NCBI RefSeq assembly: GCF_019599295.1
Contig: NZ_JAIEWN010000030.1
Location: 1 to 38,210 of the forward strand
DNA: 38,210 bases
Source: Oscillochloris sp. ZM17-4
Lineage (GTDB): Bacteria; Chloroflexota; Chloroflexia; Chloroflexales; Chloroflexaceae
Reading direction: 5' to 3'
Notes under the pieces: generated by a model
Database searches by the model: none
The model's input: the letters and a program-made list of their open reading frames with translations, nothing else
Told to the model about the DNA's origin: nothing
Position numbers and translations under genes: made by a program
Shown here: in pieces, positions 1-38,210 of the stretch
Layout: each line of letters starts with the position of its first letter
How positions within the stretch are numbered: position 1 is the stretch's first letter

Positions 1-2
1 CC

Positions 3-1766
3 TCAGTGATCGATCTCTTTGCGCAGCTGCTCCAGGCCGACGTCGTTGTCAGCGAAGACCTGCTGGAGATCGCTGAGTTGGCCGCGCTGCGCCCGCACGA
101 AGCGGGTGAACGGCGCGTTGCGCTCGCGGATCTGGCCCAGCGACCGCTCGACCTCGCGCTCGAACTGCCGCTCCACGCTGCCGCGCAGCTGCTCGCGCAG
201 CTCGCCCACCCGCTCGCGCAGGGCCTTCTTGGCCTGCCGCCGCTTCGCCGGCAGCAGCGCGAACCCGCCCGCCGCCACCAGCGTGGCCGCCAGGATGCCG
301 GTCATGTCGAGCAGCGCGGTGTGGAAGAGCGCCACCAGCAGCGCGCCCAGCCCAACCGCGCCCACCTCGGCCAGGGCCGTCGCCGCCAGCGAGGCCCGCA
401 CCTCGTCCACCAGCAGCTGCGACTCGGCCTCCTTGTCGTAGGTGGCCACCACCTCGCTCGCCGCCCGCCCCACTGTGTCCAGCATGGTCTTGCGGTTGTA
501 GTCGAAGGTGCCGCCCACATCGCCGATGATCCTCTGGCTGTGCTGCGAGGCCCGCCGCTTGATGTACTCGTCGTTGCTCTGCTGCAGGCGCAGGTTCTTC
601 TCGATCATCCAGTCGATCAGCGTGTGCATCTTCTGGTCGATCTGCTGGCTGACCTCGCCGACCACCTCGCGCTCGAAGGCCGCCCGCAGCTTGTCGCCGT
701 TCATCAGGTCGGGCAGGCGGGTGAGCCTGATGTGCTCCTCGAAGAACTGGTCGCCGCGCTCGACCAGTTCGCGCATGATCGCGTCGACCTCGTTCAGGTA
801 GTACTGCACATCGTTCTTCAGGTCGTCGCGGTAGATGCTGATCTGCTGCTCAATATTCTCAATTGTCGCCAGATCCTCGCGCAGCGTCTCCAGGCGCACC
901 TCCGTCACCTGGAGGTACTTGCGGGCTAGGCGCTGGGCCACGCCGAGCGGCGAGAGCAGCTTCAGGCGCACCCGGGCCTCCTCGTCCAGGTGGTCGATGA
1001 TATACTCCTCGACGGCGCTGAAGCGGCTGCCGGCCCAGAGCGACTCGCCCTCGACGCCGCCGGTGCTGCGGGCGCGCACGGCCTCGCGCGCCGAGATCGG
1101 GAAGATGTCCGGGGTCACGCCCAGCAGGTCGCGGGCGTTCTCGCGGATGAAGCTGAGCACCTGGGTGAGCTCGTCGGGCGTGAGGATGTCGATCTTGTTG
1201 AGGATGATCACGATCTTCTTGCCCCACTCCTTGATCAGGGACAGGAAGCCGCGCTCGCTCTCGGTGAAGGGGCGGTCGGCCGAGGTGGCGAAGAGCACCA
1301 GGTCCGCCCGCGGGATGAAGTCGCGGGTCAGCTCCTCGTGGTGGCGGATCACCGCGTTGGTGCCGGGCGTGTCCACGATGCTCAGCTGCCGCAGCACCTC
1401 GGCGGGGTGGGTGTGGACGCGCAGCCCGTTCGGGCGCAGCTCGCTGCTCTGCTGCTCGCCGTGCTGGAGCAGGGTGATCGCGTCGGTGGTGGGGGTGACG
1501 CCCTCGGGGAGCACATGGTCGCCCAGCAGGGCGTTCAGGAAGCTCGACTTGCCCGCGTTGAACTCGCCGGCCACCACGATCAGGAACAGCTCCTCAAGGT
1601 GCTCAAGGACATCATTGAGCGTCCGGATGTCGCCGGGGTCGGCGTCGGCGCCGAAGCGCTCGAAGCCGTCGCGGAGCCGCTCGATGAGCGATCGCAGCTG
1701 CGTGAGCAGCTCCGCCTGCCGCTCGGTGATCAGCCGCTTGCGTTGGAACAAGCCGTTTGCGATCAT
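3..1766 (-). CDS. Dynamin-like GTPase (bacterial dynamin family)
   Basis: A 587-residue large GTPase. The P-loop GEFNAGKS lies at residues 67-74, the switch threonines follow at about 91-93, the G3 motif DTPG is at 132-135 and the G4 motif NKID at 190-193. A long helical region follows, then a hydrophobic hairpin at about 460-505 and a basic helical tail. This order (GTPase, helical bundle, membrane paddle, helical tail) is that of bacterial dynamin-like proteins, which bind and remodel membranes in a GTP-dependent way. The start ATG is preceded by a GAGG ribosome site. It lies downstream of a small membrane protein gene on the same strand, separated by about 180 bases that hold a long hairpin. 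The family is clear; the cellular role (membrane repair, phage resistance or division) cannot be told from the sequence. Confidence 0.88.
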   Translation of the reverse strand: MIANGLFQRKRLITERQAELLTQLRSLIERLRDGFERFGADADPGDIRTLNDVLEHLEELFLIVVAGEFNAGKSSFLNALLGDHVLPEGVTPTTDAITLLQHGEQQSSELRPNGLRVHTHPAEVLRQLSIVDTPGTNAVIRHHEELTRDFIPRADLVLFATSADRPFTESERGFLSLIKEWGKKIVIILNKIDILTPDELTQVLSFIRENARDLLGVTPDIFPISAREAVRARSTGGVEGESLWAGSRFSAVEEYIIDHLDEEARVRLKLLSPLGVAQRLARKYLQVTEVRLETLREDLATIENIEQQISIYRDDLKNDVQYYLNEVDAIMRELVERGDQFFEEHIRLTRLPDLMNGDKLRAAFEREVVGEVSQQIDQKMHTLIDWMIEKNLRLQQSNDEYIKRRASQHSQRIIGDVGGTFDYNRKTMLDTVGRAASEVVATYDKEAESQLLVDEVRASLAATALAEVGAVGLGALLVALFHTALLDMTGILAATLVAAGGFALLPAKRRQAKKALRERVGELREQLRGSVERQFEREVERSLGQIRERNAPFTRFVRAQRGQLSDLQQVFADNDVGLEQLRKEIDH

Positions 1767-1879
1767 AGTATTAAGCCTCGAAGAAAAAGATTAAGCCAAT
1801 GTAATGAGATATGTGATCTAGAACACATGCATGGCCAGAAGAAGATGTTATACTCTCGACATCTCCTTCTCCTCTCTTC

Positions 1880-1913
1880 ACAAGGGGTGGTGCCGCAAGG
1901 CACCACCCCTTGT
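1880..1913. repeat. Perfect 15-bp hairpin with GCAA loop
   Basis: Two perfect 15-base arms (ACAAGGGGTGGTGCC and its complement) enclose a GCAA tetraloop. It lies after the small minus-strand membrane protein gene and before the dynamin gene. It could terminate transcription of the former, but no T run follows on either strand. The core resembles the ACAAGGGGTG units of the repeat at 34396-34455, so it may be a dispersed repeat. Confidence 0.6.
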
Positions 1914-1946
1914 GGATTCAGCCCGCAAACATGAAATCGTAATGCC

Positions 1947-2303
1947 CTACACGACGCCAGGCAGCAGAACTTGGTTCAGGACGATGCTGATGGCCACAAG
2001 CACGAGGGCCAGCCCGATCAGGGCGTAGATGAGAGCGGGCGCAAGCTCGCCCCACATCGCGGGCCAACGTCGCCGGGGGGGGCTCGGCAGCTCGATGCGC
2101 TGGCCGCGCCAGTAGGTGACGCGCCCGCCGCGCCCGCCGCGCCCGCCGCGCCCTGCGGATCGCCACCCCAGCGCCATCAGGTAGATGCCGCCGGCCCCCA
2201 GCGCGAGGGCCGTCACCGGCCAGGGCAGCGAGCGCCCGTTGGCCAGCAGAGCGACAAACAGAATGAGGGCGACCCATCGCCAGTCAAGCTGAAACCCACG
2301 CAT
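1947..2303 (-). CDS. Small membrane protein, unknown function
   Basis: A protein of 118 residues read from the ATG at 2303, chosen because GGGAG stands seven bases upstream. The open frame continues upstream to 2627, but that part is Arg/Ala/Pro-rich and has no ribosome site. Two hydrophobic segments are near the N-terminus (about residues 8-22 and 26-40). A Gly/Arg-rich run of GGR repeats and a cytosolic stretch follow, and a final transmembrane helix (about 88-112) ends the protein. No family was recognised. Its neighbours are a receiver protein upstream and a dynamin-like GTPase downstream, all on one strand, but the gaps are large and a shared operon is not shown. Confidence 0.6.
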   Translation of the reverse strand: MRGFQLDWRWVALILFVALLANGRSLPWPVTALALGAGGIYLMALGWRSAGRGGRGGRGGRVTYWRGQRIELPSPPRRRWPAMWGELAPALIYALIGLALVLVAISIVLNQVLLPGVV

Positions 2304-2636
2304 TGGCAACTCCCAAAGATTGCACCTATCATACCATAGAGCCTCCCGCTTCGACGCCGGCGGCGCTGCGGCTGTTGCGCACGGCGGCGCAGCGGCACGC
2401 GTTTCTATCGGTGAGAGAGAGGGATAAAGCGACACGCCCGCCCCGCGAGCAGCGCTCCTCCAACGGCTCACACACCTGCGCGCGCGCGTCTGACAGCGTT
2501 GGGCGCAGAGCCGAGCGGCTGCAACCAGCGCCGGATGACATGCCGAGAAGTCAACCGATCTGCTCACGTTCCGAGGGTCGATCCTCGTCGCGGGTGGGAG
2601 GGGCGAAGGGAGGGGCTGGCGGGGCACAGACCACCG
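2304..2636. other. Intergenic region without a recognisable gene
   Basis: It lies between two minus-strand genes. There is an imperfect GC-rich inverted repeat around 2355-2395 (CGCTGC and GCAGCG arms). Open frames here have the composition of out-of-frame GC-rich DNA and no ribosome sites. Nothing else was recognised. Confidence 0.5.
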
Positions 2637-3062
2637 CTAGTGAGAGCAGTGGGCGTTCATCCTGATCGGGAACGAGTTGGCTATCGGCGCGATATGCAGC
2701 GCCGCCGTGACGAGCGGCAGCAGATCCTTGAAGTCGATCGGCTTGGCGACGTAATACCTGACGCCGAGATCACGCATCTTCGCGCGAAGGCCGGGGGTGT
2801 CATAGGCGGTGAGGACAAAGACCGGTGTCGTGGGGCGGAAGGCGTGCATGGCGCGCACAAGCGCGCTCGCGGAGCCGCTCCCAGCGCCGGGGTCGACGAT
2901 CAGCAGCTCGACATCGCCGTGGGCGCAGGCGAGCCATGCCGCGTTTGGTGTGGGCGCAATGACAACCCCGTAGGACTCCCCCAGGAGCGCCTGAAGGCCG
3001 CGCTGTGTGATCAGCGCCGCTGCCGGGTCGTCGTCACATATCTGGATCTGCCTGTGTGGCAT
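2637..3062 (-). CDS. Stand-alone receiver-domain response regulator
   Basis: A 141-residue protein made only of a REC domain. The acidic pocket is the DDD run at residues 10-12, the phospho-acceptor is D57 in LLIVDPG, the switch threonine is T85 in VLTAYD, and the conserved lysine is K107 in VAKPID. A short tail of about 20 residues follows and no output domain is present, so it would act by protein contact in a phosphorelay (CheY/Spo0F-like). The start has AAGGA upstream. The histidine kinase gene lies 138 bases upstream on the same strand, which makes this a likely cognate partner. The intervening bases hold a small stem (TGCCA/TGGCA) in the expected 5' leader. Confidence 0.85.
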   Translation of the reverse strand: MPHRQIQICDDDPAAALITQRGLQALLGESYGVVIAPTPNAAWLACAHGDVELLIVDPGAGSGSASALVRAMHAFRPTTPVFVLTAYDTPGLRAKMRDLGVRYYVAKPIDFKDLLPLVTAALHIAPIANSFPIRMNAHCSH

Positions 3063-3200
3063 GGTCGTATCCTTAAATGCCAGTGGACAAATGGTGTCCT
3101 GGCATTATCGTACCAGCCCAAACAGGCGTCAGGAGGTGGGAGGCTGCAACTTTCTGTGACGAAGCGATAACCAGAAGCAAGGTTGCTCATAGCGCACACA

Positions 3201-4613
3201 TCACTCATTCGTTGTCGGCAGAAGGATGCTGAACGTCGTGCCCTGGTTGCGCTCGCTCTCAACGAGGATCCTCCCGCCGTGCTGCGTGACAATATGGGCG
3301 CTGATGGCCAGGCCGAGGCCCGTCCCATTCGCCTTCGTTGTGTAGAAGGGCTCGAAGAGGTGTGGCCGATGCTCGGGGGGGATGCCCACGCCCGTGTCGC
3401 AGATATCGATCGCGATCGTCGTCGGGGACTCGCTGCGCGCCTGGAGGAGCCGGGTCTTCACCCGCAGGTCGCCGCCGTCGGGCATGGCGTCGCAGGCGTT
3501 GAGGATAATATTCAAGAACACCTGGCGCAGCTGGTCGGCGTGGGCGATGATCAGCGGGATCTCGTTACTCAGATCGGCGGCGGCGTTGATGCGGCTATGG
3601 CGCAGGTGGGTCTGCACAAGCTCCAGGGTCTCACGCAGCAGCGAGTTGGCATTCGTCGCGGCCAGCTCGGCCTTGGCGGGGCGGTAGAAGTCGCGCATGC
3701 GGGTGATGATGCGCGCGATCCGGCCGAGCTCCTGCTGGGCGATGGCGAGGAAGGTGCGCTCAGGAGCCTCCTCGGGGAGATCCTGCTCGACAAGGTAGAG
3801 GCTGTTGCGTGCGGCGTAGAGCGGGTTATTGATCTCGTGGGCCACCGAGGCGGAGAGCTCGCCGACGGCGGCCAGCTTGGCGCTCTGGAGGAGCTGCGCC
3901 TGCGCCGTGTTCAGGCGGGCCTCGGCCTCGGCGTGGAGCGTCTGGGTGAGCGTGAGGTCTCGCTCCAGCTCGGCGGCGCGGGTGCGCTGGTTCAGCTCAT
4001 CGATCGCGACAGCGCACAGGTCGGCGAGCGCCTGGATGAAGGGCAGGTCGCGCGGGTGGTAGAGATGGGCGTTCACCCCGCCATAGATCACCAGAGAGCC
4101 GAAGCGCTGCCCCTCGACGCGTAGCGGCGCCAGCAGGGCGCTGTAGGGAGGCCAGTGCTCCATGCTCGCGCTCAGCGCCGCGATCTGCTCCTCGCTCATA
4201 TCCTCCAGGGCGCTCTCGACCTGCGGGCCGACCAGAAGCATCGCCCGCGGCGAGAGGAAGGCCTTGCCCGAGAGACCCTCGCCGGGCCGGGTGAGGATGA
4301 CGGCCGGGTTGTTAGAGGCGCGCAGCACCAGGGTGCTCTGGTCGGCGTCGATCAGAAACAGGTGGGCCGCGCTTGTCCCGGGGAAGAGGTGGACCGCCTC
4401 GCGCACCACCAGCTGCACGATCGTCTCCACGCCGCGGCTGATCAGCAGCGCGGCGCAGATCGAGAGGATGGCGCTGAGCCGCGCGTTCAGCTCAACCGCA
4501 CGTGACATCTGAAGGGCGGCCTCGCGCTCGACGAGCGCGGTGTGCGTCTTCATCTCGGCGAGCGTGCGTTCCAGGACGGCGATGCGTTGCTGTAGCTGCT
4601 CTATCTCACCCAT
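3201..4613 (-). CDS. Soluble sensor histidine kinase with GAF domain
   Basis: A 470-residue kinase with no transmembrane segment. It has an N-terminal coiled coil (1-45), a GAF domain (about 46-207), a second coiled coil (210-245), then HisKA with H259 in SVAHEINNPL, the N box around N372 (NIILNACDAM), G1 DTGVGIPPE at 406-414 and G2 GTGLGLAIS at 430-438. It should autophosphorylate in the cytosol in response to a ligand, redox or light cue bound by the GAF domain; the signal cannot be read from the sequence. It is followed by a REC-only protein on the same strand and is divergent from an OmpR-type regulator at 4969. The two regulators are the obvious candidate phosphate acceptors. Confidence 0.92.
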   Translation of the reverse strand: MGEIEQLQQRIAVLERTLAEMKTHTALVEREAALQMSRAVELNARLSAILSICAALLISRGVETIVQLVVREAVHLFPGTSAAHLFLIDADQSTLVLRASNNPAVILTRPGEGLSGKAFLSPRAMLLVGPQVESALEDMSEEQIAALSASMEHWPPYSALLAPLRVEGQRFGSLVIYGGVNAHLYHPRDLPFIQALADLCAVAIDELNQRTRAAELERDLTLTQTLHAEAEARLNTAQAQLLQSAKLAAVGELSASVAHEINNPLYAARNSLYLVEQDLPEEAPERTFLAIAQQELGRIARIITRMRDFYRPAKAELAATNANSLLRETLELVQTHLRHSRINAAADLSNEIPLIIAHADQLRQVFLNIILNACDAMPDGGDLRVKTRLLQARSESPTTIAIDICDTGVGIPPEHRPHLFEPFYTTKANGTGLGLAISAHIVTQHGGRILVESERNQGTTFSILLPTTNE

Positions 4614-4682
4614 GGCGTGTCACCTATACAGAACCATACGAGCGGCGCACACATCACTTGATGCGACAGTATACCCCACATG

Positions 4683-4876
4683 TGTCGGCGCGCAGGGCAT
4701 GTGCAACGTCGCTGGCGGCTGAAGCCGCGTCGCGGGGGCCTGCGCCGACCGCCCACCTTCGTGGGCGGATCCGGCGTCGGCCTGCGCCGACGCCTAGCGC
4801 AACGCGCCCCACCGGCGCGACTTCAGCCGCCATCCAGAGGGCGCTCAGGACGTTGCACATGCCCTATGTCGGCGCG
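4683..4876. mobile_element. MITE-like element: 17-bp inverted repeats inside 10-bp direct repeats
   Basis: The 10-base string TGTCGGCGCG occurs at 4683-4692 and again at 4867-4876. Between the copies, AGGGCATGTGCAACGTC (4694-4710) is the exact complement of 4849-4865. Inside these, GGCGGCTGAAG (4714-4724) complements 4821-4831, and two local hairpins follow (CCGCCCA/TGGGCGG and GGCGTCGGC/GCCGACGCC). Direct repeats next to terminal inverted repeats are the mark of a transposed non-autonomous element with a target-site duplication. No coding capacity is seen. It sits in the divergent kinase/regulator promoter region, ending nine bases before a -35 box. Confidence 0.6.
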
Positions 4877-4884
4877 GCAGCGCG

Positions 4885-4914
4885 TTGACACCGCAAAGCC
4901 GCACATGCTATGAT
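4885..4914 (+). promoter_or_regulatory. Sigma-70-type promoter for the response regulator gene
   Basis: TTGACA at 4885-4890, an 18-base spacer and TATGAT at 4909-4914. Transcription would begin near 4921, about 50 bases before the ATG at 4969, and read into the response regulator and protease genes. Confidence 0.65.
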
Positions 4915-4968
4915 GGCATAACGTACTGCGGCCAACTATAGAGCGTTTTTTTGCGGAGCGCAAACGAC

Positions 4969-5787
4969 ATGAGTGACTCTTCAAATATTCTTGTGGTTGA
5001 CGACGAGCAGAATATTCGGCTCACGCTCAGCGCCCTGCTCCGACGTGCCGGTCACACGGTGACAACGGCATCGAGCGGCGAGGAGGCGGTGTCGCTCTTC
5101 AACTCCGAGTCGTTTGATCTGATGCTGGTTGATCTTCAGATGACTGGGATCAACGGGATCCAGGTGGTTGAGGCGCTGCGCGCCCGCGAGCTCAATACCG
5201 AGGTGATCGTCCTCACCGGCCACGGCTCCCTCGAGTCGGCCATCGAGGGCATCCACCACGGGATCTTCGACTATATGCTGAAGACGAGCGACCCCTCGCA
5301 GATTATTGATCGGGTCGCGGCGGCGCTGGCCGACCGGAGCCGGCGCCAGCGGCAGGCCTCGTTGATCAGCACGATCGGCCAGGCGGTGCAGGAGCTCTCG
5401 ATCAATGCGCCCGCCGCACAGCCGGCGGACCCGGCCCCGGCGGGCGGCTCAGGATCGGGCGCGGCCGGCCACGACCGCGTGGTGATGATCGGGCAGCTCC
5501 AGATGGACACCTGGCACCAGACGGCATCGCTCGGCGAGCGCCTGCTGAACCTGACGCCCACCGAGTTTCGCCTGCTGCTCTGCCTCGCCGAGCACTCCGG
5601 CCAGATGCTCTCCTACACCCAGCTGGTGCGCTGCGCCCAGGGCTATGAGACGAGCGAGCTTGAGGCCGGCGAGCTGATCAAGCCCCATATCCACCACCTG
5701 CGCCAGAAGATCGAGCCCGACCCGAGCGCGCCGCGCTACCTGCTCAATGTCCGCGGCAAAGGGTACATCCTCCAGATTGACTCGTAG
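4969..5787 (+). CDS. OmpR/PhoB-type response regulator
   Basis: A 272-residue regulator read from the ATG at 4969 (MSDSSNILVVDDE), 11 bases after GGAG; an upstream TTG at 4951 is in frame but less likely. The receiver domain has D11/D12, phospho-acceptor D55, T83 and K105. After an Ala/Pro-rich linker (about 145-165) comes a winged-helix DNA-binding domain (about 175-271) with the typical ending YLLNVRGKGYIL. It binds DNA as a phosphorylated dimer. The first gene downstream on the same strand is a C25-type protease, 132 bases on, so control of that gene set is a reasonable inference. The divergent GAF kinase is the likely sensor. Confidence 0.9.
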   Translation: MSDSSNILVVDDEQNIRLTLSALLRRAGHTVTTASSGEEAVSLFNSESFDLMLVDLQMTGINGIQVVEALRARELNTEVIVLTGHGSLESAIEGIHHGIFDYMLKTSDPSQIIDRVAAALADRSRRQRQASLISTIGQAVQELSINAPAAQPADPAPAGGSGSGAAGHDRVVMIGQLQMDTWHQTASLGERLLNLTPTEFRLLLCLAEHSGQMLSYTQLVRCAQGYETSELEAGELIKPHIHHLRQKIEPDPSAPRYLLNVRGKGYILQIDS

Positions 5788-5919
5788 ACAGGAGGGGCCT
5801 TCGGCCCGCCGGCCGCGCGCCGACGCTGGCTGGCGCGGAGCGATAGGCCCCCCTATGCGCGACGGGATTCTGGGCCTCGGCACTCGTGGCCGCCTCTCCC
5901 TGCTACCCGATGAGGATCT

Positions 5920-7932
5920 ATGGCCAGCGAACTCCTCTTCTTCAACGGTGTGAACGCCAGCCGCGGGACCTACGGGCACCAGCCGCTCACCGTCGACCAG
6001 CTCGCCGCCCTCATCCGCGGCGATGACCCGAGCCCCGCCAGCCTCGACCCGGACAAGGCCCAGCTAGACGAGCTGAGGGAGCGCGCCCTCCAGGTGGCCG
6101 AGAGCGGCTTCCAGCTGAAGGAGGGCGTCGACGCGAAGGATCTCTCCCAGACGGGCTGGGGCGTGATCTTCGCCGACGGCCAGCAGTCGGCCGCGATCCG
6201 CGAGGCGCTGGGCGAGCTGCTGGCCTGGCGCAGCGCGCAGGCCGGCCCGCGCTACCGCGAGTGCAGCTACCTCCCCGGCGAGAGCAAGGCCGACTTCCTG
6301 CGCCGCCAGGGCGCCGCCACCTCTGGCCCGGTCGACCCCGACCTCTTCCCCTACTACCTGCTGATCGTCGGCGACCCCGAGCAGATCCCCTACCGCTTCC
6401 AGTACCAGATCGATGTGCAGTACGCCGTCGGCCGGATCCACTTCGACACGCTCGACGAGTACGCGCGCTACGCCCGCAGCGTGGTGGCCTCCGAGCGCGG
6501 CGATGTGAAGCTGTCGCGAAGGGCGGTCTTCTTCGGCGTGCGCAACGACGACGACGCGGCGACCACGCGCGCCGCCAGCGATCTGGTGCTGCCCCTCGCC
6601 GAGTCGATCCAGACGAACCCGCGCGCCAGAGACTGGTCGGTCGAGACGGTGGTCGGCGAGGCGGCCAGGAAGGCGCGGCTGAGCCAGCTCCTCGGCGGCG
6701 ATGAGACGCCGGCCCTGCTCTTCACCGCAAGCCACGGGGTGGAGTTCGATAACGGCGACCCGCATCAGATCGCGCACCAGGGCGCCATCCTCTGCCAGGA
6801 CTGGCCGGGGCCGCGGCGGTGGCGCGGGGCGATCCCGCCGGAGTTCTACCTGTCCGGCGATGACCTCGGCGCAGACGCCCGCCTGCTCGGCACCATCGCC
6901 TTCTGCTTCGCCTGCTTCGGCGCCGGCACCCCGCGCGACGATGACTTCCCGCACCAGAAGGGATTCTCGTCGGCGATCGCGCCCCACGCCTTTATCTCGC
7001 GGCTGCCGCAGCGCCTGCTCGGCCACCCCAACGGCGGCGCCCTCGCGGTGATCGGTCACGTCGAGCGGGCGTGGACCTTCTCGTTCAGCGATGCGCGCGG
7101 CGGGCGGCAGATCGAGACCTTCAAGAGCGCCCTGCGCCGCATGATGTTCGACGGCGCGCCGGTGGGCGGGGCGCTCGAGTTCTTTAACAACCGCTACGCC
7201 GAGCTGGCGACCGTGCTCACCGAGGATCTGGAGAACGCCCACAGGGGCATGTATGTAGACCCATACGATCTCTCCACGAGGTGGACGGAGCATAACGATG
7301 CGCGCAGCTATGTGGTGATCGGCGACCCGGCGGTGCGGCTGCCTCTGGCCGACCTCGGCGATGCGCCGCCCCCGGCCGGGCGGGCGACGATCCCGTCAGT
7401 GAGCGCACCGGCGGCGAGCGCCGCGCCGCCCCCGGCACAGACACCGGCGGCAGACACGCCCGCGCCCGCAGCCCCGAGCGCTCCAGGGGTCGGGGCGCCG
7501 GGCTGGGTGGTGCCGGCCCAGGCCGGCGGCGCGGGGGACAGCTTCGGCGGGCTCTTTGGCGGGGGCGATAAGGGCGGCGAGACGATGAAGAAGCTGGCCG
7601 AGTCGCTTCAGGAGTTCGCCGAGCAGCTCGGCGAGACCCTCAAGCGGGCGATCGAGGACGCCGCCCATCTGGAGGTGGAGACCTACGTGGCCGACGACCT
7701 GGCCAGCGTGGACTACCGCAGCGGCAACTTTGACGGCGCCCAGCTGCGCGCGGTGACACGCATGGGACTCGACGGGGACACTCAGGTGGTGGTGCCCCGG
7801 CGCGAGGGCCAGCTCGACGAGGAGCTGTGGGCCATCCACGTGAGCATGGTGCAGCAGGCCCAGACGAACCGCGCCGACATGATCCGCGCCATCGCCGGCG
7901 CCGCCGCCGGGCTCCTTGGGGCGTTAAAATGA
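5920..7932 (+). CDS. C25/caspase-fold (clan CD) cysteine protease with C-terminal partner-like domain
   Basis: A 670-residue protein with no signal peptide, so probably cytosolic. Residues 140-190 carry a gingipain-type pattern (YYLLIVGDPEQIPY, then VGRI and an EYARYARSVV helix). The catalytic pair is H272 in TASHG and C332 in CFACFGAGTP (C329 is nearby). The protease part ends near 480 with VVIGDPAVRL. A Pro/Ala/Gly-rich linker (481-550) leads to a domain at 555-670 that aligns with the 112-residue product of the gene at 8774: shared IEDA..(L/M)EV.T, LDGD...VVP.REG and an EIH/AIH..V helix. The GAGG ribosome site is close to the ATG. Such fusions of clan CD proteases to small shared domains resemble the effector-associated domains of bacterial conflict systems. 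The substrate is unknown. Confidence 0.8.
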   Translation: MASELLFFNGVNASRGTYGHQPLTVDQLAALIRGDDPSPASLDPDKAQLDELRERALQVAESGFQLKEGVDAKDLSQTGWGVIFADGQQSAAIREALGELLAWRSAQAGPRYRECSYLPGESKADFLRRQGAATSGPVDPDLFPYYLLIVGDPEQIPYRFQYQIDVQYAVGRIHFDTLDEYARYARSVVASERGDVKLSRRAVFFGVRNDDDAATTRAASDLVLPLAESIQTNPRARDWSVETVVGEAARKARLSQLLGGDETPALLFTASHGVEFDNGDPHQIAHQGAILCQDWPGPRRWRGAIPPEFYLSGDDLGADARLLGTIAFCFACFGAGTPRDDDFPHQKGFSSAIAPHAFISRLPQRLLGHPNGGALAVIGHVERAWTFSFSDARGGRQIETFKSALRRMMFDGAPVGGALEFFNNRYAELATVLTEDLENAHRGMYVDPYDLSTRWTEHNDARSYVVIGDPAVRLPLADLGDAPPPAGRATIPSVSAPAASAAPPPAQTPAADTPAPAAPSAPGVGAPGWVVPAQAGGAGDSFGGLFGGGDKGGETMKKLAESLQEFAEQLGETLKRAIEDAAHLEVETYVADDLASVDYRSGNFDGAQLRAVTRMGLDGDTQVVVPRREGQLDEELWAIHVSMVQQAQTNRADMIRAIAGAAAGLLGALK

Positions 7933-7936
7933 CGAC

Positions 7937-7995
7937 GTAGGGCCGAAGCATTCGCCTTGGTCGCAAAGCGACCAAGGCGAATGCTTCGGCCCTAC
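7937..7995. repeat. Family 1 palindrome (GTAGGGCCGAAGCATT ends), 28-bp arms
   Basis: Perfect 28-base arms with a three-base AAA loop, ends GTAGGGCCGAAGCATT and apex TCGC-loop-GCGA. It starts four bases after the protease stop codon and ends ten bases before the next start, so it fills the place where a ribosome site would be. Other copies are at 15371, 26188 and 27275. Confidence 0.9.
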
Positions 7996-8005
7996 CAGAC
8001 ACCGT

Positions 8006-8749
8006 ATGGCCATCTTCGAGGTGATCGAGCCGGTGGCGGGCGCGCCCGCGCCGCCCGGCCCGTGGACAACCCGCCCGGCCCCGCCCGCCTCCTTCAGCGC
8101 CGGCGCCGCCCCCGCGGCGGGCGCGCCGGTCTGGCGGGCGCGCCTGCCCGCCGACCCGCAGGCGGCGCGGGCGGCCCTGGACGACGCGGGGCGCGGCCTG
8201 CGCGCCCAGGGGGCCGCACTAGAGACGGCGGAGGGCCGCATGCGGCGGGTGGCTGGCGGCGGGGCCAGCTTCGCGGCGGGACGGACGCCGGCCCCCGAGC
8301 TTGAGCTGATGGGCCTGATCGGCGAGCTGCGGGCGGCCGAGAGCGGCGCGAGCAGCTTTGGCCTGCGCGAGACCGCCAGCGCCGGGTGGGGCGAGGCCGA
8401 GGCGAAGTTCCGCGCCTTCGCCGCGCAGATTCACGAGACCCTGACGAGTTACGCGGTGGTGGAGACGGAGTTTGGCCGGGCGCTGATCGGGCGCACCAGC
8501 GTGGGCTGGACGGGCGACGTGCGCTCGCTTCTGGCGGCCGGGCTGAGCCCCGATCAGGCCGACCTCCACCGCCGCACCCTGGCCCTGGCCCTGGAGTCGC
8601 GGGCGGCGCTGCTGCGCACCTTCACCACCGTGCTGCGCGGCGCGACGATCGTCGCCACGATGATCAGCTCCCCGGTGGGCGCCGTCACGGCGCTGCCGGC
8701 CGCCTGGAAGTTTGTCGATCAGCTGCTCAGCGATATGCGGGGCAGCTAA
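8006..8749 (+). CDS. Unknown protein with Pro/Ala-rich N-terminus and hydrophobic C-terminus
   Basis: A 247-residue protein with no recognised family. Residues 1-60 are rich in Pro, Ala and Gly and probably disordered. From about 48 to 200 it is predicted largely helical (heptad-like Ala/Leu pattern). A hydrophobic stretch at about 208-235 (LRGATIVATMISSPVGAVTALPAAW) could be a membrane-inserting hairpin or a buried helix pair. There is no signal peptide. No good ribosome site precedes the ATG because a family 1 palindrome lies directly upstream. Translation may depend on coupling to the protease gene. The position between the protease and the protein that shares the protease's C-terminal domain suggests it belongs to the same system, perhaps as target or effector; that is inference. 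Confidence 0.65.
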   Translation: MAIFEVIEPVAGAPAPPGPWTTRPAPPASFSAGAAPAAGAPVWRARLPADPQAARAALDDAGRGLRAQGAALETAEGRMRRVAGGGASFAAGRTPAPELELMGLIGELRAAESGASSFGLRETASAGWGEAEAKFRAFAAQIHETLTSYAVVETEFGRALIGRTSVGWTGDVRSLLAAGLSPDQADLHRRTLALALESRAALLRTFTTVLRGATIVATMISSPVGAVTALPAAWKFVDQLLSDMRGS

Positions 8750-8773
8750 GCTGTACAGAGGAGCAACACCCCC

Positions 8774-9112
8774 ATGCCAACCGAGCTTGAGAACTCGATC
8801 CGCTCCGCAGCCGAGAAGGTCGCCGCCTATATCGAGGACGCCTCCTCGATGGAGGTGAAGACCTTCTACGTGCTGACCAGTGCCTCCGCCATGCCTGATC
8901 TGGACAAAGAGCGCCCCGGCGCCTACACGATGGTCCAGCTCGACGGCGACAGCAAGACGGTGGTGCCGATGCGCGAGGGTCGCGACGGCGGCCTGGAGCT
9001 CGACGGGACGCTCTTTGAGATCCACGAGCGGAATGTGGCCACCGCCACCGAGTACCGCGCCCGCGTGCTAAACGCGCTGATCGGGCTGCTCCAGCAGCGG
9101 GGCGGCAGATAA
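8774..9112 (+). CDS. Small protein homologous to the C-terminal domain of the upstream protease
   Basis: A 112-residue protein starting after GAGGAG. It has an amphipathic N-terminal helix (SIRSAAEKVAAYIEDA), a beta-rich centre with LDGDSKTVVPMREG, and a C-terminal helical part (EIHERNVATATEYRARVLNALIGLL). The same order and spacing is found at residues 570-660 of the protease encoded at 5920, with the IEDA, LDGD, VVP.REG and IH motifs conserved. The domain therefore exists both tethered to the protease and free. By analogy with shared adaptor domains in bacterial immune-type systems the free copy may dimerise with the tethered one, recruiting or restraining the protease. No known family name is claimed. 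Confidence 0.7.
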   Translation: MPTELENSIRSAAEKVAAYIEDASSMEVKTFYVLTSASAMPDLDKERPGAYTMVQLDGDSKTVVPMREGRDGGLELDGTLFEIHERNVATATEYRARVLNALIGLLQQRGGR

Positions 9113-9113
9113 T

Positions 9114-9150
9114 GTAAGGGCGCAGCAGCGCCGCGCTGCTGCGCCCTTAC
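9114..9150. repeat. Family 2 palindrome (GTAAGGGCGCAGCAGCG), 17-bp arms
   Basis: Perfect 17-base arms with a CCG loop. It starts one base after the stop codon of the preceding gene and ends directly before the GGAGGAG ribosome site of sufE. Related copies lie at 28339 and 30328. Confidence 0.88.
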
Positions 9151-9162
9151 GGAGGAGCTGGG

Positions 9163-9591
9163 ATGCCAGAGAGAGATCTGCCGCCGCGCCTGCGCGAGAT
9201 CGTCGAGGAGTTTCGCGCGAGCGACCGCGATGAGAAGCTGGAGCTGCTGCTGGAGTATGCCGACCGCCTGCCGCCTCTGCCCGAGTCGCTCCAGGGCCAC
9301 CAGAACATGGAGCAGGTCCACGAGTGCATGAGCCCGGTCTTCGTCTATGCCGAGCGGGAGGGCGAGGGGGTGCGCTTCCACATGGATGTGCCTGCGGAGG
9401 CGCCGACCACCAGGGGCTACGCGTCGCTGCTGTCTGAGGGCCTGCGCGGCACCACGCCCGAGCAGGTGGCCGCCGTGTCGGCCGACTTCATCCAGGAGAT
9501 GGGCCTGCACAAGGTGCTCAGTCCGCAGCGGCTCAACGGGGTCAGCGCCATCCTGGCCTATATGAAGCGCCAGGCCCTGCGGCTAGCCTAG
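9163..9591 (+). CDS. sufE: SufE-family iron-sulfur cluster assembly protein
   Basis: A 142-residue SufE-like protein. The family motif with the sulfur-accepting cysteine is EQVHECMSPVFVYAE, Cys at about residue 52. The opening LPPRLREIVEEF and the later FIQEMGLHKVLSPQRLNGVSAIL also match the family. SufE takes persulfide sulfur from the cysteine desulfurase SufS and stimulates it, feeding iron-sulfur cluster assembly in the cytosol. A strong GGAGGAG site lies six bases before the ATG. No sufS or other suf gene is nearby. It is the last gene of the plus-strand run and is followed by a terminator-like hairpin, so it may share transcripts with the protease genes, though a functional link is not evident. 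Confidence 0.88.
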   Translation: MPERDLPPRLREIVEEFRASDRDEKLELLLEYADRLPPLPESLQGHQNMEQVHECMSPVFVYAEREGEGVRFHMDVPAEAPTTRGYASLLSEGLRGTTPEQVAAVSADFIQEMGLHKVLSPQRLNGVSAILAYMKRQALRLA

Positions 9592-9606
9592 AGGTGAGAA
9601 TCAAAA

Positions 9607-9641
9607 GACGCCAGGGGATGCCTCAGCACACCCCTGGCGTC
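9607..9641 (+). terminator. Terminator-like hairpin after sufE
   Basis: GACGCCAGGGG and its exact complement enclose a 13-base loop. The pyrimidine-rich GCTTTCTCTACTTT follows on the plus strand. This would end the transcript that runs through the protease genes and sufE. Confidence 0.6.
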
Positions 9642-9651
9642 GCTTTCTCTA

Positions 9652-9745
9652 CTTTAGGCAAGGCTCCAGAGCGCTTTATAGGGCAAGGCATCCCAATGCG
9701 CAACCCCTGCCACCTGCCACCTGCCGCCTGAAACCTTGTCTCAAG
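9652..9745. repeat. Heptanucleotide array with inverted ends
   Basis: Three 7-base units (CTGCCAC, CTGCCAC, CTGCCGC) at 9707-9727 run into CCTGAAACCTTGTCT. The stretch opens with CTTTAGGCAAGG (9652-9663) and closes with CCTTGTCTCAAG, which are inverted copies with two mismatches. The sequence CCTGAAACCTTGTCT (9727-9741) is also repeated in inverted form at 10071-10085. Confidence 0.55.
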
Positions 9746-9932
9746 CGACCCGGGAGGCGAGCAGCTCGCGGGCCAGCGTGTCGAGCACGTAGGCCGGCCG
9801 GCGCGACTCACACAGGCCAAATCTCCGGATGAGCGAGCGGCGGTAGATGTGGAGTGATGGGCGGCAGTGTGCTCTGCGGCGCGAGTGCTGGCTGCGCGCA
9901 GGTCGCTCGGATCCGGGGAAGAAAAGTATCAT
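9741..9932 (-). CDS. Possible small gene (63 residues), unknown
   Basis: Read from the ATG at 9932, which has GAGG seven bases upstream and a plausible minus-strand promoter at 9964-9993. The product is basic and rich in Arg, Ser and His, ending in a helix-like RRPAYVLDTLARELLASRVA. No family was recognised. The stop codon lies at the edge of an inverted repeat whose other copy is at 10071-10085. It may be chance in GC-rich DNA; the promoter and ribosome site are the only support. Confidence 0.3.
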   Translation of the reverse strand: MILFFPGSERPARSQHSRRRAHCRPSLHIYRRSLIRRFGLCESRRPAYVLDTLARELLASRVA

Positions 9933-9963
9933 GTGTGACCTCAATGGTACTGTTATCACAACT

Positions 9964-9993
9964 ATCATAGCCTGGGCCGGCGCGCTGCGTCAA
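9964..9993 (-). promoter_or_regulatory. Possible minus-strand promoter
   Basis: On the minus strand TTGACG (9993-9988), an 18-base spacer and TATGAT (9969-9964). It reads toward the small possible gene ending at 9741. The remaining bases of the 9592-10178 gap hold repeats and no recognised gene. Confidence 0.4.
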
Positions 9994-10130
9994 TGAGACG
10001 AACTAGCGCATTTCCTTTGCATCTTTACGGTAATATGCTGTTCAATAGCAGTGTGAGCCAGTGAAGCGTAAGACAAGGTTTCAGGTTGCTTTACAGTTTG
10101 ATGCCGTGAATGGCATTCTATTGTACCAAA

Positions 10131-10158
10131 TCTGCAATCTGCAATCTGCAATCTGCAA
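10131..10158. repeat. Heptanucleotide array, four TCTGCAA units
   Basis: Four perfect direct copies of TCTGCAA followed by TCTTGTCTAAGG. It ends about nine bases before the AAGGAG ribosome site of the aldehyde dehydrogenase gene. The trailing CTTGTCTAAGG recurs as CCTTGCCTAAAG after the array at 20672. Confidence 0.85.
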
Positions 10159-10178
10159 TCTTGTCTAAGGAGCCAGCG

Positions 10179-11633
10179 ATGCCCGAGATGCATATCGACG
10201 GGGCCGCCGCGCCCGCCGCCGGCGGCGCCACCTTCGCCGTGATCAACCCCGCCACCGAGGAGCTGATCGACCACGCGCCGCACGCCGGCCCCGAGGACGC
10301 CCGCCTGGCCGTGGAGGCCGCCAACCGGGCCTCCCGCGAGTGGCGCCGCGCCGGCGCCCACGAGCGCGCCGAGGCCCTCCACGCCATCGCCCAGAAGATC
10401 CGCGCCCACACCGAGGATCTGGCGGCCCTGCTGACCCTGGAGGGCGGCAAGCCGACCAACGAGAACCGCGACGAGATGGCCTGGAGCGCCAGCTGCTTCG
10501 ACTACTACGCCGAGCTCCAGCGCAACAGCCGCGGCCGGGTCATCCCCTCGGTCGAGCCATCGCAGCTGGCCATGGTGCTCAAGGAGCCCTACGGCGTGGT
10601 GGCCGCGATCGTCCCCTGGAACTACCCCATCCTGCTGATGTCATGGAAGGTCGCGCCCGCCCTGGCCGCCGGCAACACGGTGGTGCTCAAGCCCAGCGAG
10701 ATGACGCCGCTCAGCGCGCTCATGTTCGCCGAGCGCTGCTGCGACCACCTGCCCCCCGGGGTGATCAACGTGATCACCGGCTACGGCGACGTCGGCCGCG
10801 AGCTGGTGGTCAGCCCGCACACGCATATGGTCGCCTTCACCGGCAGCTTCGCCACCGGCCGCGAGATCGCCCGCCTGGCCGCCGAGCGGGTCAAGCGCAC
10901 CCACCTGGAGCTCGGCGGCAAGGACGCCTTCATCGTGGCCGATGACGCCGACCTGGACGTGGCCGTGCCCGGCGTGGCCTGGGCCGCCCTGCTCAACGCC
11001 GGGCAGGTCTGCACCTCCACCGAGCGGGTCTACGTGCAGGAGCGGATCGCGCGGCGGTTCACCGAGCGCCTGGTGGACTTCGTGCGCTCGCTGCGCCTCG
11101 GCCCCGGCAGCGAGCCGGGCGTCGACATCGGCCCGCTGGTGGGCGCGAAGTATCGCGCCAAGGTCGAGGAGCACGTCGAGGAGGCGCGCGCGCGCGGCGC
11201 CCAGATCCTCACCGGCGGGCGTCGGCCGCCCCAGCTGCCCCGCGGCTACTTCTACGAGCCGACCGTGCTCAGCGGCGTGGACCACAGCTACCGGATCATG
11301 CGCGAGGAGACGTTTGGGCCGACCATCCCGATCATGCCCTACGGCAGCTTCAACGAGGCGATCGCCCTCGCCAACGACAGCGACTACGGCCTGGGGGCCA
11401 ACCTCTACACCAATGACCCGCGCAAGGTCAAGCAGTACTTCGAGGAGGTGAAGGCCGGCACGCTCTGGGTGAACGACCCGCTCACCGACAATGACGCCGG
11501 GCCATTCGGCGGCATGAAGCTCAGCGGCGGCTCGCGCGAGCTCGGCGAGGAGGGGCTGGAGGCATTCCTGGAGACGAAGCACGTCCACTGGGACTTTTCT
11601 ATGGAGAAAAAGGCGTGGTGGTATCCATACTAA
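10179..11633 (+). CDS. NAD(P)+-dependent aldehyde dehydrogenase
   Basis: A 484-residue ALDH-superfamily enzyme that oxidises an aldehyde to the acid with NAD(P)+. Seen: the PWNYP motif with N148, general base E244 in LELGGKDAF, the nucleotide-binding FTGSFATGREI (220-230), and catalytic C278 in NAGQVCTS. The C-terminal PFGGMKLSGGSRELGEEG is typical of betaine/gamma-aminobutyraldehyde-type members, but the substrate cannot be fixed. The start at 10179 is preferred over an upstream in-frame ATG at 10110 because AAGGAG precedes it and the upstream frame only translates the heptanucleotide array. The 3' end overlaps the convergent recombinase gene by 35 bases, so this gene's end is a candidate integration site of that element. 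Confidence 0.93.
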   Translation: MPEMHIDGAAAPAAGGATFAVINPATEELIDHAPHAGPEDARLAVEAANRASREWRRAGAHERAEALHAIAQKIRAHTEDLAALLTLEGGKPTNENRDEMAWSASCFDYYAELQRNSRGRVIPSVEPSQLAMVLKEPYGVVAAIVPWNYPILLMSWKVAPALAAGNTVVLKPSEMTPLSALMFAERCCDHLPPGVINVITGYGDVGRELVVSPHTHMVAFTGSFATGREIARLAAERVKRTHLELGGKDAFIVADDADLDVAVPGVAWAALLNAGQVCTSTERVYVQERIARRFTERLVDFVRSLRLGPGSEPGVDIGPLVGAKYRAKVEEHVEEARARGAQILTGGRRPPQLPRGYFYEPTVLSGVDHSYRIMREETFGPTIPIMPYGSFNEAIALANDSDYGLGANLYTNDPRKVKQYFEEVKAGTLWVNDPLTDNDAGPFGGMKLSGGSRELGEEGLEAFLETKHVHWDFSMEKKAWWYPY

Positions 11634-13188
11634 CACCTGCGATCTTCAGGCGGATGGCGTCGAGCGTCAGATGACAGATCACGTCGGCGAAGCGGGCGGG
11701 TCGCTTGCCCCGACCCGCTTCGCCCTCATGGGTTAGCGTGATCTCGACACCGAGCAGGTCGATGAAGCGGCGCTTCTTCTCAGGCGTGAGCTGGGCGAGG
11801 TTGTCACGGATAGCACGTACCAGTTCGCACAGCTCATCGGCGCGATCTTGGGCTGTCGCCATCCCTGTAAGCCGCTGCTCCATCGTTTCAATCGCTGATC
11901 GGCAGCTCTCCCTCGCCTGATCAAGGTGCTGCTTCTGCGCCGCGATCTCTTCAAGGTTAAACACACCGGCTGTATACAGCTCGATGAGCTTGCTCGCTTG
12001 TGCATCGAGAATCTCCAGTTGCCGGGCGATGATATTGCGCTCGCCCAAGATACGATCGCGCTCGCTCTCAGCTTTGTCATCCAGCCCCTCGACGGCTGCG
12101 CGGATGCGATCCTCGCTCAATACCTCAGCGTCGATCCAAGTCCATATAATATCGTCGAGAGCCTCGCAGGGGAACTGAGGCAGGTTGCACTTGGGCGGGT
12201 AGGTGGTGTGCGTCGTCTTGATCCGATGACAGCGGTAATAGTGATGGATACCCCGCCCGCCCTGCGAGCCAGCACAGGCAGCCCCACACATACCACATTT
12301 GACGTGCCCGGTTAGCAAGTAGAACTTTGAGTTCATCTTACGGCCGACTTTGATGCGTGCATAGCGCTCCTCTCGTATATGCGCGACCGCTTCCCACTCA
12401 AGCGGATCGATGATTGGTGGAATACTGAAGATGAAGGAGTCCTTGCCATGCCGGCACAGTAGATCGCCCTTATAAGCAGGGTTGTGGAGCATGGCCCCAA
12501 CTGTGTTGCCGCTCCACTCGCCCCGCTCACGCATCTTCACCTTCTTGATGTAGAAGCGCCGATCTGCGGGCGTTGGGATGCGCAGCTCACTAAGCCGCCC
12601 AACAATCTGTAAGGTGCCGTACCCTTCGAGATACCAGCCGTAGATCATCCGAATGATCGCGGCCTCCTCTTCATCGATCTCGATGTGAACGCGCTGATCG
12701 TCGGTGTAGCGATACCCAAAGGGCAGCTTATTCCCATGCCCCAGATCGCTCTCTAGCCGGCGGCGCATTCCGCGCTGCGTGCGCTCGCGGATCTTCAGCC
12801 GCTCATATTCGGCGAAGGCCGCCTCGATAGTCTCCATGAGTCCGCCTTCGGGCGAGTCCTGAGTGATGCCGCGCGCCACGGTATGCAGCTCAACCCCGGC
12901 AGTCTTTACCTCGTCCCGCAGCAGCATCGCATGGGCAACGCTGCGCGTCAGGCGATCCGAGCTGTAGACGATCACGGCATCAACGGCCTTCGCCCTTATC
13001 AGATCGCGCACCTTCGTTAAGCTGGGGCGCTCCAGGATTGCCCCGCTCATGACATCGGATACAGCCGCTACGACCGTGAGGCCCTGCTGCTCTGCATAGC
13101 GCCGGCTGGCAGCCTCCTGGCTCGGCAGGCTGTAGTTATCGGCCTGCTCATCACTCGACACTCGACTGTAGATAATCGCGCGCTTCAT
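11599..13188 (-). CDS. Large serine recombinase (site-specific integrase)
   Basis: A 529-residue recombinase from the ATG at 13188 (MKRAIIYSRVSSDEQ) with AGGGGA upstream. The N-terminal resolvase domain has the YSRVS motif, nucleophile Ser11, and the later YSSDRLTRS and AEYERLKIRERTQRG segments. The recombinase domain follows (about 160-270, with PFGYRY and YKGDLLCRHG). A zinc ribbon starts at CGMCGAAC and a long coiled coil begins near residue 390. This is the plan of phage and ICE integrases that join attP and attB without host factors. The stop lies 35 bases inside the 3' end of the convergent aldehyde dehydrogenase gene. It probably shares a promoter with the broken small gene at 13249-13476. 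No other intact phage or conjugation gene is nearby. Confidence 0.93.
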   Translation of the reverse strand: MKRAIIYSRVSSDEQADNYSLPSQEAASRRYAEQQGLTVVAAVSDVMSGAILERPSLTKVRDLIRAKAVDAVIVYSSDRLTRSVAHAMLLRDEVKTAGVELHTVARGITQDSPEGGLMETIEAAFAEYERLKIRERTQRGMRRRLESDLGHGNKLPFGYRYTDDQRVHIEIDEEEAAIIRMIYGWYLEGYGTLQIVGRLSELRIPTPADRRFYIKKVKMRERGEWSGNTVGAMLHNPAYKGDLLCRHGKDSFIFSIPPIIDPLEWEAVAHIREERYARIKVGRKMNSKFYLLTGHVKCGMCGAACAGSQGGRGIHHYYRCHRIKTTHTTYPPKCNLPQFPCEALDDIIWTWIDAEVLSEDRIRAAVEGLDDKAESERDRILGERNIIARQLEILDAQASKLIELYTAGVFNLEEIAAQKQHLDQARESCRSAIETMEQRLTGMATAQDRADELCELVRAIRDNLAQLTPEKKRRFIDLLGVEITLTHEGEAGRGKRPARFADVICHLTLDAIRLKIAGVSMDTTTPFSP

Positions 13189-13203
13189 ATATTTCCCCTG
13201 ATG

Positions 13204-13238
13204 ACAGTCAGGTGTTGCCGACGGCAGCACCTGACTGT
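13204..13238. repeat. Hairpin between small ORF and recombinase
   Basis: ACAGTCAGGTG (13204-13214) complements 13228-13238, with an inner TGCC/GGCA stem and one mismatch. It lies in the minus-strand leader of the recombinase gene, so it may attenuate or delimit transcription. No T run follows. Confidence 0.5.
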
Positions 13239-13248
13239 GTTGCTCTTC

Positions 13249-13476
13249 CTACGCAGCGATGAGATGGGCAATAGCTTTGCTTCCGGCGCTCATCGTCAAC
13301 ACCTCGGGCTGGCGATGAGTGAGCACTTTGTAGGCGTGCTCATCGAGCCGGAGCTGACCGGCGCTCTCGGTGGGCGCATAACCGATCTATACACCGTCGT
13401 AGTACAGGGCGAAGTCGCGCGTCTCGGGGTCGAAGGCAATGTGCTTGCCGGTCTGTGGTATCCTGTGTCTTGCCAT
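13249..13476 (-). pseudogene. Small gene interrupted by an in-frame amber codon
   Basis: An ATG at 13476 with AAGGAG ten bases upstream opens a 75-codon frame starting MARHRIPQTGKHIAFDPETR. Codon 30 is TAG (bases 13389-13387). Reading continues sensibly beyond it (IGYAPTESAGQLRLDEHAYKVL) to a second TAG at 13251-13249. One base change from TAC/TAT would give DGVYIGY, so a recent nonsense mutation or a read-through codon is likely. Function is unknown. It lies in the recombinase's transcription unit, 60 bases upstream of it, behind a good promoter. Confidence 0.6.
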
Positions 13477-13552
13477 AGAAGTCACTCCTTCTGTGGTTTC
13501 TACGCCGCTTCGGTCTGTCCACCGGGGCGGCGTTGCTTTGTGTAATAGAGAC

Positions 13553-13581
13553 ATTATATCATATTTAGACTATTTTGTCTA
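13553..13581 (-). promoter_or_regulatory. Minus-strand promoter for the recombinase unit
   Basis: TAGACA (13581-13576), a 17-base spacer and TATAAT (13558-13553) on the minus strand. It reads into the amber-interrupted small gene and the serine recombinase. The -35 box is half of a TAGAC-N6-GTCTA palindrome. Confidence 0.65.
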
Positions 13582-13592
13582 CTTAGACTATT
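13565..13592. promoter_or_regulatory. Operator-like repeats between divergent promoters
   Basis: TTAGACTATT occurs at 13565-13574 and 13583-13592, 18 bases apart. The first copy forms the palindrome TAGAC-TATTTT-GTCTA (13566-13581). The sites cover the -35 box of the minus promoter and reach the -35 region of the plus promoter, as expected of a switch that a small DNA-binding protein would control. Confidence 0.5.
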
Positions 13593-13619
13593 GTAGTAAT
13601 TTCAGATATCTGGTACAAT
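13591..13619 (+). promoter_or_regulatory. Plus-strand extended -10 promoter for the HTH gene
   Basis: TGGTACAAT at 13611-13619 is an extended -10 element. The -35 position (TTGTAG, 13591-13596) is weak. It reads into the small HTH gene at 13667. The identical CTGGTACAAT string also precedes the amidohydrolase gene near 23420. Confidence 0.5.
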
Positions 13620-13666
13620 CGCACTGAATACGCCGTTTGCGCGACTGAGAGGGGGTGATTGGTGTA

Positions 13667-13870
13667 ATGTCAGCCGAACTCTTGACACCAGAGGAAGTCG
13701 GGAAGGTGCTGCGGGTGAGTGATCAGACCGTGGTGGCCATGTGCAAGAAGGAGGAGCTTCAGCACGCGAAAGTGGGGAAGCAATACCGGATCTTCGCCCA
13801 GCAACTCGCCGATAAGCTCGGATGGACGCGCGACAAGCTCGCGCAAGAAATGGGGAAGGCAGATGCGTGA
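13667..13870 (+). CDS. Excisionase-like helix-turn-helix DNA-binding protein
   Basis: A 67-residue protein. LLTPEEVGKVLRVSDQTVVAMCKKEELQHAKVGKQYRI is the winged HTH of the excisionase/MerR-like (HTH_17) family: a recognition helix around SDQTVVAMCKK and a wing ending YRI. A short tail follows. The ATG at 13667 is chosen because GGTGAT lies eight bases upstream; a GTG at 13655 is also in frame. Known family members act as recombination directionality factors or small repressors in mobile elements. Divergent placement from a serine recombinase, over shared operator-like repeats, fits either role. Confidence 0.75.
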   Translation: MSAELLTPEEVGKVLRVSDQTVVAMCKKEELQHAKVGKQYRIFAQQLADKLGWTRDKLAQEMGKADA

Positions 13871-13902
13871 AGCCGCCCCGCGTGCGCTCCGGGAAGAGTT
13901 AA

Positions 13903-14226
13903 GCACGCGAGACGGCCGAGGCACGGCTAACTGACGCTAACCGCGCCCTCTATGATACCACTCTGGTTCACGACGCCCATAGCCAGCGCTTCGAGAAGGC
14001 TGTGGTCGTGACAAACGACTCCGACCTCTGCGAGCCAATTCGCATTGTGCGCGATGAGCTGCGCCTGCCGATCGGGATCTTCTACCCCGATAAGAGCCTG
14101 AGCCGGCAGCTCCATCAGTACGCCTCGTTCGTCAAGCCGATCCGCCAGCGCATCCTACAGAACAGCCAGTTCCCGCCTGCGCTGACTGATAGCACCGGCG
14201 CGTTTCACAAGCCGAGATCGTGGTAG
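13903..14226 (+). pseudogene. 3' part of a NYN-domain (PIN-like nuclease) gene
   Basis: The frame is open from codon 13903 after a stop and has no proper start. The encoded segment (YDTTLVHDAHSQRFEKAVVVTNDSDL, split here as YDTTLVHDAH and AVVVTNDSDL) has the core Asp-rich motif TNDSDL of NYN/LabA-like nucleases. PIRIVRDEL and the family-type ending NSQFPPALTD...FHKPRSW follow. The N-terminal part, with the first metal-binding aspartate, is missing. A GTG at 14002 could start only a useless fragment. The sequence upstream is the HTH gene's tail, so the 5' end was lost at the border of the mobile element. Confidence 0.65.
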
Positions 14227-14268
14227 TCGCCCGCCAGCAGAGGGGATCGCGGCGCAGGTCGTAGCGGT

Positions 14269-15370
14269 CTAGGCTTCGGGCGCTTCCAGCCCCGGCAGTG
14301 CGTCGATGATCTGCATGGTCTCTATGCTGACTGTGATCACCCGGCCGACGAGCCGCGCGATGTACTCCTCGTCGTCGGGGCGGTTGGGGTCGCTCACGAT
14401 GCCGCTGCGCTTGTCGGTGCTTACCTTGTACTGGTCGATCACCCACTCCAGGGCCGAGCGGTTGCCCAGCCGGTAGCGGAAGCACTCCGGCGGGATGCCG
14501 GCCAGGGTGAGCGAGGGGTTGACGGTCAGGGCGGTCTTGTCGGCGCTGAGCTTCATCCGCTCGACCCGCCAGGAGAAGGGGATATCTTTGTTCTCGATCC
14601 AGGTAAGCCGGTGCTCGCGGGCCTGCTCGTAGCCCAGGTGCAGCTCGGCCAGCCGCCGGCCGGCCTCGACGAAGGCGGCGAAGTGCTCGGCCGGCACCAG
14701 CGGCAGGCGCGGCAGCTCGCGCTTCAGGTTCTCGGCGTAGCGCTCGCGGTAGGCCGGGTGGTGCAGCAGCCCGTACACGTAGTCGAAGATGTCGCGCTTT
14801 GTGACGCTCTCCCCGTAGGCCGCCCGGAACTCCCCCAGCGCCCAGTCGGTGATGTTCTCGCGCCGGTTGCCCCCGTCCTCGTCGTAGACATAGAAGGGGA
14901 AGCATTGGGTGCCACCATTGGCTGAATTAGAAAATTTCATTTCGACAATGCGATTTGAGACCAGACAGTAAAAAACATCATGACTAACACCACTAAAGCA
15001 TATGACCGCGTTTTCTAATTCAGACCGAACATCCGGGAAAATACTCGGAAACACATAGACTTCTTCATTGAGAATCCTGTCAAAAAATAGATATTGCTTA
15101 CAGAATGGTCGATAAAGGCTCTCTCTTATCTTATTTTTCACATATACAGCGTAATTGCCACGCTGTAAGTCTAATTTAAGATCTCTACTCCACTTAATAG
15201 AGGTATAATTAACAAAGTCATCTATGTTCGTGCCACGCTCAGCGCGCTTAAATCTATCAACCTCGCCATTATAGTCTGCTATAAATTCACGAATATGTAC
15301 TAACAGAGTAGGCTTATGGAACCCGAATACCGTAGAATCACGGTTTGTACGAACTCCCACACCGGCGCAT
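14269..15370 (-). pseudogene. C-terminal fragment of a type ISP restriction-modification enzyme
   Basis: About 365 residues of the target-recognition part of a type ISP (LlaBIII-like) single-chain enzyme. Recognisable blocks are SLYRPFCKQYLFFDR, NAVICFSGV, CFPFYVYDED, NITDWALGEFRAAYG, DIFDYVYGLLHHPAYRERYA, LAELHLGYE, and RLGNRSALEWVIDQYKV followed by STDKRSGIV. The nuclease, helicase and methyltransferase parts, normally more than 1000 residues upstream, are absent. The open frame is cut by the family 1 palindrome at 15371 and runs on through it to 15471 in sequence that is antisense-free filler shared with tsaD. Bases 14925-15370 are AT-rich while 14269-14915 are GC-rich, so the fragment looks mosaic. 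It is probably not functional. Confidence 0.8.
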
Positions 15371-15429
15371 GTAGGGCCGAAGCATTCGGCCCAGTCGCTT
15401 TGCGACTGGGCCGAATGCTTCGGCCCTAC
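15371..15429. repeat. Family 1 palindrome, 28-bp arms
   Basis: Perfect 28-base arms around a TTT loop, with ends GTAGGGCCGAAGCATT, variable middle CGGCCCAG and apex TCGC/GCGA. Its right end supplies the TAG stop codon of tsaD (15428-15426). Its left end is where the type ISP fragment begins. Confidence 0.92.
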
Positions 15430-16571
15430 GCCGCGCCCAATTTTAAATTCGGCGTCACGTCGAGATCCCAACCGCTCTGCGCCCCGGCCGCGAAGCGGTA
15501 GAAGGCGGCCGCGGCCACCATGGCGGCGTTGTCGGTGCAGAGGGCGATCGGCGGGAAGCGCACCGGCACGTCGGCCCGGCGGGCCAGCTCGGCGCGTAGG
15601 CGCGTGTTGGCCGCCACCCCGCCGGCCAGGATGATCGCCGTGGCCCCGTGCTCGCGCGCCACGTCCGCCGCCTTGGCCGTCAGCACATCCACCACCGACT
15701 CCTGGAAGGCGTGGGCCATCTGGGCCACCCAGTGCGGGTCCAGGGAGGGCTGAGGGCTAAGGGCTGAGGGCTGAGGCTCCAGGCGCCCGCCCTTTCCCTT
15801 CGGGCCAGGCTTGGTCAGCCGCGAGTTCTGCTCCTGGCGCTCCTGCACCTTGTGCAGCACCGCCGTCTTCAGGCCGCTGAACGAGAAGTCGTAGCTGCCG
15901 CGCAGCCAGGCCCGCGGCAGCGTCGGGGCGCCCTGGGCGCCCTCGGCGGCCTTCTGGACGGCCGGCCCGCCAGGGTAGCCCAGCCCCAGGATGCGCGCCA
16001 CCTTGTCGAAGGCCTCGCCCACCGCGTCGTCCCGCGTCTGCCCCAGGATCGCGTAGTCCCCGTGGCCGTGCAGCAGCGCCAGCAGCGTGTGCCCGCCCGA
16101 GACCACCAGGGCGATGAGCGGGAACTCGGGCGGATCACCTGAATCTCGTCCCCTGTCCCCTGTCCCCTGTCCCCTGTCCCCTGCCTCCAGCCAGCTCGCG
16201 TAGATATGCGACTCCAGGTGGTTCACGCCCACGAAGGGCAGGCCGCGCTGCCAGGCCATGGCCTTCGCCGCGTTCAGCCCGGTCAGCAGCGCGCCGCTCA
16301 GGCCGGGGCCGTGGGTGGCGGCGATCGCGTCCACGTCGGCCCAGCCCCCCGGCAGCGCCGCCAGTGCCTCCTGCACCACCGGGGCCAGGCTCAGGATGTG
16401 CTGGCGCGAGGCCACCTCGGGCACCACCCCGCCGTAGCGGCGGTGCATGTCCATCTGCGAGGCCACCACGTTGGCGAGCACCGCGCGCCCGCCGCGCACC
16501 ACCGCCGCCGCCGTCTCGTCGCACGAGGTCTCCACGGCCAGGATCGTGAAGTCGTCTGGTAGGTTCGTCAT
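15426..16571 (-). CDS. tsaD: tRNA N6-adenosine threonylcarbamoyltransferase TsaD
   Basis: A 381-residue ASKHA-fold enzyme that transfers threonylcarbamoyl from TC-AMP to A37 of ANN-decoding tRNAs, with TsaB/TsaE partners. Seen: ILAVETSCDETAAAVV (10-25), THGPGLSGALLTGL (87-99), metal ligands H118 and H122 in NHLESHIY, VSGGHT (157-162), GEAFDKVARILGLGYPGG, ILAGGVAANT (314-323) and D347 in CTDNAAM. The ATG at 16571 fits the family N-terminus; an upstream start at 16646 would add 25 unlikely residues. Two low-complexity inserts, at 132-146 and about 265-276, are translated heptanucleotide arrays. The stop codon lies in a palindromic repeat. The gene should be essential, so the inserts must be tolerated. 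Confidence 0.95.
   Translation of the reverse strand: MTNLPDDFTILAVETSCDETAAAVVRGGRAVLANVVASQMDMHRRYGGVVPEVASRQHILSLAPVVQEALAALPGGWADVDAIAATHGPGLSGALLTGLNAAKAMAWQRGLPFVGVNHLESHIYASWLEAGDRGQGTGDRGRDSGDPPEFPLIALVVSGGHTLLALLHGHGDYAILGQTRDDAVGEAFDKVARILGLGYPGGPAVQKAAEGAQGAPTLPRAWLRGSYDFSFSGLKTAVLHKVQERQEQNSRLTKPGPKGKGGRLEPQPSALSPQPSLDPHWVAQMAHAFQESVVDVLTAKAADVAREHGATAIILAGGVAANTRLRAELARRADVPVRFPPIALCTDNAAMVAAAAFYRFAAGAQSGWDLDVTPNLKLGAA
15746..15773. repeat. Heptanucleotide array inside tsaD (AGGGCTG x4)
   Basis: Four AGGGCTG/AGGGCTA units in the coding sequence of tsaD, translated on the minus strand as the EPQPSALSPQPS stretch. The array lies in a variable surface loop of the protein between the FSGLKTAV and AQMAHAFQES motifs. 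Confidence 0.9.
16148..16182. repeat. Heptanucleotide array inside tsaD (GTCCCCT x5)
   Basis: Five perfect GTCCCCT units in tsaD, translated as GDRGQGTGDRGRDSGD between the metal-binding HLESHIY motif and VSGGHT. The same unit is found in the array at 35750-35790 between transporter genes. Confidence 0.93.
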
Positions 16572-16688
16572 GGCTCTAGTATACGCCATCCTGTGCGGAT
16601 TACGTGCTACGCGGCCCCAGCCGGCAGGGTATTGAAACATGGGCATACCAGGGCGAGTCCTGCACGTAGCGGAAGAAGCTTGCGCCGT

Positions 16689-17081
16689 TCATACTCCGGC
16701 CCCCGCTGGGGTCGCCGGCTGCGGCCGCCACAGCGTGAGCAAGATGATGAACAGGCTGGCGTTGAACATGGGGAACCCGGAGGAGCTCAGACTCACGGCG
16801 CCGGTTGCGGTGTAGAACAGCCCGACCGCGAGGTCCAGCGCCTGGATCATGATCATGTTGTTGATCCAGAACCGCTGCTGCTCCGGGGCGCGAGCGATAA
16901 AGAACATGCCCGCCCCATACGCCAGAAAGCGCGCCGCCAGCATGCCCAGCGGGTAGGCGATATCTGCCTGCGGCACGGAGGACCCCATCAGCGCCAGGAA
17001 GGGCATGGGCACGAGCAGGTACAGCAGCCCCAACACCAGTTGCACAACGCCGATGACCCGCAGCAGCACGTTCAGTCTCAT
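16689..17081 (-). CDS. Four-helix membrane protein, unknown function
   Basis: A 130-residue protein with four hydrophobic helices (about 5-27, 43-62, 73-95 and 104-118) and a short polar tail. The layout resembles small DoxX/DUF4345-like membrane proteins, but no diagnostic motif was seen. The start is preceded by a strong AAGGAGG. It lies 71 bases downstream of an Rrf2-type regulator on the same strand. An AT-rich palindrome at 17113-17137, like the one in front of the regulator gene, sits in between, so it is probably a target of that regulator. Confidence 0.7.
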   Translation of the reverse strand: MRLNVLLRVIGVVQLVLGLLYLLVPMPFLALMGSSVPQADIAYPLGMLAARFLAYGAGMFFIARAPEQQRFWINNMIMIQALDLAVGLFYTATGAVSLSSSGFPMFNASLFIILLTLWRPQPATPAGAGV

Positions 17082-17112
17082 GATCGACCTCCTTGTTATC
17101 GAGTGATTGTTA

Positions 17113-17137
17113 AACTATATATGTAATATATATAGTT
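17113..17137. promoter_or_regulatory. Candidate Rrf2-type operator upstream of the membrane protein gene
   Basis: AACTATATAT-GTAAT-ATATATAGTT is a perfect palindrome with 10-base arms. A related site with the same outer halves (AACTA...TAGTT) overlaps the regulator's own promoter at 17618-17643. Confidence 0.6.
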
Positions 17138-17152
17138 ATACGTAAAAAAACA

Positions 17153-17578
17153 CTAATAGAGGGTTGCCAGCACATCCGCGATGGTGGTCTGCGCCAGGTG
17201 GGATTTCATAGCCGCCTCGGCATCGGAGAGGATGGTGAAGACGGACTGCTGGGCGCGCGAGGGTTTCTCTCCGCTCACGCGCAAGGCATGATCGAGCCGA
17301 AACATAGGCTTGCCGGTCTCAATCGCCGTAAAGACATCCAGCAGGGTGATGTCGTGCGGCGGCTTTGCCAGCCGCACCCCGCCCCGAAATCCTTCGCGGG
17401 TCTCGATAATCCCTGCGCTGGCAAGGCTCCCCAGGATCTTTACCGCCGTTGGGTTGGGGATGTTCAGCGAGCCGGATACCTCCTTTGTCGGCACAAAGTC
17501 ATAGAATCCTTGCTCCACTTTGTCCCCGACAAAAAGGACGGTGAAGATAGCCTGTGAGAATGCCAGCGAGTAGCTCAT
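17153..17578 (-). CDS. Rrf2-family transcriptional regulator lacking cysteines
   Basis: A 141-residue Rrf2 regulator: an N-terminal winged helix (about 1-65) with VPTKEVSGSLNIPNPTAVKILGSLASAGIIET, the wing GFRGGVRLAKPPHDITLLDVF typical of the family, then a dimerisation helix. Members such as IscR and NsrR hold an iron-sulfur cluster with three cysteines in the C-terminal half; this protein has no cysteine at all, so it must sense something else or bind DNA constitutively (as YwnA-like members do). A perfect consensus promoter overlapped by an AACTA..TAGTT palindrome lies upstream, which suggests autorepression. The downstream membrane protein gene has a similar site. Confidence 0.85.
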   Translation of the reverse strand: MSYSLAFSQAIFTVLFVGDKVEQGFYDFVPTKEVSGSLNIPNPTAVKILGSLASAGIIETREGFRGGVRLAKPPHDITLLDVFTAIETGKPMFRLDHALRVSGEKPSRAQQSVFTILSDAEAAMKSHLAQTTIADVLATLY

Positions 17579-17617
17579 GATCCCCTGGTTCTGATCGCCT
17601 GCCGACCATGCCGTATG

Positions 17618-17657
17618 AACTACAATATATTATATGTATAGTTTATGTATTTGTCAA
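17618..17657 (-). promoter_or_regulatory. Consensus promoter of the Rrf2 gene with overlapping operator
   Basis: On the minus strand TTGACA (17657-17652), a 17-base spacer and TATAAT (17634-17629): a perfect sigma-70 consensus. The near-palindrome AACTACA...TATAGTT (17618-17643) covers the -10 box and part of the spacer, where a bound regulator would block RNA polymerase. Confidence 0.75.
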
Positions 17658-17699
17658 GGGCCGAATCCGCCCGCTCCGCACCCTGGCCGCAGGTGGCCA

Positions 17700-17728
17700 T
17701 TGACATACCCGGTTTGGGATAGTATACT
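17700..17728 (+). promoter_or_regulatory. Consensus promoter for mazEF
   Basis: TTGACA (17700-17705), a 17-base spacer and TATACT (17723-17728). Transcription would start near 17735, giving a leader of about 105 bases that contains a short inverted repeat GTATCT/AGATAC near 17790-17808, a possible antitoxin operator. Confidence 0.72.
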
Positions 17729-17839
17729 GCGCATATATTCTATCCTATATCGAGTATGTGATCGCACTTGCGCGTAGGGGGGCACATGGTGTATCTTCTT
17801 TGTAGATACGGCATGAACGAGTTCGCGAGGAGCACCGCC

Positions 17840-18082
17840 ATGCGCGCACGCATCCAGCGCTGGGGCAACAGCCTGGCCCTACGCATCCCCAAGTCCTTCG
17901 CCGCCGAGGCCGGCCTGGCCGACGAGTCGCTGGTCGATGTGCGCCTGATCGATGGGCAGCTCGTGATCGTGCCAGTTGCCCCGGCAGCCTACACGCTCGA
18001 GTCATTGCTGGCGGGGGTCAACGATGACAATCTGCACCGCGAGACCCCCACCGGCCCGCCGGCGGGCGACGAGGTCTGGTGA
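17840..18082 (+). CDS. mazE: MazE-type antitoxin (AbrB/SpoVT fold)
   Basis: An 80-residue antitoxin read from the ATG at 17840, seven bases after GAGGAG; an upstream GTG-type frame start at 17768 gives no family residues. RARIQRWGNSLALRIPKSFAAEAGL is the swapped-hairpin AbrB DNA-binding signature, followed by DVRLIDGQLVIVP. The acidic tail (LLAGVNDDNLHRETP...GDEVW) should bind and block the MazF toxin. The stop codon overlaps the start of mazF by one base (TGATG), which couples translation. Such complexes repress their own promoter. Confidence 0.92.
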   Translation: MRARIQRWGNSLALRIPKSFAAEAGLADESLVDVRLIDGQLVIVPVAPAAYTLESLLAGVNDDNLHRETPTGPPAGDEVW

Positions 18083-18426
18083 TGGCGTACACCCCCGAGC
18101 GCGGCGATATCGTCTGGCTGACCTTCACGCCCCAGGCCGGCCACGAGCAGGCCGGCCGCCGCCCGGCGGTCGTGCTCTCGCCAGCCGCGTATAATGGCCG
18201 GGTCGGGCTGGCGATCTTCTGCCCGATCACCAGCCAGCGCAAGGGCTACCCCTTCGAGGTCGCCCTCCCCGACGGGCTGGGCATGGCCGGCGTGATCCTG
18301 GCGGACCAGGTCAAAAGCCTGGACTGGCGCAGCCGCGACGCGGACTTCCTCGCCACCCTGCCCCCCGCCGTGATCGCCGAGGTGCTACAGAAGCTCAGCG
18401 CCCTCGTGGCGCTGACTCAGCCATAA
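18082..18426 (+). CDS. mazF: MazF-type mRNA interferase toxin
   Basis: A 114-residue toxin with the MazF/PemK pattern: [29 protein letters not shown] at the N-terminus, then [19 protein letters not shown] and [13 protein letters not shown]. The conserved Arg in GRRPAVVLS and the Thr/Ser of PITSQ form the RNA-cleaving site in known members. It cuts single-stranded mRNA at short motifs unless held by MazE. The ATG at 18082 overlaps the mazE stop; a GTG at 18079 is directly adjacent and also possible. The gene ends 19 bases before the DUF255 gene, which has its own GGAGG site. Confidence 0.93.
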
Positions 18427-18445
18427 TGGCAGTGGAGGCCCCAAG

Positions 18446-20566
18446 ATGCACATACGCCACCGTGATGAGCACGGCAACCCAATATATACCAACCACTTGA
18501 TTGACTCGGCCAGCCCCTACCTCGTTCAGCACGCCCACAATCCGGTCGACTGGCACGAGTGGGGCGATGCTGCACTCACAAAAGCTCAAAGCCTAGATAA
18601 ACCCATTCTGATCAGCATAGGCTACGCCGCGTGCCACTGGTGTCACGTCATGGCCCACGAGAGCTTTGAGGACGAGCCCACCGCCGCCCTCCAGAACGAG
18701 CTCTTCATCAACATCAAGGTGGACCGCGAGGAGCGCCCGGACATCGACAGCGTCTACATGTCGGCCGTCCAGGCGATGACCGGCCAGGGCGGCTGGCCGC
18801 TCAACGTCTTCTGCACCCCCGACGGCACGCCCTTCTACGGCGGCACCTACTTCCCGCCCGACGCGAAGGCCGCCCGCTACCGCATGCCCAGCTGGAAGCA
18901 GGTGCTGCGCAGCGTCGCCGAGGCCTACCGCACCCGCCGCGCCGATGTGGCCGCCACCGGCCAGCAGCTGCTCGAACATCTGGGGAAATTGAGTGCTGCC
19001 AGCGCCCCGGCCGCCGCCGCGCCCCTGCCATCGGACCTCGTGCATACTGCAGTGGATACGCTGGAGCCGGGGTTTGACCCCGTCGAGGGCGGGTTCGGCG
19101 GCGCGCCCAAGTTCCCCCAGCCCATGACCCTGGAGCTCCTGCTGCGAGCCCACCTGCGCGGCCACGCCGACGCCCTGCCCATGCTGGAGCTGACCCTGCG
19201 CAAGATGGCCCGCGGCGGCATGTACGACCAGCTTGGCGGCGGGTTCCACCGCTACAGCGTGGACGCCCACTGGCTGGTGCCCCACTTCGAGAAGATGCTC
19301 TACGACAACGCCCTGCTCGCCCGCCTCTACGCCGAGGCCTACCAGGTCACGCAGCTCCCGCTCTACCGCACCATCGCCGAGGAGACCTTGGCCTACCTCA
19401 GCCGCGAGATGCTCCACCCCGAGGGCGGATTCTACAGCACCCAGGACGCCGACAGCCTGCCGCACCCCCAGGCCGAGCACGCCGAGGAGGGCGCCTTCTT
19501 CGTCTGGACTCCCGACGAGGTGCGCGAGCTGCTGGGGGCCGACGCCGCGCTCTTCTGCCAGATCTTCGATGTGACGAAGTCGGGCAACTTCGAGGGCAGC
19601 AACATCCTCAACCTGCCCCGCGAGGTCGCCGAGGTGGCCCGCGTCACCGGCGCGACGGCCGAGCGCATTGAGCAGGTGTTCGCCGCCGGCCGGGCCAAGC
19701 TGCTCGCCGCCCGCGCGCGCCGCCCCAAGCCCTTCCGCGACGAGAAGATCATCGCCGCGTGGAACGGCATGGCCCTGCGCGCCCTCGCCGTGGCCGCCAG
19801 CGCCTTCGAGAATCAGCAGTATATCGCCGTAGCCCAGGGCTGCGCCGACTTCATCCTCACCCACCTGCGCCGCCCCGACGGCCGCCTGCTGCGCAGCTGG
19901 AAGGACGGCCGCCCCGGCCCGCTCGGCTTCCTAGAGGACTACGCCCTCGTGGCCGACGGCCTGCTCGCCCTGCACGCCGCCGACGGCGACCCGCGCTGGC
20001 TGCGCGAGTGCCTCGCCCTGGCCGACGCCATGGTCGAGCTGTTCTGGGACGAGAGCCTGGGCGGATTCTACGACACCGCCGCCGACCACGAGGCGCTGAT
20101 CACCCGCCCGCGCGACGTGGGCGACAACGCCACGCCCTCGGGCAACTCGGTCGCCGCCGAGCTGCTGCTGCGCCTGGCCGCCCTCACCGGCGACGACGCC
20201 TACCGCGAGCGGGCCGAGCGCGTGCTGGCCGGCGCGGCCCCGCTCATGGCCCGCTTCCCGGCCGGCTTCGGGCGCATGCTCTGCGCCGCCGACCTGCTCA
20301 CCTCCAGCGTCACCGAGCTGGCCATCGTCGGCGACCCGCAGGCCGCCGACACCGCCGCACTGGTCGATGTGGCCCTGCGGCCCTACCGGCCCCACATCGT
20401 CATCGCCCGCCTCAGCCCCGGCGACGGCGAGACGCCCGCCCTCACCCCGCTGCTCCAGGGCCGCGAGGCCGTCGGCGGGCGGGCCACCGCCTACGTCTGC
20501 CAGGGCTTCGTCTGCCGGCTGCCGGCCAGCACGACCGAGGAGCTGGCCGCCCAGCTCGCCGAATAA
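18446..20566 (+). CDS. DUF255/YyaL thioredoxin-domain protein (SSP411 family)
   Basis: A 706-residue protein of the family that includes bacterial YyaL and mammalian SPATA20. The N-terminal thioredoxin-like domain carries [16 protein letters not shown] and the active-site C63-H-W-C66 in [16 protein letters not shown], then [10 protein letters not shown] and [26 protein letters not shown]. The rest is an alpha/alpha toroid like that of N-acylglucosamine 2-epimerases ([34 protein letters not shown]). Cytosolic; the biochemical role is not settled in any organism. Length is typical of the family. GGAGG lies nine bases upstream of the ATG. The stop codon TAA merges with the start of a heptanucleotide array. 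Confidence 0.93.
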
Positions 20567-20715
20567 GGGTACAGGGTATAGGACACAGGGCACAGGTGAA
20601 GCGCACCAGAATACGGCGCAGAACTCGAAACTGCAAAGCACCTACGAACCTTATCTAAGGCTGCTCCGCCTGTACCCTGTACCCTGTACCCTGTACCCTG
20701 CACCCTTGCCTAAAG
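20566..20715. repeat. Inverted pair of heptanucleotide arrays (AGGGTAC / GTACCCT)
   Basis: Left arm: AGGGTAC, AGGGTAT, AGGACAC, AGGGCAC (20566-20593). Right arm: four GTACCCT and one GCACCCT (20672-20706), then TGCCTAAAG. The arms are complementary over about 30 bases and flank about 75 bases without a gene. The left arm starts in the TAA stop of the DUF255 gene and the right arm ends seven bases before the next ATG. Confidence 0.88.
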
Positions 20716-20721
20716 AACACT

Positions 20722-21996
20722 ATGCACGTCCTGCACATCGTCCAGCTGTACCACCAGGCCAGCGGCGCCGCGCGCTACTTCATCGAGATCGGCGCGCGGC
20801 TGGCCCGCGAGGGCCACACCGTCACCGTCCTCGCGACCGACGCCTTCGACCTGGAGCACTTCTGGGCGGGCGGGAAGCGCAGGATCGACGAGCCCGATCG
20901 CAGCGAGGGCGGCGTGCGCGTGCTGCGCTTCCCGGTGCGCCGCGCCCCCGGCCCGCCGATCATCTACCCGATCATCCGCCGGCTCATGGTGGAGCTCGGG
21001 CGCATGGGCCGGCCCAGCGCGCCGCTGCTGCGCCGCATGGCCACGATCACCCCGCGCCTGCCCGAGATGTGGCGCTACCTGGAGCGCTCCCCCGAGCTCG
21101 CCGACGTCGACCTCGTCCACACCACCAACATCACGCTCGACTTCGCCATCCTGCCGGCGGCGCGCTGGGCGCGGCGGCGCGGCATCCGCCACATCTGCAC
21201 GCCCTTCGTCCACCTGGGCGAGCCCGGCAGCAGCCAGATCGTCCGCTACTACAGCATGCCCCACCAGATCGCCATGCTGCGCGGCTGCGACGCGGTGGCC
21301 ACCATGACCGGCCTTGAGCGCAACTTCCTGGTCGCGCGGGGCGTGCCGGCCGGCCGGGTCACAACCGTGGGCGCCGGCGTCACCCCCGCCGAGCTGGCCG
21401 GCGGCGACGGCGCGCGCTTCCGCAGCGCGCACGGCATCGCCGGCCCGATCGTGCTCAGCGTGGGCACCGCCGCCTACGACAAGGGCACCGTGCATGTGCT
21501 GGAGGCCATGCGCCGGCTCTGGGCGGGCGGCTCCGACGCCACCTGGGTCCAGTGCGGCCCGCTCATGGGCCACTTCGAGCAGATCTACGCCGGGCTGCCC
21601 GAGGGCGAGCGGGCGCGCACCCGCGTGCTCGGCTACGTGAGCGACGCAGTGCGCCACGACGCCCTGGCCGCCGCCGATATCTACGCCCAGCCCTCGCGCA
21701 CCGACAGCTTCGGCATCACCTACCTGGAGGCCTGGTGCTACGGCGTGCCGGTGGTGGGCGCGCGGGCCGGCGGCGTTCCCGACGTGATCAGCCACGGCGT
21801 GGACGGGCTGCTGGTGCCCTTCGGCGATGTGGGTGCCCTCGCCGAGACGATCAGCCGGCTCCTGGGCGACCCCGAGCTCGCCCGCGCGATGGGCGCCGTC
21901 GGCGAGGCCCACGTCCGCCGCAGCATGACCTGGGACGCGGTGTATGGCCGGGTGCGCCCGCTCTACGCCGCCCCAACGCCGGCGGCTGTACGATGA
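20722..21996 (+). CDS. GT4-family glycosyltransferase
   Basis: A 424-residue GT-B fold enzyme. The N-terminal acceptor domain begins MHVLHIVQLYHQASGAARYFIEIGARLAREGHTVTVLA, a Rossmann strand and glycine-rich turn. The C-terminal domain has VLSVGTAAYDKGTVHVLEAM, QPSRTDSFGITYLEAWCYGVPVVGARAGGVPDVI (the E-x7-E sugar-nucleotide site) and a terminal helix. Retaining transferases of this kind move a sugar from a nucleotide donor to a lipid, polysaccharide or small molecule at the cytosolic face; donor and acceptor are not identifiable. No other polysaccharide gene is near. The ribosome site is weak (AAAGAA), close to the end of a heptanucleotide array. Confidence 0.88.
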   Translation: MHVLHIVQLYHQASGAARYFIEIGARLAREGHTVTVLATDAFDLEHFWAGGKRRIDEPDRSEGGVRVLRFPVRRAPGPPIIYPIIRRLMVELGRMGRPSAPLLRRMATITPRLPEMWRYLERSPELADVDLVHTTNITLDFAILPAARWARRRGIRHICTPFVHLGEPGSSQIVRYYSMPHQIAMLRGCDAVATMTGLERNFLVARGVPAGRVTTVGAGVTPAELAGGDGARFRSAHGIAGPIVLSVGTAAYDKGTVHVLEAMRRLWAGGSDATWVQCGPLMGHFEQIYAGLPEGERARTRVLGYVSDAVRHDALAAADIYAQPSRTDSFGITYLEAWCYGVPVVGARAGGVPDVISHGVDGLLVPFGDVGALAETISRLLGDPELARAMGAVGEAHVRRSMTWDAVYGRVRPLYAAPTPAAVR

Positions 21997-22278
21997 CGCT
22001 TTCGTTATCGTTCTCACAGGCAGCATTCAAGCGAGAGTCATTGTCGGATGCTACAGTGTGGCCCGAAGGAGGGTTGCAGGGCGAATACAGAACGCCCATC
22101 AGCCCGACGCGGCACACTGACGCACCGCACCTCGCAGAGAGCCCCCGACACGCCCCCGCCGCCTGGCATGGCATACGCCACGCTCCCCTCATACCACATC
22201 ATCACTCCGCCCTGCGTCAACGCCCGCAGCCGCGCCGCCCCAGGGTACGCCCTGTGGCGGTAGGTTGCGTTTTCTCCC
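21997..22278. other. Intergenic region with a terminal hairpin
   Basis: No gene was recognised. At 22235-22260 CCGCCCCAGGG and CCCTGTGGCGG form a stem with one mismatch, followed within ten bases by TTTTCTCCCTT. This may terminate the glycosyltransferase transcript. Confidence 0.45.
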
Positions 22279-22307
22279 TTGCAACCTGCCCACGCACATA
22301 GTACAAT
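22279..22307 (+). promoter_or_regulatory. Sigma-70-type promoter upstream of hpf
   Basis: TTGCAA (22279-22284), a 17-base spacer and TACAAT (22302-22307). Transcription would begin near 22314, giving hpf a 5' leader of about 225 bases. Confidence 0.65.
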
Positions 22308-22331
22308 CACAGATAAGGAATACTGATAAAC

Positions 22332-22471
22332 CTTCTCGCGTCACGACGTAGTGGCGCAGCGCGAGAAGAAGTGAGAAGCGATGGCAAGACAGGTCGCTAC
22401 CACACTTCAGATCGCGGAGCTTTGTGACAGCCAACGAAGCCCCCGAGCGGCGCGTGCGCCCGGGGGCTTCG
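22332..22471 (+). promoter_or_regulatory. Structured 5' leader of hpf
   Basis: Two stems lie between the promoter and the gene. CTTCTCGCG (22332-22340) pairs with 22360-22368 and encloses a smaller CAC/GTG stem. CGAAGCCCCCG (22435-22445) pairs with 22461-22471 around a 15-base loop. No long T run follows the second stem. The layout suggests a cis-acting regulatory leader or a small RNA; no known riboswitch class was recognised. Confidence 0.45.
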
Positions 22472-22540
22472 CTGTGCTGATCGACCGCGAAGGGGCGGCA
22501 CTTATTCCTGGCCGCCCTGTTATAGGGATGGAGGACCGTG

Positions 22541-23131
22541 ATGGATCTCACCGTCAAAAGCCGTAACGGAAAAATCACCGAGCGCCAGCGGCAGCACATC
22601 GAAGAGAAGCTCGGGAAGCTTGGACGCTACATGGACCAGATCTCCAGCGCGACTGTCGAGGTGCATACCGAGCAGCATCGTCAGGCGGGCGAGGTCCACC
22701 GCGTTCAGGTTACCCTCACCGGCGACCGTGGGGTCATCCTGCGGGCTGAGGAGCAGTCATCCGACCTCTACAGCGCGATCGACGAAGTGCAGAGCGTGCT
22801 CCAGCGGCAGATCAAGCGCTACAAGGAGAAGTTCTGGCGTCGCGAGCGGCAGCGCCGACAGCCCGATAAGATCGCCGCGATCGAGATCCCGACCGCCGTC
22901 GCCGAGAGCGCCGTCGCCGAGGCGGAGGTGGAGGTGGAGGGCCGCGAGATTGAGGTGATCCGCACCAAGCAGTTCACCCTGCGCCCGATGTTCACCGACG
23001 ATGCGATCGAGCAGATGGAGCTGCTCGGGCACAACTTCTTTGTCTTCCAGGACGCTGAGAACCAGCGCTTCAGCGTGCTCTACCGCCGCCGTGATGGGAA
23101 CTACGGGCTGATCGTCCCCGACCCGATCTAG
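22541..23131 (+). CDS. hpf: Long-form ribosome hibernation promoting factor
   Basis: A 196-residue protein. The N-terminal HPF/RaiA domain (about 1-100: MDLTVKSRNGKITERQRQHIEEKLGKLGRYM ... DLYSAIDEVQSVLQRQIKRYKEK) binds the 30S decoding region. After a charged linker the C-terminal dimerisation domain (about 137-195: VIRTKQFTLRPMFTDDAIEQMELLGHNFFVF ... YGLIVPDP) pairs two 70S ribosomes into inactive 100S particles in stationary phase or stress. GGAGG stands eight bases before the ATG; a GTG three bases upstream is an alternative start. The long structured leader and own promoter suggest growth-dependent regulation. A cluster of long palindromes follows the gene. Confidence 0.95.
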   Translation: MDLTVKSRNGKITERQRQHIEEKLGKLGRYMDQISSATVEVHTEQHRQAGEVHRVQVTLTGDRGVILRAEEQSSDLYSAIDEVQSVLQRQIKRYKEKFWRRERQRRQPDKIAAIEIPTAVAESAVAEAEVEVEGREIEVIRTKQFTLRPMFTDDAIEQMELLGHNFFVFQDAENQRFSVLYRRRDGNYGLIVPDPI

Positions 23132-23147
23132 CGCCGCGCAAGATCGG

Positions 23148-23200
23148 CATCAACACACAGAGCCGGGCCAGCTTCGCTGGCCCGGCTCTGTGTGTTGATG
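23148..23200. repeat. Perfect 25-bp palindrome after hpf
   Basis: 25-base arms with a TTC loop and apex GGGCCAGC/GCTGGCCC. It could act as a terminator stem for hpf. Its right arm shares GTTGATG (23194-23200) with the next palindrome, so the two cannot form at once. Confidence 0.9.
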
Positions 23201-23230
23201 CGCATGGGGCGAAGCCCCATGCGCATCAAC
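23194..23230. repeat. Perfect 17-bp palindrome overlapping the previous one
   Basis: GTTGATGCGCATGGGGC and its complement around a GAA loop. The left arm is repeated exactly at 23338-23354. Confidence 0.9.
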
Positions 23231-23361
23231 GTTAGGTCTGCCGCCCTAAAAACCGACGTTGTTTTGGCCAACATGGCCAGCAACGCTGGCCATGTTGGCC
23301 AAAACAACAAGAAATTCCGGGGGGGCCAGGGCTTACGTTGATGCGCATGGGGCTTCGCCCC
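23206..23361. mobile_element. Element-like unit: 27-bp inverted repeats around a 24-bp palindrome
   Basis: Bases 23206-23232 are the exact complement of 23335-23361 (27 of 27). Between them, 23258-23281 complements 23285-23308 (24 of 24, AAC loop, apex ATGGCCAGC). Long terminal inverted repeats around a palindromic core without coding capacity suggest a small non-autonomous mobile repeat. No flanking duplication was found. Confidence 0.55.
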
Positions 23362-23420
23362 AGGGCTTTGCCCGGACCCTTCGCGCCCTCCGCCCCCCTT
23401 CGCGTCTATCGTGTTCACTC

Positions 23421-23429
23421 TGGTACAAT
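23421..23429 (+). promoter_or_regulatory. Extended -10 promoter for the amidohydrolase gene
   Basis: TGGTACAAT is an extended -10 box; no -35 match is present. The start point would lie about 23 bases before the ATG. The gap 23132-23458 otherwise holds palindromes only. Confidence 0.45.
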
Positions 23430-23458
23430 ACGGGCCACATACAGGATGGAGGACGCCT

Positions 23459-25429
23459 ATGCCCGAGAACATCGACCTGCTGCTGACCGGCGGCACCGTG
23501 GTGACGATGGACCACGCCGGGACGATCATCATCGACGGCGCGGTGGCCGTGCGCGGGCGAGAGATCGTCGCCGTCGGGACGAGCGCCGACCTGGCCGGGC
23601 GCTACGTCGCCGCGGAGGTGATCGACTGCGCCGGCGCGGCGGTCATCCCCGGCCTGATCAACGGCCACGCCCACGTGCCCATGAGCCTGCTGCGCGGCAT
23701 GGTGGCCGACCAGCAGCTGGATGTCTGGCTCTTCGGCTACATGTTCCCCGTCGAGAGCCAGTTCGTCGACGAGGAGTTCGTCTACGTCGGCACGCTGCTC
23801 TCCTGCGCCGAGATGCTGCGCGGCGGCACGACGACCTTCGTGGACATGTACTACTTTGAGGAGCAGGTGGCCCGCGGGGCCGACGAGTCCGGCATGCGCG
23901 CGATCTGCGGGCAGACGGTGATGCGCCTGCCGACCCCCGACGCCGCCTCCTTCGACGAGGGCCTAGATCGCTCGCGGCGCTTCCTAGAGCAGTGGCGCGG
24001 CCACGAGCGGGTCGTGCCCACCGTCGCCCCGCACGCCCCCTACACCTGCACCGACCAGATCTACCGCGAGGCCGCCGCCCTCTGCGCCGAGTACGGCGTG
24101 CCGCTGGTGACGCACCTCTCGGAGACGGCCCGCGAGGTGGACGAGAGCATCGCCGAGCGCGAGGTGACGCCCATTCGCTACGCCAAGCGCGTGGGCGCCT
24201 TCGACGTGCCCTGCATCGCCGCCCACTGCGTCCACGCCACCGAGGACGACATGCGCCTGCTGCGCGAGGCCGGCGCGGGCGCGGTGCCCTGCCCGACCAG
24301 CAACCTCAAGCTGGCCAGCGGCGTGGCCCCCTACAAGCGCCTGATCGACTCGGGCGTGAAGGTGGGCCTGGGCACCGACGGCCCGGCCTCCAACGATGAC
24401 CAGGACATGTTCACCGAGATCCAGCTGGCCGCCCTGCTGCCCAAGGGCGTCTCGGGCGACCCGACGGCGGTGCCGGCCCGCGAGGCCTTCGCCCTGGCCA
24501 CCTGCTGGGGCGCCCGCGCCGTCCACCTCGACCACCTGGTGGGCTCGCTGGAGCCGGGCAAGCGCGCCGACATCGCCGTGGTGCGGCTCGGCCTGCCCCA
24601 CAGCGCGCCGCGCTACACCTACAGCCACGACGCGATCTACTCGCACCTGGTCTACGCCGCCCGCGCCGCCGATGTGCGCGACGTGATGGTCGACGGGCGC
24701 ATCCTGGTGCGCGACCACGTCCTGCTCAGCCTGGACGAGGCCGACATCCTGCGGCGCTCGCAGGCGATCGCCGAGCGGATCAACGCCTTCCTGGCCGGCC
24801 GCGAGCGCAACCTGCTGGCCAAGATCCTGGCCATCGGCGGCGTGCAGCAGGCCGAGATCTTCGAGATCCAGGTCAAGGCGAAGCTGGAGGCCAGCGCCGA
24901 CTCGGCCATCGCCCGGCTGCTGGGCGCCGCCGACGTGCGGATCACCAAGGCCAGCGAGCGCACCCAGTACGACACCTACTTCCTGTTCGCCAACGGCGAG
25001 CGCATCCGCATCCGCGAGGACCACCGCACCGACCCGGGCGCCCGCGTCGAGCCGAAGTACACGATCACCCTGATCGCCGAGGGCCTGCGCGGCGAGCTCT
25101 CCTCGGCGATCCTGCTCTCACGGGCGCGCTACACCGCACTGGCCGACCACACCGTGCGCTTCTACCGCGAGTACTTCCAGCCCGACCGGGTGGTCGAGCG
25201 CGAGAAGCGCCGCCGGCGCTGGCGGATCATCTACAAGGACCACGACTTCGCGCTGAACTTCGACACGCTCGGCGGCGGCGCGCGCCCGGCCCTCTACATG
25301 GAGATCAAGAGCCGCACCTGGAGCCGCCGCGACGCCGGGGAGCGCGCCGCCCTGATCACCGAGCTGCTATCGATCGCCGGCGTCTCCGAGGACGCCCTGG
25401 TCAAGCAAGAGTACGTCGATCTGGAGTAA
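23459..25429 (+). CDS. Amidohydrolase (MTA/SAH deaminase-like) fused to a CYTH domain
   Basis: A 656-residue two-domain protein. Residues 1-445 are a metal-dependent amidohydrolase of the 5'-methylthioadenosine/S-adenosylhomocysteine deaminase and chlorohydrolase group: PGLINGHAHVP (H70, H72), VTHLSETAREVDES (H219), AAHCVHATEDD (H256), GLGTDGPASNDDQDMF (D307), ending with the composite-domain strands PGKRADIAVV. Residues about 466-656 match a CYTH/triphosphate-tunnel domain: EIQVKAKL (the usual E-x-E-x-K with Gln in second place), YDTYFLFANGERIRIRED, KYTITLIAEG, WRIIYKDHDFALNFD, LYMEIKSRTW. CYTH proteins hydrolyse triphosphates or cyclise ATP. The start follows GGAGG. I know of no standard enzyme with this architecture, and the join lies in one uninterrupted frame. 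Confidence 0.85.
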   Translation: MPENIDLLLTGGTVVTMDHAGTIIIDGAVAVRGREIVAVGTSADLAGRYVAAEVIDCAGAAVIPGLINGHAHVPMSLLRGMVADQQLDVWLFGYMFPVESQFVDEEFVYVGTLLSCAEMLRGGTTTFVDMYYFEEQVARGADESGMRAICGQTVMRLPTPDAASFDEGLDRSRRFLEQWRGHERVVPTVAPHAPYTCTDQIYREAAALCAEYGVPLVTHLSETAREVDESIAEREVTPIRYAKRVGAFDVPCIAAHCVHATEDDMRLLREAGAGAVPCPTSNLKLASGVAPYKRLIDSGVKVGLGTDGPASNDDQDMFTEIQLAALLPKGVSGDPTAVPAREAFALATCWGARAVHLDHLVGSLEPGKRADIAVVRLGLPHSAPRYTYSHDAIYSHLVYAARAADVRDVMVDGRILVRDHVLLSLDEADILRRSQAIAERINAFLAGRERNLLAKILAIGGVQQAEIFEIQVKAKLEASADSAIARLLGAADVRITKASERTQYDTYFLFANGERIRIREDHRTDPGARVEPKYTITLIAEGLRGELSSAILLSRARYTALADHTVRFYREYFQPDRVVEREKRRRRWRIIYKDHDFALNFDTLGGGARPALYMEIKSRTWSRRDAGERAALITELLSIAGVSEDALVKQEYVDLE

Positions 25430-25503
25430 TGTTGAATGTTGAATGTTGACTTGAGGACATTCAGCATTCAGCATTCAGCATTCAGCATTCAACATTCAAC
25501 ATT
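25428..25503. repeat. Inverted heptanucleotide arrays (AATGTTG / CATTCAG)
   Basis: Three AATGTTG units (25428-25448) face four CATTCAG and two CATTCAA units (25458-25499). The array begins inside the TAA stop of the amidohydrolase-CYTH gene and ends directly at the coaE start codon, leaving no room for a ribosome site. Confidence 0.92.
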
Positions 25504-26151
25504 ATGACAAAGCCATACCTCATCGGCCTGACCGGCGGGATCGCCTGCGGCAAGAGCACCGTGGTGGCCATGCTGGCAGCCCTGGGAGCCCGCACGATCG
25601 ACGCCGACCGGGTGACGCACCGCGTCCAGCGGCCCGGCACGCCCGTCTACCAGCAGATCATCGCCGCCTTCGGCCAGCGCGTCGCCAGCGGGCGCAACAG
25701 CCCGATCGACCGGCGGATGCTCGGGAACATCGTCTTCAGCGACCCGGCGGCCCTGCGGCGGCTGGAGCAGATCGTCCACCCGGCGGTGCGCGCCGAGATC
25801 CGCGCCTTCATCACCGAGGCCGAGATCGTGGGCGGCTACGGCACGCGCACGCAGCCCCTGCCCCGCCCGGTGGTGGTGATCGACGCGATCAAGCTGATCG
25901 AGTCGGGCTGGGCCGAGGAGTGCCAGCAGATCTGGGTGGTCACCTGCGACGAGGCCCAGCAGATCGAACGCCTGATGACGACGCGGGGCATGCTGGATTA
26001 CGAGGCCCGCCGGCGGGTGGACGCACAGGAGCCACAGGCGAGCCGGCTCGCCCGGGCGACCGTCGTGATCGACAACAGCGGCAGCCAGGCCCACACCCGC
26101 GATCAGGTCGAGGCCGCCTGGCGCACGGTGATCGCCGAGATCGGCGCGTAG
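25504..26151 (+). CDS. coaE: Dephospho-CoA kinase
   Basis: A 215-residue P-loop kinase for the last step of coenzyme A synthesis (dephospho-CoA + ATP to CoA). YLIGLTGGIACGKSTVVAML (Walker A, residues 6-25), the DADRVTH substrate motif (about 39-45), RRLEQIVHPAVRAEI, VVVIDAIKLIESGW and the C-terminal ATVVIDNSGS are family features. The acceptor segment is slightly unusual in having IDAIKLIES where most enzymes have a DIPLLFE-type motif. The ATG follows a heptanucleotide array with no ribosome site. The TAG stop is the start of a GTAGGGGCGCCCC repeat. Confidence 0.92.
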   Translation: MTKPYLIGLTGGIACGKSTVVAMLAALGARTIDADRVTHRVQRPGTPVYQQIIAAFGQRVASGRNSPIDRRMLGNIVFSDPAALRRLEQIVHPAVRAEIRAFITEAEIVGGYGTRTQPLPRPVVVIDAIKLIESGWAEECQQIWVVTCDEAQQIERLMTTRGMLDYEARRRVDAQEPQASRLARATVVIDNSGSQAHTRDQVEAAWRTVIAEIGA

Positions 26152-26187
26152 GGGCGCCCCTTGTGGGCGCCCACTCGGGGTGCAGGA

Positions 26188-26250
26188 GTAGGGCCGAAGC
26201 ATTGTTGATGGTTTCGCATAGCGAAACCATCAACAATGCTTCGGCCCTAC
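26188..26250. repeat. Family 1 palindrome, 30-bp arms
   Basis: Perfect 30-base arms around an ATA loop. The ends are GTAGGGCCGAAGCATT, the variable middle is GTTGATGG and the apex TTTCGC/GCGAAA. Confidence 0.93.
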
Positions 26251-26317
26251 AGGGCAACCTGCGCGGCGTCGTGGGTGCCGCCGGCCCGTTCGTGAAACCA
26301 TCAACAATACTTCGGCC

Positions 26318-26331
<14 letters not shown>
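26221..26331. repeat. Partial tandem copy of a family 1 right arm
   Basis: The 40 bases 26221-26260 (right arm plus AGGGCAACCT) recur at 26292-26331 with two differences (GCGAAACC to GTGAAACC, AATGC to AATAC). The second copy supplies the TAG stop of the MoxR gene and part of its last codons. Confidence 0.85.
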
Positions 26332-27262
<931 letters not shown>

Positions 27263-27274
27263 ATATTACACGGT

Positions 27275-27333
27275 GTAGGGCCGAAGCATTTGATGTTTTC
27301 GCGTAGCGAAAACATCAAATGCTTCGGCCCTAC
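27275..27333. repeat. Family 1 palindrome, 28-bp arms
   Basis: Perfect 28-base arms around a GTA loop, variable middle TGATG, apex TTTTCGC/GCGAAAA. It fills the gap between the ABC ATPase gene (stop at 27335) and the MoxR start. Confidence 0.92.
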
Positions 27334-27334
27334 G

Positions 27335-28327
<993 letters not shown>

Positions 28328-28338
28328 AGGCTCTCTCG

Positions 28339-28376
28339 GTAAGGGCGCAGCAGCGCCTCGCTGCTGCGCCCCTTAC
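28339..28376. repeat. Family 2 palindrome
   Basis: GTAAGGGCGCAGCAGCG pairs with 28359-28376 with one bulged C, loop CCT. The right end supplies the TAA stop of the upstream ATPase gene (28375-28373). Confidence 0.85.
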
Positions 28377-29323
28377 ACTAGGTGGCAGGCCGCCACGTGC
28401 CCCTCGCCCACCGCGCGCGGCTCGGGCGTCTCGACTCGGCAGCGCTCTACCGCCAGCGGGCAGCGCGGGTGGAAGCGGCAGCCCGCCGGCAGGTCCGAGA
28501 GCCGCGGCGGCGAGCCGGGGATGCCCACCATGGGCGCGCCGCGATGCTCGATCGTCGGGAAGGCCTTCAGCAGCATCTGGGTGTAGGGGTGCCGGGGCGC
28601 GGCGAAGACCCGCTCGACCGGGCCGTGCTCGGCCACCCGCCCGCCATACATCACCAGCACCTGCTGGCAGGCCTCGGCCACCACCCCCAGGTCGTGGGTG
28701 ACGATGATCATGGCCAGGTCGAGGTCGCGGCGCAGCCGATCCAGCAGGTCGATGATCTGGGCCTGCACCATCACATCGAGGGCGGTGGTGGGCTCATCGG
28801 CCACCACCAGCTGCGGGTTGCAGGCCAGGGCCATGGCGATCATGGCCCGCTGGCGCATGCCGCCGCTGTACTGGTGGGGGAACTGGGCGGCCCGCCAGGC
28901 CGGGATGCCCACCAGCTCCAGCAGCTCGCTCACCCGCGCGCCCACCTTGTCGCGCGGCCAGGGCATGTGGGCCAGGATGGCCTCGCGGATCTGATCGCCC
29001 ACCGAGCGCACCGGGTTGAGCGCGTTCATCGCGCCCTGGAAGACGATCGACAGGTCGCGCCAGCGCCGCTCGCGCAGCTCGGCGGGCGTCAGCCGCAGCA
29101 GGTCGTCGCCGGCGAACAGCACCTCGCCGGCCACCACCCGCCCGGCCGCCGGCAGCAGGCGCAGCAGCGAGAGCATGGCCGTCGTCTTGCCGCAGCCGCT
29201 CTCGCCGACGATGCCCAGGGCCTCGCCGCGCCCCAGCGTGAAGCTCACCCCCTCCACGGCCCGCAGCCGCGCGCCCTCGGGGGTGGTGAACTCGGTGGTC
29301 AGGTTGCGCACGTCTAAGAGCAT
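28373..29323 (-). CDS. Oligopeptide/dipeptide ABC transporter ATPase, OppD/DppD type
   Basis: A 316-residue ATPase from the ATG at 29323 (MLLDVRNLTTEFTTPEG). Walker [11 protein letters not shown]-loop FQGAMNALNPV, signature YSGGMRQRAMIAMAL, Walker [14 protein letters not shown]-loop VTHDLGVV, and the C-terminal [17 protein letters not shown] motif are present. It partners the OppF-type subunit encoded downstream. An upstream start at 29392 would only translate the heptanucleotide array. No ribosome site precedes the chosen ATG because the array ends seven bases before it. The stop codon is provided by the family 2 palindrome. Confidence 0.93.
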   Translation of the reverse strand: MLLDVRNLTTEFTTPEGARLRAVEGVSFTLGRGEALGIVGESGCGKTTAMLSLLRLLPAAGRVVAGEVLFAGDDLLRLTPAELRERRWRDLSIVFQGAMNALNPVRSVGDQIREAILAHMPWPRDKVGARVSELLELVGIPAWRAAQFPHQYSGGMRQRAMIAMALACNPQLVVADEPTTALDVMVQAQIIDLLDRLRRDLDLAMIIVTHDLGVVAEACQQVLVMYGGRVAEHGPVERVFAAPRHPYTQMLLKAFPTIEHRGAPMVGIPGSPPRLSDLPAGCRFHPRCPLAVERCRVETPEPRAVGEGHVAACHLV

Positions 29324-29329
29324 AGAAAT

Positions 29330-29403
29330 AATGTTGAATGTTGAATGTTGAATGTTGAATGCTGTGAGGCGCAGCCATTCAACATTCAACATTCAACATT
29401 CAT
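29330..29403. repeat. Inverted heptanucleotide arrays (AATGTTG / CATTCAA)
   Basis: Four AATGTTG units and one AATGCTG (29330-29364) face three CATTCAA and one CATTCAT (29376-29403) across a short GC-rich loop, giving a hairpin with about 28 paired bases. It fills the gap between the ATPase and permease genes. Confidence 0.93.
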
Positions 29404-29405
29404 AA

Positions 29406-30314
29406 TTACATCAGATGGTGCGTCCGCGCCCGCGGGTTGACGATATCCTCGATCACATAGCCCAGCAGCGTCCAGCCCAGCACCACCCAGACGATGCCCA
29501 GGCCGGGGGGCAGCAGCGCCCACCAGGCGCCCACCGAGACCGCGCCGCGCCCGAAGGCGAAGTTGAGCATGGTGCCCCAGCTGATCAGCGAGGGGTCGCC
29601 CAGGCCGAGGAAGGCCAGCCCCGACTCGCTGAGGATGGCGATCGAGATCACCAGCGCGTTCTGGGCCAGGATGATCGGCAGCACCAGCGGCAGGATGTGC
29701 TTGCGGATGATGTAGCCGCTGGAGGCCCCGATCGCCCGCGCCCGCGTCACGAACTGCCGCTCGCGGATCGAGAGCACCTGGGCGTAGACCAGCCGGGCCG
29801 TGCCGGTCCAGCTGAGCAGGATAATCGCCAGGATGATGTTCCAGATGCTCGGGCCGAGCAGCGAGACCAGCACCACGTAGAGCGGCAGGTCGGGGATGAC
29901 CAGGAAGATGTTGGTGACGCCCATCAGCGCGCCGCCCACCCGCCCGCCGTAGTAGCCGGCGACGATGCCGACCAGCCCGCCGATCAGGACGGTGATCGCC
30001 GAGGCCACGAAGCCAACGATCAGCGAGACCCGCGCGCCGAAGATGAAGGCGCTCAGCACGTCCTTGCCGCCGTCGTCGGTGCCCAGCGGGTGCTCGGCGC
30101 TCGGCGGCGCGTAGATCGTGTCGATCCGCGCCCGCACCGGGGCGTAGGGGTCGTAGGGCGCGACCCAGGGTGCGAAGATCGCCATAAACAGCACCACGGC
30201 CAGCATACACAGCCCGGCCAGGCCCATCGGGCTGCGCCGCAGCTGCCGCCAGATCGTGCGCCAGCCGGCCTCGGTGTCTACCGATGTGGGTGCCTGAGAG
30301 AGAACTTGTGCCAT
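29406..30314 (-). CDS. Peptide ABC transporter permease, DppC/OppC type
   Basis: A 302-residue inner-membrane permease with an N-terminal cytosolic tail, a first helix (about 30-52), the periplasmic HPLGTDDGGKDVLS motif, and a five-helix BPD_transp_1 core. The EAA loop is RARAIGASSGYIIRKHILP (about 194-212), which docks on the ATPases. It forms a heterodimer with the DppB-type permease encoded upstream. A GGGTGGG site precedes the ATG. Confidence 0.94.
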   Translation of the reverse strand: MAQVLSQAPTSVDTEAGWRTIWRQLRRSPMGLAGLCMLAVVLFMAIFAPWVAPYDPYAPVRARIDTIYAPPSAEHPLGTDDGGKDVLSAFIFGARVSLIVGFVASAITVLIGGLVGIVAGYYGGRVGGALMGVTNIFLVIPDLPLYVVLVSLLGPSIWNIILAIILLSWTGTARLVYAQVLSIRERQFVTRARAIGASSGYIIRKHILPLVLPIILAQNALVISIAILSESGLAFLGLGDPSLISWGTMLNFAFGRGAVSVGAWWALLPPGLGIVWVVLGWTLLGYVIEDIVNPRARTHHLM

Positions 30315-30327
30315 CGCCCACCCTATC

Positions 30328-30372
30328 GTAAGGGCGCAGCAGCGGGCGCCGCGCCCGCTGCTGCGCCCTTAC
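30328..30372. repeat. Family 2 palindrome, extended 21-bp arms
   Basis: GTAAGGGCGCAGCAGCGGGCG and its exact complement around CCG. Its end supplies the TAA stop of the upstream permease gene (30371-30369). Confidence 0.9.
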
Positions 30373-31361
30373 ACACTCACTCTCGGGTCCAGCGCCGCGT
30401 AGAGCAGGTCGGCGGCGGTGTTGGCCAGGATGACGCTGACGGTGAAGAGCATGAAGGCCCCCTGGAGCATGGGGAAGTCGCGCCGGCCCACCGCCTCGAA
30501 GACGGCGCTGCCCAGGCCGGGCCACGAGAAGACGCTCTCGATCAGGATGGAGCCGCTCACGGTGAAGCCCAGGGTCAGCGCGATCAGCGCGATCATGGGC
30601 AGCATGGCGTTGCGCATGGCGTGGTCGCGCAGGATGACCCAGTCGCTCAGGCCCTTGGCCTTGGCGGTGAGGATATAGTCTTCAGAGAGCACCTCCAGCA
30701 GCGAGCTGCGCATGATCAGCATGAACTCGCCGAGCAGAATGATCGTCAGGGTCAGGGTGGGCATCATCATGTGTCGGCCCACGTCGACGATCTGCGACCA
30801 GGGGTCGCTCGCGCCGCCGGCGGTGCGGATTCCGGCCACCGGCAGGCCGAGGAAGGTGCTGCCGATGATCAGCAGGATGATCGCCAGGAAGAAGGTCGGC
30901 AGGGCCCAGGTGAACAGGCCGAAGAGCAGGACTCCCACGTCGATCGCCGTGCCGCGCCGCCAGGCCGCCAGCAGGCCCAGGGCCACCCCGATGATGATTG
31001 CCAGCACCTCACCCACGCCCACCAGCAGCACCGTGTTGATCAGCCGCTCGCGCAGCAGGTCGGCCACCGGGCGGTTGAAGTTGTAGGAGATGCCCAGGTC
31101 GCCCTGGAGCAGGTTGCCGAAGTAGCGGAAGAACTGGCTGTCGAAGGGGTTGCCCTCCAGGTTGATCAGCAGCGGCTTGTCGAGGCCGAAGCGCTCGCGG
31201 ATGGACTGCTGGGCCGCCGCCGTCAGCCGCGGGTCGCGGATGCCGGCCTTGGCCGGGTCGCCCGGCAGCACGCGGAACAGGAAGAAGTTCATCACCACGG
31301 CGAAGACGACCGTCAGGGCGGCCATGCCGATGCGCCGGATGATATAGTCGCTGCGGCTCAT
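30369..31361 (-). CDS. Peptide ABC transporter permease, DppB/OppB type
   Basis: A 330-residue permease with an N-terminal helix (RRIGMAALTVVFAVVMNFFLFRVLPGDP), a periplasmic loop with LGISYNFNRPV, and a transmembrane core. The EAA loop is ILTAKAKGLSDWVILRDHAMRNAMLP (about 225-250), and the end is DLLYAALDPRV, typical of DppB. It is the first intact gene of the downstream transporter set. The gene upstream is the ATPase::binding-protein chimera, whose C-terminal half would be the remains of this operon's own binding protein. Confidence 0.94.
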   Translation of the reverse strand: MSRSDYIIRRIGMAALTVVFAVVMNFFLFRVLPGDPAKAGIRDPRLTAAAQQSIRERFGLDKPLLINLEGNPFDSQFFRYFGNLLQGDLGISYNFNRPVADLLRERLINTVLLVGVGEVLAIIIGVALGLLAAWRRGTAIDVGVLLFGLFTWALPTFFLAIILLIIGSTFLGLPVAGIRTAGGASDPWSQIVDVGRHMMMPTLTLTIILLGEFMLIMRSSLLEVLSEDYILTAKAKGLSDWVILRDHAMRNAMLPMIALIALTLGFTVSGSILIESVFSWPGLGSAVFEAVGRRDFPMLQGAFMLFTVSVILANTAADLLYAALDPRVSV

Positions 31362-31375
31362 CTGTACGACACTTC

Positions 31376-31416
31376 ATTGATGGCGTGTGCCAGCGCAGCC
31401 GGCACACGCCATCAAT
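31376..31416. repeat. Palindrome with GCCAGC-type apex
   Basis: ATTGATGGCGTGTGCC (31376-31391) pairs exactly with 31401-31416. The apex CCAGC-GCA-GCCGG has one mismatch. It lies between the chimeric gene and the permease. Confidence 0.85.
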
Positions 31417-31419
31417 CTG

Positions 31420-33252
<1,833 letters not shown>

Positions 33253-33315
33253 TCGCTTCGCTCCGTTGAGCTAACCCCCGCATCGGGGGCCTGGGGCCGG
33301 CGGCCCCAGAATAGT

Positions 33316-33370
33316 GTATTGTGTTGCGGAAATGTGCCAGCTCCGCTGGCACATTTCCGCAACACAATAC
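33316..33370. repeat. Perfect 26-bp palindrome (apex TGCCAGC)
   Basis: 26-base arms around TCC, with apex TGCCAGC/GCTGGCA. The apex resembles those at 23148, 23258 and 31376 while the outer stem differs. It lies between the permease stop and the chimeric gene. Confidence 0.93.
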
Positions 33371-33380
33371 AGATTTTAGG

Positions 33381-34370
33381 TTAGATCTTCTGCCTGGGGT
33401 CGAGCGCGTCGCGCAGGCCGTCGCCGATATAGTTGATCGCCACCGAGGCCAGCAGGATGGGCAGGCTCGGGATGAGCGGCATCCAGGGGTACTGAAACAT
33501 ATAGCTCTGGGCGTAGCCGAGCATATTGCCCCAGGTCGGCGTCGGGTCGGTGATGCCGAAGCCGAGGAAGCTCAGCGCCGACTCGGCCACCAGGGTGCCG
33601 TTCACGCCGAGGGTGAAGTCCACGATCATCGGCGGCAGCGAGTTGGGGAAGATGTGGCGGGCCAGCAGGCGCAGGTTGGACGCGCCCAGCGCCCGCGCCG
33701 AGTCGATGTAGACATTCTCGCGCACCGAGAGCACCATCCCGCGCATCAGCCGGCAGGTGCCCGTCCAGCCGAAGAGGGCCAGGATGAGGTTGACCATGAG
33801 CACCAGCTTGGCCTCGCGCTCGCTCACCGCGAAGAGGAAGGAGATCGTCTTCGTGACGATGGCCGGGAAAGGGATGTTCTTCTCGTTGCCGACGAAGATC
33901 GAGACCACGATCAGCAGCAGCGAGAGGGTGGGGAAGGTGGCGACGATCTCCAGGGCGCGGCTGATGATCGTGTCGACCCAGCCGCCGAAGAAGCCGGCCA
34001 GCAGGCCCAGGACGATCCCGATCGTCGAGGAGATCAGGGTCGCGAAGACGGCGGTGCCCAGCGAGACGCGCGAGGCGAAGAGCAGGCGGGTCGCCGAGTC
34101 GCGGCCGAGGTGGTCGGTGCCGAGGATGTGCAGGCCGCCATTGACATCGGTGCTGAGCGGGGTGAGGAAGCGGGCCTTCAGGTTCGGCTCATCGCGCGGA
34201 TAGGGCGCGATCACCGGAGCCAGGGCCGAGAGCAGCAGCATGCTCAGCAGCAGGCCGAGGCTAAACATCGCCAGGCGGTGCTTGCGGAAGCGCCGCAGCA
34301 CGATCGAGAGCTGGCTCTCGGGCTCCGTCGTCTTCGGCTCGTCGACCGGGACAGCCGTGGTGGTGGCCAT
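33381..34370 (-). CDS. Peptide ABC transporter permease, DppC/OppC type
   Basis: A 329-residue permease from the ATG at 34370 (MATTTAVPVDEPK), eight bases after GGAG; the frame open to 34418 translates a repeat. First helix about 36-58, periplasmic HILGTDHLGRDSATRLLFASRVSLG, five-helix core, EAA loop DSARALGASNLRLLARHIFPNSLP, and the ending INYIGDGLRDALDPRQ are typical of DppC. It pairs with the permease encoded at 34456-35649 in the upstream transporter operon. Confidence 0.94.
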   Translation of the reverse strand: MATTTAVPVDEPKTTEPESQLSIVLRRFRKHRLAMFSLGLLLSMLLLSALAPVIAPYPRDEPNLKARFLTPLSTDVNGGLHILGTDHLGRDSATRLLFASRVSLGTAVFATLISSTIGIVLGLLAGFFGGWVDTIISRALEIVATFPTLSLLLIVVSIFVGNEKNIPFPAIVTKTISFLFAVSEREAKLVLMVNLILALFGWTGTCRLMRGMVLSVRENVYIDSARALGASNLRLLARHIFPNSLPPMIVDFTLGVNGTLVAESALSFLGFGITDPTPTWGNMLGYAQSYMFQYPWMPLIPSLPILLASVAINYIGDGLRDALDPRQKI

Positions 34371-34395
34371 GAGTGTTTCTCCGTAGGGATGCCCC

Positions 34396-34455
34396 GGGTG
34401 CCCACAAGGGGTGCCCACAAGGGGTGCCCTTGTGGGCGCCCTTGTGGGCGCCCAC
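34396..34455. repeat. Inverted pair of 12-13-bp repeats (GGGTGCCCACAA / TTGTGGGCGCCC)
   Basis: GGGTGCCCACAA occurs twice (34396-34407, 34409-34420) and is faced by two CTTGTGGGCGCC units (34429-34440, 34441-34452). It abuts the TAG stop of the next permease gene. A related GGGGCGCCCCTTGTGGGCGCCC stretch follows coaE at 26152-26173. Confidence 0.8.
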
Positions 34456-35649
34456 CTAGCCCAGCCGGATGCGCGGATCGACGATCGTGTAGAGAATATC
34501 GGTGATCAGGATGCCGATCAGCAGCAGCACCACATTGATCAGCAGCAGGGCGTTGGCGACATTGTAGTCGCTGCGGCCGAGGGCGTCGATGTAGAGCCGG
34601 CCGAGGCCCGGCCAGTTGAAGACCGTCTCGGTGATCAGGGCGCCGCCGAAGAGCGTGGCCAGCACGCCGGCCAGCAGGGTGATGAAGGGGATGAGCGAGT
34701 TGCGCAGGGCGTGCTTGAGCACCACGGCGCTCTCCTTAACCCCCTTGGCCCGCGCGGTGCGCACATAGTCCTGGCTCAGCACCTCGAGCATGCTGCCGCG
34801 CACAAAGCGGCTCCAGCCGGCGATGCTGATGAAGGTCAGCACGCCGCAGGGCATCAGGAAGCGCAGGAAGCGGTCGAAGAACGAGCCGGCCTCGATGGTG
34901 CCGAGCAGCGGGATGGCATAGTCGCGGATGCCGACCGCGTCGCCCGAGGGCAGGTAGGGCAGCCCGGCCTGCTTGGCCAGCACCGAGAAGATCAGGATGG
35001 CGAAGATGCCGAAGACGAAGCTGGGCAGCGACGAGCCGACGAAGGCGATCGTCGTCATGGTGTAGTCGAAGCGCGAGTACTGCTTGACCGCCGAGTAGAC
35101 CCCGATCGGCACGGCGATCACCAGGGCCAGCAGGGTCGAGCCGCCCATCAGGTAGAGCGTGTAGGGCAGGCGGGTGCCGATCAGGTCGATCACCGGGCGG
35201 TCGCGCAGGATCACCTGCGAGACGCCGAAGTCGAGGAAGAAGACGCCGCGGCTGCTCTTGCGGCCCTCAAGGTCGGCCAGGGTCACGGGCTGATCGCAGC
35301 CCTCCTCGACGATCTCGGTGCGGCCGTCGGGGTAGCGCAGGCGCACCTGGCCGGGGATGGCGCAGCCGACCGTCCAGTCGGCGCCGATCGAGCCGAGGAT
35401 CGGGCCGGTGGGCCAGCCGATCAGCCAGCGCGAGAAGCGCACCGGCGCGTAGATATCGAGCTCGAAGCGCTGCTTGACGCGCAGAATATCGTCCTGGTTG
35501 ATCCGGTTCACGCCGCCGTTCTGGCGCTCGCCGAGCAACTGGTCGATCGGCCCGCCGGGCGAGATGTAGAGCAATGTGTAGGAGCAGATCGCGGCCACGA
35601 TCGTCACGAGAAACATCTGGAGTAATCTACGGACTAAAAATGCAGCCAT
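34456..35649 (-). CDS. Peptide ABC transporter permease, DppB/OppB type, with enlarged periplasmic domain
   Basis: A 397-residue permease, about 60-80 residues longer than usual. The N-terminal helix (LVRRLLQMFLVTIVAAICSYTLLYISPGGP) and the C-terminal core (DLIGTRLPYTLYL, EAA loop VRTARAKGVKESAVVLKHALRNSLIP, VFNWPGLGRLYIDALG, ILITDILYTIVDPRI) are canonical. The extra length lies in the first periplasmic loop (about 70-150), which contains IGADWTVGCAIPGQVRLRYPDGRTEIVEEGCDQ with two cysteines that could form a disulfide. Upstream on the same strand is the permuted binding protein. Confidence 0.93.
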   Translation of the reverse strand: MAAFLVRRLLQMFLVTIVAAICSYTLLYISPGGPIDQLLGERQNGGVNRINQDDILRVKQRFELDIYAPVRFSRWLIGWPTGPILGSIGADWTVGCAIPGQVRLRYPDGRTEIVEEGCDQPVTLADLEGRKSSRGVFFLDFGVSQVILRDRPVIDLIGTRLPYTLYLMGGSTLLALVIAVPIGVYSAVKQYSRFDYTMTTIAFVGSSLPSFVFGIFAILIFSVLAKQAGLPYLPSGDAVGIRDYAIPLLGTIEAGSFFDRFLRFLMPCGVLTFISIAGWSRFVRGSMLEVLSQDYVRTARAKGVKESAVVLKHALRNSLIPFITLLAGVLATLFGGALITETVFNWPGLGRLYIDALGRSDYNVANALLLINVVLLLIGILITDILYTIVDPRIRLG

Positions 35650-35663
35650 AGGCTTCTCGCTTT

Positions 35664-35797
35664 AGACAGGGGACAGCGCACAGGGGGCAGGGGACAGGCA
35701 AACCAATAGTGGACAGCGATGCGCGATCCTTCAGCTATGCCCTGGTCCTGTGTCCTGTCCCCTGTCCCCTGTCCCCTGTCCCCTGTCCCCTTGTTTA
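35664..35797. repeat. Inverted heptanucleotide arrays (GGACAGG / CTGTCCC)
   Basis: Left: AGACAGG, GGACAGC, GCACAGG, GGGCAGG, GGACAGG (about 35664-35698). Right: five or more CTGTCCC units (35754-35790), ending CTTGTTTAC. The left edge CTTTAGACAGG resembles the CTTTAGGCAAGG edge at 9652. No gene lies between the arms. Confidence 0.88.
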
Positions 35798-37759
35798 CTT
35801 CACGAACAGGTTCATGTCGATGTGCTCCCAGGTCGGGCTGGCGATGGTGTAGGCCTGCACGTCGCCCTTAGCGGCGGCGTCCAGCACCGTCTGCACCTCA
35901 GCGCCGGCGCCGAGGGTCTCGGTGCCCAGGGCATCAAGCTCGCCGGTGAGCAGCTGGGCCACGGCCTGGTTGGTGTCGGCGATGAACTTGATCACGATCT
36001 TCTTGACCGCCGGCTCGCCCTTGTAGTAGTTCGGGTTGGCGGTGAAGGTCATGCTCTGGCCCTTGTCCCAGCTCTCCAGGATGTAGGGGCCGTCGCTCAT
36101 CGGCTTCTCGGCGATCTCAGGCAGGGTGCTCCACTCCTTGGCCGGCACATCGGCCAGCGTGCGGCCGTCGCTCAGCACCTGGTGGGCCGGGTAGGCCCCG
36201 AAGCCCGCGCCGGCGAAGTAGGTCGGCCACTGCACGCCGGGGTGGAAGGTGACGGTGTAGGAGGTGTCGCTGGTCACGTCGAACGTGGCCACCGACTCGC
36301 AGTAGGTCAGCGAGACATTGCCGGACTCGGGGTCGCAGGTGATCTTGTGGGCCAGCTCGTAGTCGGCCTTGACCAGCGGCTTGCCGTCCTCCCACTTCAG
36401 GCCATCGATGAAGGTGTCGGTCACGGTCAGCTGCTTCATGGTCAGCGTACCGCTGTCGTAGGTGACGGTCTCGCCGGTGGAGTCCACAACCTCGACGCCC
36501 TTGGCCAGGGCCACCGCCTCGCCGGCGGTGTTCCAGACCATGTCGCCCTCCTTGACCTCGATGTCCTCATTCTTGGCCGCGCCGCTCTCGATCGTCGAGA
36601 GGGCCTTGAGCCCCTTGGCCTGGTAGTCGTAGCTGAAGGAGGTGCTGGCCGGCACGCCGAGCAGGTAGGCGGCGGTGCGCTGCACGGCGGCGCTCTCGAC
36701 CACGCCCCAGAGGCTGGCCGGCTCCTGGGTGAAGCCCAGCACCAGAGTGTCGCCGTCGGTCACCGTCCACTCATCGGCGTTGGCCGTGTAGTAGTCGGTC
36801 GGGTCAGGCTTGAAGCCCTCGAAGCGGTTGCTGGCGGCGGCGGCCTCGGTGCGGTTGAACAGCGGCAGGCTCACCATATCCTTGGTGAACTCGGCCTGCA
36901 CGATGCCGTACTGCTTGATCCGCTCGTCGCGGTTGAGCGTGTTGTTGGCGGCGACGATCGCCTTGCTGGCGGCGTCGTTGCACCAGCCCATGTAGTTCTG
37001 GCCCTCCCAGTTGTTCGAGGGCAGCGGGATCTGGTTGCAGGAGTAGAGCGTCTGGCCGCCGGGGTCGGCCTGGCCCACCCAGGCGAAGGCGCCCAGCTCG
37101 AAGTCGCGGCGCTGCAGGCCGGTGCTGCTGCCGAACCACCAGGAGCCGGGGGCGTAGGTCGGGATGACCTGGATGCCGCAGGCGGACATCTGCTGGATGA
37201 AGACGGCCGACCATGTCTGGCGGAACTGGGCGTTGGTGGTGGTGAAGCTGAGAGACAGCACATCGCCGGCGTCGTTGGCCCGCCCGCCGTTGCCGTCGTC
37301 CTTCCAGCCGGCCTCCTCAAGCAGCGCCTTGCCCTTCTCCACATCGAAGGGGTAGGTGGTGATGCCCGTGGTGGCCGCGGCCCAGTGGGCCTTCGGCAGG
37401 AATGTGTCCATCAGCAGGCCCTGCTGCTGCTCCTCGTTGAGGAAGGGGTAGACCGAGGCGATCATCTCAGGGCGGTTGGAGCAGTAGGCGATCGCCTGGC
37501 GCACCCTCAGGTCGCCCAGGATGGGGTTCGGGGTAGTGAAGGCCTCATTGGCGGCCGGGGCGGCCGGCTCAGCCGGGGCGGCCGTCTGCTCGACAACAAC
37601 GGTCTCTTTCACCACCTCGGGCGCGGATGTCTGCACCACAACCACGGTCTCGCGGATGGGCTCCTGGGCGGCGGGCGTGCCGCCGCAGGCGGCCAGGGCG
37701 GGGATCATCAGGCCCAACAGCATGAGCCCAGCGATGGAGCGCTTGGAGAACGTACTCAT
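35795..37759 (-). CDS. Peptide-binding lipoprotein of ABC transporter family 5, circularly permuted
   Basis: A 654-residue lipoprotein: signal peptide with lipobox LAAC (Cys25), Thr/Pro/Ala-rich tether (28-72), then binding domains. The order of conserved blocks is inverted relative to DppA/OppA. DLRVRQAIAYCSNRPEMIASVY, found near residue 300 in DppA, is here at 83-104, followed by YPFDVEKGKALLEEAGW and the DppA C-terminal blocks to EGFKPDP (about 320). Only then comes the usual N-terminal start LVLGFTQEPASL (339-350), with SDGPYILESW and NYYKGEPAVKKIVIKFIADT (about 575-595) after it. The chain stops at EHIDMNLF, the strand that normally leads into the DVRVRQA block. It should deliver peptides or similar ligands to the permeases encoded downstream. 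Strong AAGGAGGA site. Confidence 0.9.
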   Translation of the reverse strand: MSTFSKRSIAGLMLLGLMIPALAACGGTPAAQEPIRETVVVVQTSAPEVVKETVVVEQTAAPAEPAAPAANEAFTTPNPILGDLRVRQAIAYCSNRPEMIASVYPFLNEEQQQGLLMDTFLPKAHWAAATTGITTYPFDVEKGKALLEEAGWKDDGNGGRANDAGDVLSLSFTTTNAQFRQTWSAVFIQQMSACGIQVIPTYAPGSWWFGSSTGLQRRDFELGAFAWVGQADPGGQTLYSCNQIPLPSNNWEGQNYMGWCNDAASKAIVAANNTLNRDERIKQYGIVQAEFTKDMVSLPLFNRTEAAAASNRFEGFKPDPTDYYTANADEWTVTDGDTLVLGFTQEPASLWGVVESAAVQRTAAYLLGVPASTSFSYDYQAKGLKALSTIESGAAKNEDIEVKEGDMVWNTAGEAVALAKGVEVVDSTGETVTYDSGTLTMKQLTVTDTFIDGLKWEDGKPLVKADYELAHKITCDPESGNVSLTYCESVATFDVTSDTSYTVTFHPGVQWPTYFAGAGFGAYPAHQVLSDGRTLADVPAKEWSTLPEIAEKPMSDGPYILESWDKGQSMTFTANPNYYKGEPAVKKIVIKFIADTNQAVAQLLTGELDALGTETLGAGAEVQTVLDAAAKGDVQAYTIASPTWEHIDMNLFVK

Positions 37760-38061
37760 CGTCGTTCAATCCTCCTTAAGAAAACAGGAATCTGTCGGTG
37801 ACACAGCGGTTCATCAGCCGGCCTGGGGGGGATGGGCCGGCACGGACACGGGCGGTATCTGAGGGAATCACCTCCCTTCTCGCAGGGCAGGGGATCAGTC
37901 GCACGATACAGCACGGCAAAGCTGCCAGGCTCCGTCAGATATGACGCCTGGCGATCCGTGAGGGGCGACCCGAGCCTGGGGTGCGCAGCCCCGTGGTGTG
38001 TCACAGCGATGATAATCGGGAAGACACCTGTACGTGCAGTTTACAGAGATTATGTCTTTTG
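37760..38061 (-). other. Long 5' leader of the transporter operon
   Basis: About 295 bases between the promoter at 38062 and the binding-protein ATG. An 82-codon open frame (37756-38004) is rich in Pro and Arg and has no good ribosome site, so I do not call it. A possible GAAGGGAGGTGAT ribosome-like site lies near 37870. No known riboswitch was recognised. Confidence 0.4.
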
Positions 38062-38090
38062 AGTATACGGGGTAACATCTGTAGTGTCAA
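38062..38090 (-). promoter_or_regulatory. Consensus promoter of the peptide transporter operon
   Basis: On the minus strand TTGACA (38090-38085), a 17-base spacer and TATACT (38067-38062). Transcription would start near 38055 and read into the permuted binding protein and permeases. The last 110 bases of the window beyond it show no gene. Confidence 0.78.
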
Positions 38091-38210
38091 ATGTTAAGCC
38101 TATTAAGAGGGGGGGCTTTAGGGCATTGGGAAGGGGAAAGGACGCGCTAAGGCCGAGGGCGAGCGGGCGCGGCTGGGCGGGCGCAACGGCACCTCCCGGT
38201 GGGGGTGCGG

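Follow-up and report, generated by a model that had tools for sequence, protein, structure and literature searches.

Circular permutation of a putative family 5 substrate-binding lipoprotein heading a Dpp-type operon in Chloroflexota

Near the end of the window, the whole stretch of 38,210 nucleotides that was analysed, lies an open frame of 654 amino acids (35795 to 37759, minus strand) that resembles the family 5 substrate-binding proteins (SBPs) of ABC importers. Does it encode a circularly permuted SBP, and if so, how did the permutation arise and what would it change? The preliminary description had placed the conserved blocks of the second half of the family before those of the first, and the Pfam profile SBP_bac_5 (PF00496, 368 positions) agreed. 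The protein scored 154 bits against a cut-off of 32.4, in two stretches of swapped order: the first, at 37040 to 37543 (residues ~73 to 240), corresponds to profile positions 205 to 359, and the second, residues 447 to 650, to positions 20 to 207 (19 to 207 was also obtained). The halves did not align in the canonical N-to-C order of SBP_bac_5. Phmmer comparisons with the PDB sequences 2d5w and 1xoc showed the same swap. Both signature blocks were also found where they had been reported: DLRVRQA, the DxRVRQA block said to sit near residue 300 in DppA, starts at residue 83, its counterpart in DppA beginning at position 277 of the mature protein (precursor position 305), and LVLGFTQEP is at residue 339. 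No NCBIfam subfamily could be assigned, the best one being Opp4A at 131.5 bits against a cut-off of 650.

The gene was divided into five parts, all on the minus strand. The signal peptide with its lipobox (residues 1 to 25; 37685 to 37759) was read from the sequence, and the LAAC at residues 22 to 25 marks the product as a lipoprotein. It is followed by a tether (residues 26 to 75; 37535 to 37684) and by the canonical C-terminal half, which comes first in this chain (residues 76 to 332; 36764 to 37534). A 5-residue linker joins the old C terminus to the old N terminus (residues 333 to 337; 36749 to 36763), and the canonical N-terminal half comes second (residues 338 to 654; 35798 to 36748), so that the protein ends with WEHIDMNLFVK. 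Among 65 distinct permuted open reading frames (ORFs), this linker measures 5 to 6 residues, and the tail behind the N-terminal half is 0 to 2 residues long except in L063, L064, L067 and L069, the last two being incomplete frames. A simple pattern detected a lipobox in 59 of these 65 ORFs, and two of the six misses (L056 and L070) start at a contig edge. In 17 canonical relatives, the C-terminal half comes straight after the N-terminal half (spacing of the profile ends, -4 to 27 residues), and another 2 to 7 residues complete the chain. Judged from these lengths and spacings, the permutation is almost lossless, in keeping with the earlier statement that nothing large is missing, and the two matched portions of the profile are complementary.

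We predicted the structure with AlphaFold2 from 62 permuted sequences and obtained a model of mean pLDDT 87 and pTM 0.80. Residues 1 to 71, which comprise the signal peptide and most of the tether, form the only stretch with pLDDT below 50. Whole-model Foldseek TM scores were low (0.21 to 0.31 by query length among the best 50 matches listed), as is to be expected of a permuted chain given to a sequential aligner, and the halves were hence judged apart. A second structural look at the Foldseek matches placed model residues 76 to 334 on the C-terminal portions of family 5 proteins of known structure. The first half superimposed on residues 273 to 520 of AppA (1xoc; Z 24.9, rmsd 2.9, 243 residues aligned), and model residues 77 to 321 on residues 272 to 496 of DppA (1dpp; Z 23.4, rmsd 1.9, 205 aligned). 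Folded alone, the second half reached pLDDT 90, with its final 13 residues below 50, and aligned from the N terminus of AppA (Z 21.6), 2d5w (Z 21.4) and DppA (Z 19.5); Z ranged from 18.1 to 21.6 among the best 50 matches listed. Without the low-confidence stretch, the alignments of the ten rows listed end at chain residues 283 to 360, and many of those in which it was kept reach ~480 because the loose tail was aligned too. Among the matches listed, 1xoc led the ranking with either half, and 2d5w took second place with the N-terminal half. The proposed check by structure prediction thus gave separate matches of the halves to complementary parts of DppA and AppA. Compared separately rather than as one superposition, the two halves are supported by the model as together making up one predicted family 5 fold.

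To what extent the permuted order is shared was addressed by two surveys. A scan of genome contigs with six 8-residue patterns from one query, which distant or independent permutations could escape, returned 68 loci. Both halves were swapped within one frame in 65 of them; the other three are a second-half fragment (L071) and two normal-order proteins (L075 and L076). In a 62-row alignment, the permuted proteins are 46 to 78% identical to that of the window. The survey of Chloroflexota proposed at the outset covered 400 genomes, with three candidates scored per genome, and found the permuted form in 43, the window's own included. It is full length in one frame in 41 of these and spread over two frames in G238 and G262, perhaps through frameshifts. 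In G262, the gene is split near the old-terminus linker (L137 1551-3750 / L138 1303-3343 for G262 and G238). Five single-contig genomes (G118, G134, G166, G005 and G337) carry the permuted gene in one frame. Within the order of the window genome, represented by 40 sampled genomes, the permuted form occurs in 22/23 genomes of family f1 and 8/9 of f3, compared with 0/7 of f2 and 0/1 of f4. The sole permuted match of the pattern scan outside Chloroflexota, L065, is titled Gracilibacteria, is 70% identical to the window protein and is presumably a case of mis-binning. Canonical-order copies do exist in relatives, as the preliminary description had envisaged, but these are paralogues distinct from the permuted gene, carried by the same genome or by a related one. 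Profile, predicted structure and survey all back a circular permutation, and the clade-wide swap of order is genuine. Chance, or a normal order of the halves, was rejected as an explanation, as complementary, full-length and swapped halves are present in dozens of species.

Three other observations concern individual copies. Chloroflexus has permuted paralogues (L063, 7755-10220; L064, 5603-8185; L089/L135) with a 154-residue C-terminal extension that ends in YLPIINR or YLPLLHR and sits at the terminus made by the permutation; a neighbouring permease was not found there. At L082 (4431-5675, minus strand), a 415-residue frame corresponds to a permuted relative in the C-terminal half alone (53% identity), after which come WEHIDFNL and an additional tail; it is perhaps a remnant with the N-terminal half deleted, and the adjoining ORF resembles, by eye, a transposase. 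In the window genome, a 100-N scaffold gap starts right after the last base of the window (L136 1212-1311), ~450 bp upstream of the start of the permuted gene.

We then compared permuted and canonical proteins. Permuted proteins formed one clade (SH-aLRT 100) in both the N-half and the C-half tree (31 permuted and 26 canonical rows), and the pairwise identities of the two halves were correlated (r 0.86 over 465 pairs). Residues R180, R218, W227, P233, G253, N255, D458, G459, D466, P553 and G557 are conserved in 14/14 canonical and 29 to 31 of 31 permuted rows. In canonical relatives, C93 tends to co-vary with C194 and C241 with C260, and the cysteine pair 475/487 is nearly confined to permuted rows, one canonical row of 14 (L086) having it. 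The most frequent residue at position 230 is Q (42 of 62 rows), followed by E (16), D (3) and S (1). For R355 and D408, the ligand residues of DppA (R383 and D436 in the precursor), no aligned Arg was found in the permuted alignment, in a region partly aligned by eye. The ligand of the putative binding protein may not be a dipeptide, because this pair is not conserved. Peptide specificity, to which the name 'peptide-binding' had committed the protein, is not supported, the DppA ligand residues lacking clear equivalents.

The genomic context is that of an importer. The permuted SBP gene heads a conserved SBP-DppB-DppC-DppD-DppF operon. Of 66 permuted loci, 56 have DppB as the next gene downstream, and in 45 of these the retrieved stretch also contained DppC, DppD and DppF. 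With its pair of permeases and pair of ATPases, this is an operon of the type I Dpp/Opp importer kind; in the window it is present but rearranged. There, the SBP gene is followed on the minus strand by a DppB-type permease of 397 residues (34456 to 35649), a DppC-type permease (33381 to 34418) and a DppD-type ATPase that breaks off at residue ~315 and continues, in the same frame, into the C-terminal half of a different SBP (31420 to 33252); a second DppB, DppC and DppD come next, before a DppF-type ATPase (27335 to 28327). The latter, 89% identical to the DppF of L010 and the only copy that close to it, is the orthologue of the operon's DppF.

The DppD-SBP fusion, listed together with L120 1456-2520, was seen in the window genome alone, and the matching N-terminal half of the fused SBP is on contig C110, adjoining a 100-N gap. 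Among 30 further genomes from the family, three had a match to its C-terminal half: G401 within an intact SBP of normal order, G375 in a 585-residue frame and G408 in two short frames. The join may be a misassembly or a true rearrangement; the anomaly leaves the permuted gene untouched.

Families f2 and f4, which belong to the order of the window genome, and some further families have this operon with an SBP of normal order at its head, which we call A-type. In f2 and f4, the operon reads A-DppB-DppC-DppD-DppF-B, where the B-type is a second normal-order SBP behind DppF. Operons between two normal-order SBP genes, the A-type 5′ of DppB and the B-type past DppF, were observed at L104, L124-L126, L128 and L132-L134; possibly, two binding proteins feed one importer there. 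The A-type genes L105 and L127, and also L115, have no such operon alongside, and at L035 and L073 a normal-order SBP gene directly precedes the permuted one.

The order and completeness of the halves, the confident predicted fold, the conservation, the single clade and the dedicated operon have been observed. They are best explained, in our judgment with high probability, by a single circular permutation, in an ancestor within Chloroflexota, of the SBP of a DppBCDF-type (type I) importer. New termini would have opened at the strand-helix turn that starts the C-terminal half (DppA residue ~272), and the old termini would have been joined by the short linker, so that the C-terminal half now comes behind the signal peptide and lipid tether.

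What this would do to anchoring depends on the lobes concerned. By the domain limits of DppA, we take residue 272 to be part of lobe II, a short way past the hinge, and both old termini presumably lie in lobe I. On these limits, the tether appears to have left lobe I and to be attached now to lobe II near the hinge, because the new N terminus maps to DppA residue 272. The permuted SBP would still be a two-lobed clamp that hands its ligand to DppBC, with the anchor now pulling on lobe II near the hinge and not on lobe I. Tether lengths are alike (median 46 residues in permuted versus 35.5 in canonical proteins) and give no direct sign of a tether-driven change.

The permease next to the SBP also differs. 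The DppB of the window has an extra segment in the periplasmic loop between TM1 and TM2 (approximately 35269 to 35412, minus strand; limits set by eye from an alignment), with cysteines C96 and C118. After rows alike over their last 120 residues had been dropped as duplicates, which removed the DppB of G118 (L078/L118), the loop could be measured in 51 of 52 distinct DppBs from permuted operons; the remaining row, L074, is without the motif used for the measurement. It comprises 98 to 114 residues with two cysteines in 50 rows, and 207 residues with four in L025. In A-type operons, it comprises 58 to 68 residues without cysteine in 10 of 11 cases, the exception being L106, with 105 residues and two differently placed cysteines. 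The window and the measured permuted-operon DppBs thus have ~45 extra loop residues with a conserved cysteine pair. Going by the topology of DppB, we place its scoop motif in this same loop. As far as the account in PMC12136057 goes, E. coli DppB inserts this motif, a helix-loop-helix on the periplasmic side, into the DppA cleft. An enlarged, probably disulfide-bridged loop beside the scoop motif could join an adapted docking surface.

Has the permutation then mattered for docking? One tentative reading, which we consider rather unlikely, is that the shift of the anchor to lobe II by the hinge was fixed together with a disulfide-stapled DppB loop, so that an entire branch of type I importers acquired a distinct geometry of docking and release, with fusion of the first and the last SBP gene of one operon as a possible origin. 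A somewhat better prospect, still short of an even chance, is that the permutation was neutral and drifted to fixation, with anchoring and docking unchanged and the DppB loop unrelated. The retained fold and common conserved residues and the similar tethers fit with such neutrality. In a DppB tree, 24 permuted-operon DppBs formed one clade (support 99) next to 4 from normal-order operons, and loop growth and permutation are a single co-occurrence, not a statistical association, because both fall on the same branch of the tree; this confounding, too, suits neutrality. However, the long loop with its cysteine pair is present in all 51 distinct permuted-operon rows measured compared with 1 of 11 A-type operons, and in the sampled order the permuted form occupies the slot that the A-type holds in other families, both of which argue for more than drift.

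As for the route, the permutation likely came about by duplication, fusion and truncation of SBP genes within one operon. It is possible, though we doubt it, that two paralogues were fused, the C-terminal half coming from the B-type SBP past DppF and the N-terminal half from the A-type heading the operon, and that the product then became the sole SBP. The layout of the f2 and f4 operons suits such a fusion. C-half profile scores of some B-type proteins equal the best A-type ones and N-half scores favour the A-type, but long branches of the B-type N-halves could explain these scores. The C-half tree puts the permuted clade nearer the B+E grouping and weakly rejects an A+B clade (p-AU 0.036), and A+B is the best grouping in the N-half tree, which also speaks for fusion. 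Against this, neither the grouping of permuted with A-type proteins (p-AU 0.53 for the N-half, 0.10 for the C-half) nor that with B-type proteins (0.53 and 0.24) was rejected for either half. A smaller test likewise left the parent of each half undecided. On sequence grounds, a fusion of a B-type C-terminal half with an A-type N-terminal half would be as admissible as a permutation of a single gene, because the AU tests reject neither parent.

We also considered a role outside transport, for example in sensing, or at the cell surface as a lipoprotein whose gene just happens to adjoin that of a permease. The ten permuted loci without DppB include four that stop at a contig edge (L014, L022, L050 and L067), and at the six others (L027, L028, L029, L063, L064 and L072) a neighbouring permease was not found though the contig continues; two of these, L063 and L064, bear the C-terminal extension of Chloroflexus. 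With a permease directly downstream in the large majority of loci, such a role is improbable. An assembly error or local rearrangement bringing two half genes together, conceivable given the other suspicious join in the window (DppD with an SBP C-terminal half at ~32310, the matching N-terminal half beside an N-gap on another contig), is practically dismissed by the survey of relatives, since full-length permuted genes occur in dozens of species at the identities given above, close relatives and the five single-contig genomes among them.

A single permutation of the importer SBP thus stays the preferred reading, and it provides a clean and old natural example within a large class of binding proteins. 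Related families have homologues of normal order at the equivalent place in the operon. Such a natural permuted/normal pair allows tests of how chain order and anchor position affect closure, docking and transport. The permuted SBP is also a ready-made scaffold for biosensor design. A warning for annotation is that matches to half a profile can mask permuted proteins under an ordinary binding-protein name.

Known systems offer both likenesses and differences. The operon resembles DppABCDF of E. coli, which combines a family 5 SBP with DppB, DppC, DppD and DppF and in which the DppB scoop motif touches both DppA lobes, as far as PMC12136057 describes it. DppA has the canonical order and, in Gram-negative bacteria, is soluble according to the same account, in which R383 and D436 (R355 and D408 mature) bind the dipeptide; the window SBP is without this pair. 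E. coli DppB is without ~60 residues before TM2 (window DppB residue 134 corresponds to profile position 71). The closest solved relatives by sequence, 2d5w of Thermus and AppA of Bacillus subtilis (1xoc), have their halves in normal order. In the literature searched, whose reach excluded most subscription journals, no permuted family 5 protein was found, and the part of PMC9732360 examined for OpuAC holds nothing on permuted binding proteins. As far as that literature goes, a clade-wide permuted family 5 variant is new, while permuted SBPs of other clusters are known. Glycine-betaine-binding proteins are also permuted within the periplasmic binding protein superfamily, but they belong to another family and were found via structure comparison, with no lineage-wide operon context in section 11 of PMC2395249. 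Another known case, described in PMC4990184, is TpMglB-2 (Tp0684) of Treponema pallidum, a glucose-binding lipoprotein of cluster B that is naturally circularly permuted. Like the Chloroflexota protein, it is a lipid-tethered ABC binding protein with a natural permutation found across a set of bacteria; it keeps ligand binding and closure, and its authors suggest that membrane anchoring may lie behind the permutation. For the window protein, Pfam gives family 5 only and the listed fold matches are of the family 5 kind by their titles; TpMglB-2 was compared by description. It differs in belonging to cluster B/Type I and in having only the first strands of the N-lobe at its C terminus, with an extra fourth hinge crossing, whereas in the Chloroflexota lipoprotein about half of a family 5 protein has moved.
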